Part shown: piece after piece, positions 1-46,922 of the stretch
Position numbering within the stretch: the stretch's first letter is position 1
Layout: the number at the start of each line of letters is the position of its first letter
Virus record (IMG/VR): IMGVR_UViG_3300042090_002687
Span: 1 to 46,922 of that record
Strand: one strand, 5' to 3'
Length of the DNA: 46,922 nucleotides
DNA from: a virus
Position numbers and translations under genes: made by a program
The notes under the pieces: generated by a model
The model's input: the letters and a program-made list of their open reading frames with translations, nothing else
What the model was told of the DNA's origin: nothing
Databases searched by the model: none

Positions 1-188
1 TGATCGACGTGTTTTGAAATTATATAAACTCTATCTTCGCCAGTCCAAACACTCTTTAAATTAAGAACATCAAATACATTCAGAAAGTTTCTAGCGTACC
101 GTTCTACGGCGAATTCTGTTTCTGCCTGATGATAGTCTATCATGCCTATGGCAGACTGAGAATAAAATTTTATTCTATAAGCTTTCAA
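1..188 (-). CDS. Partial hypothetical protein (3' end beyond left edge)
   Basis: An open minus-strand frame runs off the left edge. From an ATG at 143 it reads MIDYHQAETEFAVERYARNF and stays open to base 1. The frame is also open upstream to a TTG at 188, whose TTGA overlaps the stop codon of the gene at 185-634 and which has GAGG about 10 bases before it. Either start is possible. The composition is protein-like (mixed charged and aromatic residues), but I recognise no family and the C-terminus is missing. Confidence 0.55.
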   Translation of the reverse strand, partial: MKAYRIKFYSQSAIGMIDYHQAETEFAVERYARNFLNVFDVLNLKSVWTGEDRVYIISKHVD

Positions 189-634
189 GCCTTACTTCCC
201 TCAGCGGCTTCTTTCTTGCCGCAATTACAATCACTACAATATCCTACAGGAGAAGTAGAGCAATTGTCAAGCGCCGGTTTCGGCTGGCTGATTACGGCAT
301 ATTTAATCTCGCTTTCAGAGTCCATGCCAATCACAAACACCTGATTATTTGGGAATTTTTGCTTAAATTGATCTCTGAAACTATTGAGTATCTCAGGCTC
401 TATATAATCGTTCTTGATAGTAATCATCAAGGTATCGCCTTCTTGGAGATCGATTTTTTGCACTTCGATCTCTGTAAGTTCATAATCTCGCTTGATTTGT
501 TCGGACTGTTGTTGTTCCGAGCCATCATATTTCGGCTTGGAAGGATAGCGCATAGCGCACATCTCGGAGCAAAATGAGCCCCAAAGAGTGTCCTGGTATA
601 CATTTTCACATGTTGCGCACTTAAAGTTATTCAT
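185..634 (-). CDS. Hypothetical protein with two Cys clusters
   Basis: A 149-aa protein. An N-terminal cluster of the form CxxC-x12-CxxxC (residues about 6-26) and a C-terminal run of Cys (CSTSPVGYCSDCNCG, near residues 126-140) suggest one or two metal sites. The middle section (VQKIDLQEGDTLMITIK, then a Q/K/F-rich stretch) looks like a small beta domain. The start overlaps the end of the helicase gene by 8 bases, so the two are probably translated together. Function unknown; the zinc binding is inferred only from Cys spacing. Confidence 0.7.
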   Translation of the reverse strand: MNNFKCATCENVYQDTLWGSFCSEMCAMRYPSKPKYDGSEQQQSEQIKRDYELTEIEVQKIDLQEGDTLMITIKNDYIEPEILNSFRDQFKQKFPNNQVFVIGMDSESEIKYAVISQPKPALDNCSTSPVGYCSDCNCGKKEAAEGSKA

Positions 635-1778
635 TCGATTCTTCCTCCTGAACCACGGGCATTCTCACTTGTTTATCAAAATTCTCTCTTTCCCTGGCCG
701 CTTTCATTTTAGCAACAGCATCTTTGAAAGCATCATCGTATAATACAAATCGGCCATTTTTATAGCCAGTTGTTATTTTTTGTCCAACTGCTTCGTTAAA
801 TCGGCTTTTGTGAATCCACCATTCGGTTACGAGATCTTCTCTGTTTGCTACCATTTCTAGAGCACAGGTACATACATTTAAAATTACCTTACGTCCTTCA
901 ATTCTAGTTTTAAAAGGTATTTTATTTTCTGCATCCGGCTGGGCAACCTGGGCCAAAACTACTATCGGAGCGGGATAAACATTTTTATATCTATCCAATT
1001 TATTAGCCAAAGCAGATTGAACTTCCCATTCGTTCATGGAGGGGAATTTACGAGATTCCTGGACTTTTTGATAATAATCTAAAATGACAACATCATAATA
1101 TTCTTTATGCTCCAAAAGATTCTCAAATACCTGGCAAATTCCCTCCAAGGTAGTTGTGGTTCCTCCAGCCTTATTATAGCTATCGTCTATGACTGTAAGC
1201 ATTCCAGTTGAAGACAAAAGTTTAATATATTCATTAAATATTTGAATCTGTTCATCGGTAAACTGATCATGATTGACATAATTCCATCCCTTAATAAGAC
1301 ATGTAACTCTATTAAAAATATCCTCTGATTTTTCTTCATTGGTTAGCACTAGTATTCTACGCTTTTTGCCTGTTATAGGATCGACTCTTTTCAGGGTTTC
1401 CCTGATTATATTCGCTACTGTAGTACTTTTTCCTTCGCCAGTTTTTCCTCCAATTAATATTAAATTTTTTCTAAAAAATGGGATGGCTTTATCAAAGCGC
1501 TCATTGATAAAACACATTTTGTTGCGAGCCGCGCGCATATACTCGGTATTTTCTTTTTGTTTATATTCAATTTCCTCATCAGTCATTTTTCCATAATCAG
1601 TGATTTTGGCTAATTCGGCATCTCGATCCCTCTCGGCCATTTTTTCCAATTCATTATCTAGGCGACGCTCTTTTACCTTTAGTTCTTTCTGTTGAACTTC
1701 ATTTTTCTTTTTTTCCAATTGAGCCTGCTTCCCTATATGCTCATGGATAGGATCTATAGATTTGGAATCGCTGCTCAT
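627..1778 (-). CDS. DnaB-like replicative DNA helicase
   Basis: A 383-aa RecA-fold ATPase of the DnaB/gp41 type, which unwinds DNA ahead of the phage replisome. The Walker A loop GGKTGEGKST is at residues 110-119 and the Walker B strand VVILDYYQ at 230-237. It is followed by a DnaB-like block with the LAQVAQ motif, and then by HKSRFNEAVG with a candidate arginine finger. Residues about 20-60 form a charged coiled-coil-like segment in place of the usual DnaB N-terminal domain, and the protein is shorter than bacterial DnaB (about 470 aa). It starts in an ATGA overlap with the HNH gene upstream. A primase is not visible in the window. The family call is firm; loading partners are unknown. Confidence 0.88.
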   Translation of the reverse strand: MSSDSKSIDPIHEHIGKQAQLEKKKNEVQQKELKVKERRLDNELEKMAERDRDAELAKITDYGKMTDEEIEYKQKENTEYMRAARNKMCFINERFDKAIPFFRKNLILIGGKTGEGKSTTVANIIRETLKRVDPITGKKRRILVLTNEEKSEDIFNRVTCLIKGWNYVNHDQFTDEQIQIFNEYIKLLSSTGMLTVIDDSYNKAGGTTTTLEGICQVFENLLEHKEYYDVVILDYYQKVQESRKFPSMNEWEVQSALANKLDRYKNVYPAPIVVLAQVAQPDAENKIPFKTRIEGRKVILNVCTCALEMVANREDLVTEWWIHKSRFNEAVGQKITTGYKNGRFVLYDDAFKDAVAKMKAARERENFDKQVRMPVVQEEESNE

Positions 1779-2497
1779 ACTAGCTTGTTGCCCTTTTTGG
1801 AATTTTCTTTTTTTGTCAAAATTTGTAAGTTCCAGGGAACATGTAAGCCGGAAACATTTTTGCCTTTTAGAGGAATTATGTGGTCTACACTTCTTTTTTC
1901 GCCATCTCCTTTTTCGAGTTCTTTTGCTTTAATATAAAACGATTCTATTTCCCTTTTCTGTTCTTTGGAAAGCCATTTTGGCATTGCTTGCATTTTGCGG
2001 ATTTGATAATTTCTGGTATAAGCCCTTCTTTTGCCTGGATTTGCTTTATCCCAGTTAGCATTCATTTTCAGCTTTTTACCTGGATCGTTTTCATATCTTA
2101 TCGATTGTTTTTTGAGAATAATATCCCTGTTATTGGCATAATAGATAGACTCTTTAATTTTAATTTGTTCTGCATTATTCGCTCTGTAGATGACAGAATT
2201 TTCTTTAACTCGTTCCGGATTAGCTTTCTGCCACGCCCTGTTTTGCCGTAAGCGCTTTTTTTTATTTTTTCTATATCTCTTTTTACTATTTTTGCAGTGT
2301 TTTTCTGAGTTTCTCGAATACCAGGCAGCATTCGTGGCATCTATCTTTTCTTTATTATTTATATAATCATTTGCCGCGATAATTTTTCTGCAATCCTTAC
2401 ATACAGAATATCGACCATATTTGCCCTGTTTACTTTTATGGAACGAATCTAAAGATTTGAATACACCGCATTTTGTGCATTGTTTAGTCATTCTCAT
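1775..2497 (-). CDS. HNH endonuclease, probably a free-standing homing endonuclease
   Basis: A 240-aa protein. The N-terminus has a zinc finger of the type CTKCGVFKSLDSF...CKDC. The middle is very Asn/Lys-rich with degenerate repeats (YRANNAEQIK, YYANNRDIIL, NWDKANPGKR), typical of DNA-binding arrays in phage HNH enzymes. The C-terminus has the HNH core SVDHIIPLKGKNVSGLHVPW followed by NLQIL and KKENSKKG. It lies between the helicase and its upstream neighbour with ATGA-type overlaps on both sides, as mobile endonucleases often do. ATG at 2497 or 2491 could be the start. Confidence 0.8.
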   Translation of the reverse strand: MRMTKQCTKCGVFKSLDSFHKSKQGKYGRYSVCKDCRKIIAANDYINNKEKIDATNAAWYSRNSEKHCKNSKKRYRKNKKKRLRQNRAWQKANPERVKENSVIYRANNAEQIKIKESIYYANNRDIILKKQSIRYENDPGKKLKMNANWDKANPGKRRAYTRNYQIRKMQAMPKWLSKEQKREIESFYIKAKELEKGDGEKRSVDHIIPLKGKNVSGLHVPWNLQILTKKENSKKGNKLV

Positions 2498-3047
2498 ATC
2501 CCAGCAATTTCGCCATTTCCGGATCTATTGCATCCTCTCTCGGGGCAGTATTGTCTTTAATTGAAGAAGGATCAAATTCTTTTTCAAATGTAGGCTGCGA
2601 TACGGGTTCAGATTCTGTTTGCTCTCCCACAATTTCCTTATGTGTTTCTTTGGCTTCTTTTTCTGATTCAGATTCTTCTTCCCCTAATTCTCTGGTTCTA
2701 CCATTTTTTTTGTAATAATCAGATTCTGTGCCATACACCTCTATTATAGCTCTGTCTAGATCTTTGAGAGTACACTGGGTCATGTTAGCGTGTTTTTTGC
2801 TCCCAACACGATGTTTGGGGGGCCAAATTTGTCCAATTAGAGTATCTTTGAATAGACTAGTTTTAAAAAATCCCTTATCGGCCCCTAATTCTTTTAGAGT
2901 ATTTAAAAGCACTATTAGTAATCTAATTCTTTCTCCGTTTTTATAATTAATTCTATAGTGCAATCCGCCCGCGTCGCTCAAAGTTTTGGTTCCGTATTGT
3001 TCTGACCAAACAATGATCTCTTCTTTGATATCAAATGTGGCTGGCAT
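2484..3047 (-). CDS. Hypothetical protein upstream of the helicase
   Basis: A 187-aa protein. Residues 1-100 look globular (DIKEEIIVWSEQYGTKTL..., KELGADKGFFKTSLFKDTLI). From about residue 110 it becomes acidic and Glu/Ser-rich, ending in EMAKLLGYEND, which looks like a short C-terminal interaction peptide. It sits just upstream of the endonuclease and helicase genes, so a helicase accessory role is possible, but this rests on position only. No family recognised. Confidence 0.65.
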   Translation of the reverse strand: MPATFDIKEEIIVWSEQYGTKTLSDAGGLHYRINYKNGERIRLLIVLLNTLKELGADKGFFKTSLFKDTLIGQIWPPKHRVGSKKHANMTQCTLKDLDRAIIEVYGTESDYYKKNGRTRELGEEESESEKEAKETHKEIVGEQTESEPVSQPTFEKEFDPSSIKDNTAPREDAIDPEMAKLLGYEND

Positions 3048-3049
3048 TT

Positions 3050-3958
3050 TTACTCTAGCTCCCTGAGAAGTTGCCTAGCCATCTTTATCTCTTCTCTAAA
3101 GTTCGTTTTGCTTTTGTTGTTCTCAATGAAGTTCTTGATAATGTTGACTTTTTCTTCAGAAGCGGAGTTATAGAATTCTTCCTTTTTCTTTTCCCACTTA
3201 TCTTCATCTTCGATTCTAAAATACAATTCTTCAGGGTTCATGTTATGTATGCTATCACGGGGACTCATGTTAGCACCATCGAAATCGTCTATGGTCAGCG
3301 CTTTCTTTTCAATGGGGACTGCGACGTAGTAGTTGTTTCCGAAGAAAAAATTAGAATCGTCGAAGATCCCCGCTTTTTTCTTAATGGACTTGTAAATCGA
3401 AGAATCTAACTTTCTAAATCCCAATCGCTCGTAGTTCTTGATTAATTCCCTTAAACGTTTGGGTAGTTTGGGACCACAATAATAAAAGAACCCTTCTGTT
3501 GGAATTCCCTTGATATTTCGAGCCTTTTGACGGCAAATGCGAATCAAATCTTCCATTCTTTGTTTTAAGAAAAGAGTAAAGCTTGACTGATTTTTGTTTA
3601 GGACATCTTCTTTCTTAGGCTTACAATCTTCGTATTTTTGAAATACTTTGACAAATTCCCCGTACTTATCAGGCATTTTTTCTAGAGAAAAGAGGCCAAG
3701 GAAGCTGACTAGGTGAACATTGGCTATGTTGATTACATCCTCTTTCTCCAGGCCAACTAGGAGCAGCAGGGGGCGATAGGCGAAGAATGTTTTGGTAGCC
3801 AGAAGCTCTGCGATACGGAGATAGGGCTTCATATCTTTTTCGGTGGGATTATAGTTAACTCTGCGAAAGTACTGATGTCTTAGGTAACATAGTTCAAAAG
3901 AATCTCTACAATTTATCTTCTTCTCGTCTGCTTCTGGACGCTCTACTCGTTTTCTCAT
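3050..3958 (-). CDS. Hypothetical protein with weak sigma-factor-like features
   Basis: A 302-aa basic protein. The block FFAYRPLLLLVGLEKEDVIN near residue 60, followed by NVHLVSFLGLF, and then FTLFLKQRMEDLIRICRQKA near residue 125, has the order and spacing of sigma-70 regions 2.1-2.4 (helix, eDvin, then FxxxLxxRMxDLIR). The C-terminus is a Lys/Glu-rich helical stretch with no clear region 4.2. The resemblance is weak; a true sigma factor is better supported at 26861-27901. The tRNA-like element lies just upstream. It could also be an unrelated helical DNA-binding protein. Confidence 0.65.
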   Translation of the reverse strand: MRKRVERPEADEKKINCRDSFELCYLRHQYFRRVNYNPTEKDMKPYLRIAELLATKTFFAYRPLLLLVGLEKEDVINIANVHLVSFLGLFSLEKMPDKYGEFVKVFQKYEDCKPKKEDVLNKNQSSFTLFLKQRMEDLIRICRQKARNIKGIPTEGFFYYCGPKLPKRLRELIKNYERLGFRKLDSSIYKSIKKKAGIFDDSNFFFGNNYYVAVPIEKKALTIDDFDGANMSPRDSIHNMNPEELYFRIEDEDKWEKKKEEFYNSASEEKVNIIKNFIENNKSKTNFREEIKMARQLLRELE

Positions 3959-4009
3959 GTTGTCCTTGTTTCCGAAAATATTTTGGCGGGTCGGATTGGA
4001 TACCGACTA

Positions 4010-4076
4010 AGGGCCAGGGTGGACTCGAACCACCGACTAGAGGTGTCTCATCTTCTTCCAACTGAAGTACCGGCCC
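4010..4076 (-). tRNA. tRNA-like element with a truncated anticodon arm
   Basis: Read on the minus strand from 4076 it has a full 7-bp acceptor stem (GGGCCGG with CTGGCCC, one G-T pair), TA at positions 8-9, a D-arm CTTC-AGTTGGAA-GAAG with the conserved GG, and a perfect T-arm GGTGG-TTCGAGT-CCACC. Only 17 bases separate the D and T arms, against about 23 in a normal tRNA. The best anticodon arm is GAG-ACAC-CTC with no 7-base loop and no U33. No CCA is encoded. It is therefore either a decayed tRNA gene or a tRNA mimic; no amino acid can be assigned. Confidence 0.55.
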
Positions 4077-4281
4077 TTGAACATGACACCCTGTGATGCG
4101 TCCATCCCGCATCGCCGCCAAATCGTAAAAGCTTTTGGTAGGTCAGGCTTGCCAGCCCAACTCTGAATGGTCAATAGTCAACCCCATATCCGATATTGCT
4201 AATCGGCCCCGTATACTGAGCCTCGGATTGTTTAGCCTATTATTCTTCAGTATCCCAATGGTTATCGTGCCTACCACGCCG
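4077..4281 (-). ncRNA. Gene-free stretch with several hairpins upstream of the tRNA-like element
   Basis: No convincing coding frame. On the minus strand it holds ATACTGA/TCAGTAT (7 bp), CCGAT-TAGCAAT-ATCGG (5 bp, 7-base loop), GGTTG-ACTAT-TGACC and GGCT-GGCA-AGCC. A long-range pairing of GGTAGG with CCTACC would close the whole segment. The structure continues into the tRNA-like element, so the two may form one transcript. A processed phage RNA is plausible but unproven. Confidence 0.4.
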
Positions 4282-4302
4282 CTACCAAAATCGTAAAAGC
4301 TT
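4120..4302. repeat. 15-bp direct repeat flanking the structured stretch
   Basis: The 15-mer AAATCGTAAAAGCTT occurs at 4120-4134 and again at 4288-4302, 168 bp apart. The right copy is the last part of the coding region of the small basic protein at 4282-4524. The left copy lies at the far side of the hairpin-rich segment. Sequence next to the repeats is also related. A duplicated gene 3' end beside an insert is what integration or recombination of a small element would leave. Confidence 0.6.
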
Positions 4303-4524
4303 AAAAAAATCTTTGTACCAAGGTAGTTTGGCGATGCTGGAATTTCCGCCACTTTCGCTACGACCTACGGTGTAGCTATAATCACCAGCAGTAGAATAGT
4401 AATCTGTAATCGTCAATCGTGGTTGCGCGTTTTGTTCCTTGCTGACGGTCTTTCGTCGATCGGATTTGCCTTTCGTCCTAGTTTTGGTCGCTGTTGTTTT
4501 CTTTGCGAGTTTCTTCTTTGCCAT
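4282..4524 (-). CDS. Small very basic protein
   Basis: An 80-aa protein. The first 30 residues are Lys/Thr/Arg-rich (MAKKKLAKKTTATKTRTKGK) and resemble histone-tail-like or nucleic-acid-binding tails. The rest (LTITDYYSTAGDYSYTVGR..., ending FFKLLRFW) is more neutral. It lies 2 bases downstream of the RecA-like gene and is probably co-translated with it. Its C-terminal codons form one copy of the 15-bp direct repeat. Function unknown. Confidence 0.6.
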   Translation of the reverse strand: MAKKKLAKKTTATKTRTKGKSDRRKTVSKEQNAQPRLTITDYYSTAGDYSYTVGRSESGGNSSIAKLPWYKDFFKLLRFW

Positions 4525-4526
4525 GA

Positions 4527-5567
4527 CTATTCCTTGCCGTCCAATTTGTGAACTTCTTCCAGGATGGATTTGGCTAAGGCCGGGTTATCTCTAATCGCAG
4601 TTGCGCATTCCTTTTTGCCAATCCATTTCTCTTTCCCAAAAGAATAGGTGCGTCCTTCTAATTTAATGACGCCTACGCCCTTGGCCAAGAAGAACAGCTC
4701 CTCGTGTTGGTTCACGATCCCTTTCTCGTAATCTAAGGTGAAAACCCCAGCCCTACCAGCAGGTCCGATCGAGGATTCTTCCATCTTAACGAAAATTTTA
4801 TGAGCGTTCAAGAGCTTATTTCCCCTGGCGTCTGTAGCGTCATCCTCAAAGGTCTTTCCTTCGAGATCAACCTTGTCTTCTGCCGCACCGGCTTTCTTGA
4901 GTGACACGAAGTACTCAAACGCGTGACGGACGGCGAACGAAGCTTGCATCTTGGTTTTAGGGCCATATTGGCCAGCATCGAAATTTGCTCGCATCTGTGC
5001 GGTCCCAATAAGAAGAATCTTGTTCCTCTTGCAAAAAGGGACCAACTTAGAGAGTCCGGCCTGCAATGTTAAAGCAGAATCGCCCATAAGATGATTCGCG
5101 ACGGAATCGGCGTCTTTCCTCTTGTTGCCCTGCACGTTGGTGATGGAATCGATGATGATCATCCTGAGCGGCATTCCGTCCTGGACTAAGGCGCGGATAT
5201 CGTTCTCAACTCGATCGAAGATCTCGACTGGGTCTGAAGTGTCGTAAATAACGAGCCTATCTTTATCGATTCCACTGAAGACTGGGCTAAAGGAGCCCCG
5301 GATCTCGGTGTTAAAGTAGATAGCGATACCTTCGGGGTCTCTTTTGTGCATCTCCCCTATGATGCTATAGCAACTCAAAGACTTACCAGCTTTTGGTTCG
5401 CTGAAAAATAAAACGGAAGCATTCTTCGGAATCCCGTGACTGGGATTGGAAAAAATCCAATTAAAATACGGACTTGGTGTGTATAAACAATTTTCCGCTG
5501 CGAATGGATTATATTGAAAATCTACTGCATCATCGTACGCCTTTAACTGTTTGGTCCATTTGTTCAT
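4527..5567 (-). CDS. RecA/UvsX-like recombinase
   Basis: A 346-aa RecA-family strand-exchange ATPase. The Walker A loop is SEPKAGKS (56-63) and the Walker B strand MIIIDS (about 136-141). They are followed by the DNA-binding-loop region NVQGNKRKDADSV and LLIGTAQMRANFD, where RecA has its switch glutamine. Length and layout match T4 UvsX and other phage recombinases (about 350-390 aa) better than bacterial RecA with its C-terminal lobe. It starts in an ATGA overlap with the gene at 5564-6097 and lies two genes from ssb. It would load on SSB-coated DNA for recombination-dependent replication and repair. Confidence 0.88.
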   Translation of the reverse strand: MNKWTKQLKAYDDAVDFQYNPFAAENCLYTPSPYFNWIFSNPSHGIPKNASVLFFSEPKAGKSLSCYSIIGEMHKRDPEGIAIYFNTEIRGSFSPVFSGIDKDRLVIYDTSDPVEIFDRVENDIRALVQDGMPLRMIIIDSITNVQGNKRKDADSVANHLMGDSALTLQAGLSKLVPFCKRNKILLIGTAQMRANFDAGQYGPKTKMQASFAVRHAFEYFVSLKKAGAAEDKVDLEGKTFEDDATDARGNKLLNAHKIFVKMEESSIGPAGRAGVFTLDYEKGIVNQHEELFFLAKGVGVIKLEGRTYSFGKEKWIGKKECATAIRDNPALAKSILEEVHKLDGKE

Positions 5568-6097
5568 AGTTTTCTCCCGCTAGTAACATATAGATTTGAG
5601 TCCGCGAGCCCGCTTTTCGATATCAAATAGATCTTTTGCCGCATGTATTTGCATACGTTCTCGAATACTTTGATTTTTCCCTGCAAGTTACTTTCCAATG
5701 CAGTCAGTTGCGCCACGCGATCGTAGGCTGCAGAATAGGCCTCATCCTTTACAAAAAAAGCATCTCTCAGATTCGAATTATTGTGATACTTTGGCTTATC
5801 TTTTAAGAACTCGGCATAGGAACCCAAGATGACATCGGCCTTTGCCTCTTCTAGTGCCTTATTCGCCATGGCCAGTTGGTATCCCAACGTGGAGACGTGT
5901 CTTTTTAGATCTCTGTATGCTTCATTATAGACGTGCTCGAGTTCACTGTAAGTGCTTGGATTTACGGTCTTCGCCTCGATTATACGACGCTCTGCTGTGC
6001 GAATATTTTCCATCTCAAGCCGCATAGCGGGTGCCTTCCCGAAGGAAGGCACCTCTATAACGTGATTATCAGGAATTGAAAGGCTACTCTCGTCCAT
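5564..6097 (-). CDS. Hypothetical helical protein between recA-like and ssb
   Basis: A 177-aa mostly helical protein with two charged coiled-coil-like stretches (ENIRTAERRIIEAK, YNEAYRDLKRHVSTLGYQLA) and a third near 125-160. No recognised domain. It lies between ssb (1-base gap) and the recombinase (4-base overlap), the place where T4-like phages would have a mediator or accessory gene. That role is a guess from position only. Confidence 0.7.
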   Translation of the reverse strand: MDESSLSIPDNHVIEVPSFGKAPAMRLEMENIRTAERRIIEAKTVNPSTYSELEHVYNEAYRDLKRHVSTLGYQLAMANKALEEAKADVILGSYAEFLKDKPKYHNNSNLRDAFFVKDEAYSAAYDRVAQLTALESNLQGKIKVFENVCKYMRQKIYLISKSGLADSNLYVTSGRKL

Positions 6098-6098
6098 C

Positions 6099-7250
6099 TT
6101 ATAGGCCTAAGTTGCGCAGAAACTCTTCGTCAGTGAGCTCAGAGACGGTCTGGGCCGTAGTTTTGGGCGTAGTGGACGTCGTAGGTGTAGTTGCTGGAGC
6201 TGTCCCGCCGCCTGCGCCGTAAGTAGGCGGAAACGTTTGTTGCTGTAAAGTCTGAGTAACCTGAGCAGGGGTGTAAGTTGCGCCAGGCCCCCCTTGTTGA
6301 TAGGTCCCAGTTCCGCCAGCAGTTGCGGGCTGAGTTGCTGCAGTAGCGGGAGAAGTCGTGACGGGCGCAGGCGTCGTTGCCGTAATAGTCGTAGTACCTG
6401 CAATCGGCGTCTCGTCATCTTCTAAGCCACTATCATCCGTGTCCGCCGTCTCAGTTTTGGCGTCGAGGATCTCGTCGACCGCTTTTTCGCCTTCCCGGAC
6501 GATCCGCTCAACTTCAGCAGAGGTCGGTTTGGCAAACAGTGAATCTAAACGACCAGCTTCGCGGTAGAAGAAAGAGCCATCTTTGTTTTGAGTGATGCAA
6601 CGGCGAGCTAGCTCATCATCGATCGTATGGACTACGTCTTGCTCCACTTCTCCATAGTTTTCGATCCGAATCTTCTTCTTGTACACAGAAACGGAATAGA
6701 CCGTATCCATGCCCATGCCGGAGCGGTGAAAGGTGAAGAACCGACCAGTCTCAGGATCTAGGGGTTCGACTCCAGCATCGCGAAGCTTCTTGATCTCGGC
6801 GTCCAGAGCGAGCTTGCAACGGTGGCGAATCTTTAGGATTCCCACGTTTCCTTGGGTATCCACCACGTTCATGTAATGGTTGTTGTCCAAATTGTAACGG
6901 GATTTTTTTCCGCCGACTAGTTCCAAGAGCTTGGCAACAACTTCTTGGTTACCAGCCTTCTTAGCCTCATCAAGTTTTACTTTGAGTTGGGTAATGCGAT
7001 CCAGCGCCGCATCCGGAGATTCGATCATCTTGGTCTTGCGGTTCTTAAGAAGAGGGCTCTGGAAAGTTCGCATCTTTCCTTCCGAATTCTTGTATCCATA
7101 ATGGATGGAGTAGAAAACGCTCCACCGGCCATCATCGGCCAGATTTCCCATCGGGGGAAGGATTCGATAGGGGCCATTCGATCCATCTTTCAGTTTAAAC
7201 CAGGTACGACCTTTTCCGCCAAATTTGGCTTTTCCGAACACATTGCTCAT
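6099..7250 (-). CDS. Single-stranded DNA-binding protein, gp32-like
   Basis: A 383-aa protein. The N-terminus (KFGGKGRTWFKLKDGSNGPY, then RILPPMG) matches the start of the phage gp32-like SSB core. Basic and aromatic residues continue through about residue 235. From about 255 there is a long disordered Thr/Pro/Ala/Gln-rich linker, and the protein ends in the acidic peptide DEEFLRNLGL, a typical SSB tail for recruiting partners. It coats replication-fork ssDNA and works with the nearby helicase and recombinase. Translation may be controlled by the hairpin at 7252-7269. The linker is long compared with T4 gp32 (301 aa total). Confidence 0.82.
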   Translation of the reverse strand: MSNVFGKAKFGGKGRTWFKLKDGSNGPYRILPPMGNLADDGRWSVFYSIHYGYKNSEGKMRTFQSPLLKNRKTKMIESPDAALDRITQLKVKLDEAKKAGNQEVVAKLLELVGGKKSRYNLDNNHYMNVVDTQGNVGILKIRHRCKLALDAEIKKLRDAGVEPLDPETGRFFTFHRSGMGMDTVYSVSVYKKKIRIENYGEVEQDVVHTIDDELARRCITQNKDGSFFYREAGRLDSLFAKPTSAEVERIVREGEKAVDEILDAKTETADTDDSGLEDDETPIAGTTTITATTPAPVTTSPATAATQPATAGGTGTYQQGGPGATYTPAQVTQTLQQQTFPPTYGAGGGTAPATTPTTSTTPKTTAQTVSELTDEEFLRNLGL

Positions 7251-7251
7251 T

Positions 7252-7269
7252 TATATCTCCTTAGATATA
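7252..7269 (-). promoter_or_regulatory. Hairpin around the ssb Shine-Dalgarno
   Basis: On the mRNA the sequence reads TATATCT-AAGG-AGATATA, a perfect 7-bp stem. The Shine-Dalgarno AAGGAG fills the loop and the first bases of the 3' arm, and the stem ends 2 bases before the ATG. Such a fold would limit ribosome access. SSB genes in T4 are known to be translationally autoregulated through their leader; whether that holds here is inference. Confidence 0.5.
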
Positions 7270-7297
7270 TTTAATCAGTTTTTTAAATTTATACAAG

Positions 7298-8071
7298 TTA
7301 TTTTTTAAGAAAGCCGCTGATAGTCTTCAAAGTCTTTTTTACTTCTTCCTTCGTGGGCTCTGCAACAACGAAGATCTCGTCAGGATTCTTAAACTTAGTT
7401 TGCACTTCGCCTGCAGCCACAACGAATACTCTGGTGCTGATCCTTTCCAAATCATTGGCCACTCGAATGGCAAACTTCTCATCGCTGGAAGACAAGATGA
7501 TTGGCGTAAACTTAGCAGAGTTTTCTTTCTCGATCGCTTCTTTGGTAAGACTGTAAGTCGCCTGAATTCCAACGATCTCACCGCCCATTTGTTCCGTGAC
7601 TGCTTGTTTCACAAGCCCCAAAAAGTCTTCTTGATTGCGAATCGTACGTTGGTATTCTTGCTTAAATATAAGTTGAGGATAGCCAACGATGCCTAGCTCG
7701 TAAGCTTTCTCTTCGATGTGGCGTCCCAGGACATCAAACAAGTTGGAGACGCTTTCTTTTCCAAGGTACAAATTTCGAGGCATTCGGTTGACCAGATCCA
7801 CGAAGTACGCTTCAGGATCTGCCGAGAAGCACTTGAAACTGTTTACGGCGAGATTAGAGAATTCTTCTCGTTTATCTCCGACGACCACGATGAAAGCTGC
7901 AGTCCGCATGAGCTCACTCGTGTAAGCTCGGCGCAATCGCGTGAGTTGCTCGATTGATTGAGCCTTGCGTCCCCGTCTAGCATTGAGAGTTTCGGGGTGT
8001 CCGGTATCTACGTTTTCATCGGCCAAGGGCTGCACTTCTTTGATTTTATTTAACAATTCGCCTAGTGTCAT
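7298..8071 (-). CDS. Hypothetical protein
   Basis: A 257-aa soluble protein. It has a basic patch near residues 31-50 (NARRGRKAQSIEQLTRLRRA), a mid-helical region and a C-terminal alpha/beta section (IILSSSDEKFAIRVAND, RVFVVAAGE, EIFVVAEP) that looks like a small Rossmann-type half. I recognise no family. It is the third gene in the run from the subtilisin-like protease towards ssb, and ssb follows after 47 AT-rich bases. Confidence 0.7.
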   Translation of the reverse strand: MTLGELLNKIKEVQPLADENVDTGHPETLNARRGRKAQSIEQLTRLRRAYTSELMRTAAFIVVVGDKREEFSNLAVNSFKCFSADPEAYFVDLVNRMPRNLYLGKESVSNLFDVLGRHIEEKAYELGIVGYPQLIFKQEYQRTIRNQEDFLGLVKQAVTEQMGGEIVGIQATYSLTKEAIEKENSAKFTPIILSSSDEKFAIRVANDLERISTRVFVVAAGEVQTKFKNPDEIFVVAEPTKEEVKKTLKTISGFLKK

Positions 8072-8073
8072 CT

Positions 8074-8313
8074 TTACTCCATCTTAAAATGAGCTTTCAG
8101 CTCTTCGATCGTTTTATATGTTTCTTCAAACTTCGTAGCTTCCATCCTACCCAGATAAGTATCTTGGAAGCTTTTATGTACTACTAGTTTACCATCTTTG
8201 GAGGAAAACTCAACAAAAATTCGCTCCGAGGCATCATTTTTTGAAACCTTGAGATTTAGATCCTTGTCTAACTTCTTCTTTTTTAACACTTTGACGTCTA
8301 GTAGTCCCATCAT
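8074..8313 (-). CDS. Small basic hypothetical protein
   Basis: A 79-aa Lys-rich protein (MMGLLDVKVLKKKKLDKDLN) with a beta-rich middle (ERIFVEFSSKDGKLVVHKSF). The start codon overlaps the stop of the subtilisin-like gene (ATGA) and the stop lies 2 bases before the next gene. No domain recognised. Confidence 0.65.
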   Translation of the reverse strand: MMGLLDVKVLKKKKLDKDLNLKVSKNDASERIFVEFSSKDGKLVVHKSFQDTYLGRMEATKFEETYKTIEELKAHFKME

Positions 8314-9059
8314 TTACCTACGCATTTGTTTTTAGTTTCTGAAACCATCTTGCCCGTACTGATAGCGGTCGCCTGTGAGGTGCCGCTCTTTACGAGTCCG
8401 TATCCGGGCACATCTTCGCCAAGCTCCCATCTGTTCACTATACTACCAAAATTTGAAAACCACAACTTTAAACCTTTCTTACTTAAGGCGCCCACTACCG
8501 TTATTCTTCTGTCGTACTTCGCAGGATAATAGTTTGAACCAGGCAAATCCAGGTTGTTGTCATCATTCCCAGCGGCAACCACAAGATGGCCTCCATGGTT
8601 TAGATAGCGTTCAACAGCCTCTTTTTCTTTGGGATAAGGACCATCTCCACCGCTGCTGTAATTTATGAAATCTGCTTTTATCTTGTCGGCATAGTTGAAT
8701 GAATTTATAGTAGAAAGCACGTTGTTATGAGAATGCTTGCCAGAATAATACTTGATGATTATGATGCAGTAATCGACGTTGGTTTTCTTTGCGTACGATT
8801 CGATCACTCCCACTACGTTAGTACCGTGCCCTTCTTTGTCAAGCGGAACTGGAACTTTTGTCATCCCTGGCATCGTGTATTCTATTTCCCCTGAGAAATT
8901 TTTGTGCCCCGTTTTGCAAAGCTTGGCTTCTTGCCCACGCCCCTCATAGCCAAAACCAGTGTCGACCACTGCAATCCGGATCGGCTGAATGCTACATTTT
9001 GGGTACGCGTTCGATTCCAAAAGGAATGTGATCAAGATGAACCAAAACAATTTGCTCAT
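8310..9059 (-). CDS. Secreted subtilisin-like serine protease (S8 family)
   Basis: From the ATG at 9059 the protein is 249 aa. That start is chosen because it forms an ATGA overlap with the polymerase stop and gives a clean N-terminal signal peptide (MSKLFWFILITFLLESNAYP). The whole S8 triad is present: Asp in VVDTGFG (D33), His in EGHGT (H78), oxyanion Asn in AAGND (N165) and Ser in GTSQA (S228). There is no propeptide-sized region between signal and catalytic domain, so this is a compact subtilase. It should act outside the cytoplasm. Its position inside a replication operon is odd. Target unknown. Confidence 0.85.
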   Translation of the reverse strand: MSKLFWFILITFLLESNAYPKCSIQPIRIAVVDTGFGYEGRGQEAKLCKTGHKNFSGEIEYTMPGMTKVPVPLDKEGHGTNVVGVIESYAKKTNVDYCIIIIKYYSGKHSHNNVLSTINSFNYADKIKADFINYSSGGDGPYPKEKEAVERYLNHGGHLVVAAGNDDNNLDLPGSNYYPAKYDRRITVVGALSKKGLKLWFSNFGSIVNRWELGEDVPGYGLVKSGTSQATAISTGKMVSETKNKCVGK

Positions 9060-12000
9060 TGCTGACTTTCCACCACTATTTCGGTAATTGACATGTCTTT
9101 TCTTCCGGCTCGCTTTCTGAAGAACACGGTGCAGATGGCACCTTTTTTGCACTCCGGAGGGTAGATCAAGGTGCCGCTATCGAAATCCGGCCATAGAACT
9201 TTTTCGCTGATAGTAAATCCATCTGCATCCACGACAACTTTTAAAGCGCGTTTAGTAGGGTTCTTTTTTGGATACGCGAATTCCTTCGCCTTGATAACAT
9301 AACAAGTAGCAGCAACATACACATCTTTCTGTACCAGTTCGCCTTCCATATCATCTAAACGTTTCAGTCTTTCGCCGTTGATAAGCATCGTATCGTATCC
9401 ACGCGAATTAGTTACGATCGCTCTATAGGGGTCAGGTTTCAATATCTTCGAGTACCTCTTGCCCAAACCATTCAGATCGATGGGGAGCGACGGCAAAACT
9501 GATTTGCGCATCGCAGCGTCTCTCATGGGATGCAAGTTCACGTATTCCTCTGGTATAACGCCTTCCTTTTGCTGAGTCGCTCTAACTTTTTTACCGGACT
9601 CTTCCGCTTTCTTTATCTTATCATGAAATTTCTTACTCTCAACCGCGTTTTGATAAAGCTTTAATTTCTCAAGTAAATTTGTCTTAGGGGGGAATAGGCT
9701 GTCTAGGACGCCTACGTGGATCAATTTATGAGCTAAAGAGGGACCGCAAACTTCTTTATTTACGAAGTCTTGTACATCTTTGTAAGGACGATTGGCCACG
9801 ATAGGACCTGTGGTGGCCTCATCTATTCCGTGTATTACCCCTAATTTGGAGCGAATTTTCTCGTTGGCGTAGTCCACGACCATAGTATCACTGGATAGGT
9901 TAATATCAGGAGGCGAAACCATATCTTTGACATAAGGCCAGAATTTTCCGGTGATCTCTTGCTGGGTGGCATTCGTAAGGATCGCAGCCCAGTACTCCAG
10001 AGGATAATGGTATTTAAGGAACATACAAGCGTAAGTTATCAATCCGTAGCTGTAACCGTGAGATTTGTTGAAAGAGTACCGCGAACTGGTCTCCATCATG
10101 TCCCAGATCTTGTTTGCTTTCTCTTCTCCGATCTTTGGTATGGCCGTCTTCATGAAGACGGGTTTCATGTTACCAGCTTCTTTCTTTAATTTTTTAGAAA
10201 ATAATCGACGTAATTTTTCTGCATCAGCAGGACTCATGCCGCCCAATTCTTTGGCTATCTTAGTGGACTGTTCTTGATATACAATTAGACCGTAAGTCTC
10301 TGGAATGATTTCTAAAAGTTCCGGTATGTCTCCTTGACTTTCGCCTTTTCTCCTAGCAATATACTCTTCAGCAGCGCTTCGGCCTGTGTTTTCGAAGATG
10401 TAATCCATGGTACCGGGACGAACCAGTGCTATAACGACGGCCAGATCTTCTTTAGTCTGAGGGAGCATCTCTTGGACGAATGGAGTCATGGCTTTCGTGT
10501 TAATCTGAAATATGGCCTCAGTATCTCCACCCCATACACTTTTAAAAACATCCAAGTCTTCCGGTAAATCCCAAATATAGAGTTTCTTCCCTTCATGTGT
10601 AAAATAACCTATGGTGTTATCTTCGTTGTTTTTTTTGTTTATGAGTTTTAGGCAAGTTTCGATATCCAGTACGTTAGATACTACGAGAAAGTCATATTTT
10701 AAGAGCTTAGCTTTTTCTACTGCCTTTGCTTCATACTGCGTGATGTGACCATCTTTGATAGGCATAACATCGGAAACAGGAATGTCAGAGATGACGAAAG
10801 CTGAGGCGTGTTGCGAGAAGGCGCGCGTGATTCCTAGAGACTTTTTTACGATATCCCACTCTTTGGGTTTTTTCTCTATGTACTTTTGCAAAGCTTCATC
10901 ATTCTCTATCAAACCTTCGTGCTTAACACCTTCATCGTCTTCGTAGCCAAAAATAAAATCTGCGTCTGGAACGCCTTGAGGGGGATCAGGGAGGGCTTTG
11001 GAAAAGGCTTCGATTTCATTCTCCACTTTTCCATTTAGATAGCGATTGACGTCTTTGACCGCACTCTTGAGACGGATCGTATGACGCGTCGAGATCTGCG
11101 CAGCTTTGTTTCCCCAATGTCCGTAGAGGTATCCGGATTTACCATCCTCTCCTACTAACAAGGATCTCGAGCCGAAATCGGAGTCAACATCAGCATAGTC
11201 ACCATTTTTAATACGATCTAAAGAAAGAAATCGTGGAAAGGAAAGATCTACCTTTACGCTATCAACTTGGGTTATACCCAAGAGATAACAAAGCAAACTT
11301 CCAGCCGAACTCCCACGTCCTGGCCCTACTAATTTATTATTTTCTCTATAATGATTCATCACGTCGCAGATAGGCAGAAAATAACCCATCAAATTTTGGG
11401 TACCATTTTTGACAATAACTTCAAGCTCTTCCTTGAGCCTAGCGACGTAGATGGGATTGTCCCACTTCATGCGACCATTCTTCTTGATGATCTCCATCGC
11501 TTGCCTAAGTGGATCGCCGCCAGAATCAGGTAAACGCCATTCATATTTAAGTTCCAGGCCATCGAATCTCTTGGCCCAAACGTTGAGATTCTCGAAACAG
11601 GTCCGAATAAAGGCCTCGTCGGCCCCCAGGGCGTTTCTTAGGTAGTTTTTGACCTCTTCCTCAGATTTCATGTAGAAGTTCGGCTGTAGCTTATTTGTGC
11701 CCTCCAGTTTCATATCTTGCACGGCCTTGTCGCCTGGGAGGGCATAATAGGCGTAATCGCTAGGAATAACCGGCACGACGTATTTAGCAGATAGGGCCTT
11801 CAGAAACTTATTGACTTGCAATAAGGCATCCACGCCGAGCGGGAGAAACCCTTTGTGAATCTTGGCACTCTTGATCTCTTGGTTCACCTCTTTAGATATT
11901 AGGCCGGAAGAGACTGATTTTAAAATCTTGTGTCCGTAACGTTCTACGAGGTCTATGGCCCTGATTCGTCTGGCTCTATCGGTGGTCACGGTATCATTAG

Positions 12001-12610
12001 CTAAACAGGAGACCTTGGAACCATCCGTAAGCTCGACCTCCACCACTGAATTCCACTTCTTGCTCCAGGTCTCACATACCATCGATGCATATAGCCTATC
12101 CCCAAATATTTCTTTCAACTTAACAAAAACTGATTCTCCCAGATCGGGTCGTTTTGCCAGGAGAAGTTTTCCCACCATGCAGTGAACGCCGCCCAGGACC
12201 AAAACTGTATTAAACTTAGACAGATGCTCGAGCTCTTTCCAGCTCCACAAGGCTTGGGCTTCATCGTAAATCTTAGTAGTAGGCATATCTGTACGACTGA
12301 CTACTCTGCATAGTTCTTGATATGCATCTTGATCCTGACAGTAGATAGTAGCGGAAAAATAACGACAACGATTTGCTTCTGTACCGCTAACGATGGGACA
12401 GCTTGAGTCTTTAAAATAGAATTCGAGACCGGGGATAAACTTGAGTCCCTTTTTCTTGGACTCGGTGTAGGTTTTGAGACAGGAAGAGAGGTGACCATGG
12501 TCAGCGTAGGCAATATGGGTGCGACCGAGTTCTACGGCGCGATCTATCATAGCGGCGATAGTGCTGCCCGTGAGCGGCGACTCGAAGTGGGTATGAGGGG
12601 AACAATTCAT
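9056..12610 (-). CDS. DNA polymerase III alpha subunit (DnaE type)
   Basis: A 1184-aa C-family replicative polymerase. It starts at ATG 12610, in an ATGA overlap with the upstream gene (a TTG at 12625 is less likely). The N-terminal PHP domain begins SPHTHFESPLTGS, followed by ADHGH. The later PHP motif reads PSDYAYYA, lacking the usual His, so PHP activity is doubtful. The palm has GPGRGSSAGS (about 429-438) and the catalytic ADVDSDF (about 473-479). Fingers and a C-terminal HhH/OB region follow. Length matches bacterial DnaE (about 1160 aa). Proofreading is probably supplied by the DnaQ-like gene at 13594-14220. Confidence 0.92.
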   Translation of the reverse strand: MNCSPHTHFESPLTGSTIAAMIDRAVELGRTHIAYADHGHLSSCLKTYTESKKKGLKFIPGLEFYFKDSSCPIVSGTEANRCRYFSATIYCQDQDAYQELCRVVSRTDMPTTKIYDEAQALWSWKELEHLSKFNTVLVLGGVHCMVGKLLLAKRPDLGESVFVKLKEIFGDRLYASMVCETWSKKWNSVVEVELTDGSKVSCLANDTVTTDRARRIRAIDLVERYGHKILKSVSSGLISKEVNQEIKSAKIHKGFLPLGVDALLQVNKFLKALSAKYVVPVIPSDYAYYALPGDKAVQDMKLEGTNKLQPNFYMKSEEEVKNYLRNALGADEAFIRTCFENLNVWAKRFDGLELKYEWRLPDSGGDPLRQAMEIIKKNGRMKWDNPIYVARLKEELEVIVKNGTQNLMGYFLPICDVMNHYRENNKLVGPGRGSSAGSLLCYLLGITQVDSVKVDLSFPRFLSLDRIKNGDYADVDSDFGSRSLLVGEDGKSGYLYGHWGNKAAQISTRHTIRLKSAVKDVNRYLNGKVENEIEAFSKALPDPPQGVPDADFIFGYEDDEGVKHEGLIENDEALQKYIEKKPKEWDIVKKSLGITRAFSQHASAFVISDIPVSDVMPIKDGHITQYEAKAVEKAKLLKYDFLVVSNVLDIETCLKLINKKNNEDNTIGYFTHEGKKLYIWDLPEDLDVFKSVWGGDTEAIFQINTKAMTPFVQEMLPQTKEDLAVVIALVRPGTMDYIFENTGRSAAEEYIARRKGESQGDIPELLEIIPETYGLIVYQEQSTKIAKELGGMSPADAEKLRRLFSKKLKKEAGNMKPVFMKTAIPKIGEEKANKIWDMMETSSRYSFNKSHGYSYGLITYACMFLKYHYPLEYWAAILTNATQQEITGKFWPYVKDMVSPPDINLSSDTMVVDYANEKIRSKLGVIHGIDEATTGPIVANRPYKDVQDFVNKEVCGPSLAHKLIHVGVLDSLFPPKTNLLEKLKLYQNAVESKKFHDKIKKAEESGKKVRATQQKEGVIPEEYVNLHPMRDAAMRKSVLPSLPIDLNGLGKRYSKILKPDPYRAIVTNSRGYDTMLINGERLKRLDDMEGELVQKDVYVAATCYVIKAKEFAYPKKNPTKRALKVVVDADGFTISEKVLWPDFDSGTLIYPPECKKGAICTVFFRKRAGRKDMSITEIVVESQQ

Positions 12611-12921
12611 TTCTTCATTCCGCAAACTTTGCAGAAAATATCTTTTGTTTCCAATCCTTGGTACTCAACCCATTCATGATTGCATGAATATTCCATCTCA
12701 TCCAGGACATACTCGTTGGGTTCCGGTTCCGTGTCGATTAAAAACCCATTTACATTGATATCTATGCCAACCTTTGTATCGACGCACTTCGCAACAGAAG
12801 AATTGGGATGAAGATAGAATCTGTTATCTCTCAACGAGTAATTATATGAGCGAACGTCAACATTCAAAAGAACTTCATTCTTTTCGTTGTCTTTTATAAT
12901 GAGAGTATACTTAGGTTTCAT
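12607..12921 (-). CDS. Hypothetical protein with C-terminal zinc-knuckle-like motif
   Basis: A 104-aa protein. The first 75 residues are beta-rich (YTLIIKDNEKNEVLLNVDVR). The C-terminus CNHEWVEYQGLETKDIFCKVCG has a C/H and CxxC arrangement suited to one zinc ion. It overlaps the polymerase start by ATGA and is overlapped by the gene before it, so it belongs to the polymerase operon. No function known. Confidence 0.7.
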   Translation of the reverse strand: MKPKYTLIIKDNEKNEVLLNVDVRSYNYSLRDNRFYLHPNSSVAKCVDTKVGIDINVNGFLIDTEPEPNEYVLDEMEYSCNHEWVEYQGLETKDIFCKVCGMKK

Positions 12922-13388
12922 TCGACGCCTCCATTATCTAGGTGGGCTTTTATTCGAAACTCAAAATCATCTGGAGATTCCGCCTCCAGTCTTTTTATCC
13001 CGTATAGCGCTGCCAAGTCGTCCGCATTTCCTCCTGCAGCCATTACCTCTCTAGTGTTCGCTAACCATTCTTCGATGGTTAAGAGCTCTGTATCGGCAGC
13101 AGAATATGGATCTCGTTTAACATCATAGCCTTGCGCTATTTTATCTAAATCTTCTTCTGTGGCTGTCTTGACTGAAGGAAACAGTGCTTCCATAGCATCT
13201 GTTAAGGCTTTAGCCCATTCTTCTTCGGTTAAAACGCCACCATCTCCGTCGTCATAGTATGTTTGACCGTCCTCTTTTTTGTGTCCAGTGCCTTCGATTT
13301 TACCACAGTTGGAGTTGGTACAATCCCAGCCTTTTTCGAAAAGGCCGTGGTACTCACGCATTGGTTCGTTGCATTTTGGACAATTCAT
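12918..13388 (-). CDS. Zinc-ribbon hypothetical protein
   Basis: A 156-aa protein starting MNCPKCNEPMREYHGLFEKG and then WDCTNSNCG, a two-CxxC-type zinc ribbon in the first 30 residues. The rest is acidic and helical, with two weakly similar segments (LTEEEWAKALTDAMEAL... and LTIEEWLANTREVMAA...). The N-terminal ribbon would suit nucleic-acid or protein contacts. Starts in a 4-base overlap with the lipoprotein gene downstream. Confidence 0.7.
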   Translation of the reverse strand: MNCPKCNEPMREYHGLFEKGWDCTNSNCGKIEGTGHKKEDGQTYYDDGDGGVLTEEEWAKALTDAMEALFPSVKTATEEDLDKIAQGYDVKRDPYSAADTELLTIEEWLANTREVMAAGGNADDLAALYGIKRLEAESPDDFEFRIKAHLDNGGVE

Positions 13389-13597
13389 TTTCTTCCTATC
13401 TCACCGCAAATCTTTGCATCCCATCCGTTTATCAAACAGTCCCTGTAAATGTGACCGAATTCGCAACCCAATCTCTGGCCGCCATTTTCGGGCGTGTTTT
13501 CGCATGCACTAACCGCATCGCGCCGAATGGCGTCGGAAAGAGAAAGGGTAGAACATCCGGAGAGAAACATGATTAGGATTAAAAGTAAGGTTTTCAT
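13385..13597 (-). CDS. Small lipoprotein
   Basis: A 70-aa protein with a classic lipoprotein signal: MKTLLLILIMFLSGCSTLSL, lipobox LSGC with the modified Cys at residue 15. The mature part is about 55 aa with four further Cys, probably two disulfides. It would be anchored in the envelope facing the periplasm. Phage lipoproteins of this size act in superinfection exclusion or lysis (Rz1-like), but no holin or Rz partner is nearby, so the role is open. Confidence 0.75.
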   Translation of the reverse strand: MKTLLLILIMFLSGCSTLSLSDAIRRDAVSACENTPENGGQRLGCEFGHIYRDCLINGWDAKICGEIGRK

Positions 13598-14220
13598 TCT
13601 GCCTCCAGCAGGGCGATGAGATCTTGAGCTGAACCGCCTTCTTTCTTGCTTTTCATCAATTCCAAAACTTTCTTATCGACTTCGATGGTTGTTAAGACGT
13701 CGTTTCGAGCCTCATGCATACTTCTTTTGGGCAACCCTAAAAAATCGCTGACGGTTGAGAGGGTTCCAAGATCGGCGGGAAACCACCCTACGCGTTTGAG
13801 AAAATCCACTTCCTGCATCACATCCACGGCCTTGTAATGAAGAAAATTTCGCCACTCTTCTTCTGGTAGAAGATACTCCTGCACCCATCCTATGTCAAAT
13901 CCTAAGATATTATATCCATAGGCCCTTAAGTTATTGAATCTACCCGTCTTTTTGTGATATTTTTTTAACAATTGCACTAACCTAACGCGTCCCTCCGCGT
14001 AAGTGATAGTGGCGGGATCTTCGATATGTTTTTGAATGTTGATTCCGTTGACTTTCAAAGCACCAGCCTCAGCAACGGGCAAGCCTTCGTTTGGTTTAAG
14101 TTTTAGGTCCAATTCTTCTAGAATGTTAAGATTTTCATCTAGGATGGCGAAGTACGCCGTGAGAAGATCCCCTGACTTTGGTGACAAGGAACCAGTTTCT
14201 GTATCAAAGGCTAAATACAT
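13594..14220 (-). CDS. DnaQ-like 3'-5' exonuclease (DEDDh)
   Basis: A 208-aa DEDDh exonuclease. Exo I is FDTETG (D6, E8), Exo II is GYNILGFDIGWV (D109) and Exo III is HEARNDVLTT (H169, D174). Length and layout fit bacterial epsilon-type or RNase T-like proofreading enzymes without a long C-terminal tail. Close to the Pol III alpha gene in the same operon, it is the natural candidate for trans proofreading. A clamp-binding motif is not obvious. Confidence 0.85.
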   Translation of the reverse strand: MYLAFDTETGSLSPKSGDLLTAYFAILDENLNILEELDLKLKPNEGLPVAEAGALKVNGINIQKHIEDPATITYAEGRVRLVQLLKKYHKKTGRFNNLRAYGYNILGFDIGWVQEYLLPEEEWRNFLHYKAVDVMQEVDFLKRVGWFPADLGTLSTVSDFLGLPKRSMHEARNDVLTTIEVDKKVLELMKSKKEGGSAQDLIALLEAE

Positions 14221-14827
14221 CTGTTTTCTCCGTTACAGTATTCTTCTCCAGATCTATCTCTTTAATTTTACCCTTATGATGGACATAAAGCAAAACATTT
14301 TTTGAATAAACCATGAAATCGGGTTCTAGAGCTATGCTTGGGACCTTGGGAGGTTCTAATTGTGTTTTAAAACTGCTACTTAACCTGGCTGCATTAGCTA
14401 AAGCATCGCATCTCTCATTGTGTTCATTTCCGCTATGGCCAGCCACCCATCGCGTTTGGACATTCATTAGTTTTACAAACATTTGGAGTTCTTTATATTT
14501 CTCAATCTTGTCTTCTTGTCGAAATCTATATTTGCCGCTAATCCAGCCAAGCACTAATTGCGAGTCGGACACTAAAGTAACGTCGTTATTTGGCGCAGAT
14601 TCTTCAAAAATACCGGGCATGTATTCATTGGGAGGATTGTTGATTAAACAATGCGCAGCTTTGAGACCTTCTATACCTGCTTGAAGCTCCATGTCGTTGT
14701 TTGTTGCGTTTTCTGCGTATCCATAGCCTTCCGAATGTTTCTTGCCATCCAAAATCAGCACCCACCCGTAGCCACCTGGCTTATCAGAAGTAGTTGCGCT
14801 TCCGTCGCTGTAAACCTCTATATTCAT
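14204..14827 (-). CDS. Ribonuclease HI
   Basis: A 207-aa protein. The first 150 residues are a full RNase HI domain: SDGS (D8), the ELQAG helix (E47), VSDSQ (D88), and AGHSGNEHNERCDALA (H131, D141). These are the four metal-binding residues and the catalytic His. It cleaves RNA in RNA-DNA hybrids, for example Okazaki primers. About 55 extra C-terminal residues (YSKNVLLYVHHKGKIKEIDL) form a small added beta segment. Its end overlaps the exonuclease start by 17 bases. Confidence 0.88.
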   Translation of the reverse strand: MNIEVYSDGSATTSDKPGGYGWVLILDGKKHSEGYGYAENATNNDMELQAGIEGLKAAHCLINNPPNEYMPGIFEESAPNNDVTLVSDSQLVLGWISGKYRFRQEDKIEKYKELQMFVKLMNVQTRWVAGHSGNEHNERCDALANAARLSSSFKTQLEPPKVPSIALEPDFMVYSKNVLLYVHHKGKIKEIDLEKNTVTEKTDVFSL

Positions 14828-15027
14828 TTGACTTTCTTTAAAGGTTTAAGAAATGGATTCGTACCCAGGAAATGCCGCAGACCATCCGCCAAGTAGGTCG
14901 CTTCTTCCCGTGTTAAATTGACGTAAGATCCATTCACCAACAGAACTAGAGCAATGTCGTCATGTTCTACCTTTGATATCTGGATATCGTTGTACTTGGC
15001 GTTGAGTTTTAGTTTCCTAGTCTTCAC
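14824..15027 (-). CDS. Small hypothetical protein
   Basis: A 67-aa protein with an N-terminal beta segment (NDIQISKVEHDDIALVLLVN) and a C-terminal helix plus basic tail (NPFLKPLKKVK). The segment LTREEATYLADGLRHFL looks like the short helical module seen in many small phage proteins. ATGA overlap with RNase H; its start touches the preceding gene's stop. No function assigned. Confidence 0.65.
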   Translation of the reverse strand: MKTRKLKLNAKYNDIQISKVEHDDIALVLLVNGSYVNLTREEATYLADGLRHFLGTNPFLKPLKKVK

Positions 15028-15242
15028 TAATCCTCCATATCCTTCCGGAGTAACTCAACCGCTTCCGCGTACAACTCTTTGACCTTTTCTTCCGTGACCA
15101 TCAAAAACCTAGCGATAATGCTATCTTCCGCCCCTTCAGGATTTCGTGAAAGAAACTTACTTATGGAGTTGCTGCACTTTGGGCATCGGATATAATCCTC
15201 TTCTTCTAAAATTCTTTTCTGGATCTCATTTTTTTCCATCAC
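15027..15242 (-). CDS. Small hypothetical protein with CxxC
   Basis: A 71-aa protein. YIRCPKCSNSISKFLSRN carries a single CxxC, followed by a predicted helix-turn-helix-like pair (AEDSIIARFLMVTEEKVKEL). One zinc shared in a dimer, or a DNA-binding role, is possible, but nothing more can be said. Overlaps the coiled-coil gene upstream by 17 bases. Confidence 0.6.
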   Translation of the reverse strand: MMEKNEIQKRILEEEDYIRCPKCSNSISKFLSRNPEGAEDSIIARFLMVTEEKVKELYAEAVELLRKDMED

Positions 15243-15609
15243 TTCTCCTAAAACTCAATACGTTGTTCTCACCCTCTTTCGCTATCTTCTTGTATTCTGT
15301 TTGGGCAGTTTTCAAAAATTCCCTAGCGTCCTTGGAAGCTTTATTGTAGTATTCTCGATCATTCCTAAGACCAACTAAACGTAGTTTAGTACGCTTCAGC
15401 TCATCTTTGGCCCTTCTAAACTCTTGCGCCACGGCCACCACTTGCGTGGTTCTTAAGATCTTTACGTTTTCAATAAGTACATCTTCCAGAACAGCGATCT
15501 TCTTAATCTCTGAATCGAGAGCTTCCATGTTAGACAACAGCGTTTTGATACGAGTTTCTGTATCTTTGATGATGCGATCTATTTTTTCGAGTTCGTCTGT
15601 CCTACCCAT
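15226..15609 (-). CDS. Coiled-coil hypothetical protein
   Basis: A 127-aa protein predicted to be almost entirely coiled coil (ELEKIDRIIKDTETRIKTLL, then FRRAKDELKRTKLRLVGL). Probably an oligomerising or scaffolding accessory. It is separated from the metallophosphatase by 10 bases, within which a short CCCA/TGGG repeat spans its start codon. No family recognised. Confidence 0.65.
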   Translation of the reverse strand: MGRTDELEKIDRIIKDTETRIKTLLSNMEALDSEIKKIAVLEDVLIENVKILRTTQVVAVAQEFRRAKDELKRTKLRLVGLRNDREYYNKASKDAREFLKTAQTEYKKIAKEGENNVLSFRRSDGKK

Positions 15610-15619
15610 AAATTGGGAC

Positions 15620-16372
15620 CTATAAAGAGATGAGTTCTCCTTCGATGAGACAGGTGCCTTTTACGATGGGAACGGGAGTGACGTATACGATACCGGTTTT
15701 AGGATCTAAATACCCAATCCCGAAGCCCAAACTCCACTCTTTCGCAGCCTTAACTTGGTGTAAATAGTTTATCTCTTTTACATCGCCAAGCCAGCCGAGT
15801 TGAGCTCCCACGTGACGATTTCCCTGGGCATCTCCTTCAATGGCGTATCCGATACGATGGGTATGTCCAATAATGATATTGTGTTGAAAAGTGTCCAGGG
15901 CTTTATAGTGCGCAAATCGTCCAGCGTTTCCCGCATCATGCGTTACGTTAAGTTTACCAATTTTATAAGCTTGTTTATAGGGGACATACTTGAAACCTTT
16001 TTCTTTCAACTCCAGAATTTTAGGAATCGACAAAAAATTAAAAAGCTCGGGGGCTTTGTCACATAAATACCGACTCAGTCTATCCTCGTGATTTCCTTCG
16101 ACAAATACGTTGTTGGCTGCGCCGATTTCTAGTACCTTATCCAGGCCTTCTTTGACAGCTTCCATTTCTTCCTTCAATTTCAGCGCCCTGTTAGGATCTT
16201 TGGAATGGGAGGATACTCCAAAAAAATCTCCAAAATCGCCAAGGATAATGGTGTGTTGCGGCTTGAATGCCTTGCCTGCTTTCAACATCAAAGCAAAGGC
16301 ATTCTTGTCTTCGTATGGAATATGGCAATCAGGTATAAACAGGATCTTTTCCAATTTTGATTTTTTAGACAT
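15620..16372 (-). CDS. Calcineurin-like metallophosphoesterase
   Basis: A 250-aa protein with all five two-metal phosphoesterase motifs: PDCH (D15, H17), GDFGD (D46), EGNHEDR (N94, H95), THDAG (H145) and GHTH (169-172). Phage enzymes of this family act as phosphatases, nucleases or end-repair factors; the substrate cannot be told from sequence. It is distinct from the SbcD-like gene at 25097 (no capping-domain partner nearby). The next gene downstream is a coiled-coil protein. Confidence 0.82.
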   Translation of the reverse strand: MSKKSKLEKILFIPDCHIPYEDKNAFALMLKAGKAFKPQHTIILGDFGDFFGVSSHSKDPNRALKLKEEMEAVKEGLDKVLEIGAANNVFVEGNHEDRLSRYLCDKAPELFNFLSIPKILELKEKGFKYVPYKQAYKIGKLNVTHDAGNAGRFAHYKALDTFQHNIIIGHTHRIGYAIEGDAQGNRHVGAQLGWLGDVKEINYLHQVKAAKEWSLGFGIGYLDPKTGIVYVTPVPIVKGTCLIEGELISL

Positions 16373-16374
16373 TA

Positions 16375-16902
16375 TTATTTTACTCCTACTAATTCTCGTA
16401 TAGCTTTTATTTGAGCACGATTGTCGTGCCTAACAGAGCCGGCCAAGGAACAATTGGCCGAATTAGTTAGCCACTCCACGTTATCCAATGAATAACCGCC
16501 CGAAGAATTTATTCTATTCACCGTTGGGACTAATTTTCTATCATTGCCAGAAGAAACCCATCTCTTAAAGAGCTTTAAGAAGTCCGGATGATTCTTAGCC
16601 CATTCATAGAAGACTTCCCTTGGCATGATAGATTTTCCTTTATACAGATATCTATATTTTGGATTACCCTTTCCAGTCACTCGAATCAACATCTGGCTGT
16701 ATAGATCAGTTAAAAACCCATTGATAGTGGTTTTTCTACGTTTTTGTTTCGCTATCTTGTTATTTGCTCCGTACAATCTATGATGTTCTCTATAATAATG
16801 GGTTTTACAGTATTTTTTATAGCAAACGCGGCCAGTTTTTTCATTGACATACCAAATGTCAGCAGTTTTCTTGCAGCCCCTGTATGTGCAACGCTTAGTC
16901 AT
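16375..16902 (-). CDS. HNH-like endonuclease, probably mobile
   Basis: A 175-aa basic protein. The N-terminus has a zinc-finger-like CTYRGCKKTADIWYV... with later C and H residues. The C-terminal half contains VPTVNRINSSGGYSLDNVEW followed by LTNSANCSLAG, the degenerate HNH arrangement (R-I-N/D, GYs-xxNvxwvt, N) seen in many free-standing phage endonucleases. The first His of a classical HNH is not visible, so activity is uncertain. It is inserted 2 bases upstream of the phosphoesterase and 5 bases from the next gene. Confidence 0.65.
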   Translation of the reverse strand: MTKRCTYRGCKKTADIWYVNEKTGRVCYKKYCKTHYYREHHRLYGANNKIAKQKRRKTTINGFLTDLYSQMLIRVTGKGNPKYRYLYKGKSIMPREVFYEWAKNHPDFLKLFKRWVSSGNDRKLVPTVNRINSSGGYSLDNVEWLTNSANCSLAGSVRHDNRAQIKAIRELVGVK

Positions 16903-16907
16903 AATAA

Positions 16908-17507
16908 CTAGTTGCTGGCCGGCGCTTCTGCTTGCGGAGCTCCGGGAGGCGTAACATCAACCGGAGTATCCGTGGGAGCTTCGGGTTCAGGAGGTTGTTG
17001 GAGTTTGTAGGCTTCCAAAATTTCCAAGATCACGCCTGGTCGAATCTCCACCCGATCTCCGACTTTGGTATTGAAGAACTTCGCCTGTAATGCCAAGCTT
17101 TCCAAGGCTTTTACGGCAAATTGCACTCTAGGATCGGTTACATCCCCATTGTTGTCCAGCTGTCTACAAACCAAAAAGGGGTTATCTCCGACCTGTTCTT
17201 CGGCGACTAAAAAGCCACCTTGCACAAGACCTGCCACTTTAGCAGTCAAATCTTCGACGTTGTTTTCGATCATGATTCGATTGAGCACTTCATCGCTTGG
17301 CACTTCGCCGGAAAGAGTCGCCTTGGCCATAGCATCAACCTTATTATTCAGCAATTGAAGCGTCTTTTTGAGGACGCTCAAGTCTTTGGTAGTCAATTCA
17401 CTCAACTGGTGCAGGGCGGCTATTCCCTGTTCCAGCAAGCCCAATCGTTCAGAAGCGCTAGGCTGTTTCGGGGGTTGGGGATTCGTATTAGTTTCATTAT
17501 TCGACAT
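16908..17507 (-). CDS. Hypothetical protein with Pro/Ala-rich tail
   Basis: The start at 17507 (MSNNETNTNPQPPKQPSASE) is chosen because AAGGAG lies 5 bases upstream; a longer frame begins at 17525. The protein is 199 aa: a disordered Asn/Pro/Gln head, a helical section (LGLLEQGIAALHQLSELTTK), a compact middle with GDNPFLVCRQLDNNGDV and DRVEIRPGVILEILEAY, and a disordered Pro/Ala tail. The middle looks like a small beta domain. No family recognised. Confidence 0.65.
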   Translation of the reverse strand: MSNNETNTNPQPPKQPSASERLGLLEQGIAALHQLSELTTKDLSVLKKTLQLLNNKVDAMAKATLSGEVPSDEVLNRIMIENNVEDLTAKVAGLVQGGFLVAEEQVGDNPFLVCRQLDNNGDVTDPRVQFAVKALESLALQAKFFNTKVGDRVEIRPGVILEILEAYKLQQPPEPEAPTDTPVDVTPPGAPQAEAPASN

Positions 17508-17538
17508 TTTATCTCCTTGTTCCAATTATGGAATCAAA

Positions 17539-18561
17539 TTATTCTCCAGATTCTAAAAGTTTTGATGCGGGCATCTTCATGGCCAATTCCACCAATTTAT
17601 TAACCTTGGGCACTGAAGTTTCAATCATGGACGCTTGCTGCTCCGCGCTTGGCATCGGAATGGCCTGATTTGATTTTACTTGATTGCCACGCCTTTGCGC
17701 AACCATTTTATTTCTTTCTTCAAGTTCGTAAGCATTTAACTCACTAATCGGCTTATTAAGTAGTTGATTATGCTCTTCAAATTCGCGTCTTAGCCCGGCC
17801 TTGATAGTCTCCTTAGAAACTTGGGGATCGGCTAACTGGGCAGCTATATTGTCGATGATAGTATCCATGCTAGAACGAGCTGCCTGGGCAGTAGGTCTAG
17901 GAACGGGTTTCTTTGGAGTCTTGGCAAGTGGGCGCGGCTTAGGGGCCGACGTACCAATGGCGTTCAGAGTGTTTTGCTTGGGCTTAGTAAATTCTTCCGT
18001 AATCTTGGAGACACTGGGAACATAATTGTCGGAGTGCTCTGTAGCCCCCTTGGTAGCCGTGTGTGCCAATTTCTTAAGGATATCGACTTCCAAAGCATTG
18101 AATGGAAATTCAATCTCCAAGCGTTCGATTTTGGTAGTCTCTTGACGCATGCCGAGCATAGCTTCCATCTGCTCCCTGGCGAATTTTCGGATGGCCTTCT
18201 GTACGTTTTTAACCGCCTTGGGATCGGCATCTACGCCATCAAAAAGTTCGTGCTTCATGATCATCTTATAAAGACTTCCCTGTTCGAGACGCAAATTGGC
18301 GTCGGATAGAACCTCAGAATCGTCTTCATCTTCCGCACTTTCTGAGCCCACTTCCTCTTGAACAAAATCCTCGTATTGCGGTTCGGGAATATGCCGTTGT
18401 TGCGGCGGCCTGGGGCCGGGGGGAGGAATAACAGGAGGGGCGTACTGGTGCTGCGCTGCTGCAGGAGTAGAAGCTACAGGCAAGCCATTGCTTCCGGTTT
18501 GAGCGGCCTCCGGCCTATCATCAAAAATCTCATCTTCTCCCCACATATTATCGTTGCTCAT
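17539..18561 (-). CDS. Hypothetical protein with disordered linkers
   Basis: A 340-aa protein. Residues 1-90 are disordered and Pro/Gln/Glu-rich (VIPPPGPRPPQQRH, EDEDDSEVLSD). A helical domain follows at about 90-165, then a second Pro/Lys linker (PKPRPLAKTPKKPVPRP) and a C-terminal helical domain (TIIDNIAAQLADPQVSKETI). The layout suggests a hub that binds several partners, possibly in the replisome or recombination machinery. It starts in a 14-base overlap with the RuvC-like gene. No homology claim made. Confidence 0.65.
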   Translation of the reverse strand: MSNDNMWGEDEIFDDRPEAAQTGSNGLPVASTPAAAQHQYAPPVIPPPGPRPPQQRHIPEPQYEDFVQEEVGSESAEDEDDSEVLSDANLRLEQGSLYKMIMKHELFDGVDADPKAVKNVQKAIRKFAREQMEAMLGMRQETTKIERLEIEFPFNALEVDILKKLAHTATKGATEHSDNYVPSVSKITEEFTKPKQNTLNAIGTSAPKPRPLAKTPKKPVPRPTAQAARSSMDTIIDNIAAQLADPQVSKETIKAGLRREFEEHNQLLNKPISELNAYELEERNKMVAQRRGNQVKSNQAIPMPSAEQQASMIETSVPKVNKLVELAMKMPASKLLESGE

Positions 18562-19171
18562 TCTTAATCCTCCGTAAGTGGTATGCGAATCCCAAGAGAA
18601 GCGCGTCGGCTAAATCCTCGTTTTTCTTACGCAAAGGCGCATCGAAAAACTTACCAAACACTTCGTTGGCTCTGCGAATGTTAACGTGCTTTCTTGTGAG
18701 TCTTCCCACTCTTTTTCCCTGTTCATCGTAGGCGATCTTGGTTTTATTCTTGGCTTTATATTCTCGCACTTTTTTATTGTGCTTACTTTCTTCCTTGCTC
18801 ATCTTGCAGCCAACTTCGCGACGCCATTGTTCCGACATTATATATACAGCTTTTATTTTAGTCTCTTTAATAAATTTTGCAAGAAGAAAATGAATCCATT
18901 CTAATATTTTCTGCGTGTAGATTGCCTTGCTGCCAGCGGAAGTCTCCTCGATCACCAATACTGAGGGCGCGTGAAGATCTATTAATTCCACAACCTTAGC
19001 GTAGCATTCATATGCCCAATCTATGAAGGCTTCAGGGTAAGAACCTTCTGGCTGATGGATCTGAGATATTTGCCCATGAGCTTCCGGATGAAGGCCATTA
19101 TCATCGCTAACTAGAAGAGCGTATCCCGTTTTTGTGCTCATGTCCAAGCTGAGGATTCTTTCTGGATTCAT
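18548..19171 (-). CDS. RuvC-like Holliday junction resolvase
   Basis: A 207-aa RNase H-fold protein. Acidic residues lie in the RuvC order: LSLDMSTKTGYAL (D10) in strand 1, VLVIEETSAG (E75/E76) in strand 4, and KNEDLADALLLG (D186, D189) in the last helix. It would cut branched DNA made by recombination, which a phage needs before packaging. It is near the usual RuvC length (about 170 aa) with a basic insert (KVREYKAKNKTKIAYDEQGK) likely to contact DNA. T4-like phages use endonuclease VII for this instead. Confidence 0.78.
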   Translation of the reverse strand: MNPERILSLDMSTKTGYALLVSDDNGLHPEAHGQISQIHQPEGSYPEAFIDWAYECYAKVVELIDLHAPSVLVIEETSAGSKAIYTQKILEWIHFLLAKFIKETKIKAVYIMSEQWRREVGCKMSKEESKHNKKVREYKAKNKTKIAYDEQGKRVGRLTRKHVNIRRANEVFGKFFDAPLRKKNEDLADALLLGFAYHLRRIKNEQR

Positions 19172-19470
19172 TTAAATATTAAATTCCCGTCGCTATCAAA
19201 AGTGATCGTCTTGGAAGAGGTCACATCTTCGAGTACAGTAATCCGTTCGTTGTCTTTGCCAAAATCGCAACCAAGACAGCGACCAATATTTGATATGTAA
19301 AAATGATGCCCATTGGAACAAGAATAGTGGGTAGTGTTTGTATTCATATCATGGCTATGAAATACACCCTGTTCGTCATAATACGGCGGACAATACATGG
19401 CAGTCGTATAACTGGCTCCTACTGAGATCGAACTTTTCAGGCTCAGCTCTTTACACTTGGGACAGATCAT
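19168..19470 (-). CDS. Hypothetical zinc-ribbon protein
   Basis: A 100-aa protein starting MICPKCKELSLKSSISVGAS. Cys pairs at the start (CPKC), CPPYYDE, YSCSNGHHF and GRCLGCDFG suggest two zinc sites. The C-terminus is a short beta hairpin. It is in ATGA-type overlaps with both neighbours. Function unknown. Confidence 0.65.
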   Translation of the reverse strand: MICPKCKELSLKSSISVGASYTTAMYCPPYYDEQGVFHSHDMNTNTTHYSCSNGHHFYISNIGRCLGCDFGKDNERITVLEDVTSSKTITFDSDGNLIFK

Positions 19471-19748
19471 GCAGCGCCTTTGTCCCTGAGGAGGCCAATG
19501 ACATATTTGCTTTTGAGTTGCACCGCTTTTTTGACATCTCGATAAGGTGCTGAAAGCTCAGAGGCCAGTAGCTTGGCTCGTTCCAATTCCTCGTCGCTTT
19601 CCTTGGCATCCTCGGATTCTTCCAATCCTTTGGCTAAAGTAGCCAGGCGGTTATTGAGTTGATCCGCAGTCAACGCAGCAACTTCTTCCGCGAACTCCGG
19701 ATATTCTTTCTCGACCTTCTCTCGAACGCTTTTCTTACTTCGTGCCAT
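19467..19748 (-). CDS. Hypothetical helical protein
   Basis: A 93-aa charged helical protein (VREKVEKEYPEFAEEVAALT, LEESEDAKESDEELERAKLL). The segment ADQLNNRLATLAKGLEE followed by an acidic stretch and APYRDVKKAVQLKSKYVIGL is the kind of small helical bundle found in phage accessory proteins. No domain recognised. Confidence 0.6.
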   Translation of the reverse strand: MARSKKSVREKVEKEYPEFAEEVAALTADQLNNRLATLAKGLEESEDAKESDEELERAKLLASELSAPYRDVKKAVQLKSKYVIGLLRDKGAA

Positions 19749-19750
19749 TT

Positions 19751-20089
19751 TTACTCCTTTAATGTTGGTACCAAATTGGCCAACTTTCTCTCTTCCGATT
19801 CTAAATTTTCTATGGTCTTTTGATTCTTATTAGATTCTTCTTGCTGCTTAGATAAAGCCTTCCTGACCGATATCAATTTTGCCTTGGCGGCCACGCTTGC
19901 CGAAACAAAATGTACTGCATTGGAGGGCACCACGATTCTGTGCACGTCTGTGCGAGCATCCCCAAACAAAATTGATGTCATCTCATCGCCTTCTTCGTCG
20001 TATCGCCCGTATCTAATTTGTCCACTAGCCGTGGCCGCTTCGAGTGTCGCTAGGGCTTTCTCAAATTCTTCTTTAGTCACAAATTTCAT
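19751..20089 (-). CDS. Hypothetical protein
   Basis: The start at 20089 (MKFVTKEEFEKALATLEAAT) is preferred over 20116 because it follows the upstream stop by 1 base and has TAGGG before it. The protein is 112 aa: an N-terminal alpha/beta section with YGRYDEEGDEMTSILFGDAR and a C-terminal coiled coil (ISVRKALSKQQEESNKNQKT). Possibly an oligomeric accessory factor. Unrecognised. Confidence 0.6.
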   Translation of the reverse strand: MKFVTKEEFEKALATLEAATASGQIRYGRYDEEGDEMTSILFGDARTDVHRIVVPSNAVHFVSASVAAKAKLISVRKALSKQQEESNKNQKTIENLESEERKLANLVPTLKE

Positions 20090-20090
20090 G

Positions 20091-20426
20091 TTAATCCCTA
20101 TAATCGAACTTAACAAGTTTTCTCAGCAATTTGGTACGTCCCAGATATAAAAGGAACGCTTCTAGGACTGCCATGTGCACTGATTCAGTGGGATCTAATT
20201 CTTTTTTGCTAACTCTGACCGGAGTCCTCATCTTGGTATAATGTGTGCGGGCATCGCTAAAAATCAAAAATAAATCTTTGGAAGTGATGTTGTGCTCTAA
20301 CTTGTTGATTTCTAAGTGTTTGTGAAAGATAGTTTGAAGGTAGGCCAGCCTGTCCTGTCGACTAAGGTTGGGCTCTTTTTCCAAATATTCTCTCAGGTCT
20401 TTCTCGATTGCAACCGGATCGCTCAT
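20091..20426 (-). CDS. Hypothetical helical protein
   Basis: A 111-aa helical protein downstream of the SbcC-like gene, with AAGGAG 6 bases before its ATG. Contains LYLGRTKLLRKLVKFDYRD at the C-terminus and an acidic/Lys N-terminus. No known family; may act with SbcC/SbcD only by position. Confidence 0.6.
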   Translation of the reverse strand: MSDPVAIEKDLREYLEKEPNLSRQDRLAYLQTIFHKHLEINKLEHNITSKDLFLIFSDARTHYTKMRTPVRVSKKELDPTESVHMAVLEAFLLYLGRTKLLRKLVKFDYRD

Positions 20427-20438
20427 AAAACTCCTTCT

Positions 20439-22493
20439 TTAACTATTATACTCTACTCTGCTAGTTTGTCCATCTCTAATCACGGTAATTTTTTGGGATA
20501 TAAACTGTGAGATTATTGGGTTGTGCTCAACGATTAAGAGCTTCTTATTATTGTAATTTCTTAACATTTCCAAAGTTGCCTCTATGCATGTCGTGTCTAG
20601 GCCGTTAAATGGTTCATCTAAAATAAAGATATTCGTCCCGACGTTAGTTCTACTTTCTATCATATCTAAAACAGCAAGATCGATGGCCAAATCCGCGCTG
20701 GTTCGCTCGCCACCCGAAAGACTTCGGATATCTATATTTTCATCTCCGTCTAGGTTCAAAACTGCCGTAACTTCCTCTTTGATCTTACCTTCTTTAGTTT
20801 CTCTCAGGCCAATCAGTTGGATAGTAGCGTTGGCCATGTTTGGGATATTTCTGATTAATCTCGTGGAGTTATCACTTATAGTTTCCAATGCTTCGTCAAA
20901 GGAACAAGAAAGATAACTTTTCACGGCTTTCTTTAGTTCCTCGTATGATTCTATATCATTGTTGACCAGGGAAAGTGCCTGGGATATCTTGCTTACTTTC
21001 TCCGAATACGTAAGTTCTTGCGCCTTAAGGTTATTTAGAGAATTCTCATATCGAACACGGGATTCTTCATAAGATTTAAGTTGCGCTACAGCAGCATCGA
21101 ATACTTTACTGTCCAATGCAACTTGATTCCGAAGCTGTTCTGCATCCACGGCATGTTTGTCGCGCATCGTCTTGTGTTGCGATGCAAAGAAAGCCTGAAG
21201 CGCTTTAGTTTTTTCGTTTCGTTCGTGAGCGTACTCTCTTTCTTTCTGTATCTCTAAGGCGATATCGCCCATTAGAAATCTTTCCCTCGTAAGCAATTCC
21301 TGGTAGCCGTCGGGAATTGCCAAGGGCATTTTCTCCGTCAGTTGCCGAATTTCTTCTCTGACAGATCCGAGTTGGGCCGAGGCTTGCTCGCCTTCCAAAA
21401 CCTGAGCCCGAAGCTGATTTATACTTTCTAGGAGAGCGCCCTCTTCCTTCTTGGCCGCATCATTTGCCCAGGACTGCTCGCAGGTGGGACAAAGGCTTTC
21501 TCTAATCTTCTTTATCTTGAGAGCTTCCTTGGTTGCTCTATCTTTGGCTTGCGAGCCCCTTTCTATTTTGTTTTCCAGCTCTCTCTGTTTAGCTTTCGCC
21601 ACATGAACAGCGGAATTAATCTCATTTTCCTTATCTTTTTGAGCCAAAAGTAATTGATTTATTTGAATTTTTAAATTTTCTAACTCTCGTTCATGGGAAC
21701 TTTTTTTCGAGGTATCAAAAGGAATGGCCGTAGAAATGGGTCGTTTTGCTTCCAGATCCGCCAGCTCAGCCTGCTGAGCACTTAAAAGTGTCTGCAGGGC
21801 CATTTTGGAGGCATCCGCTGTAGCTTTGAGTCGTACGATAGTAGTTTGGTCTATTTCTTTAACAGGAGCCAGACCAAGAGAAGCTATGGCATTCTGCGAG
21901 GCACTCAGCCCAGTTTTGGCAGATTCTAAGTCAATGGAGAGCGATTCCTTCCTTTTGCCCAGTTCTTGAAGCTTATTGTCCAACTCAAGCATCGGCTTCT
22001 TAAAATTACTTAAACCTAGACAGTCTGTTAGAAAGTCATTGGTTTCCTTGGGAGTGAAGTTTAGAAAGAAGCCTCTCTCGCCCTGTCGTTTATGAAGCAT
22101 CGGACGAAAAAGCTGCCTTGGGATGGAAAGAATTTGATCTAATTTTTCTTCCGAGAGTTTGGCGCTTCCGGTCGTGACTTCTCCGTTTAACTCTATTTTG
22201 AGTTTCTTACCTCTGGTGATAATCAAAGGACTGCCGTTATAGTCGAAACTTCCTTCAACCCACATGGGCTCATCTGTTTCTCTGGATTGTAAGACGGAGT
22301 TTGGAATGGAATTTAAACCAAGGAGAAAGTCTAGGGCATTGAAGATGGTACTTTTACCGCTTCCGCTCGATCCATTCGTGTTGCAATTCTGACCGTCTAC
22401 TTGAACTAGATTTCCTAGATTATCAAAGGCGATACGCTGTTCTTCGGCGAAGCGTCCGATTCCTCGAAATTTCAATTCCTTCAGAGAAAGCAT
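20439..22493 (-). CDS. SbcC/Rad50-like ATPase (T4 gp46 type)
   Basis: A 684-aa SMC-family protein. The P-loop GSSGSGKST is at 41-49. Two long coiled-coil arms flank a zinc hook CPTC (335-338). The ABC signature LSGGERTSAD and Walker B FILDEPFNGLD lie in the C-terminal lobe, followed by the H-loop IVEHNP. With the SbcD-like nuclease at 25097 it forms the end-resection complex that feeds recombination. It is longer than T4 gp46 (560 aa) because of longer arms. The gene ends 12 bases before the next one. Confidence 0.9.
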   Translation of the reverse strand: MLSLKELKFRGIGRFAEEQRIAFDNLGNLVQVDGQNCNTNGSSGSGKSTIFNALDFLLGLNSIPNSVLQSRETDEPMWVEGSFDYNGSPLIITRGKKLKIELNGEVTTGSAKLSEEKLDQILSIPRQLFRPMLHKRQGERGFFLNFTPKETNDFLTDCLGLSNFKKPMLELDNKLQELGKRKESLSIDLESAKTGLSASQNAIASLGLAPVKEIDQTTIVRLKATADASKMALQTLLSAQQAELADLEAKRPISTAIPFDTSKKSSHERELENLKIQINQLLLAQKDKENEINSAVHVAKAKQRELENKIERGSQAKDRATKEALKIKKIRESLCPTCEQSWANDAAKKEEGALLESINQLRAQVLEGEQASAQLGSVREEIRQLTEKMPLAIPDGYQELLTRERFLMGDIALEIQKEREYAHERNEKTKALQAFFASQHKTMRDKHAVDAEQLRNQVALDSKVFDAAVAQLKSYEESRVRYENSLNNLKAQELTYSEKVSKISQALSLVNNDIESYEELKKAVKSYLSCSFDEALETISDNSTRLIRNIPNMANATIQLIGLRETKEGKIKEEVTAVLNLDGDENIDIRSLSGGERTSADLAIDLAVLDMIESRTNVGTNIFILDEPFNGLDTTCIEATLEMLRNYNNKKLLIVEHNPIISQFISQKITVIRDGQTSRVEYNS

Positions 22494-22738
22494 TATTTAT
22501 TTTTCTTAAATAAATCTTTTAAGGCATCGTTGGGCTCTGGTGGATTTTCAATCATAGAAGCCATATATTCCGCGTCCTTTTCAGAAAGATGAATATCATT
22601 GAAATTGTATTCGAGGGTGCGCGAGATAAACCAGTCATAGGGAGTAGCAGGGTTGCTCCCATTCAAGCAACCTTCGCAAACATTCGTGTCAAAGATCGCT
22701 TCATTCTCGCAGCCTTCTTTTGTACATTGATAAGACAT
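22493..22738 (-). CDS. Small hypothetical protein with Cys cluster
   Basis: An 81-aa protein. YQCTKEGCENEAIFDTNVCE followed by GC gives four Cys in two pairs, a likely zinc site. The C-terminal half is acidic and helical. The last base of its stop is the first base of the SbcC-like start (shared A), so translation is probably coupled. Function unknown. Confidence 0.65.
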   Translation of the reverse strand: MSYQCTKEGCENEAIFDTNVCEGCLNGSNPATPYDWFISRTLEYNFNDIHLSEKDAEYMASMIENPPEPNDALKDLFKKNK

Positions 22739-22740
22739 TC

Positions 22741-22992
22741 TTATTCCTTTTTATTAAAATCTTTCGTACTTCTCGCTTCAATATCCTCAACCAATTCCAA
22801 GTTGACCTCGGTGGATCTGGCTTGAAACCCATTATCAACAGTTACAATACTACGAGATGCCGGCCCTGTCAACTGCTTTTTGGATCGCTTACCACATTTT
22901 TTACATACCACTTCCAGTGGAATCTCCTTAGCATGCCTAAAGAATCTGGACTCCGCGTTTGAGCATTCACACTTGTAGCGTACGAGTGGCAT
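22741..22992 (-). CDS. FmdB-like zinc-ribbon protein
   Basis: An 83-aa protein resembling the small FmdB-type putative regulatory family: MPLVRYKCECSNAESRFF at the N-terminus and VVCKKCGKRSKKQL shortly after, forming one zinc ribbon, then a disordered charged tail. Members are common in bacteria and phages with no proven reaction. The call rests on the N-terminal pattern only. Confidence 0.55.
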   Translation of the reverse strand: MPLVRYKCECSNAESRFFRHAKEIPLEVVCKKCGKRSKKQLTGPASRSIVTVDNGFQARSTEVNLELVEDIEARSTKDFNKKE

Positions 22993-23018
22993 AAATGATA
23001 ACTATTCGATTTTGTTAA

Positions 23019-23873
23019 TTAATACATCGGAACGATGTCGCGATGTCTGTGCAAGAACTGTTCCGTAAATCTAGCCTCTGCCTCTTTAGCGCGTTCCGGA
23101 GAAACTTCGCTATCGTCCGGAGAGGAAACCCGAATATTCATGGGGCTAGTGTTCATGGGACAATTGTCTATATCGAAGTCAATCTTGAGGCCAAAAATCT
23201 TGATGGTATGGGTAGTAACGCCATCCAGTGATGAGTCGCATCGGACGGAAACAATCCTATCGGCGTATCCTTCTTTCACTGCTTGAGAGCCCGTGAGCCA
23301 GAGTTCGTTGGCGTACGCTTTCTGATAACTATCTATGGTCTGCTTCCCATTGGTTCGATTGACCACATCTTCATCGAGTTCAGTCAAGCGAGTAAGCCAC
23401 AAGTTGTAACGGTTGTCCATTTGACTGGGCCTTTGTCCACCAAAACTTCCTGAGAACTCTCCGGCAGCTCGATGGCTCATAAGAACGCCATTTTTAAGAA
23501 CCAATCGTTCTCCAAGATTTTGCACTACTTGGAATCCCATGCTGGCTGCGAACAAGCTAACCGTGCTAACCGGACGATCCAATCCTTTCAAGGACTCAAT
23601 CATCTCGAGACCTGTCTGGATACTTCCGCCGGGAGTATTCATGAATAAGTAAACAGGTTTTCCATTAGAAAATCGCTTATTTCCAAGCGTCTTTGCCTGA
23701 GAAATGACAGCTCCGGACATTTCTCCGTCTATTTCCCCCGATAGGACGACCATGTTGTCCTTCGAAAGGACGACCTGATTGTCGTTGGAAGATTTGTTTA
23801 GGCTGCTCAGGGGAAACAACAATGCTCCCACGAGCAATGTCACAACTACCGCCGATTTCTTATTTACCGTCAT
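23019..23873 (-). CDS. Membrane-anchored or exported ClpP-like serine protease
   Basis: The start at 23873 is used because AAGGAG precedes it by 6 bases; it gives 284 aa. Residues 8-25 are a hydrophobic signal or anchor (AVVVTLLVGALLFPLSSL). The ClpP/crotonase fold follows: MNTPGGSIQTGLEM (the oxyanion-side GG), SLFAASMGFQVVQ with the nucleophile Ser (S111) and VLMSHRAAG with His (H134). The third residue is probably an Asp in the ELDEDV region. The C-terminal 60 residues are extra. Unlike cytoplasmic ClpP it would face the periplasm or medium. Its role may be in envelope remodelling; unproven. Confidence 0.75.
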   Translation of the reverse strand: MTVNKKSAVVVTLLVGALLFPLSSLNKSSNDNQVVLSKDNMVVLSGEIDGEMSGAVISQAKTLGNKRFSNGKPVYLFMNTPGGSIQTGLEMIESLKGLDRPVSTVSLFAASMGFQVVQNLGERLVLKNGVLMSHRAAGEFSGSFGGQRPSQMDNRYNLWLTRLTELDEDVVNRTNGKQTIDSYQKAYANELWLTGSQAVKEGYADRIVSVRCDSSLDGVTTHTIKIFGLKIDFDIDNCPMNTSPMNIRVSSPDDSEVSPERAKEAEARFTEQFLHRHRDIVPMY

Positions 23874-23875
23874 TG

Positions 23876-24052
23876 TTACTCCTTGTTTTTTAAAAAACCC
23901 TTTGTACACTTGTTCAAAGCTTTTGTTACATATTTTAGAGGAACCATCGTGTGTAGGACTCCGCTTTTGTCTAAATTCATAAGTTTCTTTTGTTTAATAT
24001 TTACAATTTCTTTGATCATTCGATCGTAAATTTTAATTTCTTTACTTGTCAC
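23876..24052 (-). CDS. Small basic hypothetical protein (GTG start)
   Basis: A 58-aa frame that fills the gap between two genes. It starts at GTG 24052, overlapping the upstream stop by 11 bases, and stops 2 bases before the ClpP-like start. It reads MTSKEIKIYDRMIKEIVNIK and ends KCTKGFLKNKE, Lys/Ile-rich and helical. An internal ATG at 24019 is an alternative start. The exact fit into the gap supports it as a real gene; function unknown. Confidence 0.5.
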   Translation of the reverse strand: MTSKEIKIYDRMIKEIVNIKQKKLMNLDKSGVLHTMVPLKYVTKALNKCTKGFLKNKE

Positions 24053-24710
24053 TCTTCGCCTCTGGTTGTGCTAAAACTCTTTCTTTGTTTCGCCTCTCGT
24101 CGGCCAGCTGTTGTAATAAATCTCCAACAGCCGATTCCTTTGGGGTAACTGAAATCGTATTATCTCCGGTTTTCTCGATAACCACCCCACTACCCAAATT
24201 CAAACCGATGGGAGAGGGCTTGCCCTTCGAATCCTTGCCCGTATTATCCAATTCGTTGACCATCTCGATCGCTCTCATTAATTGCGCGAGTTCCTTCAGG
24301 TTGATATCTTCCATATGCCCTTCGTCGTTAGTGGCAAGATATCGAGTCAACTTAGCACCGATTTTTTTCTGCCACGATTGAACCAAGAGGAGCATGAACT
24401 CTTGACTTCTGAGCTTAGAATCAACTACGCGACTTTTGATCTTCTCCTGTATCTCGTTCAGGTATTCTTCCTTGACCTGCATCCAGTTGGCACTTTGCGC
24501 GAAATAAAGTATATAAACTTTCTTAATCTCCAGCATGTTGGAGATCTGTGAGTATGTACAACCATTCAGGTACAAGTCCAGCATCCGATGTAGCTGCGCA
24601 TCCGTAACATTCGCGACGCCCGGAAGTCCATCCTCGATAAATCTCTCTACTTTGGCAATCTCCGAGGGCGTCATGTCCACGCTAGATTTTAACGCAGGTA
24701 AATTATTCAT
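24042..24710 (-). CDS. Possible small terminase subunit-like or other HTH protein
   Basis: A 222-aa protein. Residues about 40-75 read LHRMLDLYLNGCTYSQISNM, then LEIKKVYILYFAQSANWMQV, a helix-turn-helix followed by the NWxxxKEEYLNEIQEKIKSR segment typical of phage small terminase-like DNA-recognition proteins. A helical oligomerisation region and a disordered C-terminal tail (QPEAKSDK) follow. It lies in the early block, about 7 kb from the large terminase and on the other strand, which is unusual for a small terminase. It could instead be a regulator. Confidence 0.5.
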   Translation of the reverse strand: MNNLPALKSSVDMTPSEIAKVERFIEDGLPGVANVTDAQLHRMLDLYLNGCTYSQISNMLEIKKVYILYFAQSANWMQVKEEYLNEIQEKIKSRVVDSKLRSQEFMLLLVQSWQKKIGAKLTRYLATNDEGHMEDINLKELAQLMRAIEMVNELDNTGKDSKGKPSPIGLNLGSGVVIEKTGDNTISVTPKESAVGDLLQQLADERRNKERVLAQPEAKSDK

Positions 24711-25077
24711 TGCTCTCGTGAACCTTCTTGCCGTTGAAGAGCACTACGATCTTGACTTCCTTCCAAAACAAACTCCTGACTGCTTTTTCTAAGGCCAGGA
24801 ATCGATTCTCAAGATAATCGTTTTCTTGAGTCTCATCGATGGTCAAATTATACTCTATCATACTCTTGGAAGTAGGTCTATCAAAATTGTACTTTATTCC
24901 GATCTTATCCGGGTCGGTCTTATTTTCTATCTCATAATCAACACTTGGCTTAGAGACAGATAAATCGTAATCGATCTTGGCCTCAGATACACCGTTGAAG
25001 AATATCAAAGGAAACATGCGCAAGTTTTTAACCTGTATGTCATTGAGCTTATTCTCTAAAATAGAGAGTTTGGCCAT
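24703..25077 (-). CDS. Hypothetical protein
   Basis: The start at 25077 (MAKLSILENKLNDIQVKNLR) is chosen because CAGGGAT precedes it; a longer frame from 25161 would overlap the SbcD-like gene. The protein is 124 aa and beta-rich (ISEAK..., SVDYEIENKTDPDKIGIKYN, SMIEYNLTIDETQ). No domain recognised; it ends in an 8-base overlap with the HTH protein gene. Confidence 0.6.
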   Translation of the reverse strand: MAKLSILENKLNDIQVKNLRMFPLIFFNGVSEAKIDYDLSVSKPSVDYEIENKTDPDKIGIKYNFDRPTSKSMIEYNLTIDETQENDYLENRFLALEKAVRSLFWKEVKIVVLFNGKKVHESNE

Positions 25078-25096
25078 ATCCCTGATTTCAAATTCT

Positions 25097-26080
25097 TTAG
25101 ACAAGATTGAGCTCCTTAGCACATCGGAGCAGGCTTTCCTTGTTAGTAGACGTAAATACATTCTTGATAAAATCCTCTAAGTTTCTGCCAGGTTTACGCC
25201 CTTCGGTCTTTTTGGTGTCCGTAATCTTGGTCTTGAAAGCACATTTGCCTTTCAAATTGACCTTTTGTTTGATAATCCATTCTGAAGAACCTATGAGTTC
25301 TAGGGCAACTCGATCGTTGTCGCCCCACGGCTTAGGCGCTTCTTCGCCTTCTTGCCAGGTGATAGCCCGAATGGGGCTACATACCGAAGAGGTATCGATG
25401 AATTCTTCTTTTAATATGGCTCCAGTCTTATCGTCATGTTCTACAAGCCAAAGCCCGCGCTCTTGGTTCGCATCGGAGGTAGTTAGCCATCGAGCAATAC
25501 CGGGAAGAATAAGTTTTCCGAAGCGCTGCCTGGAGTGAATGTGCCCGGAGATGATTAAGTCGCACTTGAGCCTATTGAGATCCACGCCGTTCGGCGAATA
25601 GTAGCCATTTTCATATTGCGCTCCGTCCGCTTCCATGTGCGCGATGATTACCTTGGCCCCTTGATCAGTTAAGGCATTCGCAGTCTGTATGAATTTTTCA
25701 TTATCGTGAATATAGGAAATATAACCAAAAGGACCGTGAACTTGGGGATGCTCGACGATTCGCAGGTTCTTTTTTTTCATTAAGGTATAGACGTTCAAAG
25801 CGTTAGTTTTGTGGTCATCGTTGCCAGAGTTTCCCATGTCATGATTGCCGACCAGAACGACGGTCTCGCATATCTCACTTAGGTTATCCAACCAATCTTT
25901 CCAAAAATCTATTACTTCTAAACGTAGCAACGCGAAGGTATGAAATAAATCGCCGAGGATAACGATGCGATCTACTTTTTGCTCCAATGCGGTGTCATTG
26001 ACGAAATGAAGAAGACGCTCGGATTCATCCAAGTTGGAGACTTGCACATGAACATCTCCTACGTATAAAATTTTAATCAT
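25097..26080 (-). CDS. SbcD/Mre11-like nuclease (T4 gp47 type)
   Basis: A 327-aa calcineurin-fold nuclease. Metal-binding motifs in order: GDVHV (D9, H11), LGDLF (D44), GNHD (N79, H80, D81), AHMEADG (H148) and GHIHS (GHIH at 179-182). A capping domain and C-terminal helices complete the SbcD layout, at a length near T4 gp47 (339 aa). It is the partner of the SbcC-like ATPase. The stop is followed by 19 bases to the next gene, and its start overlaps the HNH gene by ATGA. Confidence 0.88.
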   Translation of the reverse strand: MIKILYVGDVHVQVSNLDESERLLHFVNDTALEQKVDRIVILGDLFHTFALLRLEVIDFWKDWLDNLSEICETVVLVGNHDMGNSGNDDHKTNALNVYTLMKKKNLRIVEHPQVHGPFGYISYIHDNEKFIQTANALTDQGAKVIIAHMEADGAQYENGYYSPNGVDLNRLKCDLIISGHIHSRQRFGKLILPGIARWLTTSDANQERGLWLVEHDDKTGAILKEEFIDTSSVCSPIRAITWQEGEEAPKPWGDNDRVALELIGSSEWIIKQKVNLKGKCAFKTKITDTKKTEGRKPGRNLEDFIKNVFTSTNKESLLRCAKELNLV

Positions 26081-26508
26081 GTAGCATTCCTTTTAAGGGA
26101 TTTCTTTTTGTCTTCGATACTTTTCTTTAAATGTTCTTCGTGCCATAAAGGTTGGAGATTGGTATAATGAGCGGCAATTAAAAATTGCTCTCTTTTAGTG
26201 AGATCGAAACGACATAGCGCAATCTTATGATCTAATTGCCATTTATCTACGCCGTGTCCTCTGTTTTCCCATGTCATTCCGGGTTGAAAAAGAGATTCTA
26301 TGTATTTCTTAAAATCATCGACAGAACATCCCAGATCTTTTACGGCCAGATTGCTTTTTATATTTTCTGCTTTGTTACATTCATATCTATCTTTATCGTA
26401 TTTGGCCTTACATGCTTTGCAAAAAGTAACAAGTCCGTCTTCCCTAGAATTATCTTTTGAAAATTCATTAAAAGATTTTTCTTGCTTACATTTTGAACAA
26501 ATTTTCAT
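26077..26508 (-). CDS. HNH endonuclease, probably free-standing homing type
   Basis: A 143-aa protein. The N-terminus is a zinc ribbon (CSKCKQEKSFNEF ... FCKACKAKYDKDRY). The C-terminal half has an HNH core: DKWQLDHKIALCRFDLTK, then HYTNLQPLWHEEH and LKKS. It lies between the SbcD-like and GroES-like genes with 4-base overlaps on each side, so its entry has left the operon intact. Confidence 0.8.
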   Translation of the reverse strand: MKICSKCKQEKSFNEFSKDNSREDGLVTFCKACKAKYDKDRYECNKAENIKSNLAVKDLGCSVDDFKKYIESLFQPGMTWENRGHGVDKWQLDHKIALCRFDLTKREQFLIAAHYTNLQPLWHEEHLKKSIEDKKKSLKRNAT

Positions 26509-26852
26509 TTAAGTTTCCACACAGGCTCTGGTGGAACAATAAGTTCTACGTGAGCCATATCCACAATTAAAAATGGAACATTGAGTGCGCCAGGCGCTTC
26601 AAGAGATTTTTGGGCCCATGCTTGGCTGTGGAGTGCCTCTTCTTTGATGTAAGCGATAGAACCTTTTTGTACCACGATCCCGCCGGATAGATAGGCATTG
26701 GCCAAAACTTTTAGCCCTTTGAGGTTAAGTTTCTGATCAATGAAAGCCAGGCCATTCCGCTCTTTGTGACGGAGTTCTTCCTTCACATATTTTTCAACGA
26801 TGAGGCGGTTGTTGAAGGAACAAGGATTTTGAATTTCGAAGGTATCACTCAT
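26505..26852 (-). CDS. Possible GroES-like co-chaperonin
   Basis: A 115-aa protein with the beta-barrel plan of GroES/gp31: RLIVEKYVKEEL at the start (strand 1), a mobile-loop-like charged segment, KVLANAYLSGGIVVQKGSIA (V..GxxVxxGD-like), and FLIVDMAHVELIVPPE at the end (return strand). It lacks the exact GroES consensus, so this is a pattern match supported by the GroEL-like gene in the same window (29538). If correct it caps the phage chaperonin. Its ribosome-binding site is in the hairpin at 26851-26867. Confidence 0.5.
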   Translation of the reverse strand: MSDTFEIQNPCSFNNRLIVEKYVKEELRHKERNGLAFIDQKLNLKGLKVLANAYLSGGIVVQKGSIAYIKEEALHSQAWAQKSLEAPGALNVPFLIVDMAHVELIVPPEPVWKLK

Positions 26853-26867
26853 ACTATCTCCTAGTAT
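26851..26867 (-). promoter_or_regulatory. Hairpin around the Shine-Dalgarno of the GroES-like gene
   Basis: On the mRNA the segment ATACTA-GGAGA-TAGTAT is a perfect 6-bp stem with the Shine-Dalgarno GGAG in the 5-base loop. The AT of the ATG start codon is part of the 3' arm. The stop codon of the sigma-factor gene is also inside it. The loop GGAGA resembles known GGA-in-loop binding sites for CsrA-type regulators; that link is inference. Confidence 0.5.
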
Positions 26868-27901
26868 ATCTTCAGTCCTTTTAAAAGTAAAACTTTTTTA
26901 TGCAAAATAGGCAAATTTTTTGCGAGGTCCAGCATTTTACCGGTCGCCTCTTTGTCTATGTGATCTTGTTCGATATCTTGCTTTTCATCCATGGTGAAAG
27001 CATAGACACCAAATCCTTCGTCATTCACAGTCGCATCGGCACTCACTACGCTTGCGGCTTGCATCAAAGAACTCAGCTCGCTGACATCAATCTTGCCTTT
27101 CGGTATGCTTTTTCCCTCCTTGGCATCATTCTTGAATGCGGTTTTAACAGCTTCGGTTAGCTCTCTCACGTCATCTATGCCTTGACGTCCTCTAACGGAG
27201 TGCGCCTTGTACAAAATTCGCCTATCCTGCGGAAAGAAATGGAGGAGTGTGCTGGAGTAGTCATCGATCAAATTACCTACCGCTCGGCCAATCAGCACGC
27301 TTCTAAATACCTTAGAATAATTGGGATTATTCCATTTGTCGATCCCTGCAGCCAAGCCCATAGCGCTTATGCCTATCATGTCCATAAGAGTTAGATGGCT
27401 TCTAGGAGTCTTCCTAAAGAATAGTTTAGCACGGTTGACAGCCAAGGGCATGTTGTTTTCGATCAATTTTGTTCTAGCGGTGTGGACGCGTTGGAAAAGC
27501 TTCTCCATCTTATCGTCCCACTTAGTGCGCCAGTTATCCTTTATGAACTTGACCAACTGATAATTGATGTTGAATGTCTTCAAAACTTCGATGTCTTTGA
27601 CTTTTATAGCAGGAGTTATCTTTTTACTGAACGTGATAGCGGATTCTCTGAAGTAGGGACGGGCACTAAGAATGTTACGATTTTGAATGCAAATCTTCTG
27701 CCAGAAAGCTTCGTAGGCCCAAGTGGAAGCTTTGTATCTTAGAATGTGCTGTTTGAACTTATTCTCGGCGTCTAAAAGTTCTTCAACTTGCTCTTTCTGA
27801 GTGGTGTTATCTTTTTTGTTCTCTTCTATGCGTCTAGTAATCTCGCCTGCCAGGACGTAAAAAGAGTTGTCAAACTCGTGTTTCTTTTTTGCTTTGCTCA
27901 T
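26861..27901 (-). CDS. Sigma-70 family factor lacking region 4.2
   Basis: A 346-aa protein. Region 2 is clear: NNMPLAVNRAKLFFRKTPRS, then HLTLMDMIGISAMGLAAGID and KW (2.1-2.2), and FRSVLIGRAVGNLIDDYS (2.3-2.4). A long helical insert and acidic linker follow. The protein ends LAKNLPILHKKVLLLKGLKIY, which matches region 4.1 (LP-xx-xxVLxLRxGL) and stops before the 4.2 helix-turn-helix that reads the -35 box. T4 gp55 also lacks normal region 4 and needs co-activators. No Shine-Dalgarno precedes the start; a perfect palindrome lies there instead. Confidence 0.75.
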   Translation of the reverse strand: MSKAKKKHEFDNSFYVLAGEITRRIEENKKDNTTQKEQVEELLDAENKFKQHILRYKASTWAYEAFWQKICIQNRNILSARPYFRESAITFSKKITPAIKVKDIEVLKTFNINYQLVKFIKDNWRTKWDDKMEKLFQRVHTARTKLIENNMPLAVNRAKLFFRKTPRSHLTLMDMIGISAMGLAAGIDKWNNPNYSKVFRSVLIGRAVGNLIDDYSSTLLHFFPQDRRILYKAHSVRGRQGIDDVRELTEAVKTAFKNDAKEGKSIPKGKIDVSELSSLMQAASVVSADATVNDEGFGVYAFTMDEKQDIEQDHIDKEATGKMLDLAKNLPILHKKVLLLKGLKIY

Positions 27902-27904
27902 AAC

Positions 27905-27923
27905 TACTATATATCATATAGTA
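27905..27923. promoter_or_regulatory. Perfect palindrome just upstream of the sigma-factor start
   Basis: TACTATAT-ATC-ATATAGTA: 8-bp arms with a 3-base spacer, filling most of the 23-base gap between the helicase stop and the sigma start. It ends 3 bases from the ATG, where a Shine-Dalgarno would normally be. As DNA it is a good dimeric-repressor operator; as RNA it would be a hairpin. Either would give tight control of the sigma gene. Confidence 0.5.
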
Positions 27924-27924
27924 A

Positions 27925-29427
27925 TTATTTGCTTAATTTAATGTACTTGATTTCCGAACCAGAATCTTTATAATATTTGAGACGTTCTTCTAGATGACGC
28001 TCTAGAACATAACAATCCCACACATTAAAATCCCAGATAGTTGCCCTATCCTTTGGAGTACACTTATCCTTCCACGGATTTTGCGAATGGAGTCGGATAC
28101 TTCTGCCGACGGCTCCCTGCTTGGTGCGGATCTCCGAAGCCCCTCCCACCCAATTGCAGGAGTTGTGCGTCGGATAAATATTGGTCCCGATCGAAATGCA
28201 AGAAGTGCCAATTAGGACCAATGCTTCGCCTTTGTTGAATTTTTCCACACTCTCGGATGGATCGACTTTGGGAATGCCTAAGGTCAGGAGTCTTTCCGTC
28301 TTCTTCTCGCTGTGAGCGATCGCTGTCGGTACTTTAAGTAGAGGAAGAAGCATAGCAATCTGCTCCAGTTCCTCAACTAAAACGAGAGTTTGTCGTCGTT
28401 TCGCCGTCGCTTCTGCGTTGGCCAATTTGGCTATGAAAGCACAGATATTACGATTCTTTAGCAGATGAGCACGTTTCATCGCCAGAACATCGGGATCATT
28501 GAAGTTAGGATTGCTAGATTCGATCGCCACGATTCGATATTCGTGAGGACAAATGAAACCACCGGCAACGGCATCTTTGGTGGTCAAAGTATGCACAGTT
28601 TTGCCTATAATCGCTTGCAGTAGTTTTTCCGTGCCGTCTCCCCTCGTTTGGGTACCGGAGACGAATAGACGGTAGGGAATGGCAGATAAAGCGCCAAAAC
28701 AAGTGGATTCTAGAGTCTCACTGGCAAACGAATGAGATTCATCGACTAACAGCATATCTAACTCGGAAAAGAACTTCCATTCCTCGGTATCTGGTTTGAG
28801 ATTAACCAGGGAATCGCCGATCGCCACCGTAAAGCGCTTTCCTAAGCGTTTTTTGCCAGCCCCAAAGGCACCTACTTGTCCTTTACCGAGGTGATACTCG
28901 AATTTCTCTAAAATCTCATTGAAGATACTTTTGGAGGGAACTACGATAACTGTTCGAAAACCAGTTTCTCTGCATAATTTCAACAGGATACTCGATTTGC
29001 CGCTGCCCGTGCACAGTTCGACATTGGCGTGCTTGGCTTCCAACAATTTTCGCACCGATTCTTCTTGGTACGGGTATAGCTCAAAAGGTAGGGGTTTGGC
29101 CCAGGCAATTTTCTTGGGAGTTGGATATCGAATTTGATTTTCGACTTGAATGTTTAAGTCTTTCAAATAAGGTATTGAGCCGGGATAAACGAAGGTTTGG
29201 CCATTTTCCTCAAAAACTAGAGTTCGCTTAGCATTCTTTTTCAATTCATCTAGAGTTTGCTGCCATTTCTCTGGATTCTTAGAACGGAACCAATAATTGT
29301 TGGCAATTCTTTTGGCCTGGTGTTGTAGAGAAGTATTGGTGAAACTTAGATCTTTTCGAAGATTCTCCAATTCGGTTATTGAGCCTTCGACTAGGGCCTT
29401 GGAGGGGTGAATGATGGTGAATTTCAT
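27925..29427 (-). CDS. UvsW-like superfamily 2 DNA helicase
   Basis: From the ATG at 29427 (MKFTIIHPSKALVEGSITEL) the protein is 500 aa. SF2 motifs: a Q-motif-like LYPYQEESVRKLL, motif I TGSGKS (140-145), Ia VIVVPSKS, motif II VDESH (DESH near 229-232), motif III VSGTQTRGDG, and a C-terminal lobe with ALVLIGTSCISIGTN and motif VI QGAVGRSIR. It matches T4 UvsW in size and layout; such enzymes migrate and unwind branched recombination intermediates. It is the first gene of the leftward operon, under the promoter at 29503-29531. Confidence 0.85.
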   Translation of the reverse strand: MKFTIIHPSKALVEGSITELENLRKDLSFTNTSLQHQAKRIANNYWFRSKNPEKWQQTLDELKKNAKRTLVFEENGQTFVYPGSIPYLKDLNIQVENQIRYPTPKKIAWAKPLPFELYPYQEESVRKLLEAKHANVELCTGSGKSSILLKLCRETGFRTVIVVPSKSIFNEILEKFEYHLGKGQVGAFGAGKKRLGKRFTVAIGDSLVNLKPDTEEWKFFSELDMLLVDESHSFASETLESTCFGALSAIPYRLFVSGTQTRGDGTEKLLQAIIGKTVHTLTTKDAVAGGFICPHEYRIVAIESSNPNFNDPDVLAMKRAHLLKNRNICAFIAKLANAEATAKRRQTLVLVEELEQIAMLLPLLKVPTAIAHSEKKTERLLTLGIPKVDPSESVEKFNKGEALVLIGTSCISIGTNIYPTHNSCNWVGGASEIRTKQGAVGRSIRLHSQNPWKDKCTPKDRATIWDFNVWDCYVLERHLEERLKYYKDSGSEIKYIKLSK

Positions 29428-29502
29428 ATTAAAATAGGATCGCAGGGAGTTACCTCTACGGCTCGAAGGCACGAGTTAGGCGTACCGAGCGACTCTTTAG
29501 AT

Positions 29503-29531
29503 ATGATATAAGAAGGTGGAATAGGAGTCAA
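29503..29531 (-). promoter_or_regulatory. Sigma-70-type promoter for the leftward operon
   Basis: Minus strand: -35 TTGACT (29531-29526), exactly 17 bases, -10 TATCAT (29508-29503). Both boxes match consensus at 5 of 6 positions. Transcription would start near 29496, about 70 bases before the UvsW-like ATG. A host-type holoenzyme would suffice to use it. Confidence 0.65.
29504..29512 (+). promoter_or_regulatory. Possible extended -10 promoter for the GroEL-like gene
   Basis: Plus strand: TGATATAAG, a TGn extended -10 with TATAAG, overlapping the leftward -10 box. No good -35 box. Start would be near 29519; AGGAG at 29523-29527 then serves as the ribosome-binding site for ATG 29538. The two promoters face apart in about 30 bases and would compete. 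Confidence 0.35.
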
Positions 29532-29537
29532 GAGAAA

Positions 29538-31310
29538 ATGAGCCACAGACGCGCAAAAACCAGTCCCAAGATATTTGAGTGTGATCACGATAAGTTAAAG
29601 AAGATCGTCCTGAAGACGATGGGACGGATTTCCGCCGTCGTTTCGGGCACAATGGGCCCTGGCGGAAAGCCGTGTCTTTTAGAGAGCGAGTACCCTGGCA
29701 TTCCGCATTCCTTTACGAAAGATGGCGTTAACACTTTTAAATCATTAGGTTCTTTTGATCCTTACGAGCATCTCATCATCGAATCAACTTACGATGCAGC
29801 CAAGAAGACATCCTCCGAGGCCGGGGACGGAACTACAGCCACCACCCTTCTAAGTTATTCAATTATTTCAAATTTATTTGACTTCTGCGAGAAGAATAAG
29901 AAATATTCGCCACAAAAAGCCACCCGTAGAATCTCTAAAGTGACCAAAGATTTGATACTCCCTTTCATCAGAGAAAACAGCATCAAAGTTACAGAAGAGA
30001 ACAAGCATCTTCTAAAGATGGTAGCTACGATCTCTTCTAACGGCGACCACGAGATGGCCGACGCCGTCATTGACTGCTTCGAGCAGATCGGCTACTCAGA
30101 TAGCAGCCACGTGACCATTAGGCAGCTGAGCGGCCCTGAAAAATATTACGTAGAGAGAATCGATGGCTTCCCTATTCCTATGGGTCTAGAGGAAAGTATC
30201 GGAAAACTACACGTGGCGTTCATCAATGACGTGGCAAACCAACGCTGTTATCTGGAAAAACCTCTCTTTTTACTCTATGATGGAAACGTAAACGATCTAA
30301 TCATGTTCATGCCCATTCTAGAGGGTTTAGGCAAAAAATACGTTGAAGAGTCCAGCAGTGATTACAAGAATGTTGTGATCGTCGCGCATGGCTACTCTGA
30401 GAATGTTTTGACTCATCTGGCTTTTAATTTTAGCAATCCCAACACCTTGAATGTTCTACCCATGATTACTCCGATGGCACAGTTTTTGAATAGCCAAACA
30501 CACTTCTTGCACGACTTATCGGCCTTTACGGGGGCCAAAGTATTTGGGCTCAAGGACCCAGTGAATCTGGCTACCCTAAACGATCTGGGTCATGGCATGG
30601 AAAATTTTGAGGCCTACAGGTTCCGCTCTACCGTGGTTGGCGATCCTGATCCAGTAAACGTGGAACTCAGGGCTGATGACTTGAAGACTATGATGAGAAG
30701 CGCGGAGAGCCAAGCAGAGAAGATTATTTTGGAAGAAAGGATCGGAAAGATCACGAACGGTATTGCTAAGCTCACTATTTATGGTGGCAGCAACGGAGAG
30801 TTGAAGGAAAAACACGATAGAGCAGAAGATTCCGTTCTGGCCGTCCGCAGCACCATAACGCACGGAGCACTCCCAGGCGGCGGAAGAATCGCCCTGAATT
30901 TGGCTCTGAAATTGGCGCAGGAACTTGAAGCAGGAGATCCGGCAAAAGAAGTTTTGATGCCGGCACTTTTGGCCATCCCCAATACGTTGCTAGCGAATGC
31001 CGGATATTCTAGCGAAGAGATTGAAGAGATCGTCGCAAAACTATTGGAAAATCCAGAATTGGTCTACGACATCGAGAACCAGAAGTACGGGGCTGCCGAA
31101 GAGCTTGGGATCTTCGATGCTTCTAAGGCAGTTGAGGAAGCCATTAATAACGCGGTATCGATCGCGAGCGTCCTGGGAGTTTTAGGTGGGATCGTGGCTT
31201 TCCCGAGAGATGAAGCCTTCGAAAGAAGCGAAGCCAAAGCAGATTCGGATTTTGGACGAGCAGTAGATAACCCAAATCAATTCACAAATGAGGCCAACGA
31301 GAGGCCCTAG
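29538..31310 (+). CDS. GroEL-like chaperonin (phage type)
   Basis: A 590-aa group I chaperonin. ATP-site motifs are intact: TMGPGGKP (near 38), FTKDGVNT (D62), GDGTTA (96-101) and AEDSVLAVRSTI followed by GALPGGG, with the catalytic Asp (D431, equivalent to GroEL D398). It is longer than GroEL (548) in the apical part and ends in an acidic tail without the GGM repeat. Large phages such as EL encode such chaperonins to fold virion proteins. It is the first gene of the rightward block, with AGGAG 10 bases before the ATG. The GroES-like gene at 26505 may be its partner. Confidence 0.9.
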   Translation: MSHRRAKTSPKIFECDHDKLKKIVLKTMGRISAVVSGTMGPGGKPCLLESEYPGIPHSFTKDGVNTFKSLGSFDPYEHLIIESTYDAAKKTSSEAGDGTTATTLLSYSIISNLFDFCEKNKKYSPQKATRRISKVTKDLILPFIRENSIKVTEENKHLLKMVATISSNGDHEMADAVIDCFEQIGYSDSSHVTIRQLSGPEKYYVERIDGFPIPMGLEESIGKLHVAFINDVANQRCYLEKPLFLLYDGNVNDLIMFMPILEGLGKKYVEESSSDYKNVVIVAHGYSENVLTHLAFNFSNPNTLNVLPMITPMAQFLNSQTHFLHDLSAFTGAKVFGLKDPVNLATLNDLGHGMENFEAYRFRSTVVGDPDPVNVELRADDLKTMMRSAESQAEKIILEERIGKITNGIAKLTIYGGSNGELKEKHDRAEDSVLAVRSTITHGALPGGGRIALNLALKLAQELEAGDPAKEVLMPALLAIPNTLLANAGYSSEEIEEIVAKLLENPELVYDIENQKYGAAEELGIFDASKAVEEAINNAVSIASVLGVLGGIVAFPRDEAFERSEAKADSDFGRAVDNPNQFTNEANERP

Positions 31311-31318
31311 GAGAACGA

Positions 31319-31738
31319 ATGAGTGATTTATTTAATAACATTGCAGATGATTATGGCGAAGTAGACTCTGAATCAAAAAAATCTCCTGTGGAACAGTTAC
31401 AAGATATTTTAGACGAGAATGCCTTCCTAAGGAATGAAGTCCGCCTACTAAATCAAGCTATAATTTTACTAAGAACTCAACTTAAAGAATATAGCTGTAC
31501 AGAATACGATCATGTTCCTATTAACAAAAGTCCCTATGAGATGACCAAAGAAGAACTACTCAAGGCGAATGAGATTGCAACGGCAAGAATACAACCAAAA
31601 GCTACTTCTACGGAAAAAATTCCAATGGCAACTTTTGAACAGCAACAAGTACTGGCACAAGAAGCATCGAAAGCAAGTTTCGAGATGTTAAGCATAATAA
31701 ATTTATTGGTAGGCAAAGTAGAGACGCCCAAAGAATAA
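31319..31738 (+). CDS. Hypothetical helical protein
   Basis: A 139-aa protein: an acidic N-terminus, a coiled coil (LQDILDENAFLRNEVRLLNQ), a middle PYEMTKEELLKANEIATARI and a Gln-rich helix. It follows the chaperonin with AGGAG overlapping the chaperonin stop. Function unknown. Confidence 0.65.
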   Translation: MSDLFNNIADDYGEVDSESKKSPVEQLQDILDENAFLRNEVRLLNQAIILLRTQLKEYSCTEYDHVPINKSPYEMTKEELLKANEIATARIQPKATSTEKIPMATFEQQQVLAQEASKASFEMLSIINLLVGKVETPKE

Positions 31739-31753
31739 ATAGCAACAATCTTA

Positions 31754-31927
31754 ATGATAATGAAGCCTTACGGTCAACACAAGCCATTTAAAGGGTGCCC
31801 ATGTGAGATGTGTCATCCTAGAAGTTCGAAAACGGTGAAGGCTAGGAAGAAATCTGAAAGACAAAGAGCCCAAAAAGAAATCCGCAATGAAACTCCTAAG
31901 GTGGATAAGAAGAATTCTAATCTGTAA
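31754..31927 (+). CDS. Small basic protein with CxxxCxxCH-like motif
   Basis: A 57-aa frame: MIMKPYGQHKPFKGCPCEMC then HPRSSKTVKARKKSERQRAQ. The Cys/His group near residues 15-21 with a highly basic tail suggests a small nucleic-acid-binding protein. ATG at 31754 or 31760; only a weak ribosome-binding site. It overlaps the next frame by 41 bases. Confidence 0.5.
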   Translation: MIMKPYGQHKPFKGCPCEMCHPRSSKTVKARKKSERQRAQKEIRNETPKVDKKNSNL

Positions 31928-32087
31928 CATATTGGATCTTCACAGTTTCCAGTCTCTAGCTTGGCGTTCCGTTGACGATCGATTCCAAAATCCCTTTATA
32001 AAATACAAATTCTTAAAATGTCGGCACTGCAAGTTTAGTTTTGGTACTAACGAACGCGGGTATATTGTCAAGAGAAAAAAGAGATAA
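31887..32087 (+). CDS. Small basic protein with CxxC
   Basis: A 66-aa frame whose C-terminal half (FLKCRHCKFSFGTNERGYIV then KRKKR) looks like a small zinc-finger or nucleic-acid-binding tail. The first part overlaps the previous gene in another frame, so the true start may be a TTG at 31932. It ends just before the terL promoter. Confidence 0.45.
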   Translation: MKLLRWIRRILICNILDLHSFQSLAWRSVDDRFQNPFIKYKFLKCRHCKFSFGTNERGYIVKRKKR

Positions 32088-32088
32088 T

Positions 32089-32117
32089 TTGACTTTTGTT
32101 CAAGGTCATGGTATAGT
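32089..32117 (+). promoter_or_regulatory. Sigma-70-type promoter directly upstream of terL
   Basis: -35 TTGACT (32089-32094), 17 bases, -10 TATAGT (32112-32117). Both 5 of 6 to consensus, and the -35 is identical to that at 29531. Predicted start is about 32123-32125, only 1-3 bases before the terL ATG (32126), so transcripts from it would be nearly leaderless. Confidence 0.6.
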
Positions 32118-32125
32118 TAGAGTGT

Positions 32126-35100
32126 ATGAATTTTAATGAACTTACAGAACAGGAAAAACTCAAATATGCCGAACTAATGTTTCGGCCCCTGAGTTCTGCT
32201 CAGGAAATAAAAAATTGGGCACAATTATTTCTCGGATTAGAATTGCCTATGGAAACAATTGACCCGGACAGCACTTCGAATCCCTTAGATGCCATTTGGC
32301 AAGTCTACAATACTTTTAAACAAAATTCGGGCGATAAAAATCCAGGTTATATTTTTTTATCATCACGAGAAAGCATGAAAACTATAAGTACGGCTATTTT
32401 GGAGACACTCCTTCTTCTCCATTTTTCTCTGGACGTGGGGCACGCTGCCGCAACAGAAGATCAGGCAGCCGTTGGCTTAGGATATATCAGTGGCTTCCTT
32501 AACAGTATAGAGCCTCTGATGCGGGCGGCTGGATGGGAAAATATAACGCAAAATAAACGACTTTTTAAATTTAAAACTCCTCATGGAAAAAATCCATTCA
32601 TCAAAATTGTTATTTGTACGCCCAAAGGAATGAACAGTTTACATAGTAATATCATGCTGTTAGATGAGTTGGATCTCGCCGATTCCAATGCACTAAAAGA
32701 AGGAAAGTACATAGTAAGTTACAGCAAGGGGATCTATGGTGTCAAGGTCTACCTGAGTACCAGGAAGTATGCCTATGGAAATATGTCGCAAGCCATTGAT
32801 AAAGCTGCGGAAATGAATTATAAGGTTCTCAATTGGAATATTATCGATGTTACGGAACGTTGCCCTGAAGAGAGACATTTGCCAAATGGACCAAAACAAG
32901 ATGTGTACGTGGCAAAAAATCTACCCCTTCAACGTTTGTCTCTAGAAGAATACAATATCTTGCCAGAGATAGAAAAATTAAAATGGGAATTAGTAAAAAA
33001 TGCGCATGAAGGCTGTGCAAAATGCCCTCTGCTTCCTGTATGTAAAATGCGCTTGAGCAAAAAACCTGCGACTGCCACAGGCGGGTTTTACAAGCCCATT
33101 TCCAGTGTAATTCAATCATTTCTAGAAAACGATCCTGATTCTGCAGAAGCACAGCTTATGTGCTTTAGTGAAAAGACTCAAATTTTAATGTCCGATGGAA
33201 CTACAAAAAATATTGAAAATATCGAAGTCGGAGATTTTGTGCTCTCTCATACCGGAACTTCTAGAAAAATCACCCAGATATTCAAAAGAAATTATGATGG
33301 ATCGGCTTTTAAAGTGAACAATGTGAACTGGAAACATTTTGATGATACTTTTGTTACGACTGAACATCCATATTTTTTGAATGGCAAAAATTTTGACAGT
33401 ATTAGCAATGCAAAACTTTTTCAGTTCGATAAATGGGGAGCTCTAAAACAAAAAGGAGATTATCTATCTTTGCCGATCCAATATATCCCCAGCGACAAGA
33501 GGGATATTTTATACAAAGATTTCGTTGATGTACCGTTAAAAGAATTTAACGGATGGGTTAAACCAAAAATTTCCACCGGTAGATATGTGCCCCCTAAATT
33601 TTCTTTAACCGAAGATTTTGGTTGGATTCTTGGTTATTTTCTAGCCGAGGGATATTTTATCAAGAGTACTAAATACGCTACCAAATTAAGTGGTATCACA
33701 TTTTGTTCAGACAATAGAGAAATTGAATACCATGAACGTGTGCGCAAATTTGCGTCGCAATCAAAACTTACTACATCAGAATTTCAAAACAAAGCAGGGC
33801 ATGGCTATACCGTGGATATTTACAATAATGCCTTGGCGGAGTTATTTTTTCGACTTTGTGGACAGTATAGTGATAAGAAAAAACTTCATCCAGCTTTGAT
33901 GGATGCAAACATAGAATTTTTGCGCGGTATTTTGGAAGGTTTCGATGCAGGAGATGGCACCAAACGGAAAAAACCGTATAAAGAATTGACGACCACTAGC
34001 TATAAATTGGCATCTCAGTTATTTACTATAGCGGCAAGATTAGGTCTGTGTCCCAGGCTCACTAGAAAACCATTCGAAAAGGATAGAAAAAGGGCATATT
34101 TGATTCACTACATCGATAAGACGCATGTGCATGTTCAAAAACGCACCAGATTCAAGATAGAAAATAATTACAACCAATATAGATTAGATAACTTAGAGCC
34201 TACATTTTATAAAGGTACTGTTTACAATTTAGAAGTAGAAATTGATCATAGTTATATAGGCAACGGAGTAGCGGTTCACAATTGTTGGAAACCAGGCTCT
34301 ACTGGATTGGTATATCCGCGCTTCAATCCTATTAAAGGAAACGTAATAACGATAAAAGAAGCATATGAATTATTTACCGGCGCAAAAACTAACAATCCCA
34401 TTAATGAGTTAACCTTACTAAATGAAATGAAAAAAGCCGGGATTTTGTTCTATGCAGGCGTAGACTTTGGATATACACACGATTTTACCATAACCGTAGC
34501 CGCTTTGCTTCCCAACGCGGACGTGTGGCTAATGGAGACTTATGCGGCTCCTCAAATGGAATTTGCGGATCAATTAGAAGTAGCCAAGGCTTTCAGAGAT
34601 AAATATCAAATTCACAAATGGTTTCCAGATCAAGCAATGCCATCACACATTAAATCCTTTAGAAAAAACGGAATGGTATGTCCAAAATTCACCAAAGATG
34701 TGCTGGGAGGCATAGAAGCGATTAGATCGAAAATTGTATCGGGCAATGGAGTTCGCAAATTTAAAGTAATTGCTAATGAAAGCAACAAAAAGACAATTTC
34801 TGCTTTGAGCAAACATAGATTTGTTCTAGATGGACAAGGAAATGTTACCTTAACGCCAGATGACACTCGAGGTATAGCGGATATTTGCGATAGTTTAAGG
34901 TACATAGGTCAAAACGTCTTTCCCGTTCGTGGGCCCCAAAAACCAGAGCACACTTGGATCGACATCAACGGCAAAATCTTAGACCACAATGACCCAGAAG
35001 CTAAAGCAAAAGCTCTCATAGCTTCCCAGCATGAGCAGCAGATGAAGGCCAAAATAGCGGAATTGGTTGGCCCCGGTCCCATTACCATCTCTACGAACAA

Positions 35101-35128
35101 GAAGGGTGGTTTCTTTTTTACGAGTTAA
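32126..35128 (+). CDS. Terminase large subunit interrupted by an intein
   Basis: A 1000-aa precursor. Exteins are residues 1-345 and 720-1000 (626 aa joined), normal for TerL. The ATPase region has a P-loop-like IFLSSRESMKT (79-86, without the usual Gly-rich loop) and Walker B LLDELD (178-183). A Cys group CAKCPLLPVCKM lies near 300. The nuclease part starts AGVDFGYTHD (first RNase H-fold Asp) and runs to DTRGIADICDSLRY. Residues 346-719 are the intein described separately. TerL drives DNA into the prohead and cuts it. The small terminase is not next to it. Confidence 0.9.
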   Translation: MNFNELTEQEKLKYAELMFRPLSSAQEIKNWAQLFLGLELPMETIDPDSTSNPLDAIWQVYNTFKQNSGDKNPGYIFLSSRESMKTISTAILETLLLLHFSLDVGHAAATEDQAAVGLGYISGFLNSIEPLMRAAGWENITQNKRLFKFKTPHGKNPFIKIVICTPKGMNSLHSNIMLLDELDLADSNALKEGKYIVSYSKGIYGVKVYLSTRKYAYGNMSQAIDKAAEMNYKVLNWNIIDVTERCPEERHLPNGPKQDVYVAKNLPLQRLSLEEYNILPEIEKLKWELVKNAHEGCAKCPLLPVCKMRLSKKPATATGGFYKPISSVIQSFLENDPDSAEAQLMCFSEKTQILMSDGTTKNIENIEVGDFVLSHTGTSRKITQIFKRNYDGSAFKVNNVNWKHFDDTFVTTEHPYFLNGKNFDSISNAKLFQFDKWGALKQKGDYLSLPIQYIPSDKRDILYKDFVDVPLKEFNGWVKPKISTGRYVPPKFSLTEDFGWILGYFLAEGYFIKSTKYATKLSGITFCSDNREIEYHERVRKFASQSKLTTSEFQNKAGHGYTVDIYNNALAELFFRLCGQYSDKKKLHPALMDANIEFLRGILEGFDAGDGTKRKKPYKELTTTSYKLASQLFTIAARLGLCPRLTRKPFEKDRKRAYLIHYIDKTHVHVQKRTRFKIENNYNQYRLDNLEPTFYKGTVYNLEVEIDHSYIGNGVAVHNCWKPGSTGLVYPRFNPIKGNVITIKEAYELFTGAKTNNPINELTLLNEMKKAGILFYAGVDFGYTHDFTITVAALLPNADVWLMETYAAPQMEFADQLEVAKAFRDKYQIHKWFPDQAMPSHIKSFRKNGMVCPKFTKDVLGGIEAIRSKIVSGNGVRKFKVIANESNKKTISALSKHRFVLDGQGNVTLTPDDTRGIADICDSLRYIGQNVFPVRGPQKPEHTWIDINGKILDHNDPEAKAKALIASQHEQQMKAKIAELVGPGPITISTNKKGGFFFTS
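33161..34282 (+). mobile_element. LAGLIDADG intein in terL
   Basis: 374 codons. Starts Cys (CFSEKTQILMSDG, block A), block B TTEHPYF with the conserved T and H, and ends VAVHN followed by Cys of the extein. Two LAGLIDADG-like helices, WILGYFLAEGYF and FLRGILEGFDAGDG, form a dodecapeptide homing endonuclease with acidic residues in each motif, so it may be active. All splicing residues are present. Insertion is between AQLM and CWKPG of TerL. Confidence 0.9.
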
Positions 35129-35131
35129 CTC

Positions 35132-35154
35132 CTTAATTTTATTAAGAAATTAAG
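35132..35154. repeat. AT-rich inverted repeat after terL
   Basis: CTTAATTT-TATTAAG-AAATTAAG: perfect 8-bp arms, 3 bases after the terL stop. No T-run follows, so it is not a normal intrinsic terminator. It may protect the transcript or mark a processing site. Confidence 0.4.
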
Positions 35155-35210
35155 CCGCAATCCTTCTTCAAAGCAATCTTAATACAAGACTATATCCCAA
35201 CGAGGTCGAG

Positions 35211-36638
35211 ATGTCAGATCGCCTGAACTTTTTAGTATATCTTAACGCGTACGCAGATCGAAACCCCAGCAATAATCCGTCGCGTTCGGCTTTCAAATGG
35301 ACTAGGGAAGTCAACAGCTTAGCAGTTTCTAATCCCAGCAGCATGCAGTTTTCCTTGGCACCCGGCGAAACTCGATCCCTCATCAGCGGGATGCGTACTC
35401 TCACGCAGGATTCGACCACGGAATACTCTATCGCCTTGGTTCCTGGACAGACTACAATTTATCAGCTCACGTGGGTTGGTGGCACTGATCCTGGCTTCCG
35501 TCCGAGCCGCACAAGTGGTGCTGACGCAAGCACCCAAGTAACTACTAGCCTAAATGGCACAGTTTTGACTTTCACGGCCAACGGCACCTATGCCTCTTTT
35601 ACTGGCGAAGTAGCTGGCATGTCTACTCCAGTCACTATTACAGCCAACAATTTGGGTGTCGGCGGCAACTCCGTAGTATTATCTGGCGATGGCAGTTCCT
35701 CTATAAACCTACTAATTTCTAATTGGAACACTGCCCATCCCTCAAATGAAATCACCTTAACGTCCGGCGATGGCACGCAGGTTCCTTCCTCGACGGCCTT
35801 TGCTTCTTTCACCGGCATGGTGGCTGGAATGTCTTCGAATGTTACTATCACAGCAAACGATCCCGGTTCTATTGGCAATTCCGTATCTCTAGAATTCAAC
35901 GGCATCATCAGTATCAACGGCGAGATCGCGGCCTGGAATACTGCCAATCCTTCCAACCAAGTAACACTCACTTCTGGCTCTGGCACGCAGATTCCTGATA
36001 ACGGTACCTATATCGATCTAACTGGCGGCAATGGCGTGATAGACTTGTCTGGTGGAAGTACTCCTTTCAACTTAATCAGTGGCGGAGTCGTCGTTGGCGA
36101 CTTCGTGCAGGTGGGAAACCTCTTTAACATCGCAAACCAGGGCCAATGGCAGATTATCGCGGTCACAGCAACGAGTTTTAGCGTGGTTAATGCAGAAGGG
36201 GTGGCGCAAGGCCCAGTTACGCTGGGAAGCGGTTTTGCCTCTCAGATCGATATTTTTGGCGCCCTAGGCGTTCAAGCGGGCGACACTCTGCTAATTACTG
36301 GCGGATTTTCCCCTGTCACGTGGGGTTCGTACATTGTAACCGAAGTTACTGATATGTGGGTACAATTTTCTTCGTTAGGCGTACTGCCGGCGCAAGGGCC
36401 CATCATGACCGAGGACATCACGTTCTATTTCGACGCCCAGCGGCTGGTATATCTTGAATCAGATCAAAATGTTACGATGGTCATCAATGGCGAAAGTGGC
36501 AACGAGATCAGCCCCATAGCTAACTGCCTATGCCAGATACAGCCTGGTGTCTTTTTAAGAACTTCCACCATTTACTCCTTGACTGTAACCAACATTAGTG
36601 CTAGCACCGCGAATTTGTACCTGGCAGCCGTAGAGTAA
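35211..36638 (+). CDS. Probable structural (virion) protein with internal repeats
   Basis: A 475-aa Gly/Ser/Thr/Asn-rich, beta-rich protein. Two repeats of about 70 residues begin near 127 and 197 (ASFTGEVAGMSTPVTITANN; ASFTGMVAGMSSNVTITAND), each with GNSV and a NWNTAHPSNEI or AWNTANPSNQV block. Beta-strand-like C-terminal domains follow (GDFVQVGNLFNIANQGQWQI, DTLLITGGFS). It lies between terminase and portal, where phages put decoration or head proteins. No family recognised. GAGG 8 bases before the ATG. Confidence 0.65.
   Translation: MSDRLNFLVYLNAYADRNPSNNPSRSAFKWTREVNSLAVSNPSSMQFSLAPGETRSLISGMRTLTQDSTTEYSIALVPGQTTIYQLTWVGGTDPGFRPSRTSGADASTQVTTSLNGTVLTFTANGTYASFTGEVAGMSTPVTITANNLGVGGNSVVLSGDGSSSINLLISNWNTAHPSNEITLTSGDGTQVPSSTAFASFTGMVAGMSSNVTITANDPGSIGNSVSLEFNGIISINGEIAAWNTANPSNQVTLTSGSGTQIPDNGTYIDLTGGNGVIDLSGGSTPFNLISGGVVVGDFVQVGNLFNIANQGQWQIIAVTATSFSVVNAEGVAQGPVTLGSGFASQIDIFGALGVQAGDTLLITGGFSPVTWGSYIVTEVTDMWVQFSSLGVLPAQGPIMTEDITFYFDAQRLVYLESDQNVTMVINGESGNEISPIANCLCQIQPGVFLRTSTIYSLTVTNISASTANLYLAAVE
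35588..36000 (+). repeat. Two tandem repeats of about 210 bp in the structural gene
   Basis: Copy 1 spans about 35588-35797, copy 2 about 35798-36000. The repeats share the codon order for SFTG-VAGM-S-VTITAN, GNSV, WNTA-PSN and LTSG-GTQ-P. They are clearly related but diverged at the DNA level, so this is an old domain duplication rather than a recent slip. Confidence 0.7.
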
Positions 36639-36653
36639 TGATATAAAGTAGAT

Positions 36654-38471
36654 ATGAGCGATACCCCACAAAATCCTAAGACTCCGATCGCATTCACTAT
36701 GAGCGACGTCCCTAGTGAACCGTTAGAAAAGGCTATGCCGGCCTATGGACAGTCCGTAAACGTGCAATCACCTTTGATGAATGCGTTGCAGCGCGCAACC
36801 GGGAATGCAAATAAAAAAGCCCCTCGTTTAGCTTTTACGGAAAATCCCGCCCCCACAGACAATTATCTCGGCCTATACAAGTCTAAACGTAGACTGCTCC
36901 CGGACGAAGTTTTAAAACAGATCCGCGTTCAAGATCACTTAGTTGCAGCGATCTTACGGGCTCGCGGGAGCATGTTCAGTCTTTTTGGACATCTAAGAAA
37001 AGACAGATTCGATACTGGATTAGAAGTCGCCATCAAGAAAGAATTTTACGAGATCCTAAGCCCAGAGCAGTATGAAAAAGTAATGGCGAGAGTTAAGAAA
37101 TTTGAACAAATCCTACTTAATTGCGGACATACGGCTGGTCTCGAGCATCACGAACAGTTGCCTCTGTCACAATTTTTAGACATCCAAATGCAGAACGGGA
37201 TAACCTTTGGCCGTTTTGCAACAGAAGTTGTGTACGATAGAGAGGTAGAACCAAACGAAGATGGGACTTTCCCGTTCCATCGTTTTCGTCCGATAGATGT
37301 CGGCACTATCTATAAATGCGTTCGAAAAGGCGAATACGTAGGAAACAACCTACGCGAAACTGCCATGAAGATGTTAGAGAGCATCACGGGCGATAAGCCA
37401 AACATTGACATGCAGAAATTAAAGGAAGATCAATACGCATGGCTTCAGGTCATAGACGGAACTCCTAGACAGGCCTTTACTCACCGAGAAATGTTGGTCT
37501 ATAATTTATTCCCCTGTACTGATATCGAGATGAACGGTTACCCTGTCTCTCCGTTGGATACTGTTATCAGTTCTGTTACTACTCATATTTCTATTGATGC
37601 ATACAAAAAGTTGTATTTTCAGAATGGAAGAGCTACTCGCGGAATGCTCGTAATCAACAGCGACGAGATAGATGAAGCAGTCTTGAATGGTATAAAATTA
37701 CAATTCAATGCCTCCGTAAATAATGTTGCAAACAGTTTTAGGACCCCCATTTTTGGAATGGGAAAGGAAGATAAAGTAGAGTGGTTGCCCTTCAGTGGAG
37801 AAGGGTTGCACGACGACGCGTTCATGGCTATGTACGACCAGATAGCTAGAAATATTCTGTCTGCCTTCAGTATTTCTCCTGATGAGCTCCCCGGCTATAG
37901 TCATCTTTCCCGTGCCACCAACAGCCAGACTTTAAGTGAATCCAATAACGAATTCAAGCTTACGGCAGCCAGAGACAACGGTCTTAGACCGCTTCTTTTG
38001 AAAATTCAGACTTTTTTAAATCAACTGTTATTTCCTCTCATCGATCCTCTTTTAGCCAAGATCTGTGAAATCAAACTCTGTGGGATCGACGCTCAATCGA
38101 AGGAACAAGAATCTACACGATTACAACAAGACATGCCGACTTTTATGACCTACGATGAAGTTTTGCATCAAGTTGACAAAAAGAAAGTTGGCAAAATGAT
38201 GGGCGGAGAAGTTCCGTTTAATGAAAGATTTCAGCTCATCTTGGACAAATATAAGAATGTCGGGGAAGTCGTTTCGGAATTCTTTGGCGATAGCGCAGCA
38301 ATGGTCGATCCAATGTTGCGTTACAAACGTGACCCGTTCTGGCTTCAAAATTTTCAATTATTAACGCAAACCAATCCAATAGCTGCTCAAGCTTTTTTTG
38401 CACCAAGGCCGTACGCCATGGATATATTTAAGATGGTCGTCCAGGATTCACTGGACGAAGACGAAGAGTAA
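36654..38471 (+). CDS. Portal protein
   Basis: A 605-aa protein of the phage portal family. The middle has the portal core (THREMLVYNLFPCTDIEMNG, then IDAYKKLYFQNGRATRGMLV) and later GKEDKVEWLPFSGEGLHDD, FSISPDELPGYSHLSRATNS (a common portal signature) and FNQLLFPLIDP. It forms the ring at the capsid vertex through which DNA passes. The start is in a weak ribosome-binding context, and the gene follows the structural gene by 15 bases. Order terL - structural - portal - coiled-coil - head protein is normal for a head module. Confidence 0.88.
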   Translation: MSDTPQNPKTPIAFTMSDVPSEPLEKAMPAYGQSVNVQSPLMNALQRATGNANKKAPRLAFTENPAPTDNYLGLYKSKRRLLPDEVLKQIRVQDHLVAAILRARGSMFSLFGHLRKDRFDTGLEVAIKKEFYEILSPEQYEKVMARVKKFEQILLNCGHTAGLEHHEQLPLSQFLDIQMQNGITFGRFATEVVYDREVEPNEDGTFPFHRFRPIDVGTIYKCVRKGEYVGNNLRETAMKMLESITGDKPNIDMQKLKEDQYAWLQVIDGTPRQAFTHREMLVYNLFPCTDIEMNGYPVSPLDTVISSVTTHISIDAYKKLYFQNGRATRGMLVINSDEIDEAVLNGIKLQFNASVNNVANSFRTPIFGMGKEDKVEWLPFSGEGLHDDAFMAMYDQIARNILSAFSISPDELPGYSHLSRATNSQTLSESNNEFKLTAARDNGLRPLLLKIQTFLNQLLFPLIDPLLAKICEIKLCGIDAQSKEQESTRLQQDMPTFMTYDEVLHQVDKKKVGKMMGGEVPFNERFQLILDKYKNVGEVVSEFFGDSAAMVDPMLRYKRDPFWLQNFQLLTQTNPIAAQAFFAPRPYAMDIFKMVVQDSLDEDEE

Positions 38472-38486
38472 TTTTAAAGGTGAGAT

Positions 38487-39107
38487 ATGCAAGGACCAGA
38501 TTACAAAAGTAAATATAAAGAACTGAGAGCAAAGTACATCAACGATCTAGATATGGCTTTCCGATTAGGCTGCGAAGCTGGTGCACAGCAGGCCCAGATG
38601 CAACAAACCTTGGATACTCAAGCGCAAATGAACGAACAGAATAGCCAAATAGAATCCGGGGATGCAAATTTATCCACCGAAGCTGGTTCTCCTGAAACCA
38701 ATGCTCAAGAAAATTCAAATGCCGCAGACAACATGGAGTCTGCTCAAGCCGGCGGCTCGGAATTGGATCAACACATCAACCGATTGGAAGGAATGCTTGG
38801 TTCGGATGCTAGTCCAGAAGTCAAAAAGAGTTTAGACGCCATACTTTCCCTCCGTAAGGCAGAGAAACAAGCGCAAGAATTAAGGAAATCCCAGGCAGCT
38901 ATCTCTGGCATTGCTAAGGCTTTACATAAGCCAGCTTTTAAACTTGGCGTCCAGGCCTCCCATAACTTGAGTGACAACGCCAAGAAGGCTGTGTCCCTTC
39001 AACACAAGATAGTGAACGACGTTATGAAATCTTGGGAAGAGCAAGAGAACAAGGCCAAGAACAGCATTGAGAATATCTTGAATATTGAAGGCTTACTCAA
39101 GGATTAA
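38487..39107 (+). CDS. Coiled-coil protein between portal and head gene, possible scaffold
   Basis: A 206-aa Gln/Ala/Asn-rich helical protein (QQAQMQQTLDTQAQMNEQNS) with long heptad-like parts (KAEKQAQELRKSQAAISGIA) and a basic C-terminal helix. Position between portal and head morphogenesis genes and helical composition fit a scaffold or portal-adaptor protein. AAAGGTGAG before the ATG. Exact role not proven. Confidence 0.6.
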   Translation: MQGPDYKSKYKELRAKYINDLDMAFRLGCEAGAQQAQMQQTLDTQAQMNEQNSQIESGDANLSTEAGSPETNAQENSNAADNMESAQAGGSELDQHINRLEGMLGSDASPEVKKSLDAILSLRKAEKQAQELRKSQAAISGIAKALHKPAFKLGVQASHNLSDNAKKAVSLQHKIVNDVMKSWEEQENKAKNSIENILNIEGLLKD

Positions 39108-39110
39108 TCC

Positions 39111-40823
39111 GTGTTCGGAGTCTCCTCTACATCCAAAGAAGCCTTAAGTAAAATTGTAGAAGAGATATTTGACAACATCGCTCTGCAGTTCATCGGCGAT
39201 ATTCCTAAACTTCAAAACAAGAAAAGATTAGTTATATCCTCCGAACCAAACCTTGGCTTGGCGCACCTCTTTGTTCAAGCCATGAAGAATAGAACTCCTA
39301 ATGATCTAGAAAAGGATGTTCTCAAAAGTCTCTTGACTAGCTCTTACGGCTATATCGAATCCCTTAAAAATAAAACTACATCCAACATTGCGGAGAGAAT
39401 TGATGGTTTGGCCAGAGAAGCAAAGCTGCAGGATAGAAAGCTCAGTAGAGAGGAAGTTCAGGCTGTTATTGCCGAGGAATTTAAAAGAGCAAAAGCTGCT
39501 ATGGCAACTATAGCGGAGGCTGAAAGCAGTAAGTTTAAAACTCTGGGAACTGCCATTGACATAACTAGAGTTTCCGCTTCGGTGGGTGATGATGACCCCA
39601 CTATATTTTTTGTAGTCATAAAAGATAATGTGACATGTCTAGAGGAAAATGAAAATGTTATTACGACTAAAGGAATAGTCAAAGTAGGAAATTTAAAAAT
39701 TGGAGATATTTTAAAAAATCCATCCACACCAAGCCAACGTGGTGGCAACAAAGTACTTGCGATAGAAAAAAAGATAAAGGAAACTATAGAATTAGACTTT
39801 GGAAATCAAAAAATCACATGTACCAGAGATCATCCTCTTTTGGTTAGATTTGGTAAGGTATTGTGTTTCATGGAGGCAGATAGAATTACAAAAGAACATG
39901 ATGTAGTTTTAATGGATGAAATAAAAACTAAAGGACAATTTAAGATGATATCTAGGGCTAAAACAGCCAGAGATTTTATGAAAAACCTAGGATATACGGA
40001 TGCTTGGGATTTTTGGAGAGAGAATATAGATGAAATGATAAATATTGCCAAGAAAACTGGAAGCAGAATTCCTATAATGAAAAAATATGGAATTGATGTT
40101 CCTATGTGGAATAGATATGTAAAACACATACTGACTGGCTACAATAGCACTATAAAATTTGTAGGGGGATGTCCTGGTAATAACTTTAATATTGAATATA
40201 TAACTAACAAATCTCGCAATCTAAAGATTAAAAGAAAAGAAAAATATGAGTTATTGGGAGCAGACGATTGGTTTGTTAGAGAAATAAAAAATGGCAAAAA
40301 CTGTTCTACTATAGCAAAAGAGCAAGACTTATCTGTCTCATTTTTAAGAAGTAAAATAAAAATTTTAGGCTTATTATCTTTTGTGAGAGCTAAGGGCGGA
40401 AGGGCGAATTGGAATAAGAACGGGGATTTTTTAATTTCATTAGGAAAAAAACGAGGAACTCCACACTTTGTCTCTCTTTCTAAACCAGAAAAATTGGTGG
40501 GAGAAGGACTTTCCAAAGCATTTTTAGATCTAAAAACTAATTTTACAATAGGAAATATCAAAGTGGATTTTTGCATTCCTTCCGAAAAATTAGCGATAGA
40601 ATATGATGGCTCGGGGCATAATTTATTAGATAAGATAGCCGGCAATAAAACAAATAGGATTACAAATAAGAAAGATTATGCCAGGGATAAATTTCTTAAA
40701 GAATCAGGTTATCGTATTTTTAGAATTAAAGCATCCAAAGATAAATTTGACATAAATTCTATAATAAATTCCATACATAAGTTTCTTTCTTCAAAAAAGA
40801 GTTTCGATATATGGCAAAATTAA
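39111..40823 (+). CDS. Head morphogenesis protein N-part + N-intein + Vsr-like endonuclease
   Basis: A 570-aa frame (GTG start). Residues 1-175 are the N-extein, a helical SPP1 gp7/Mu gpF-like domain. Intein Cys176 starts CLEENENVITTKGIVKVGNL; block B is TCTRDHPLLV (T and H conserved). From about 250 an endonuclease follows: helix-turn-helix-like DNA-binding modules (CSTIAKEQDLSVSFLRSKIK), then a Vsr/DUF559-type nuclease (KVDFCIPSEKLAIEYDGSGH, 484-503, catalytic Asp near 499; GYRIFRIKAS). It stops at 40821, before the C-intein blocks, which are in the -1 frame. This is not the usual single-frame intein. Confidence 0.88.
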   Translation: MFGVSSTSKEALSKIVEEIFDNIALQFIGDIPKLQNKKRLVISSEPNLGLAHLFVQAMKNRTPNDLEKDVLKSLLTSSYGYIESLKNKTTSNIAERIDGLAREAKLQDRKLSREEVQAVIAEEFKRAKAAMATIAEAESSKFKTLGTAIDITRVSASVGDDDPTIFFVVIKDNVTCLEENENVITTKGIVKVGNLKIGDILKNPSTPSQRGGNKVLAIEKKIKETIELDFGNQKITCTRDHPLLVRFGKVLCFMEADRITKEHDVVLMDEIKTKGQFKMISRAKTARDFMKNLGYTDAWDFWRENIDEMINIAKKTGSRIPIMKKYGIDVPMWNRYVKHILTGYNSTIKFVGGCPGNNFNIEYITNKSRNLKIKRKEKYELLGADDWFVREIKNGKNCSTIAKEQDLSVSFLRSKIKILGLLSFVRAKGGRANWNKNGDFLISLGKKRGTPHFVSLSKPEKLVGEGLSKAFLDLKTNFTIGNIKVDFCIPSEKLAIEYDGSGHNLLDKIAGNKTNRITNKKDYARDKFLKESGYRIFRIKASKDKFDINSIINSIHKFLSSKKSFDIWQN

Positions 40824-40915
40824 AACAAAAAACATATTTGGGTTTAAAAACTGTGGTAGAATTAGCGGTAACCAACGCAATTTATGCTTCTGAAAATGGA
40901 TTGATACATCACAAT
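39636..40915 (+). mobile_element. Split or frameshifted intein with Vsr-like homing endonuclease
   Basis: Intein limits: Cys at 39636 to HHN ending at 40915, followed by extein Cys at 40916. If joined through the -1 frame it is about 427 codons. The order is Hint-N, HTH modules, Vsr-like nuclease, Hint-C. Vsr-type endonucleases in split inteins are known from ocean metagenomes (the fractured-gene arrangement), where the nuclease is usually a separate gene; here it is fused to the N-part. AT-rich compared with the head genes, as expected for a mobile insert. Confidence 0.85.
40793..40799 (+). promoter_or_regulatory. A AAA AAG slippery heptamer in the intein frame overlap
   Basis: The 0-frame codons of the first frame read TCA AAA AAG AGT, so A-AAA-AAG is correctly phased for simultaneous -1 slippage (the dnaX-type site). 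A -1 shift here continues GAG TTT CGA TAT ATG into the C-intein frame. The only window in which such a shift could work is between the previous -1 frame stop (TAA about 40775) and the 0-frame stop (40821). No clear downstream stem or upstream Shine-Dalgarno-like stimulator was seen. Confidence 0.5.
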
Positions 40916-41158
40916 TGTAACGACTGTAAACGCCTTCACTTAATGCCCGATGGAATAACTCCCAGACTTTGGAAATTGTCCGAATTGAAAGCATCTTATG
41001 GGAAAAGAGGGGATGAAGTTCCATCCCTGATCAACAGACATCCGTTTTGTCGTTGCCAATTAGTCTATTTAACCAAGGGCTTCGGCTTTAATGATAAAGG
41101 GAAACTTAAATACGTTCAAGAAGGCTACGATGCTTATTCTATTCAGAAGGCAAATTAA
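40811..41158 (+). CDS. C-intein + head morphogenesis protein C-part
   Basis: A 115-aa frame. Residues 1-35 are the C-intein: block F-like KTVVELAVTNAIYASENGL, then IHHN. Cys36 begins the C-extein: CNDCKRLHLMPDGITPRLWK, with later HPFCRCQLVYL, the Cys/His signature of Mu gpF/SPP1 gp7 head proteins. It overlaps the first frame by 13 bases. An ATG at 40811 with GAG 9 bases upstream can start a separate polypeptide; alternatively the frame is reached by -1 frameshifting. Joined exteins give 255 aa. Confidence 0.85.
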   Translation: MAKLKQKTYLGLKTVVELAVTNAIYASENGLIHHNCNDCKRLHLMPDGITPRLWKLSELKASYGKRGDEVPSLINRHPFCRCQLVYLTKGFGFNDKGKLKYVQEGYDAYSIQKAN

Positions 41159-41471
41159 ATATCTCACAAGCAGCATTGTGGCATTCTGCATTAATATCTA
41201 GAAAACTACCGCAGAAAAAACATGGAATTCCTTTCTTGGTTGCTTCTTCCCTAGGATTTGGGCATAAAAGTCCGCCTTCCCACGCGATGAAGGAAATATA
41301 TCTGTCTGGTTCTTCTCTAATTAATCTACCCAACTCTTGTTCGGAGACGTATACTTTGCTCCGCGACCCCTTGGTCCGCAACTCACCGCCACTCTCAGTC
41401 ATTTCGGTTTTAGTGCAACCGGTTCTATAATAGCAACCATCGCAACAAGAATTGAATCTATCTTCGTTCAT
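41139..41471 (-). CDS. Cys-rich hypothetical protein
   Basis: A 110-aa protein with about ten Cys: FNSCCDGCYYRTGCTKTE, GLLCPNPREEATKKGIPCFF and ECHNAACEIF. Several metal sites or disulfides are likely. It converges on the head gene, overlapping its end by 20 bases. It starts in an ATGA overlap with the upstream gene. Unknown function. Confidence 0.65.
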   Translation of the reverse strand: MNEDRFNSCCDGCYYRTGCTKTEMTESGGELRTKGSRSKVYVSEQELGRLIREEPDRYISFIAWEGGLLCPNPREEATKKGIPCFFCGSFLDINAECHNAACEIFNLPSE

Positions 41472-41650
41472 TTAACACTCTTCGGAGGAAGTCCATAGCG
41501 AGACATAAAACAGGCAAATCTGTTAAGTTCTGGATAATATACCTTACACACTTCCAATTTTGGATAAATGAATCCAAAGTAAATCAAAGAGCTGAATAGA
41601 AACAGAGGCAGTATCACGAGTATTGAGAAAAATTTAATTGTGTGCCACAT
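41468..41650 (-). CDS. Small membrane protein
   Basis: A 60-aa protein with one strong transmembrane helix near the N-terminus (FFSILVILPLFLFSSLIYFG) and a short basic C-terminal part with two Cys. Topology and size would suit a membrane-perturbing or anchoring protein; holin-like activity cannot be claimed. AGGAG in a short ATCT/AGAT repeat lies 9 bases upstream, and a long structured leader precedes it. Confidence 0.65.
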   Translation of the reverse strand: MWHTIKFFSILVILPLFLFSSLIYFGFIYPKLEVCKVYYPELNRFACFMSRYGLPPKSVK

Positions 41651-41877
41651 ATAATATCTCCTAGATGAAGCCCACGCGGCATGATCTCACTTTCCCATCC
41701 AAGGTACCGGCTATCGATCATGCCGCGTTGGTTTGCGGGCTTCCGGCGTAACGTTTCCCGTTTATTTAAGTGACTCCGTCACACCCACAAATCTAAACCT
41801 CTACGAGCCATTCGCCGACGCGTGATCGACTACCCTCTCGTTTCGGGCGCATCTACTAGCCAAATCGCCATTTGGCG
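41651..41877 (-). ncRNA. Highly structured gene-free stretch (leader or ncRNA)
   Basis: A 227-base stretch without a coding frame. Perfect stems: GCCAAAT-GGCG-ATTTGGC (41859-41876), GTGAC-GGA-GTCAC (41770-41782), AACG-GGAAA-CGTT (41750-41762), and a large hairpin of CGCGGCATGATC with GATCATGCCGCG (41675-41686/41716-41727, 12 bp) capped outside by GAAGCCC/GGGCTTC (41667-41673/41737-41743). More GC-rich than the flanking genes. It may be a free structured RNA or the long leader of the membrane-protein gene. Confidence 0.6.
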
Positions 41878-42027
41878 TCACTGCGCTGGTCCGATAAAAA
41901 CTTTTCTGCATCTGAGACAGCCTGGTACTTCTTTATAATACCCTTTTCCGCTATCAACAAATAATCCAACTTTGCCAATCCAGTGTCCAATAAAGAAACA
42001 GACTATGCTCTCTTTCCAATATATCAT
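41878..42027 (-). CDS. Small CxxC protein
   Basis: A 49-aa frame beginning MIYWKESIVCFFIGHWIGKV, then a GLFVDSGKGYYKEVPG segment and CLRCRKVFIGPAQ. Its ATG forms an ATGA overlap with the stop of the upstream gene (42024), which strongly supports it. The CxxC with an earlier Cys/His could bind zinc. It stops 2 bases before the first stem of the structured stretch. No family known. Confidence 0.6.
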   Translation of the reverse strand: MIYWKESIVCFFIGHWIGKVGLFVDSGKGYYKEVPGCLRCRKVFIGPAQ

Positions 42028-42251
42028 ACTACGTCTCGTGGTCCATACCAACGCCTAAATCGGCAATCTTTGCACTTACAGCCATTTGTCGTTTCAGGAA
42101 AAGACAAAACAGCCTCTTTATATTCTTGGCGGGTAGGCTCTCTCAAATCTCTTGTTCTTATCATCAACCCTAAGTTTACTCCGAGCCATAGTTGCATTCT
42201 GCTTAGGCAAACGTAATATCTTTTGCCCTTGAATGTGGAATCTTCGAACAT
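42024..42251 (-). CDS. Small hypothetical protein with CKCKDC
   Basis: A 75-aa protein: a beta-like N-terminus with Lys/Tyr, then RTRDLREPTRQEYKEAVLSF and TTNGCKCKDCRFRRWYGP. The Cys trio next to basic/aromatic residues is like small RNA- or protein-binding zinc modules. It lies 5 bases downstream of the ligase gene. Function unknown. Confidence 0.6.
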   Translation of the reverse strand: MFEDSTFKGKRYYVCLSRMQLWLGVNLGLMIRTRDLREPTRQEYKEAVLSFPETTNGCKCKDCRFRRWYGPRDVV

Positions 42252-42256
42252 AGAAT

Positions 42257-43375
42257 TTATTCAGTTTCCCTGATCCTCAAGCCAACCGGGAATCGTGGCG
42301 CTCCATACTGGGTAAATGATTGATATTGCACAGTTAAAAGCTTGCCTTCCCAAAGCTTGCGATCTTGGAAGTAATCCTTTAGTCTATCCGTATTCCCGGA
42401 CATCTTGGCCTTGAAAGTAAGCCCTTCATCGGTCACGCACACAAAGGCGCCGACGTGGCCTGAGAGTTTGCCTCGTCCTTCCTCAATATCTACTATCTCG
42501 AACTCTCTATCTTCAAATTCCTTGATCTTTTGCAGATCCGCACTACGCTTGCCTACATAAAAGCTATCTGCATTGCGGATCATAGCTCCTTCGAATTTTT
42601 TTGCAGTAAATATTTGAAAGTAATCTAAGGCTTGTTCTTCATCTTCCACTAGAAGAGATTCTACCGCTTTAACGTGGGGAGAATTGACTTTCTTGACCAC
42701 TTCCTGGAGTGTTTTCAATCTGGCATAGTAGGGCGAATCGTTAACGACATCAAAGATGTGGTATTGGACTTTGGCATGGTTTGCATCAGGATTTTCTTGC
42801 CTAACCAAAGACACGATCTCTTCGAAATTGTCGCTATGAGTATCCGAATAGATCTCACCGTCCAATGTGACGTCGGCTAATCCAGTAAGAGATTCGACAA
42901 TATGGGGCATAGATGTGATTGGCTTCCTGGTACGACTCCAGAGCGTGCAAACGCCATTCTTAACAACCGCTACGCACCTGAGACCATCAAGCTTTGGGGA
43001 AATGTATGCTGGATACTTAATTTTGTGCCCATCTTTAGCATAGCTTTTGGCCAGCATTACGTTAACGCCACCCTCCACGATCTCGTCCACCTGCCCAGCC
43101 TGCGCCTCTTCGATGGTTTTTGTGTAACCCTTCTTGAGTTGCTTCTCCCATTTAGCCCAGGCTTCTTTCTCGGCCTGCTGATAGGCCGTGGTTTCGTTCT
43201 TCTTACCGATATTCTTGCCTTCGGAAATCACATCATCGGTCATTTGAGGACTATCCGTACCGAGTTGGCCGTAGGTGGTAGTGATGATGCCATGGCCATC
43301 GTACTCGGCGACCTGAATATCCCAGTATTGCAAAGCGCCCGTATTGGTACGCTTATAAAGCGTTGGTAATTTCAT
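42257..43375 (-). CDS. ATP-dependent DNA ligase with N-terminal WGR-like domain
   Basis: A 372-aa protein. Residues 1-85 resemble a WGR domain (YWDIQVAEYDGHGIITTTYG, then QLG, and AYQQAEKEAWAKWEKQLKKG followed by Y). The ligase core follows: motif I SPKLDGLR with nucleotidyl Lys128, motif III YHIFDVV, motif IV FEGAMIR, motif V LQKIKEFED, then an OB domain (GKLSGHVGAFVCV ... WEGKLLTVQYQS). It seals nicks with ATP. A WGR fused to a short ligase is less common than the plain phage ligase. It starts in an ATGA overlap with the oxygenase. Confidence 0.88.
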   Translation of the reverse strand: MKLPTLYKRTNTGALQYWDIQVAEYDGHGIITTTYGQLGTDSPQMTDDVISEGKNIGKKNETTAYQQAEKEAWAKWEKQLKKGYTKTIEEAQAGQVDEIVEGGVNVMLAKSYAKDGHKIKYPAYISPKLDGLRCVAVVKNGVCTLWSRTRKPITSMPHIVESLTGLADVTLDGEIYSDTHSDNFEEIVSLVRQENPDANHAKVQYHIFDVVNDSPYYARLKTLQEVVKKVNSPHVKAVESLLVEDEEQALDYFQIFTAKKFEGAMIRNADSFYVGKRSADLQKIKEFEDREFEIVDIEEGRGKLSGHVGAFVCVTDEGLTFKAKMSGNTDRLKDYFQDRKLWEGKLLTVQYQSFTQYGAPRFPVGLRIRETE

Positions 43376-44208
43376 TTGGCTTTTCCTCTCACGTAAATCT
43401 CGTTCAATCTCTGATCCAAAAACTGCTGAGCCGTAACTCCGGGGGCCAAGATGGTATCGCCGTGGGGATGTACAAAGAGCGGGATGGAAATCCTATCAGA
43501 AGACGAATTCGCAGGATTAGTGACTCTATGCGTGGTGGATTTTAGCATGCCGCCGCTAGCCAATTGCAAGGAATCTCCTACGTTCACAACTATACAATTT
43601 TCTTCGAATGGAACTGCATGCCATTTCTCGTTCTTATCCAAGACCTGCAGGCCGGGAGCAGAGGCGGCGACTAAAAGAGTTAAGAAGTTAATATCCTGAT
43701 GAGCCGAAGATCGGACCGCGCCTTTTTCATAATCCAGGGTGTTAAGAGCCGGATAGTACAGAGAACGCATCAAAGTGTTGTTACTTCCTTGGCAGACTTC
43801 TTTGTAATTCATGTCGGAGCCAAGGCCATTGAGAGCCTGCAGTAGTTGGGGTGCCAAATGGGCTTCCAATAGATAATAAAGTTTTTGGGTCAGGGCGGCG
43901 GCATCTGATGGGATGAGGTTATTGCCAGGTCGCCAGTGGTACCACTCCTTTAGATCTGCTTTTGTGGCACCTACAGCTTTTTCTTTACCGAAACCAATAT
44001 AGCCCATGTTGGGATCGTTTGGATTCGCGAATCGTTCTTTTATCGCAGGCGGTTGATTAAAAAAATGGCGCCATACGTCTTGTACATCCTTGATGAGATC
44101 AAAATCTATACCATGATGAGTGACCACGGCAAATCCGGTATTGAGGACGGAGCCAATGAATTTGGTGTTAAAATCGTTATCTCGTATGTTACAAACCTTT
44201 ACTTCCAC
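43372..44208 (-). CDS. 2-oxoglutarate/Fe(II)-type oxygenase (IPNS-like fold)
   Basis: A 278-aa protein of the isopenicillin N synthase/plant-type dioxygenase family. Early LNTGFAVVTHHGID and EWYHWRPG match the N-terminal DIOX part. The iron triad is AHQD (H170, D172) and TTHRV (H227), with RISIP (R239, S241) to bind the 2OG carboxylate. GTG start with GGAGGA 6 bases upstream. Substrate unknown; phages use such enzymes to modify bases or host small molecules. It is first in an operon with the DNA ligase, behind a structured leader and a good promoter. Confidence 0.82.
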   Translation of the reverse strand: MEVKVCNIRDNDFNTKFIGSVLNTGFAVVTHHGIDFDLIKDVQDVWRHFFNQPPAIKERFANPNDPNMGYIGFGKEKAVGATKADLKEWYHWRPGNNLIPSDAAALTQKLYYLLEAHLAPQLLQALNGLGSDMNYKEVCQGSNNTLMRSLYYPALNTLDYEKGAVRSSAHQDINFLTLLVAASAPGLQVLDKNEKWHAVPFEENCIVVNVGDSLQLASGGMLKSTTHRVTNPANSSSDRISIPLFVHPHGDTILAPGVTAQQFLDQRLNEIYVRGKAK

Positions 44209-44228
44209 GCAAATTCCTCCAAAATAAT

Positions 44229-44309
44229 GGCTGGTGGGGCATTCAGTTCTTATCGATCGAAAGAGGCATGAATGCCAAGAGGCTCTTTCAGCAAATTATG
44301 CCACCAGCC
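44229..44309 (-). ncRNA. 81-base folded leader of the oxygenase mRNA
   Basis: Nested stems: GGCTGGT/ACCAGCC (7 bp), GGCAT/ATGCC next to a 2-base bulge, GAAAGAG/CTCTTTC (7 bp), and an inner GGCA-TTCA-TGCC hairpin. The outer stem begins at 44309, the start predicted from the -10 box (44316-44321), and ends about 8 bases before the Shine-Dalgarno GGAGGA. It may stabilise the 5' end or act as a control element. Confidence 0.6.
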
Positions 44310-44315
44310 AATCTT

Positions 44316-44344
44316 AGTATAGAACATCGAGTTTTTAAAAGCAA
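44316..44344 (-). promoter_or_regulatory. Promoter for the oxygenase-ligase operon
   Basis: Minus strand: -35 TTGCTT (44344-44339), 17-base spacer, -10 TATACT (44321-44316, 5 of 6). The -35 is weaker (3 of 6). The start would fall near 44309, at the first base of the leader stem. Confidence 0.5.
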
Positions 44345-44367
44345 GAGCAATTTTCAAAAGGATAAGT

Positions 44368-44802
44368 ATGTCAATTGATTGGACAAATCCATCCGAGCAG
44401 GTCACCGAACACTTCACCGTGGGTGATGCCCTGACCCTTCATTCTTGGAATAGGCTAGCTACGGAAGCAGATGGGGCTGATTTTGATAAGCTTACTACTT
44501 TGTGTCAAACTTTAGAACAGGTTAGGAGCGCCTTAGGTTCTCCGATGAACGTGCACTGCATGTTTCGCAGCACGGCTTATAATTTGGAACAAAATATCTT
44601 GCCACCTACTGGGCTCGATGTGCACGCCATGAATCTTGCTTGCGATTTCGACTGCTCGCCCAACCTAACAATTCAGGAAGTGAAAGATACTTTAGAACCC
44701 CTACTGGAGCAACTGAATATCCGTATGGAAATGGGCACGACTACGTGGGTACATTGTGACCTGCACAGCGTCGGGCCGAGCGGCAGGTACTTTACGCCTT
44801 AA
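44368..44802 (+). CDS. M15-type peptidoglycan peptidase (endolysin or host-entry enzyme)
   Basis: A 144-aa zinc peptidase of the M15 type. Motifs: VHCMFRSTAYN (the SxYRSxxYN-like strand), GLDVHAMNLACDFD (zinc ligands H86, D93) and TTWVHCDLH (H129 with the catalytic-region D131). Catalytic domain only, with no signal peptide, binding domain or TM. It would cut peptide cross-links in the cell wall. AAAGGAT 6 bases before the ATG. It is the only rightward gene in the 41-47 kb block and converges on the KTSC gene (11-base overlap). Confidence 0.8.
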   Translation: MSIDWTNPSEQVTEHFTVGDALTLHSWNRLATEADGADFDKLTTLCQTLEQVRSALGSPMNVHCMFRSTAYNLEQNILPPTGLDVHAMNLACDFDCSPNLTIQEVKDTLEPLLEQLNIRMEMGTTTWVHCDLHSVGPSGRYFTP

Positions 44803-45031
44803 CGATTTCCTTCTCGACTTTCTTATACTGGTACTTGACACCCTTAACGTTCTTAACGAAAAACTTCCCGACACTCTCGGCTTTCAACATATCATCAAAC
44901 ACAATTCTGGGCACATCAAAGTACCAATATTCCTGACCATCCTTGAATTGAATCTTTAGGACTTTTTCTTGGTCTTCGTATCCTACCTTAGCTAGATTCG
45001 CGCTTTTTACTTCAATCATCTTGTCATTCAT
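44792..45031 (-). CDS. KTSC-domain protein
   Basis: The start at 45031 (MNDKMIEVKSANLAKVGYED) is used because upstream codons fall in a strong inverted repeat and the KTSC domain begins here. The protein is 79 aa: LAKVGYEDQEKVLKIQFKDG, then YWYFDVPRIVFDDMLKAESV, GKFFVKNVKG. This matches the KTSC family, found in phages and in lysyl-tRNA-synthetase-like proteins; role unknown. Only a weak AAG precedes the ATG. Confidence 0.7.
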   Translation of the reverse strand: MNDKMIEVKSANLAKVGYEDQEKVLKIQFKDGQEYWYFDVPRIVFDDMLKAESVGKFFVKNVKGVKYQYKKVEKEIVKA

Positions 45032-45284
45032 AATTATCTTAAAAACCGGGCCATGGTCACTAAACACCTGGAATTTGGTGCGACCTCGACCAGATGCCTT
45101 CATCCGTGACCATGGCAAGTCAAACTTTACTGGCGGACCGGGCACTTCGAATTACCCGGCTTTACGGCGATGCACTGGAGTTTCACCTTTATATCTCTAT
45201 AGGCGCTAGCTCGACTAAACACTAGATCTCGAGTTCGTCCCATCTACAGCTCGCCCGAATGTTGCGGGCTATCGCCGCCGCCAG
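45032..45284 (-). ncRNA. Structured gene-free stretch upstream of the KTSC gene
   Basis: A 253-base stretch. A 113-base fold (45165-45277) is closed by CGGCGAT/ATCGCCG and holds GCCCG-CAACATT-CGGGC, CTCGA/TCGAG with inner CTA/TAG, and TATA-GAGA-TATA (GNRA-like loop). Beyond it is CCGGGTA/TGCCCGG (45138-45159) and a perfect 11-bp arm pair GCCATGGTCAC / GTGACCATGGC (45050-45060/45106-45116). No good coding frame fits, although one frame runs on from the KTSC gene to 45145. Likely a structured RNA or leader. Confidence 0.55.
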
Positions 45285-45503
45285 CTATTCTTCCTTTTTA
45301 TCGGGAGAAAGTTTAATTTGCTCTTTTAAATAATCTAAATTAACTCCGGTGCCAGCAGTAGTTAAAATTCTATGCGCCGGTGGTAAGCCCGTAAATTCGT
45401 CTATGATTCGAAATCCCGCACAAACGGAACAGGTTTGACCAGAGGGGAAACCAATCCCGATTGTTCCTGAGCCATCACAAACTGGACATTTTTGAAAAGC
45501 CAT
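45285..45503 (-). CDS. Small DnaJ-type zinc-finger protein
   Basis: The start at 45503 (MAFQKCPVCDGSGTIGIGFP) is chosen over a TTG at 45515. The protein is 72 aa, with CPVCDGSG (a CxxCxGxG half) and CSVCAGF giving a DnaJ-like zinc finger, then a hydrophilic tail. Such small phage proteins may bind unfolded protein or RNA; not proven. Confidence 0.6.
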   Translation of the reverse strand: MAFQKCPVCDGSGTIGIGFPSGQTCSVCAGFRIIDEFTGLPPAHRILTTAGTGVNLDYLKEQIKLSPDKKEE

Positions 45504-45511
45504 AGAATTTC

Positions 45512-45718
45512 TCAAGATGTAGATTTATTAGAATTTTCTTTATTGTGAACAACTTTCAAAAAGTTATTTTTTACATCTAACTGCTTGTTATTATTTTGCA
45601 ATTTTGTAACCTCATCTATTAAAACAGTAAATAAGCCAACATCCGCTTCTGCTTGCTTGAGCTTATTTTGCAAATAATCCAAAGTTAATAGAGATTCCGA
45701 TGTATTAGTCAACGACAC
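45512..45718 (-). CDS. Small coiled-coil protein
   Basis: A 68-aa protein, mostly a coiled coil (LQNKLKQAEADVGLFTVLID, KLQNNNKQLDVKNNF) with a short disordered end. It overlaps the gene at 45705-46013 by 14 bases. No function recognised. Confidence 0.6.
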   Translation of the reverse strand: MSLTNTSESLLTLDYLQNKLKQAEADVGLFTVLIDEVTKLQNNNKQLDVKNNFLKVVHNKENSNKSTS

Positions 45719-46013
45719 GGCTCACCAACTTTGTAAAGGGATCTTTTTGCCGAACGATGCGAACTTCATAATCGCCTTCTTCAATAGTCACAGGAAGATG
45801 TTCCTCATGCGTGATAGTTGCGCCCCCATTGCCGGCTTTCACGTACATCTTATCAGAAACTATAGAAATAGCTGCATTGCCCCGGGTAATCCTGTGTGCA
45901 TGCCCCGTATGCTCTCCTTCTTGGATTACATTCGTTTTCTTAACAATTCCTTGGGGCGCTTCATCGATCTTAATCAGAACGACATCTCCTTGTTGATAGA
46001 TAGTTGGATTCAT
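45705..46013 (-). CDS. Small beta-barrel protein next to a DUF6745-like gene
   Basis: A 102-aa protein: MNPTIYQQGDVVLIKIDEAP, then EGEHTGHAHRITRGNA (a TGHxHR motif with two His) and HEEHLPVTIEEGDYEVRIVR, then QKD. The QGDV/TGHAHR/H-P/G-Y-V-QxxD pattern is a small beta-barrel family often found beside DUF6745 genes, as here. Its role is unknown; the His pattern could bind a metal. AAGGAG 7 bases before the ATG. Confidence 0.6.
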   Translation of the reverse strand: MNPTIYQQGDVVLIKIDEAPQGIVKKTNVIQEGEHTGHAHRITRGNAAISIVSDKMYVKAGNGGATITHEEHLPVTIEEGDYEVRIVRQKDPFTKLVSRVVD

Positions 46014-46023
46014 CAGTTTCTCC

Positions 46024-46922
46024 TTAAGTTAATTGTTTAGGCTCTATATAAGTATCAAAGCCATTTCTCCATGCTAACGCTTCTTTTACAGAATTGCAAG
46101 TATCTTCTACTCCCTCTACGTGCATGGCATCTATGGAGGGATTATCCATCTTGAGAACACGAGCGGTAACATTATTTTCTAAATTAATCTCTAACAATTG
46201 ATACTCGCAGGATTTCCCATTCAATTTGATAGTCAATTTATCCAAGCATTTGCCGCCTGTTTCTTTGATAAAACGTTCTAATCCAATTTTTCGCAGAACT
46301 TCTCTTCTAACATCCACATTTTGTTCTTTCATGACGTCCGATACGGAAATATCTTTAGCTTGAGTTTCTACATAATTAGCCGGCATTCTAATGCCATTTA
46401 AAGCGTGTACTCCCCAATTGTCACTAAATCTGACAGCCAATCCAGTTTCATTGTGAAGCAAAGTGCCCTTTCTATGAATCTCTATAGGAGCTTGGGATAC
46501 TACGCAAAATCCTTTGTGAACATACATAAACGGAATTTTTTTATTAAATTCAATCATTTCATCCAAATGTTGAATTGAAATTGATGGTAAAAGTTCTTTT
46601 TGGATGAACTCATAAAAAGCATAATAACCGGACCACCAGTAGCGAGGAGACCATCTAAAGTCCAACTGCGAGCCCAACTGCGAATGCAACTGCGAGCCCA
46701 ACTGCGAGTACAACTGCGAGTACAACTGCGAATGCAACTGCGAGTACAACTGCGAGTACAACTGCGAGTACAACTGCGAGTCCAACTGCGAGTCCAACTG
46801 CGAGCCCAACTGCGAGTCCAACTGCGAGTCCAACTGCGAGTACAACTGCGAGTACAACTGCGAGTCCAACTGCGAGTCCAACTGCGAGTACAACCGCGAA
46901 TGCAACTGCGAGTCCAACTGCG
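46024..46922 (-). CDS. DUF6745-like protein, 5' end beyond right edge
   Basis: The frame is open to the window end, so the N-terminus is missing; no ATG occurs in the repeats. The visible part (about 299 aa) begins with a 4-residue repeat (SQL-D/Y/H/G) of about 22 copies. A domain follows with RWSPRYWWSGYYAFYEFIQK, NWGVHALNGIRMPANYVE, NVDVRREVLRKIGLERFI and SVKEALAWRNGF, the pattern of DUF6745. Members commonly have such short repeats at the N-terminus. It may form an elongated repeat structure. Function unknown. Confidence 0.6.
   Translation of the reverse strand, partial: QLDSQLHSRLYSQLDSQLDSQLYSQLYSQLDSQLDSQLGSQLDSQLDSQLYSQLYSQLYSQLHSQLYSQLYSQLGSQLHSQLGSQLDFRWSPRYWWSGYYAFYEFIQKELLPSISIQHLDEMIEFNKKIPFMYVHKGFCVVSQAPIEIHRKGTLLHNETGLAVRFSDNWGVHALNGIRMPANYVETQAKDISVSDVMKEQNVDVRREVLRKIGLERFIKETGGKCLDKLTIKLNGKSCEYQLLEINLENNVTARVLKMDNPSIDAMHVEGVEDTCNSVKEALAWRNGFDTYIEPKQLT
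46662..46922 (-). repeat. 12-bp tandem repeat array
   Basis: About 22 copies of a 12-bp unit (plus strand CAACTGCGAGTN-type), running to the window end. At the protein level Ser-Gln-Leu is nearly invariant and codes TCG CAG TTG; only the fourth codon changes, to GAC, TAC, CAT or GGC (Asp, Tyr, His, Gly). One copy has CGG for CAG. The near-identity at DNA level shows recent expansion or homogenisation; copy number may vary between phages. Confidence 0.85.

What the first reader, a model, noticed from the sequence alone, without database searches (positions are those of the whole stretch)
39111..41158. Intein divided between two frames, with a Vsr-like endonuclease and a phased A AAA AAG slippery site
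Seen: Hint-N and a Vsr-type nuclease sit in one frame (stop 40821) while Hint-C and the C-extein are in the -1 frame (ATG 40811). A canonical A-AAA-AAG heptamer at 40793-40799 is phased to move ribosomes into that frame, within a usable window of only about 45 bases. Known: split inteins with nearby Vsr-like homing endonucleases exist in metagenomes. Inference: this is either a split trans-splicing intein whose nuclease is fused to the N-half, or a cis-intein whose splicing depends on programmed -1 frameshifting. The second would be a new way to set the ratio of spliced to unspliced head protein.
Basis: partly seen in the sequence, partly recalled or inferred. Interest (0 to 1): 0.9.

Follow-up and report, generated by a model that had tools for sequence, protein, structure and literature searches.

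The report
Split intein with nuclease-fused N-half
A phage head gene is cut in two by a self-removing protein insert whose two halves are made from overlapping reading frames and should be stitched back together as proteins; three distantly related phages keep exactly the same 13-base overlap, which points to a split insert with a built-in second start codon, not to the proposed ribosome slippage.

Summary
In detail: one ORF (GTG 39111 to TAA 40823) encodes N-extein, intein N-half and an EDxHD/Vsr-type nuclease; a second ORF, in the -1 frame (ATG 40811 to TAA 41158), encodes a 35-aa intein C-half and the C-extein. Removing the intein in silico gives a 255-aa minor head protein that aligns with dozens of uninterrupted relatives; the insertion falls before an invariant Cys. 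The decisive evidence is two diverged homologues at the same site (L046, L091; inteins about 40% identical). Both keep the same architecture and exactly the same 13-nt overlap, with ATG or GTG at the intein C-half boundary. Neither has a slippery heptamer in its shift window, and in L046 that window is only 16 nt. In the window, A AAA AAG occurs at chance frequency and no structure follows it. So this is a naturally split, trans-splicing intein with its homing endonuclease fused to the N-half and the C-half started inside the nuclease's last codons, probably by translational coupling. It is a new variant of the 'fractured gene' arrangement, in which the nuclease is a separate ORF. The frameshift idea is not supported, and the sequencing-error idea is refuted. 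Trans-splicing and coupling are inferred, not shown.

The parts
39111..40823 (+). N-ORF (GTG start, TAA stop, 570 aa): N-extein + intein N-half + EDxHD/Vsr-type nuclease
   Evidence: homologous ORFs L046:2148-3908 and L091:3703-4983
39111..39635 (+). N-extein, 175 aa of the minor head protein
   Evidence: aligns with the N-part of uninterrupted relatives; Mx1 hit E=3e-5
39636..39929 (+). Intein N-half (Hint-N; Cys1, block A CLEENENV, block B TRDH), about 98 aa
39930..40820 (+). Nested nuclease region: helical, presumably DNA-binding part, then DUF559/EDxHD catalytic domain (about 40539-40787)
   Evidence: half of it is deleted in frame in L091
40599..40619 (+). Nuclease core motif EYDGSGH
   Evidence: invariant in the three homologues and in free-standing phage nucleases
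40781..40823 (+). Only stretch in which a -1 shift could reach the C-ORF (43 nt)
40793..40799 (+). A_AAA_AAG heptamer, in phase; not conserved. Homologous codons are 'gag agg' (L046) and 'gga agg' (L091), part of purine-rich tracts 5' of the C-ORF start
40811..40823 (+). 13-nt ORF overlap ATGGCAAAATTAA; identical in length and phase in L046 (ATGGCGCGTCTAG) and L091 (GTGGGTCGCCTAA)
40811..41158 (+). C-ORF (ATG start, TAA stop, 115 aa): intein C-half + C-extein
40811..40915 (+). Intein C-half, 35 aa, MAKLKQ...GLIHHN (terminal His-Asn)
40916..41155 (+). C-extein, 80 aa, starts at the invariant Cys of CxxC..HLMPDG

Best explanation
A mobile intein sits at the invariant CxxC of a tailed-phage minor head protein. 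It is naturally split between its nested homing endonuclease and its C-terminal splicing segment. The first protein is N-extein + intein N-half + EDxHD/Vsr-type nuclease. The second starts at an ATG inside the last codons of the first ORF (13-nt overlap, -1 frame) and is the 35-aa intein C-half + C-extein. The two proteins associate and trans-splice (Cys1 and Cys+1 nucleophiles, C-terminal Asn) to give the 255-aa head protein, releasing the N-half with its nuclease. Ribosomes that finish the nuclease at TAA 40823 probably re-initiate at the ATG 10 nt upstream, so both halves come from one mRNA in linked amounts. The nuclease would copy the element into empty head genes. Shown: architecture, conservation of the overlap and start, gap-free reconstruction of the head protein, scattered distribution. 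Inferred: trans-splicing activity, translational coupling, homing activity.
For: The same two-ORF layout and exact 13-nt overlap recur in L046 (40% identical intein) and L091, with ATG or GTG at the intein C-half boundary. The in-silico spliced protein aligns gap-free at the junction with relatives that have no intein. Splicing residues Cys1, TxxH, His-Asn and Cys+1 are present in all three. TIGR01445 is above cut-off in both homologues. The best profile hits among solved inteins are NrdJ-1 and gp41-1 (weak), which I know as 'fractured gene' split inteins. The nuclease matches I-Bth0305I and Vsr. Strong Shine-Dalgarno before the L091 C-start (-10.3 kcal/mol, best 1.2% of positions) and moderate in L046. 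Lateral spread: exteins of window and L046 are 27% identical but inteins about 40%, their nearest extein kin are empty, and intein GC is 31% against 41% for the exteins.
Against: No experiment shows splicing or expression. The window's own C-start has no better than background Shine-Dalgarno pairing (-2.4 kcal/mol, 50th percentile), so coupling there rests on the overlap alone. Only three occupied sites were found. The model of the C-half was useless (mean pLDDT 35), and the intein C-half alone finds no solved structure.
Confidence: 0.87

Rival explanations
1. Cis-intein made by programmed -1 ribosomal frameshifting at A_AAA_AAG; splicing happens only in frameshifted chains and sets the ratio of spliced to unspliced protein.
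For: A real, correctly phased A_AAA_AAG lies in the 43-nt shift window. The fused product would have the standard order Hint-N, nuclease, Hint-C, as in the single-frame intein of L113.
Against: No slippery heptamer in the L046 shift window (16 nt) and none anywhere in the L091 N-ORF. AAAAAAG is at chance frequency and the intein is 31% GC. No stimulatory structure: z=0.44, and the 50-nt downstream MFE is weaker than most positions. It does not explain a start codon at the C-half boundary in 3 of 3.
Confidence: 0.06
2. Both routes operate in this phage: mainly an internal start at 40811, plus a minor amount of -1 frameshift fusion that splices in cis.
For: The heptamer is efficient in E. coli in general (own knowledge), is correctly phased, and nothing tested here excludes low-level slippage.
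Against: Not conserved; no downstream structure.
Confidence: 0.15
3. Sequencing or assembly error, or a recent mutation, broke a single-frame intein at the A6 run.
For: The A6 run is the kind of place where a base could be lost; single-frame inteins with a nested nuclease of this type exist in the same gene at another site (L113).
Against: Two independent contigs from other samples carry the identical -1 relation and 13-nt overlap without any A6 run.
Confidence: 0.01
4. A dead intein: the head gene is broken and a second copy elsewhere in the genome supplies the protein.
For: The window is a virus record that may be incomplete, so a second copy elsewhere cannot be excluded.
Against: Splicing residues and extein residues are conserved in all three, while the nuclease, not the splicing parts, is the piece partly lost in L091.
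Confidence: 0.04

Closest known systems
'Fractured genes' of Dassa et al. 2009 (doi 10.1093/nar/gkp095; paper not held, known from citations and own knowledge): split inteins gp41, NrdJ, IMPDH with Vsr-like/EDxHD homing endonucleases
   Same: Gene cut by a split intein at the canonical site; nuclease of the same family lies between the two halves; phage setting; Hint-N profile hits NrdJ-1 and gp41-1, though weakly
   Different: The nuclease is not a separate ORF: it is fused in frame to the intein N-half, and the C-half begins inside the nuclease's end by a conserved 13-nt overlap
Split DNA polymerase B intein of Pseudomonas phage MIJ3 (PMC6892783)
   Same: Phage split intein with a homing endonuclease between the halves
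   Different: HNH nuclease as its own ORF (orf154 between orf153 and orf155); different host gene
Full-length (bifunctional) inteins with nested homing endonuclease, e.g. the single-frame intein of L113 at a second site of this same gene
   Same: Order Hint-N, nuclease, Hint-C; in L113 the nested nuclease is also DUF559-type
   Different: L113 is one reading frame; here the chain ends after the nuclease and a new chain starts with Hint-C
I-Bth0305I (EDxHD homing endonuclease, PDB 3r3p)
   Same: Best structural match of the nuclease domain, probability 1.00; DUF559 is named as EDxHD in PMC9403480
   Different: I-Bth0305I is a group I intron nuclease with its own DNA-binding part; this one is the C-terminal part of a split-intein half
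Cyanobacterial DnaE split inteins (Npu/Ssp), own knowledge
   Same: Intein C-half of about 35 aa starting at its own Met
   Different: DnaE halves are encoded far apart, with no nuclease and no overlap

Membership tests
Intein (class 1) | Hint-N with Cys1, block B TxxH, C-terminal His-Asn, Cys/Ser/Thr +1 | tested here: met
   Present in all three homologues; TIGR01445 above cut-off in L046 and L091
Intein (class 1) | Precise insertion: relatives without it have a continuous extein | tested here: met
   Dozens of uninterrupted homologues; junction aligns without gaps
Intein (class 1) | Splicing activity | not testable with these tools
   Needs expression
Naturally split intein | Two separately translated halves split at the canonical endonuclease position, each fused to one extein | tested here: met
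   Two ORFs; C-half 34-35 aa with its own ATG or GTG in 3 of 3; separate translation itself is inferred
'Fractured gene' arrangement (Dassa 2009) | Split intein with an EDxHD/Vsr-like nuclease between the halves | tested here: met
'Fractured gene' arrangement (Dassa 2009) | Nuclease as a free-standing ORF between the halves (as I know the family; paper not held) | tested here: not met
   Nuclease in frame with the intein N-half, no stop between
EDxHD/Vsr-type homing endonuclease | Catalytic fold related to I-Bth0305I/Vsr and DUF559 | tested here: met
   Foldseek rank 1-4 (E 1.4e-3 to 2.2e-2, probability 1.00) on a medium-confidence model; DUF559 above cut-off
EDxHD/Vsr-type homing endonuclease | Cleavage of the empty site | not testable with these tools
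   Needs assay; lateral spread is indirect support
Programmed -1 frameshift gene | Slippery heptamer in phase in the overlap | tested here: met
   window only
Programmed -1 frameshift gene | Conservation of the slippery site in homologues | tested here: not met
   Absent from L046 and L091
Programmed -1 frameshift gene | Downstream stimulatory structure | tested here: not met
   z=0.44; weak local folding

The most novel reading that the evidence does not exclude
The overlap is a device that ties the phage to the nuclease's reading frame: the C-half of an essential head protein can be translated only by ribosomes that have just read through the homing endonuclease, so frameshift or nonsense mutations in the nuclease cost the phage its head protein. 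L091, where about 150 codons of the nuclease are missing in frame while the overlap is intact, would be a case in which the nuclease lost its job but the coupling could not be lost.
Probability: 0.35. Interest if true: 0.68.

Novelty: new variant of a known kind. Interest (0 to 1): 0.55.

Why it matters
It gives a layout between ordinary inteins with a nested nuclease and split inteins with a separate nuclease gene, and so bears on how split inteins arise: by a stop and restart between the nuclease and the C-terminal splicing segment, kept in place afterwards. It is a compact natural pair of split-intein halves expressed together from one message, in a phage head gene. If coupling is shown, it also gives a simple reason why a selfish nuclease would be hard to lose.

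Tried and rejected
Frameshift conservation: rejected. Sequencing error: rejected by L046 and L091. Search with the whole 570-aa N-ORF in viral contigs: no hit, because the patterns fell in variable parts. DNA pattern for Asn-Cys-x-x-Cys...HLMPDG: no other locus; too strict, since it also missed L046 and L091. Genome collections: no relative of extein or intein in 84,980 species genomes. Intein C-half against PDB sequences: nothing. AlphaFold model of the C-ORF: pLDDT 35, not used. A scan with the nuclease domain found mainly free-standing phage nucleases and no further split inteins. Residue-level assignment of the EDxHD catalytic residues was not possible, because the sequence search did not align to 3r3p. 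The 2009 fractured-genes paper is not held.

Full report
Observation. The N-ORF runs from GTG 39111 to TAA 40823 (570 aa); the C-ORF runs from ATG 40811 to TAA 41158 (115 aa) in the -1 frame; they overlap by 13 nt. Cys1 of the intein is at 39636 and the +1 Cys at 40916. Joining residues 1-175 of the first ORF to residue 36 onward of the second gives a 255-aa protein.

Host protein. That 255-aa protein aligns without a gap at the junction with uninterrupted homologues. About ninety uninterrupted loci, some of them duplicates of one contig, were seen, including Myxococcus phage Mx1. The family is a distant Mu-F/SPP1-gp7-like minor head or head-morphogenesis protein, directly after the portal and a scaffold-like gene. 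The insertion is immediately before the first, invariant Cys of CxxC...HLMPDG.

Intein and nuclease. Hint-N is recognised by its match to an intein-like domain (2lwy, E=2.9e-4), and by TIGR01445 above the curated cut-off in the two homologues. Block residues Cys1, TxxH, His-Asn and Cys+1 are present in all three. The nuclease is Pfam DUF559 above cut-off; the model's best structural matches are the I-Bth0305I catalytic domain and Vsr, probability 1.00 (model pLDDT 66). DUF559 is assigned to the EDxHD homing endonucleases in PMC9403480.

The deciding comparison. Two other phage contigs have a homologous intein at the same site. L046 (IMGVR_UViG_2140918008_000058) has an N-ORF 2148-3908 ending FDTWRV* and a C-ORF from ATG 3896. 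L091 (IMGVR_UViG_3300045993_000425) has an N-ORF 3703-4983 ending FQKWVA* and a C-ORF from GTG 4971. The overlap is 13 nt and -1 in all three: ATGGCAAAATTAA, ATGGCGCGTCTAG, GTGGGTCGCCTAA. In each, the start codon stands at the first residue of the intein C-half (34-35 aa). The inteins are about 40% identical, so this is old, and it cannot be one sequencing error.

Frameshift test. Canonical in-phase X_XXY_YYZ heptamers within the reachable stretch: window one (A_AAA_AAG), L046 none in only 16 nt, L091 none in the whole N-ORF. In the window, AAAAAAG is found 29 times against 28.9 expected, and the N-ORF has nine in-phase slippery heptamers. Codon shuffling puts one of any type in the last 14 codons in 15% of trials and A_AAA_AAR in 4.6%. 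There is no downstream stem: z=0.44, and folding is weaker than at most positions of the gene. The homologous codons read 'gag agg' and 'gga agg' and belong to purine-rich stretches just 5' of the C-start. In L091 this stretch is a strong Shine-Dalgarno (-10.3 kcal/mol), in L046 a moderate one (-5.8), in the window no better than background (-2.4). The heptamer is therefore most simply read as an AT-rich version of that purine stretch (inference).

Coupling. The 13-nt overlap, the weak Shine-Dalgarno in the window and the tight packing of the upstream genes suggest termination-reinitiation. In L091 about 150 codons of the nuclease, relative to the other two, are missing in frame, yet the rest of the nuclease and the overlap are kept. 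That fits a need to keep the frame open to the overlap, but a frame-keeping deletion has a one-in-three chance, so this is weak evidence.

Mobility. Exteins of the window and L046 are 27% identical and fall on opposite sides of strongly supported branches; their nearest kin, L014 (69%) and L036 (78%), have no intein. The intein parts are 38-46% identical between the window and L046 while the N-exteins are 24% (the short C-exteins are 48%). In the window the intein is 30-31% GC against 40-41% for the exteins. This fits lateral spread by homing, although repeated loss cannot be excluded. Only 3 of 61 non-redundant loci are occupied at this site; the search favoured uninterrupted copies.

A useful contrast. 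Two loci carry single-frame inteins at a second site of the same gene (HPHC/RC): L112 with a LAGLIDADG nuclease and L113 with a nested DUF559-type nuclease. So the same nuclease type can sit in an unbroken intein, and the split at the first site is a property of that intein lineage.

Literature. The closest arrangement is the fractured genes of Dassa et al. 2009 (doi 10.1093/nar/gkp095, not held; cited in PMC11766414, PMC7090010 and PMC10448857) and the MIJ3 split polymerase (PMC6892783); the nuclease there is a separate ORF (for Dassa 2009 from own knowledge). Searches of the held library for split inteins with overlapping frames found no matching case; most subscription papers are not held, so this is not proof of novelty.

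Verdict. A naturally split intein with an EDxHD/Vsr-type nuclease fused to the N-half and an overlapping start for the C-half: a new variant of a known kind. Architecture and conservation are shown; trans-splicing, coupling and homing are inferred.

Noticed in passing
window 32126-35128 (intein about aa 345-719): The large terminase ORF carries a separate, single-frame intein with a LAGLIDADG_3 nuclease.
   Followed up: partly
L113:4476-6329: The same head gene carries a single-frame intein at a second site (HPHC/RC) with a nested DUF559/EDxHD-type nuclease (EYDGGGH), apparently an intact full-length intein of this nuclease type.
   Followed up: partly
L112:4485-6431: The same second site is occupied by a single-frame intein with a LAGLIDADG nuclease: different nuclease types at one insertion site.
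   Followed up: partly
L091:48-3701: The portal gene just upstream appears to contain two in-frame inteins, so this phage would have three inteins in two neighbouring head genes.
   Followed up: no
L091:4231-4980: The nuclease of the split intein lacks about 150 codons in frame, keeping EYDGSGH and the 13-nt overlap.
   Followed up: partly
L006 and L007, ORF from about 5622: A further gene downstream of the head gene carries an intein-like insert rich in Gly/Ser/Arg between Hint-N-like and Hint-C-like ends (MYSIDSNTILYP...CGIVTSN).
   Followed up: no
window 39636-40915: Base composition of the intein (30-31% GC) differs from the exteins (40-41%) and the window (43%), suggesting recent arrival.
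   Followed up: yes
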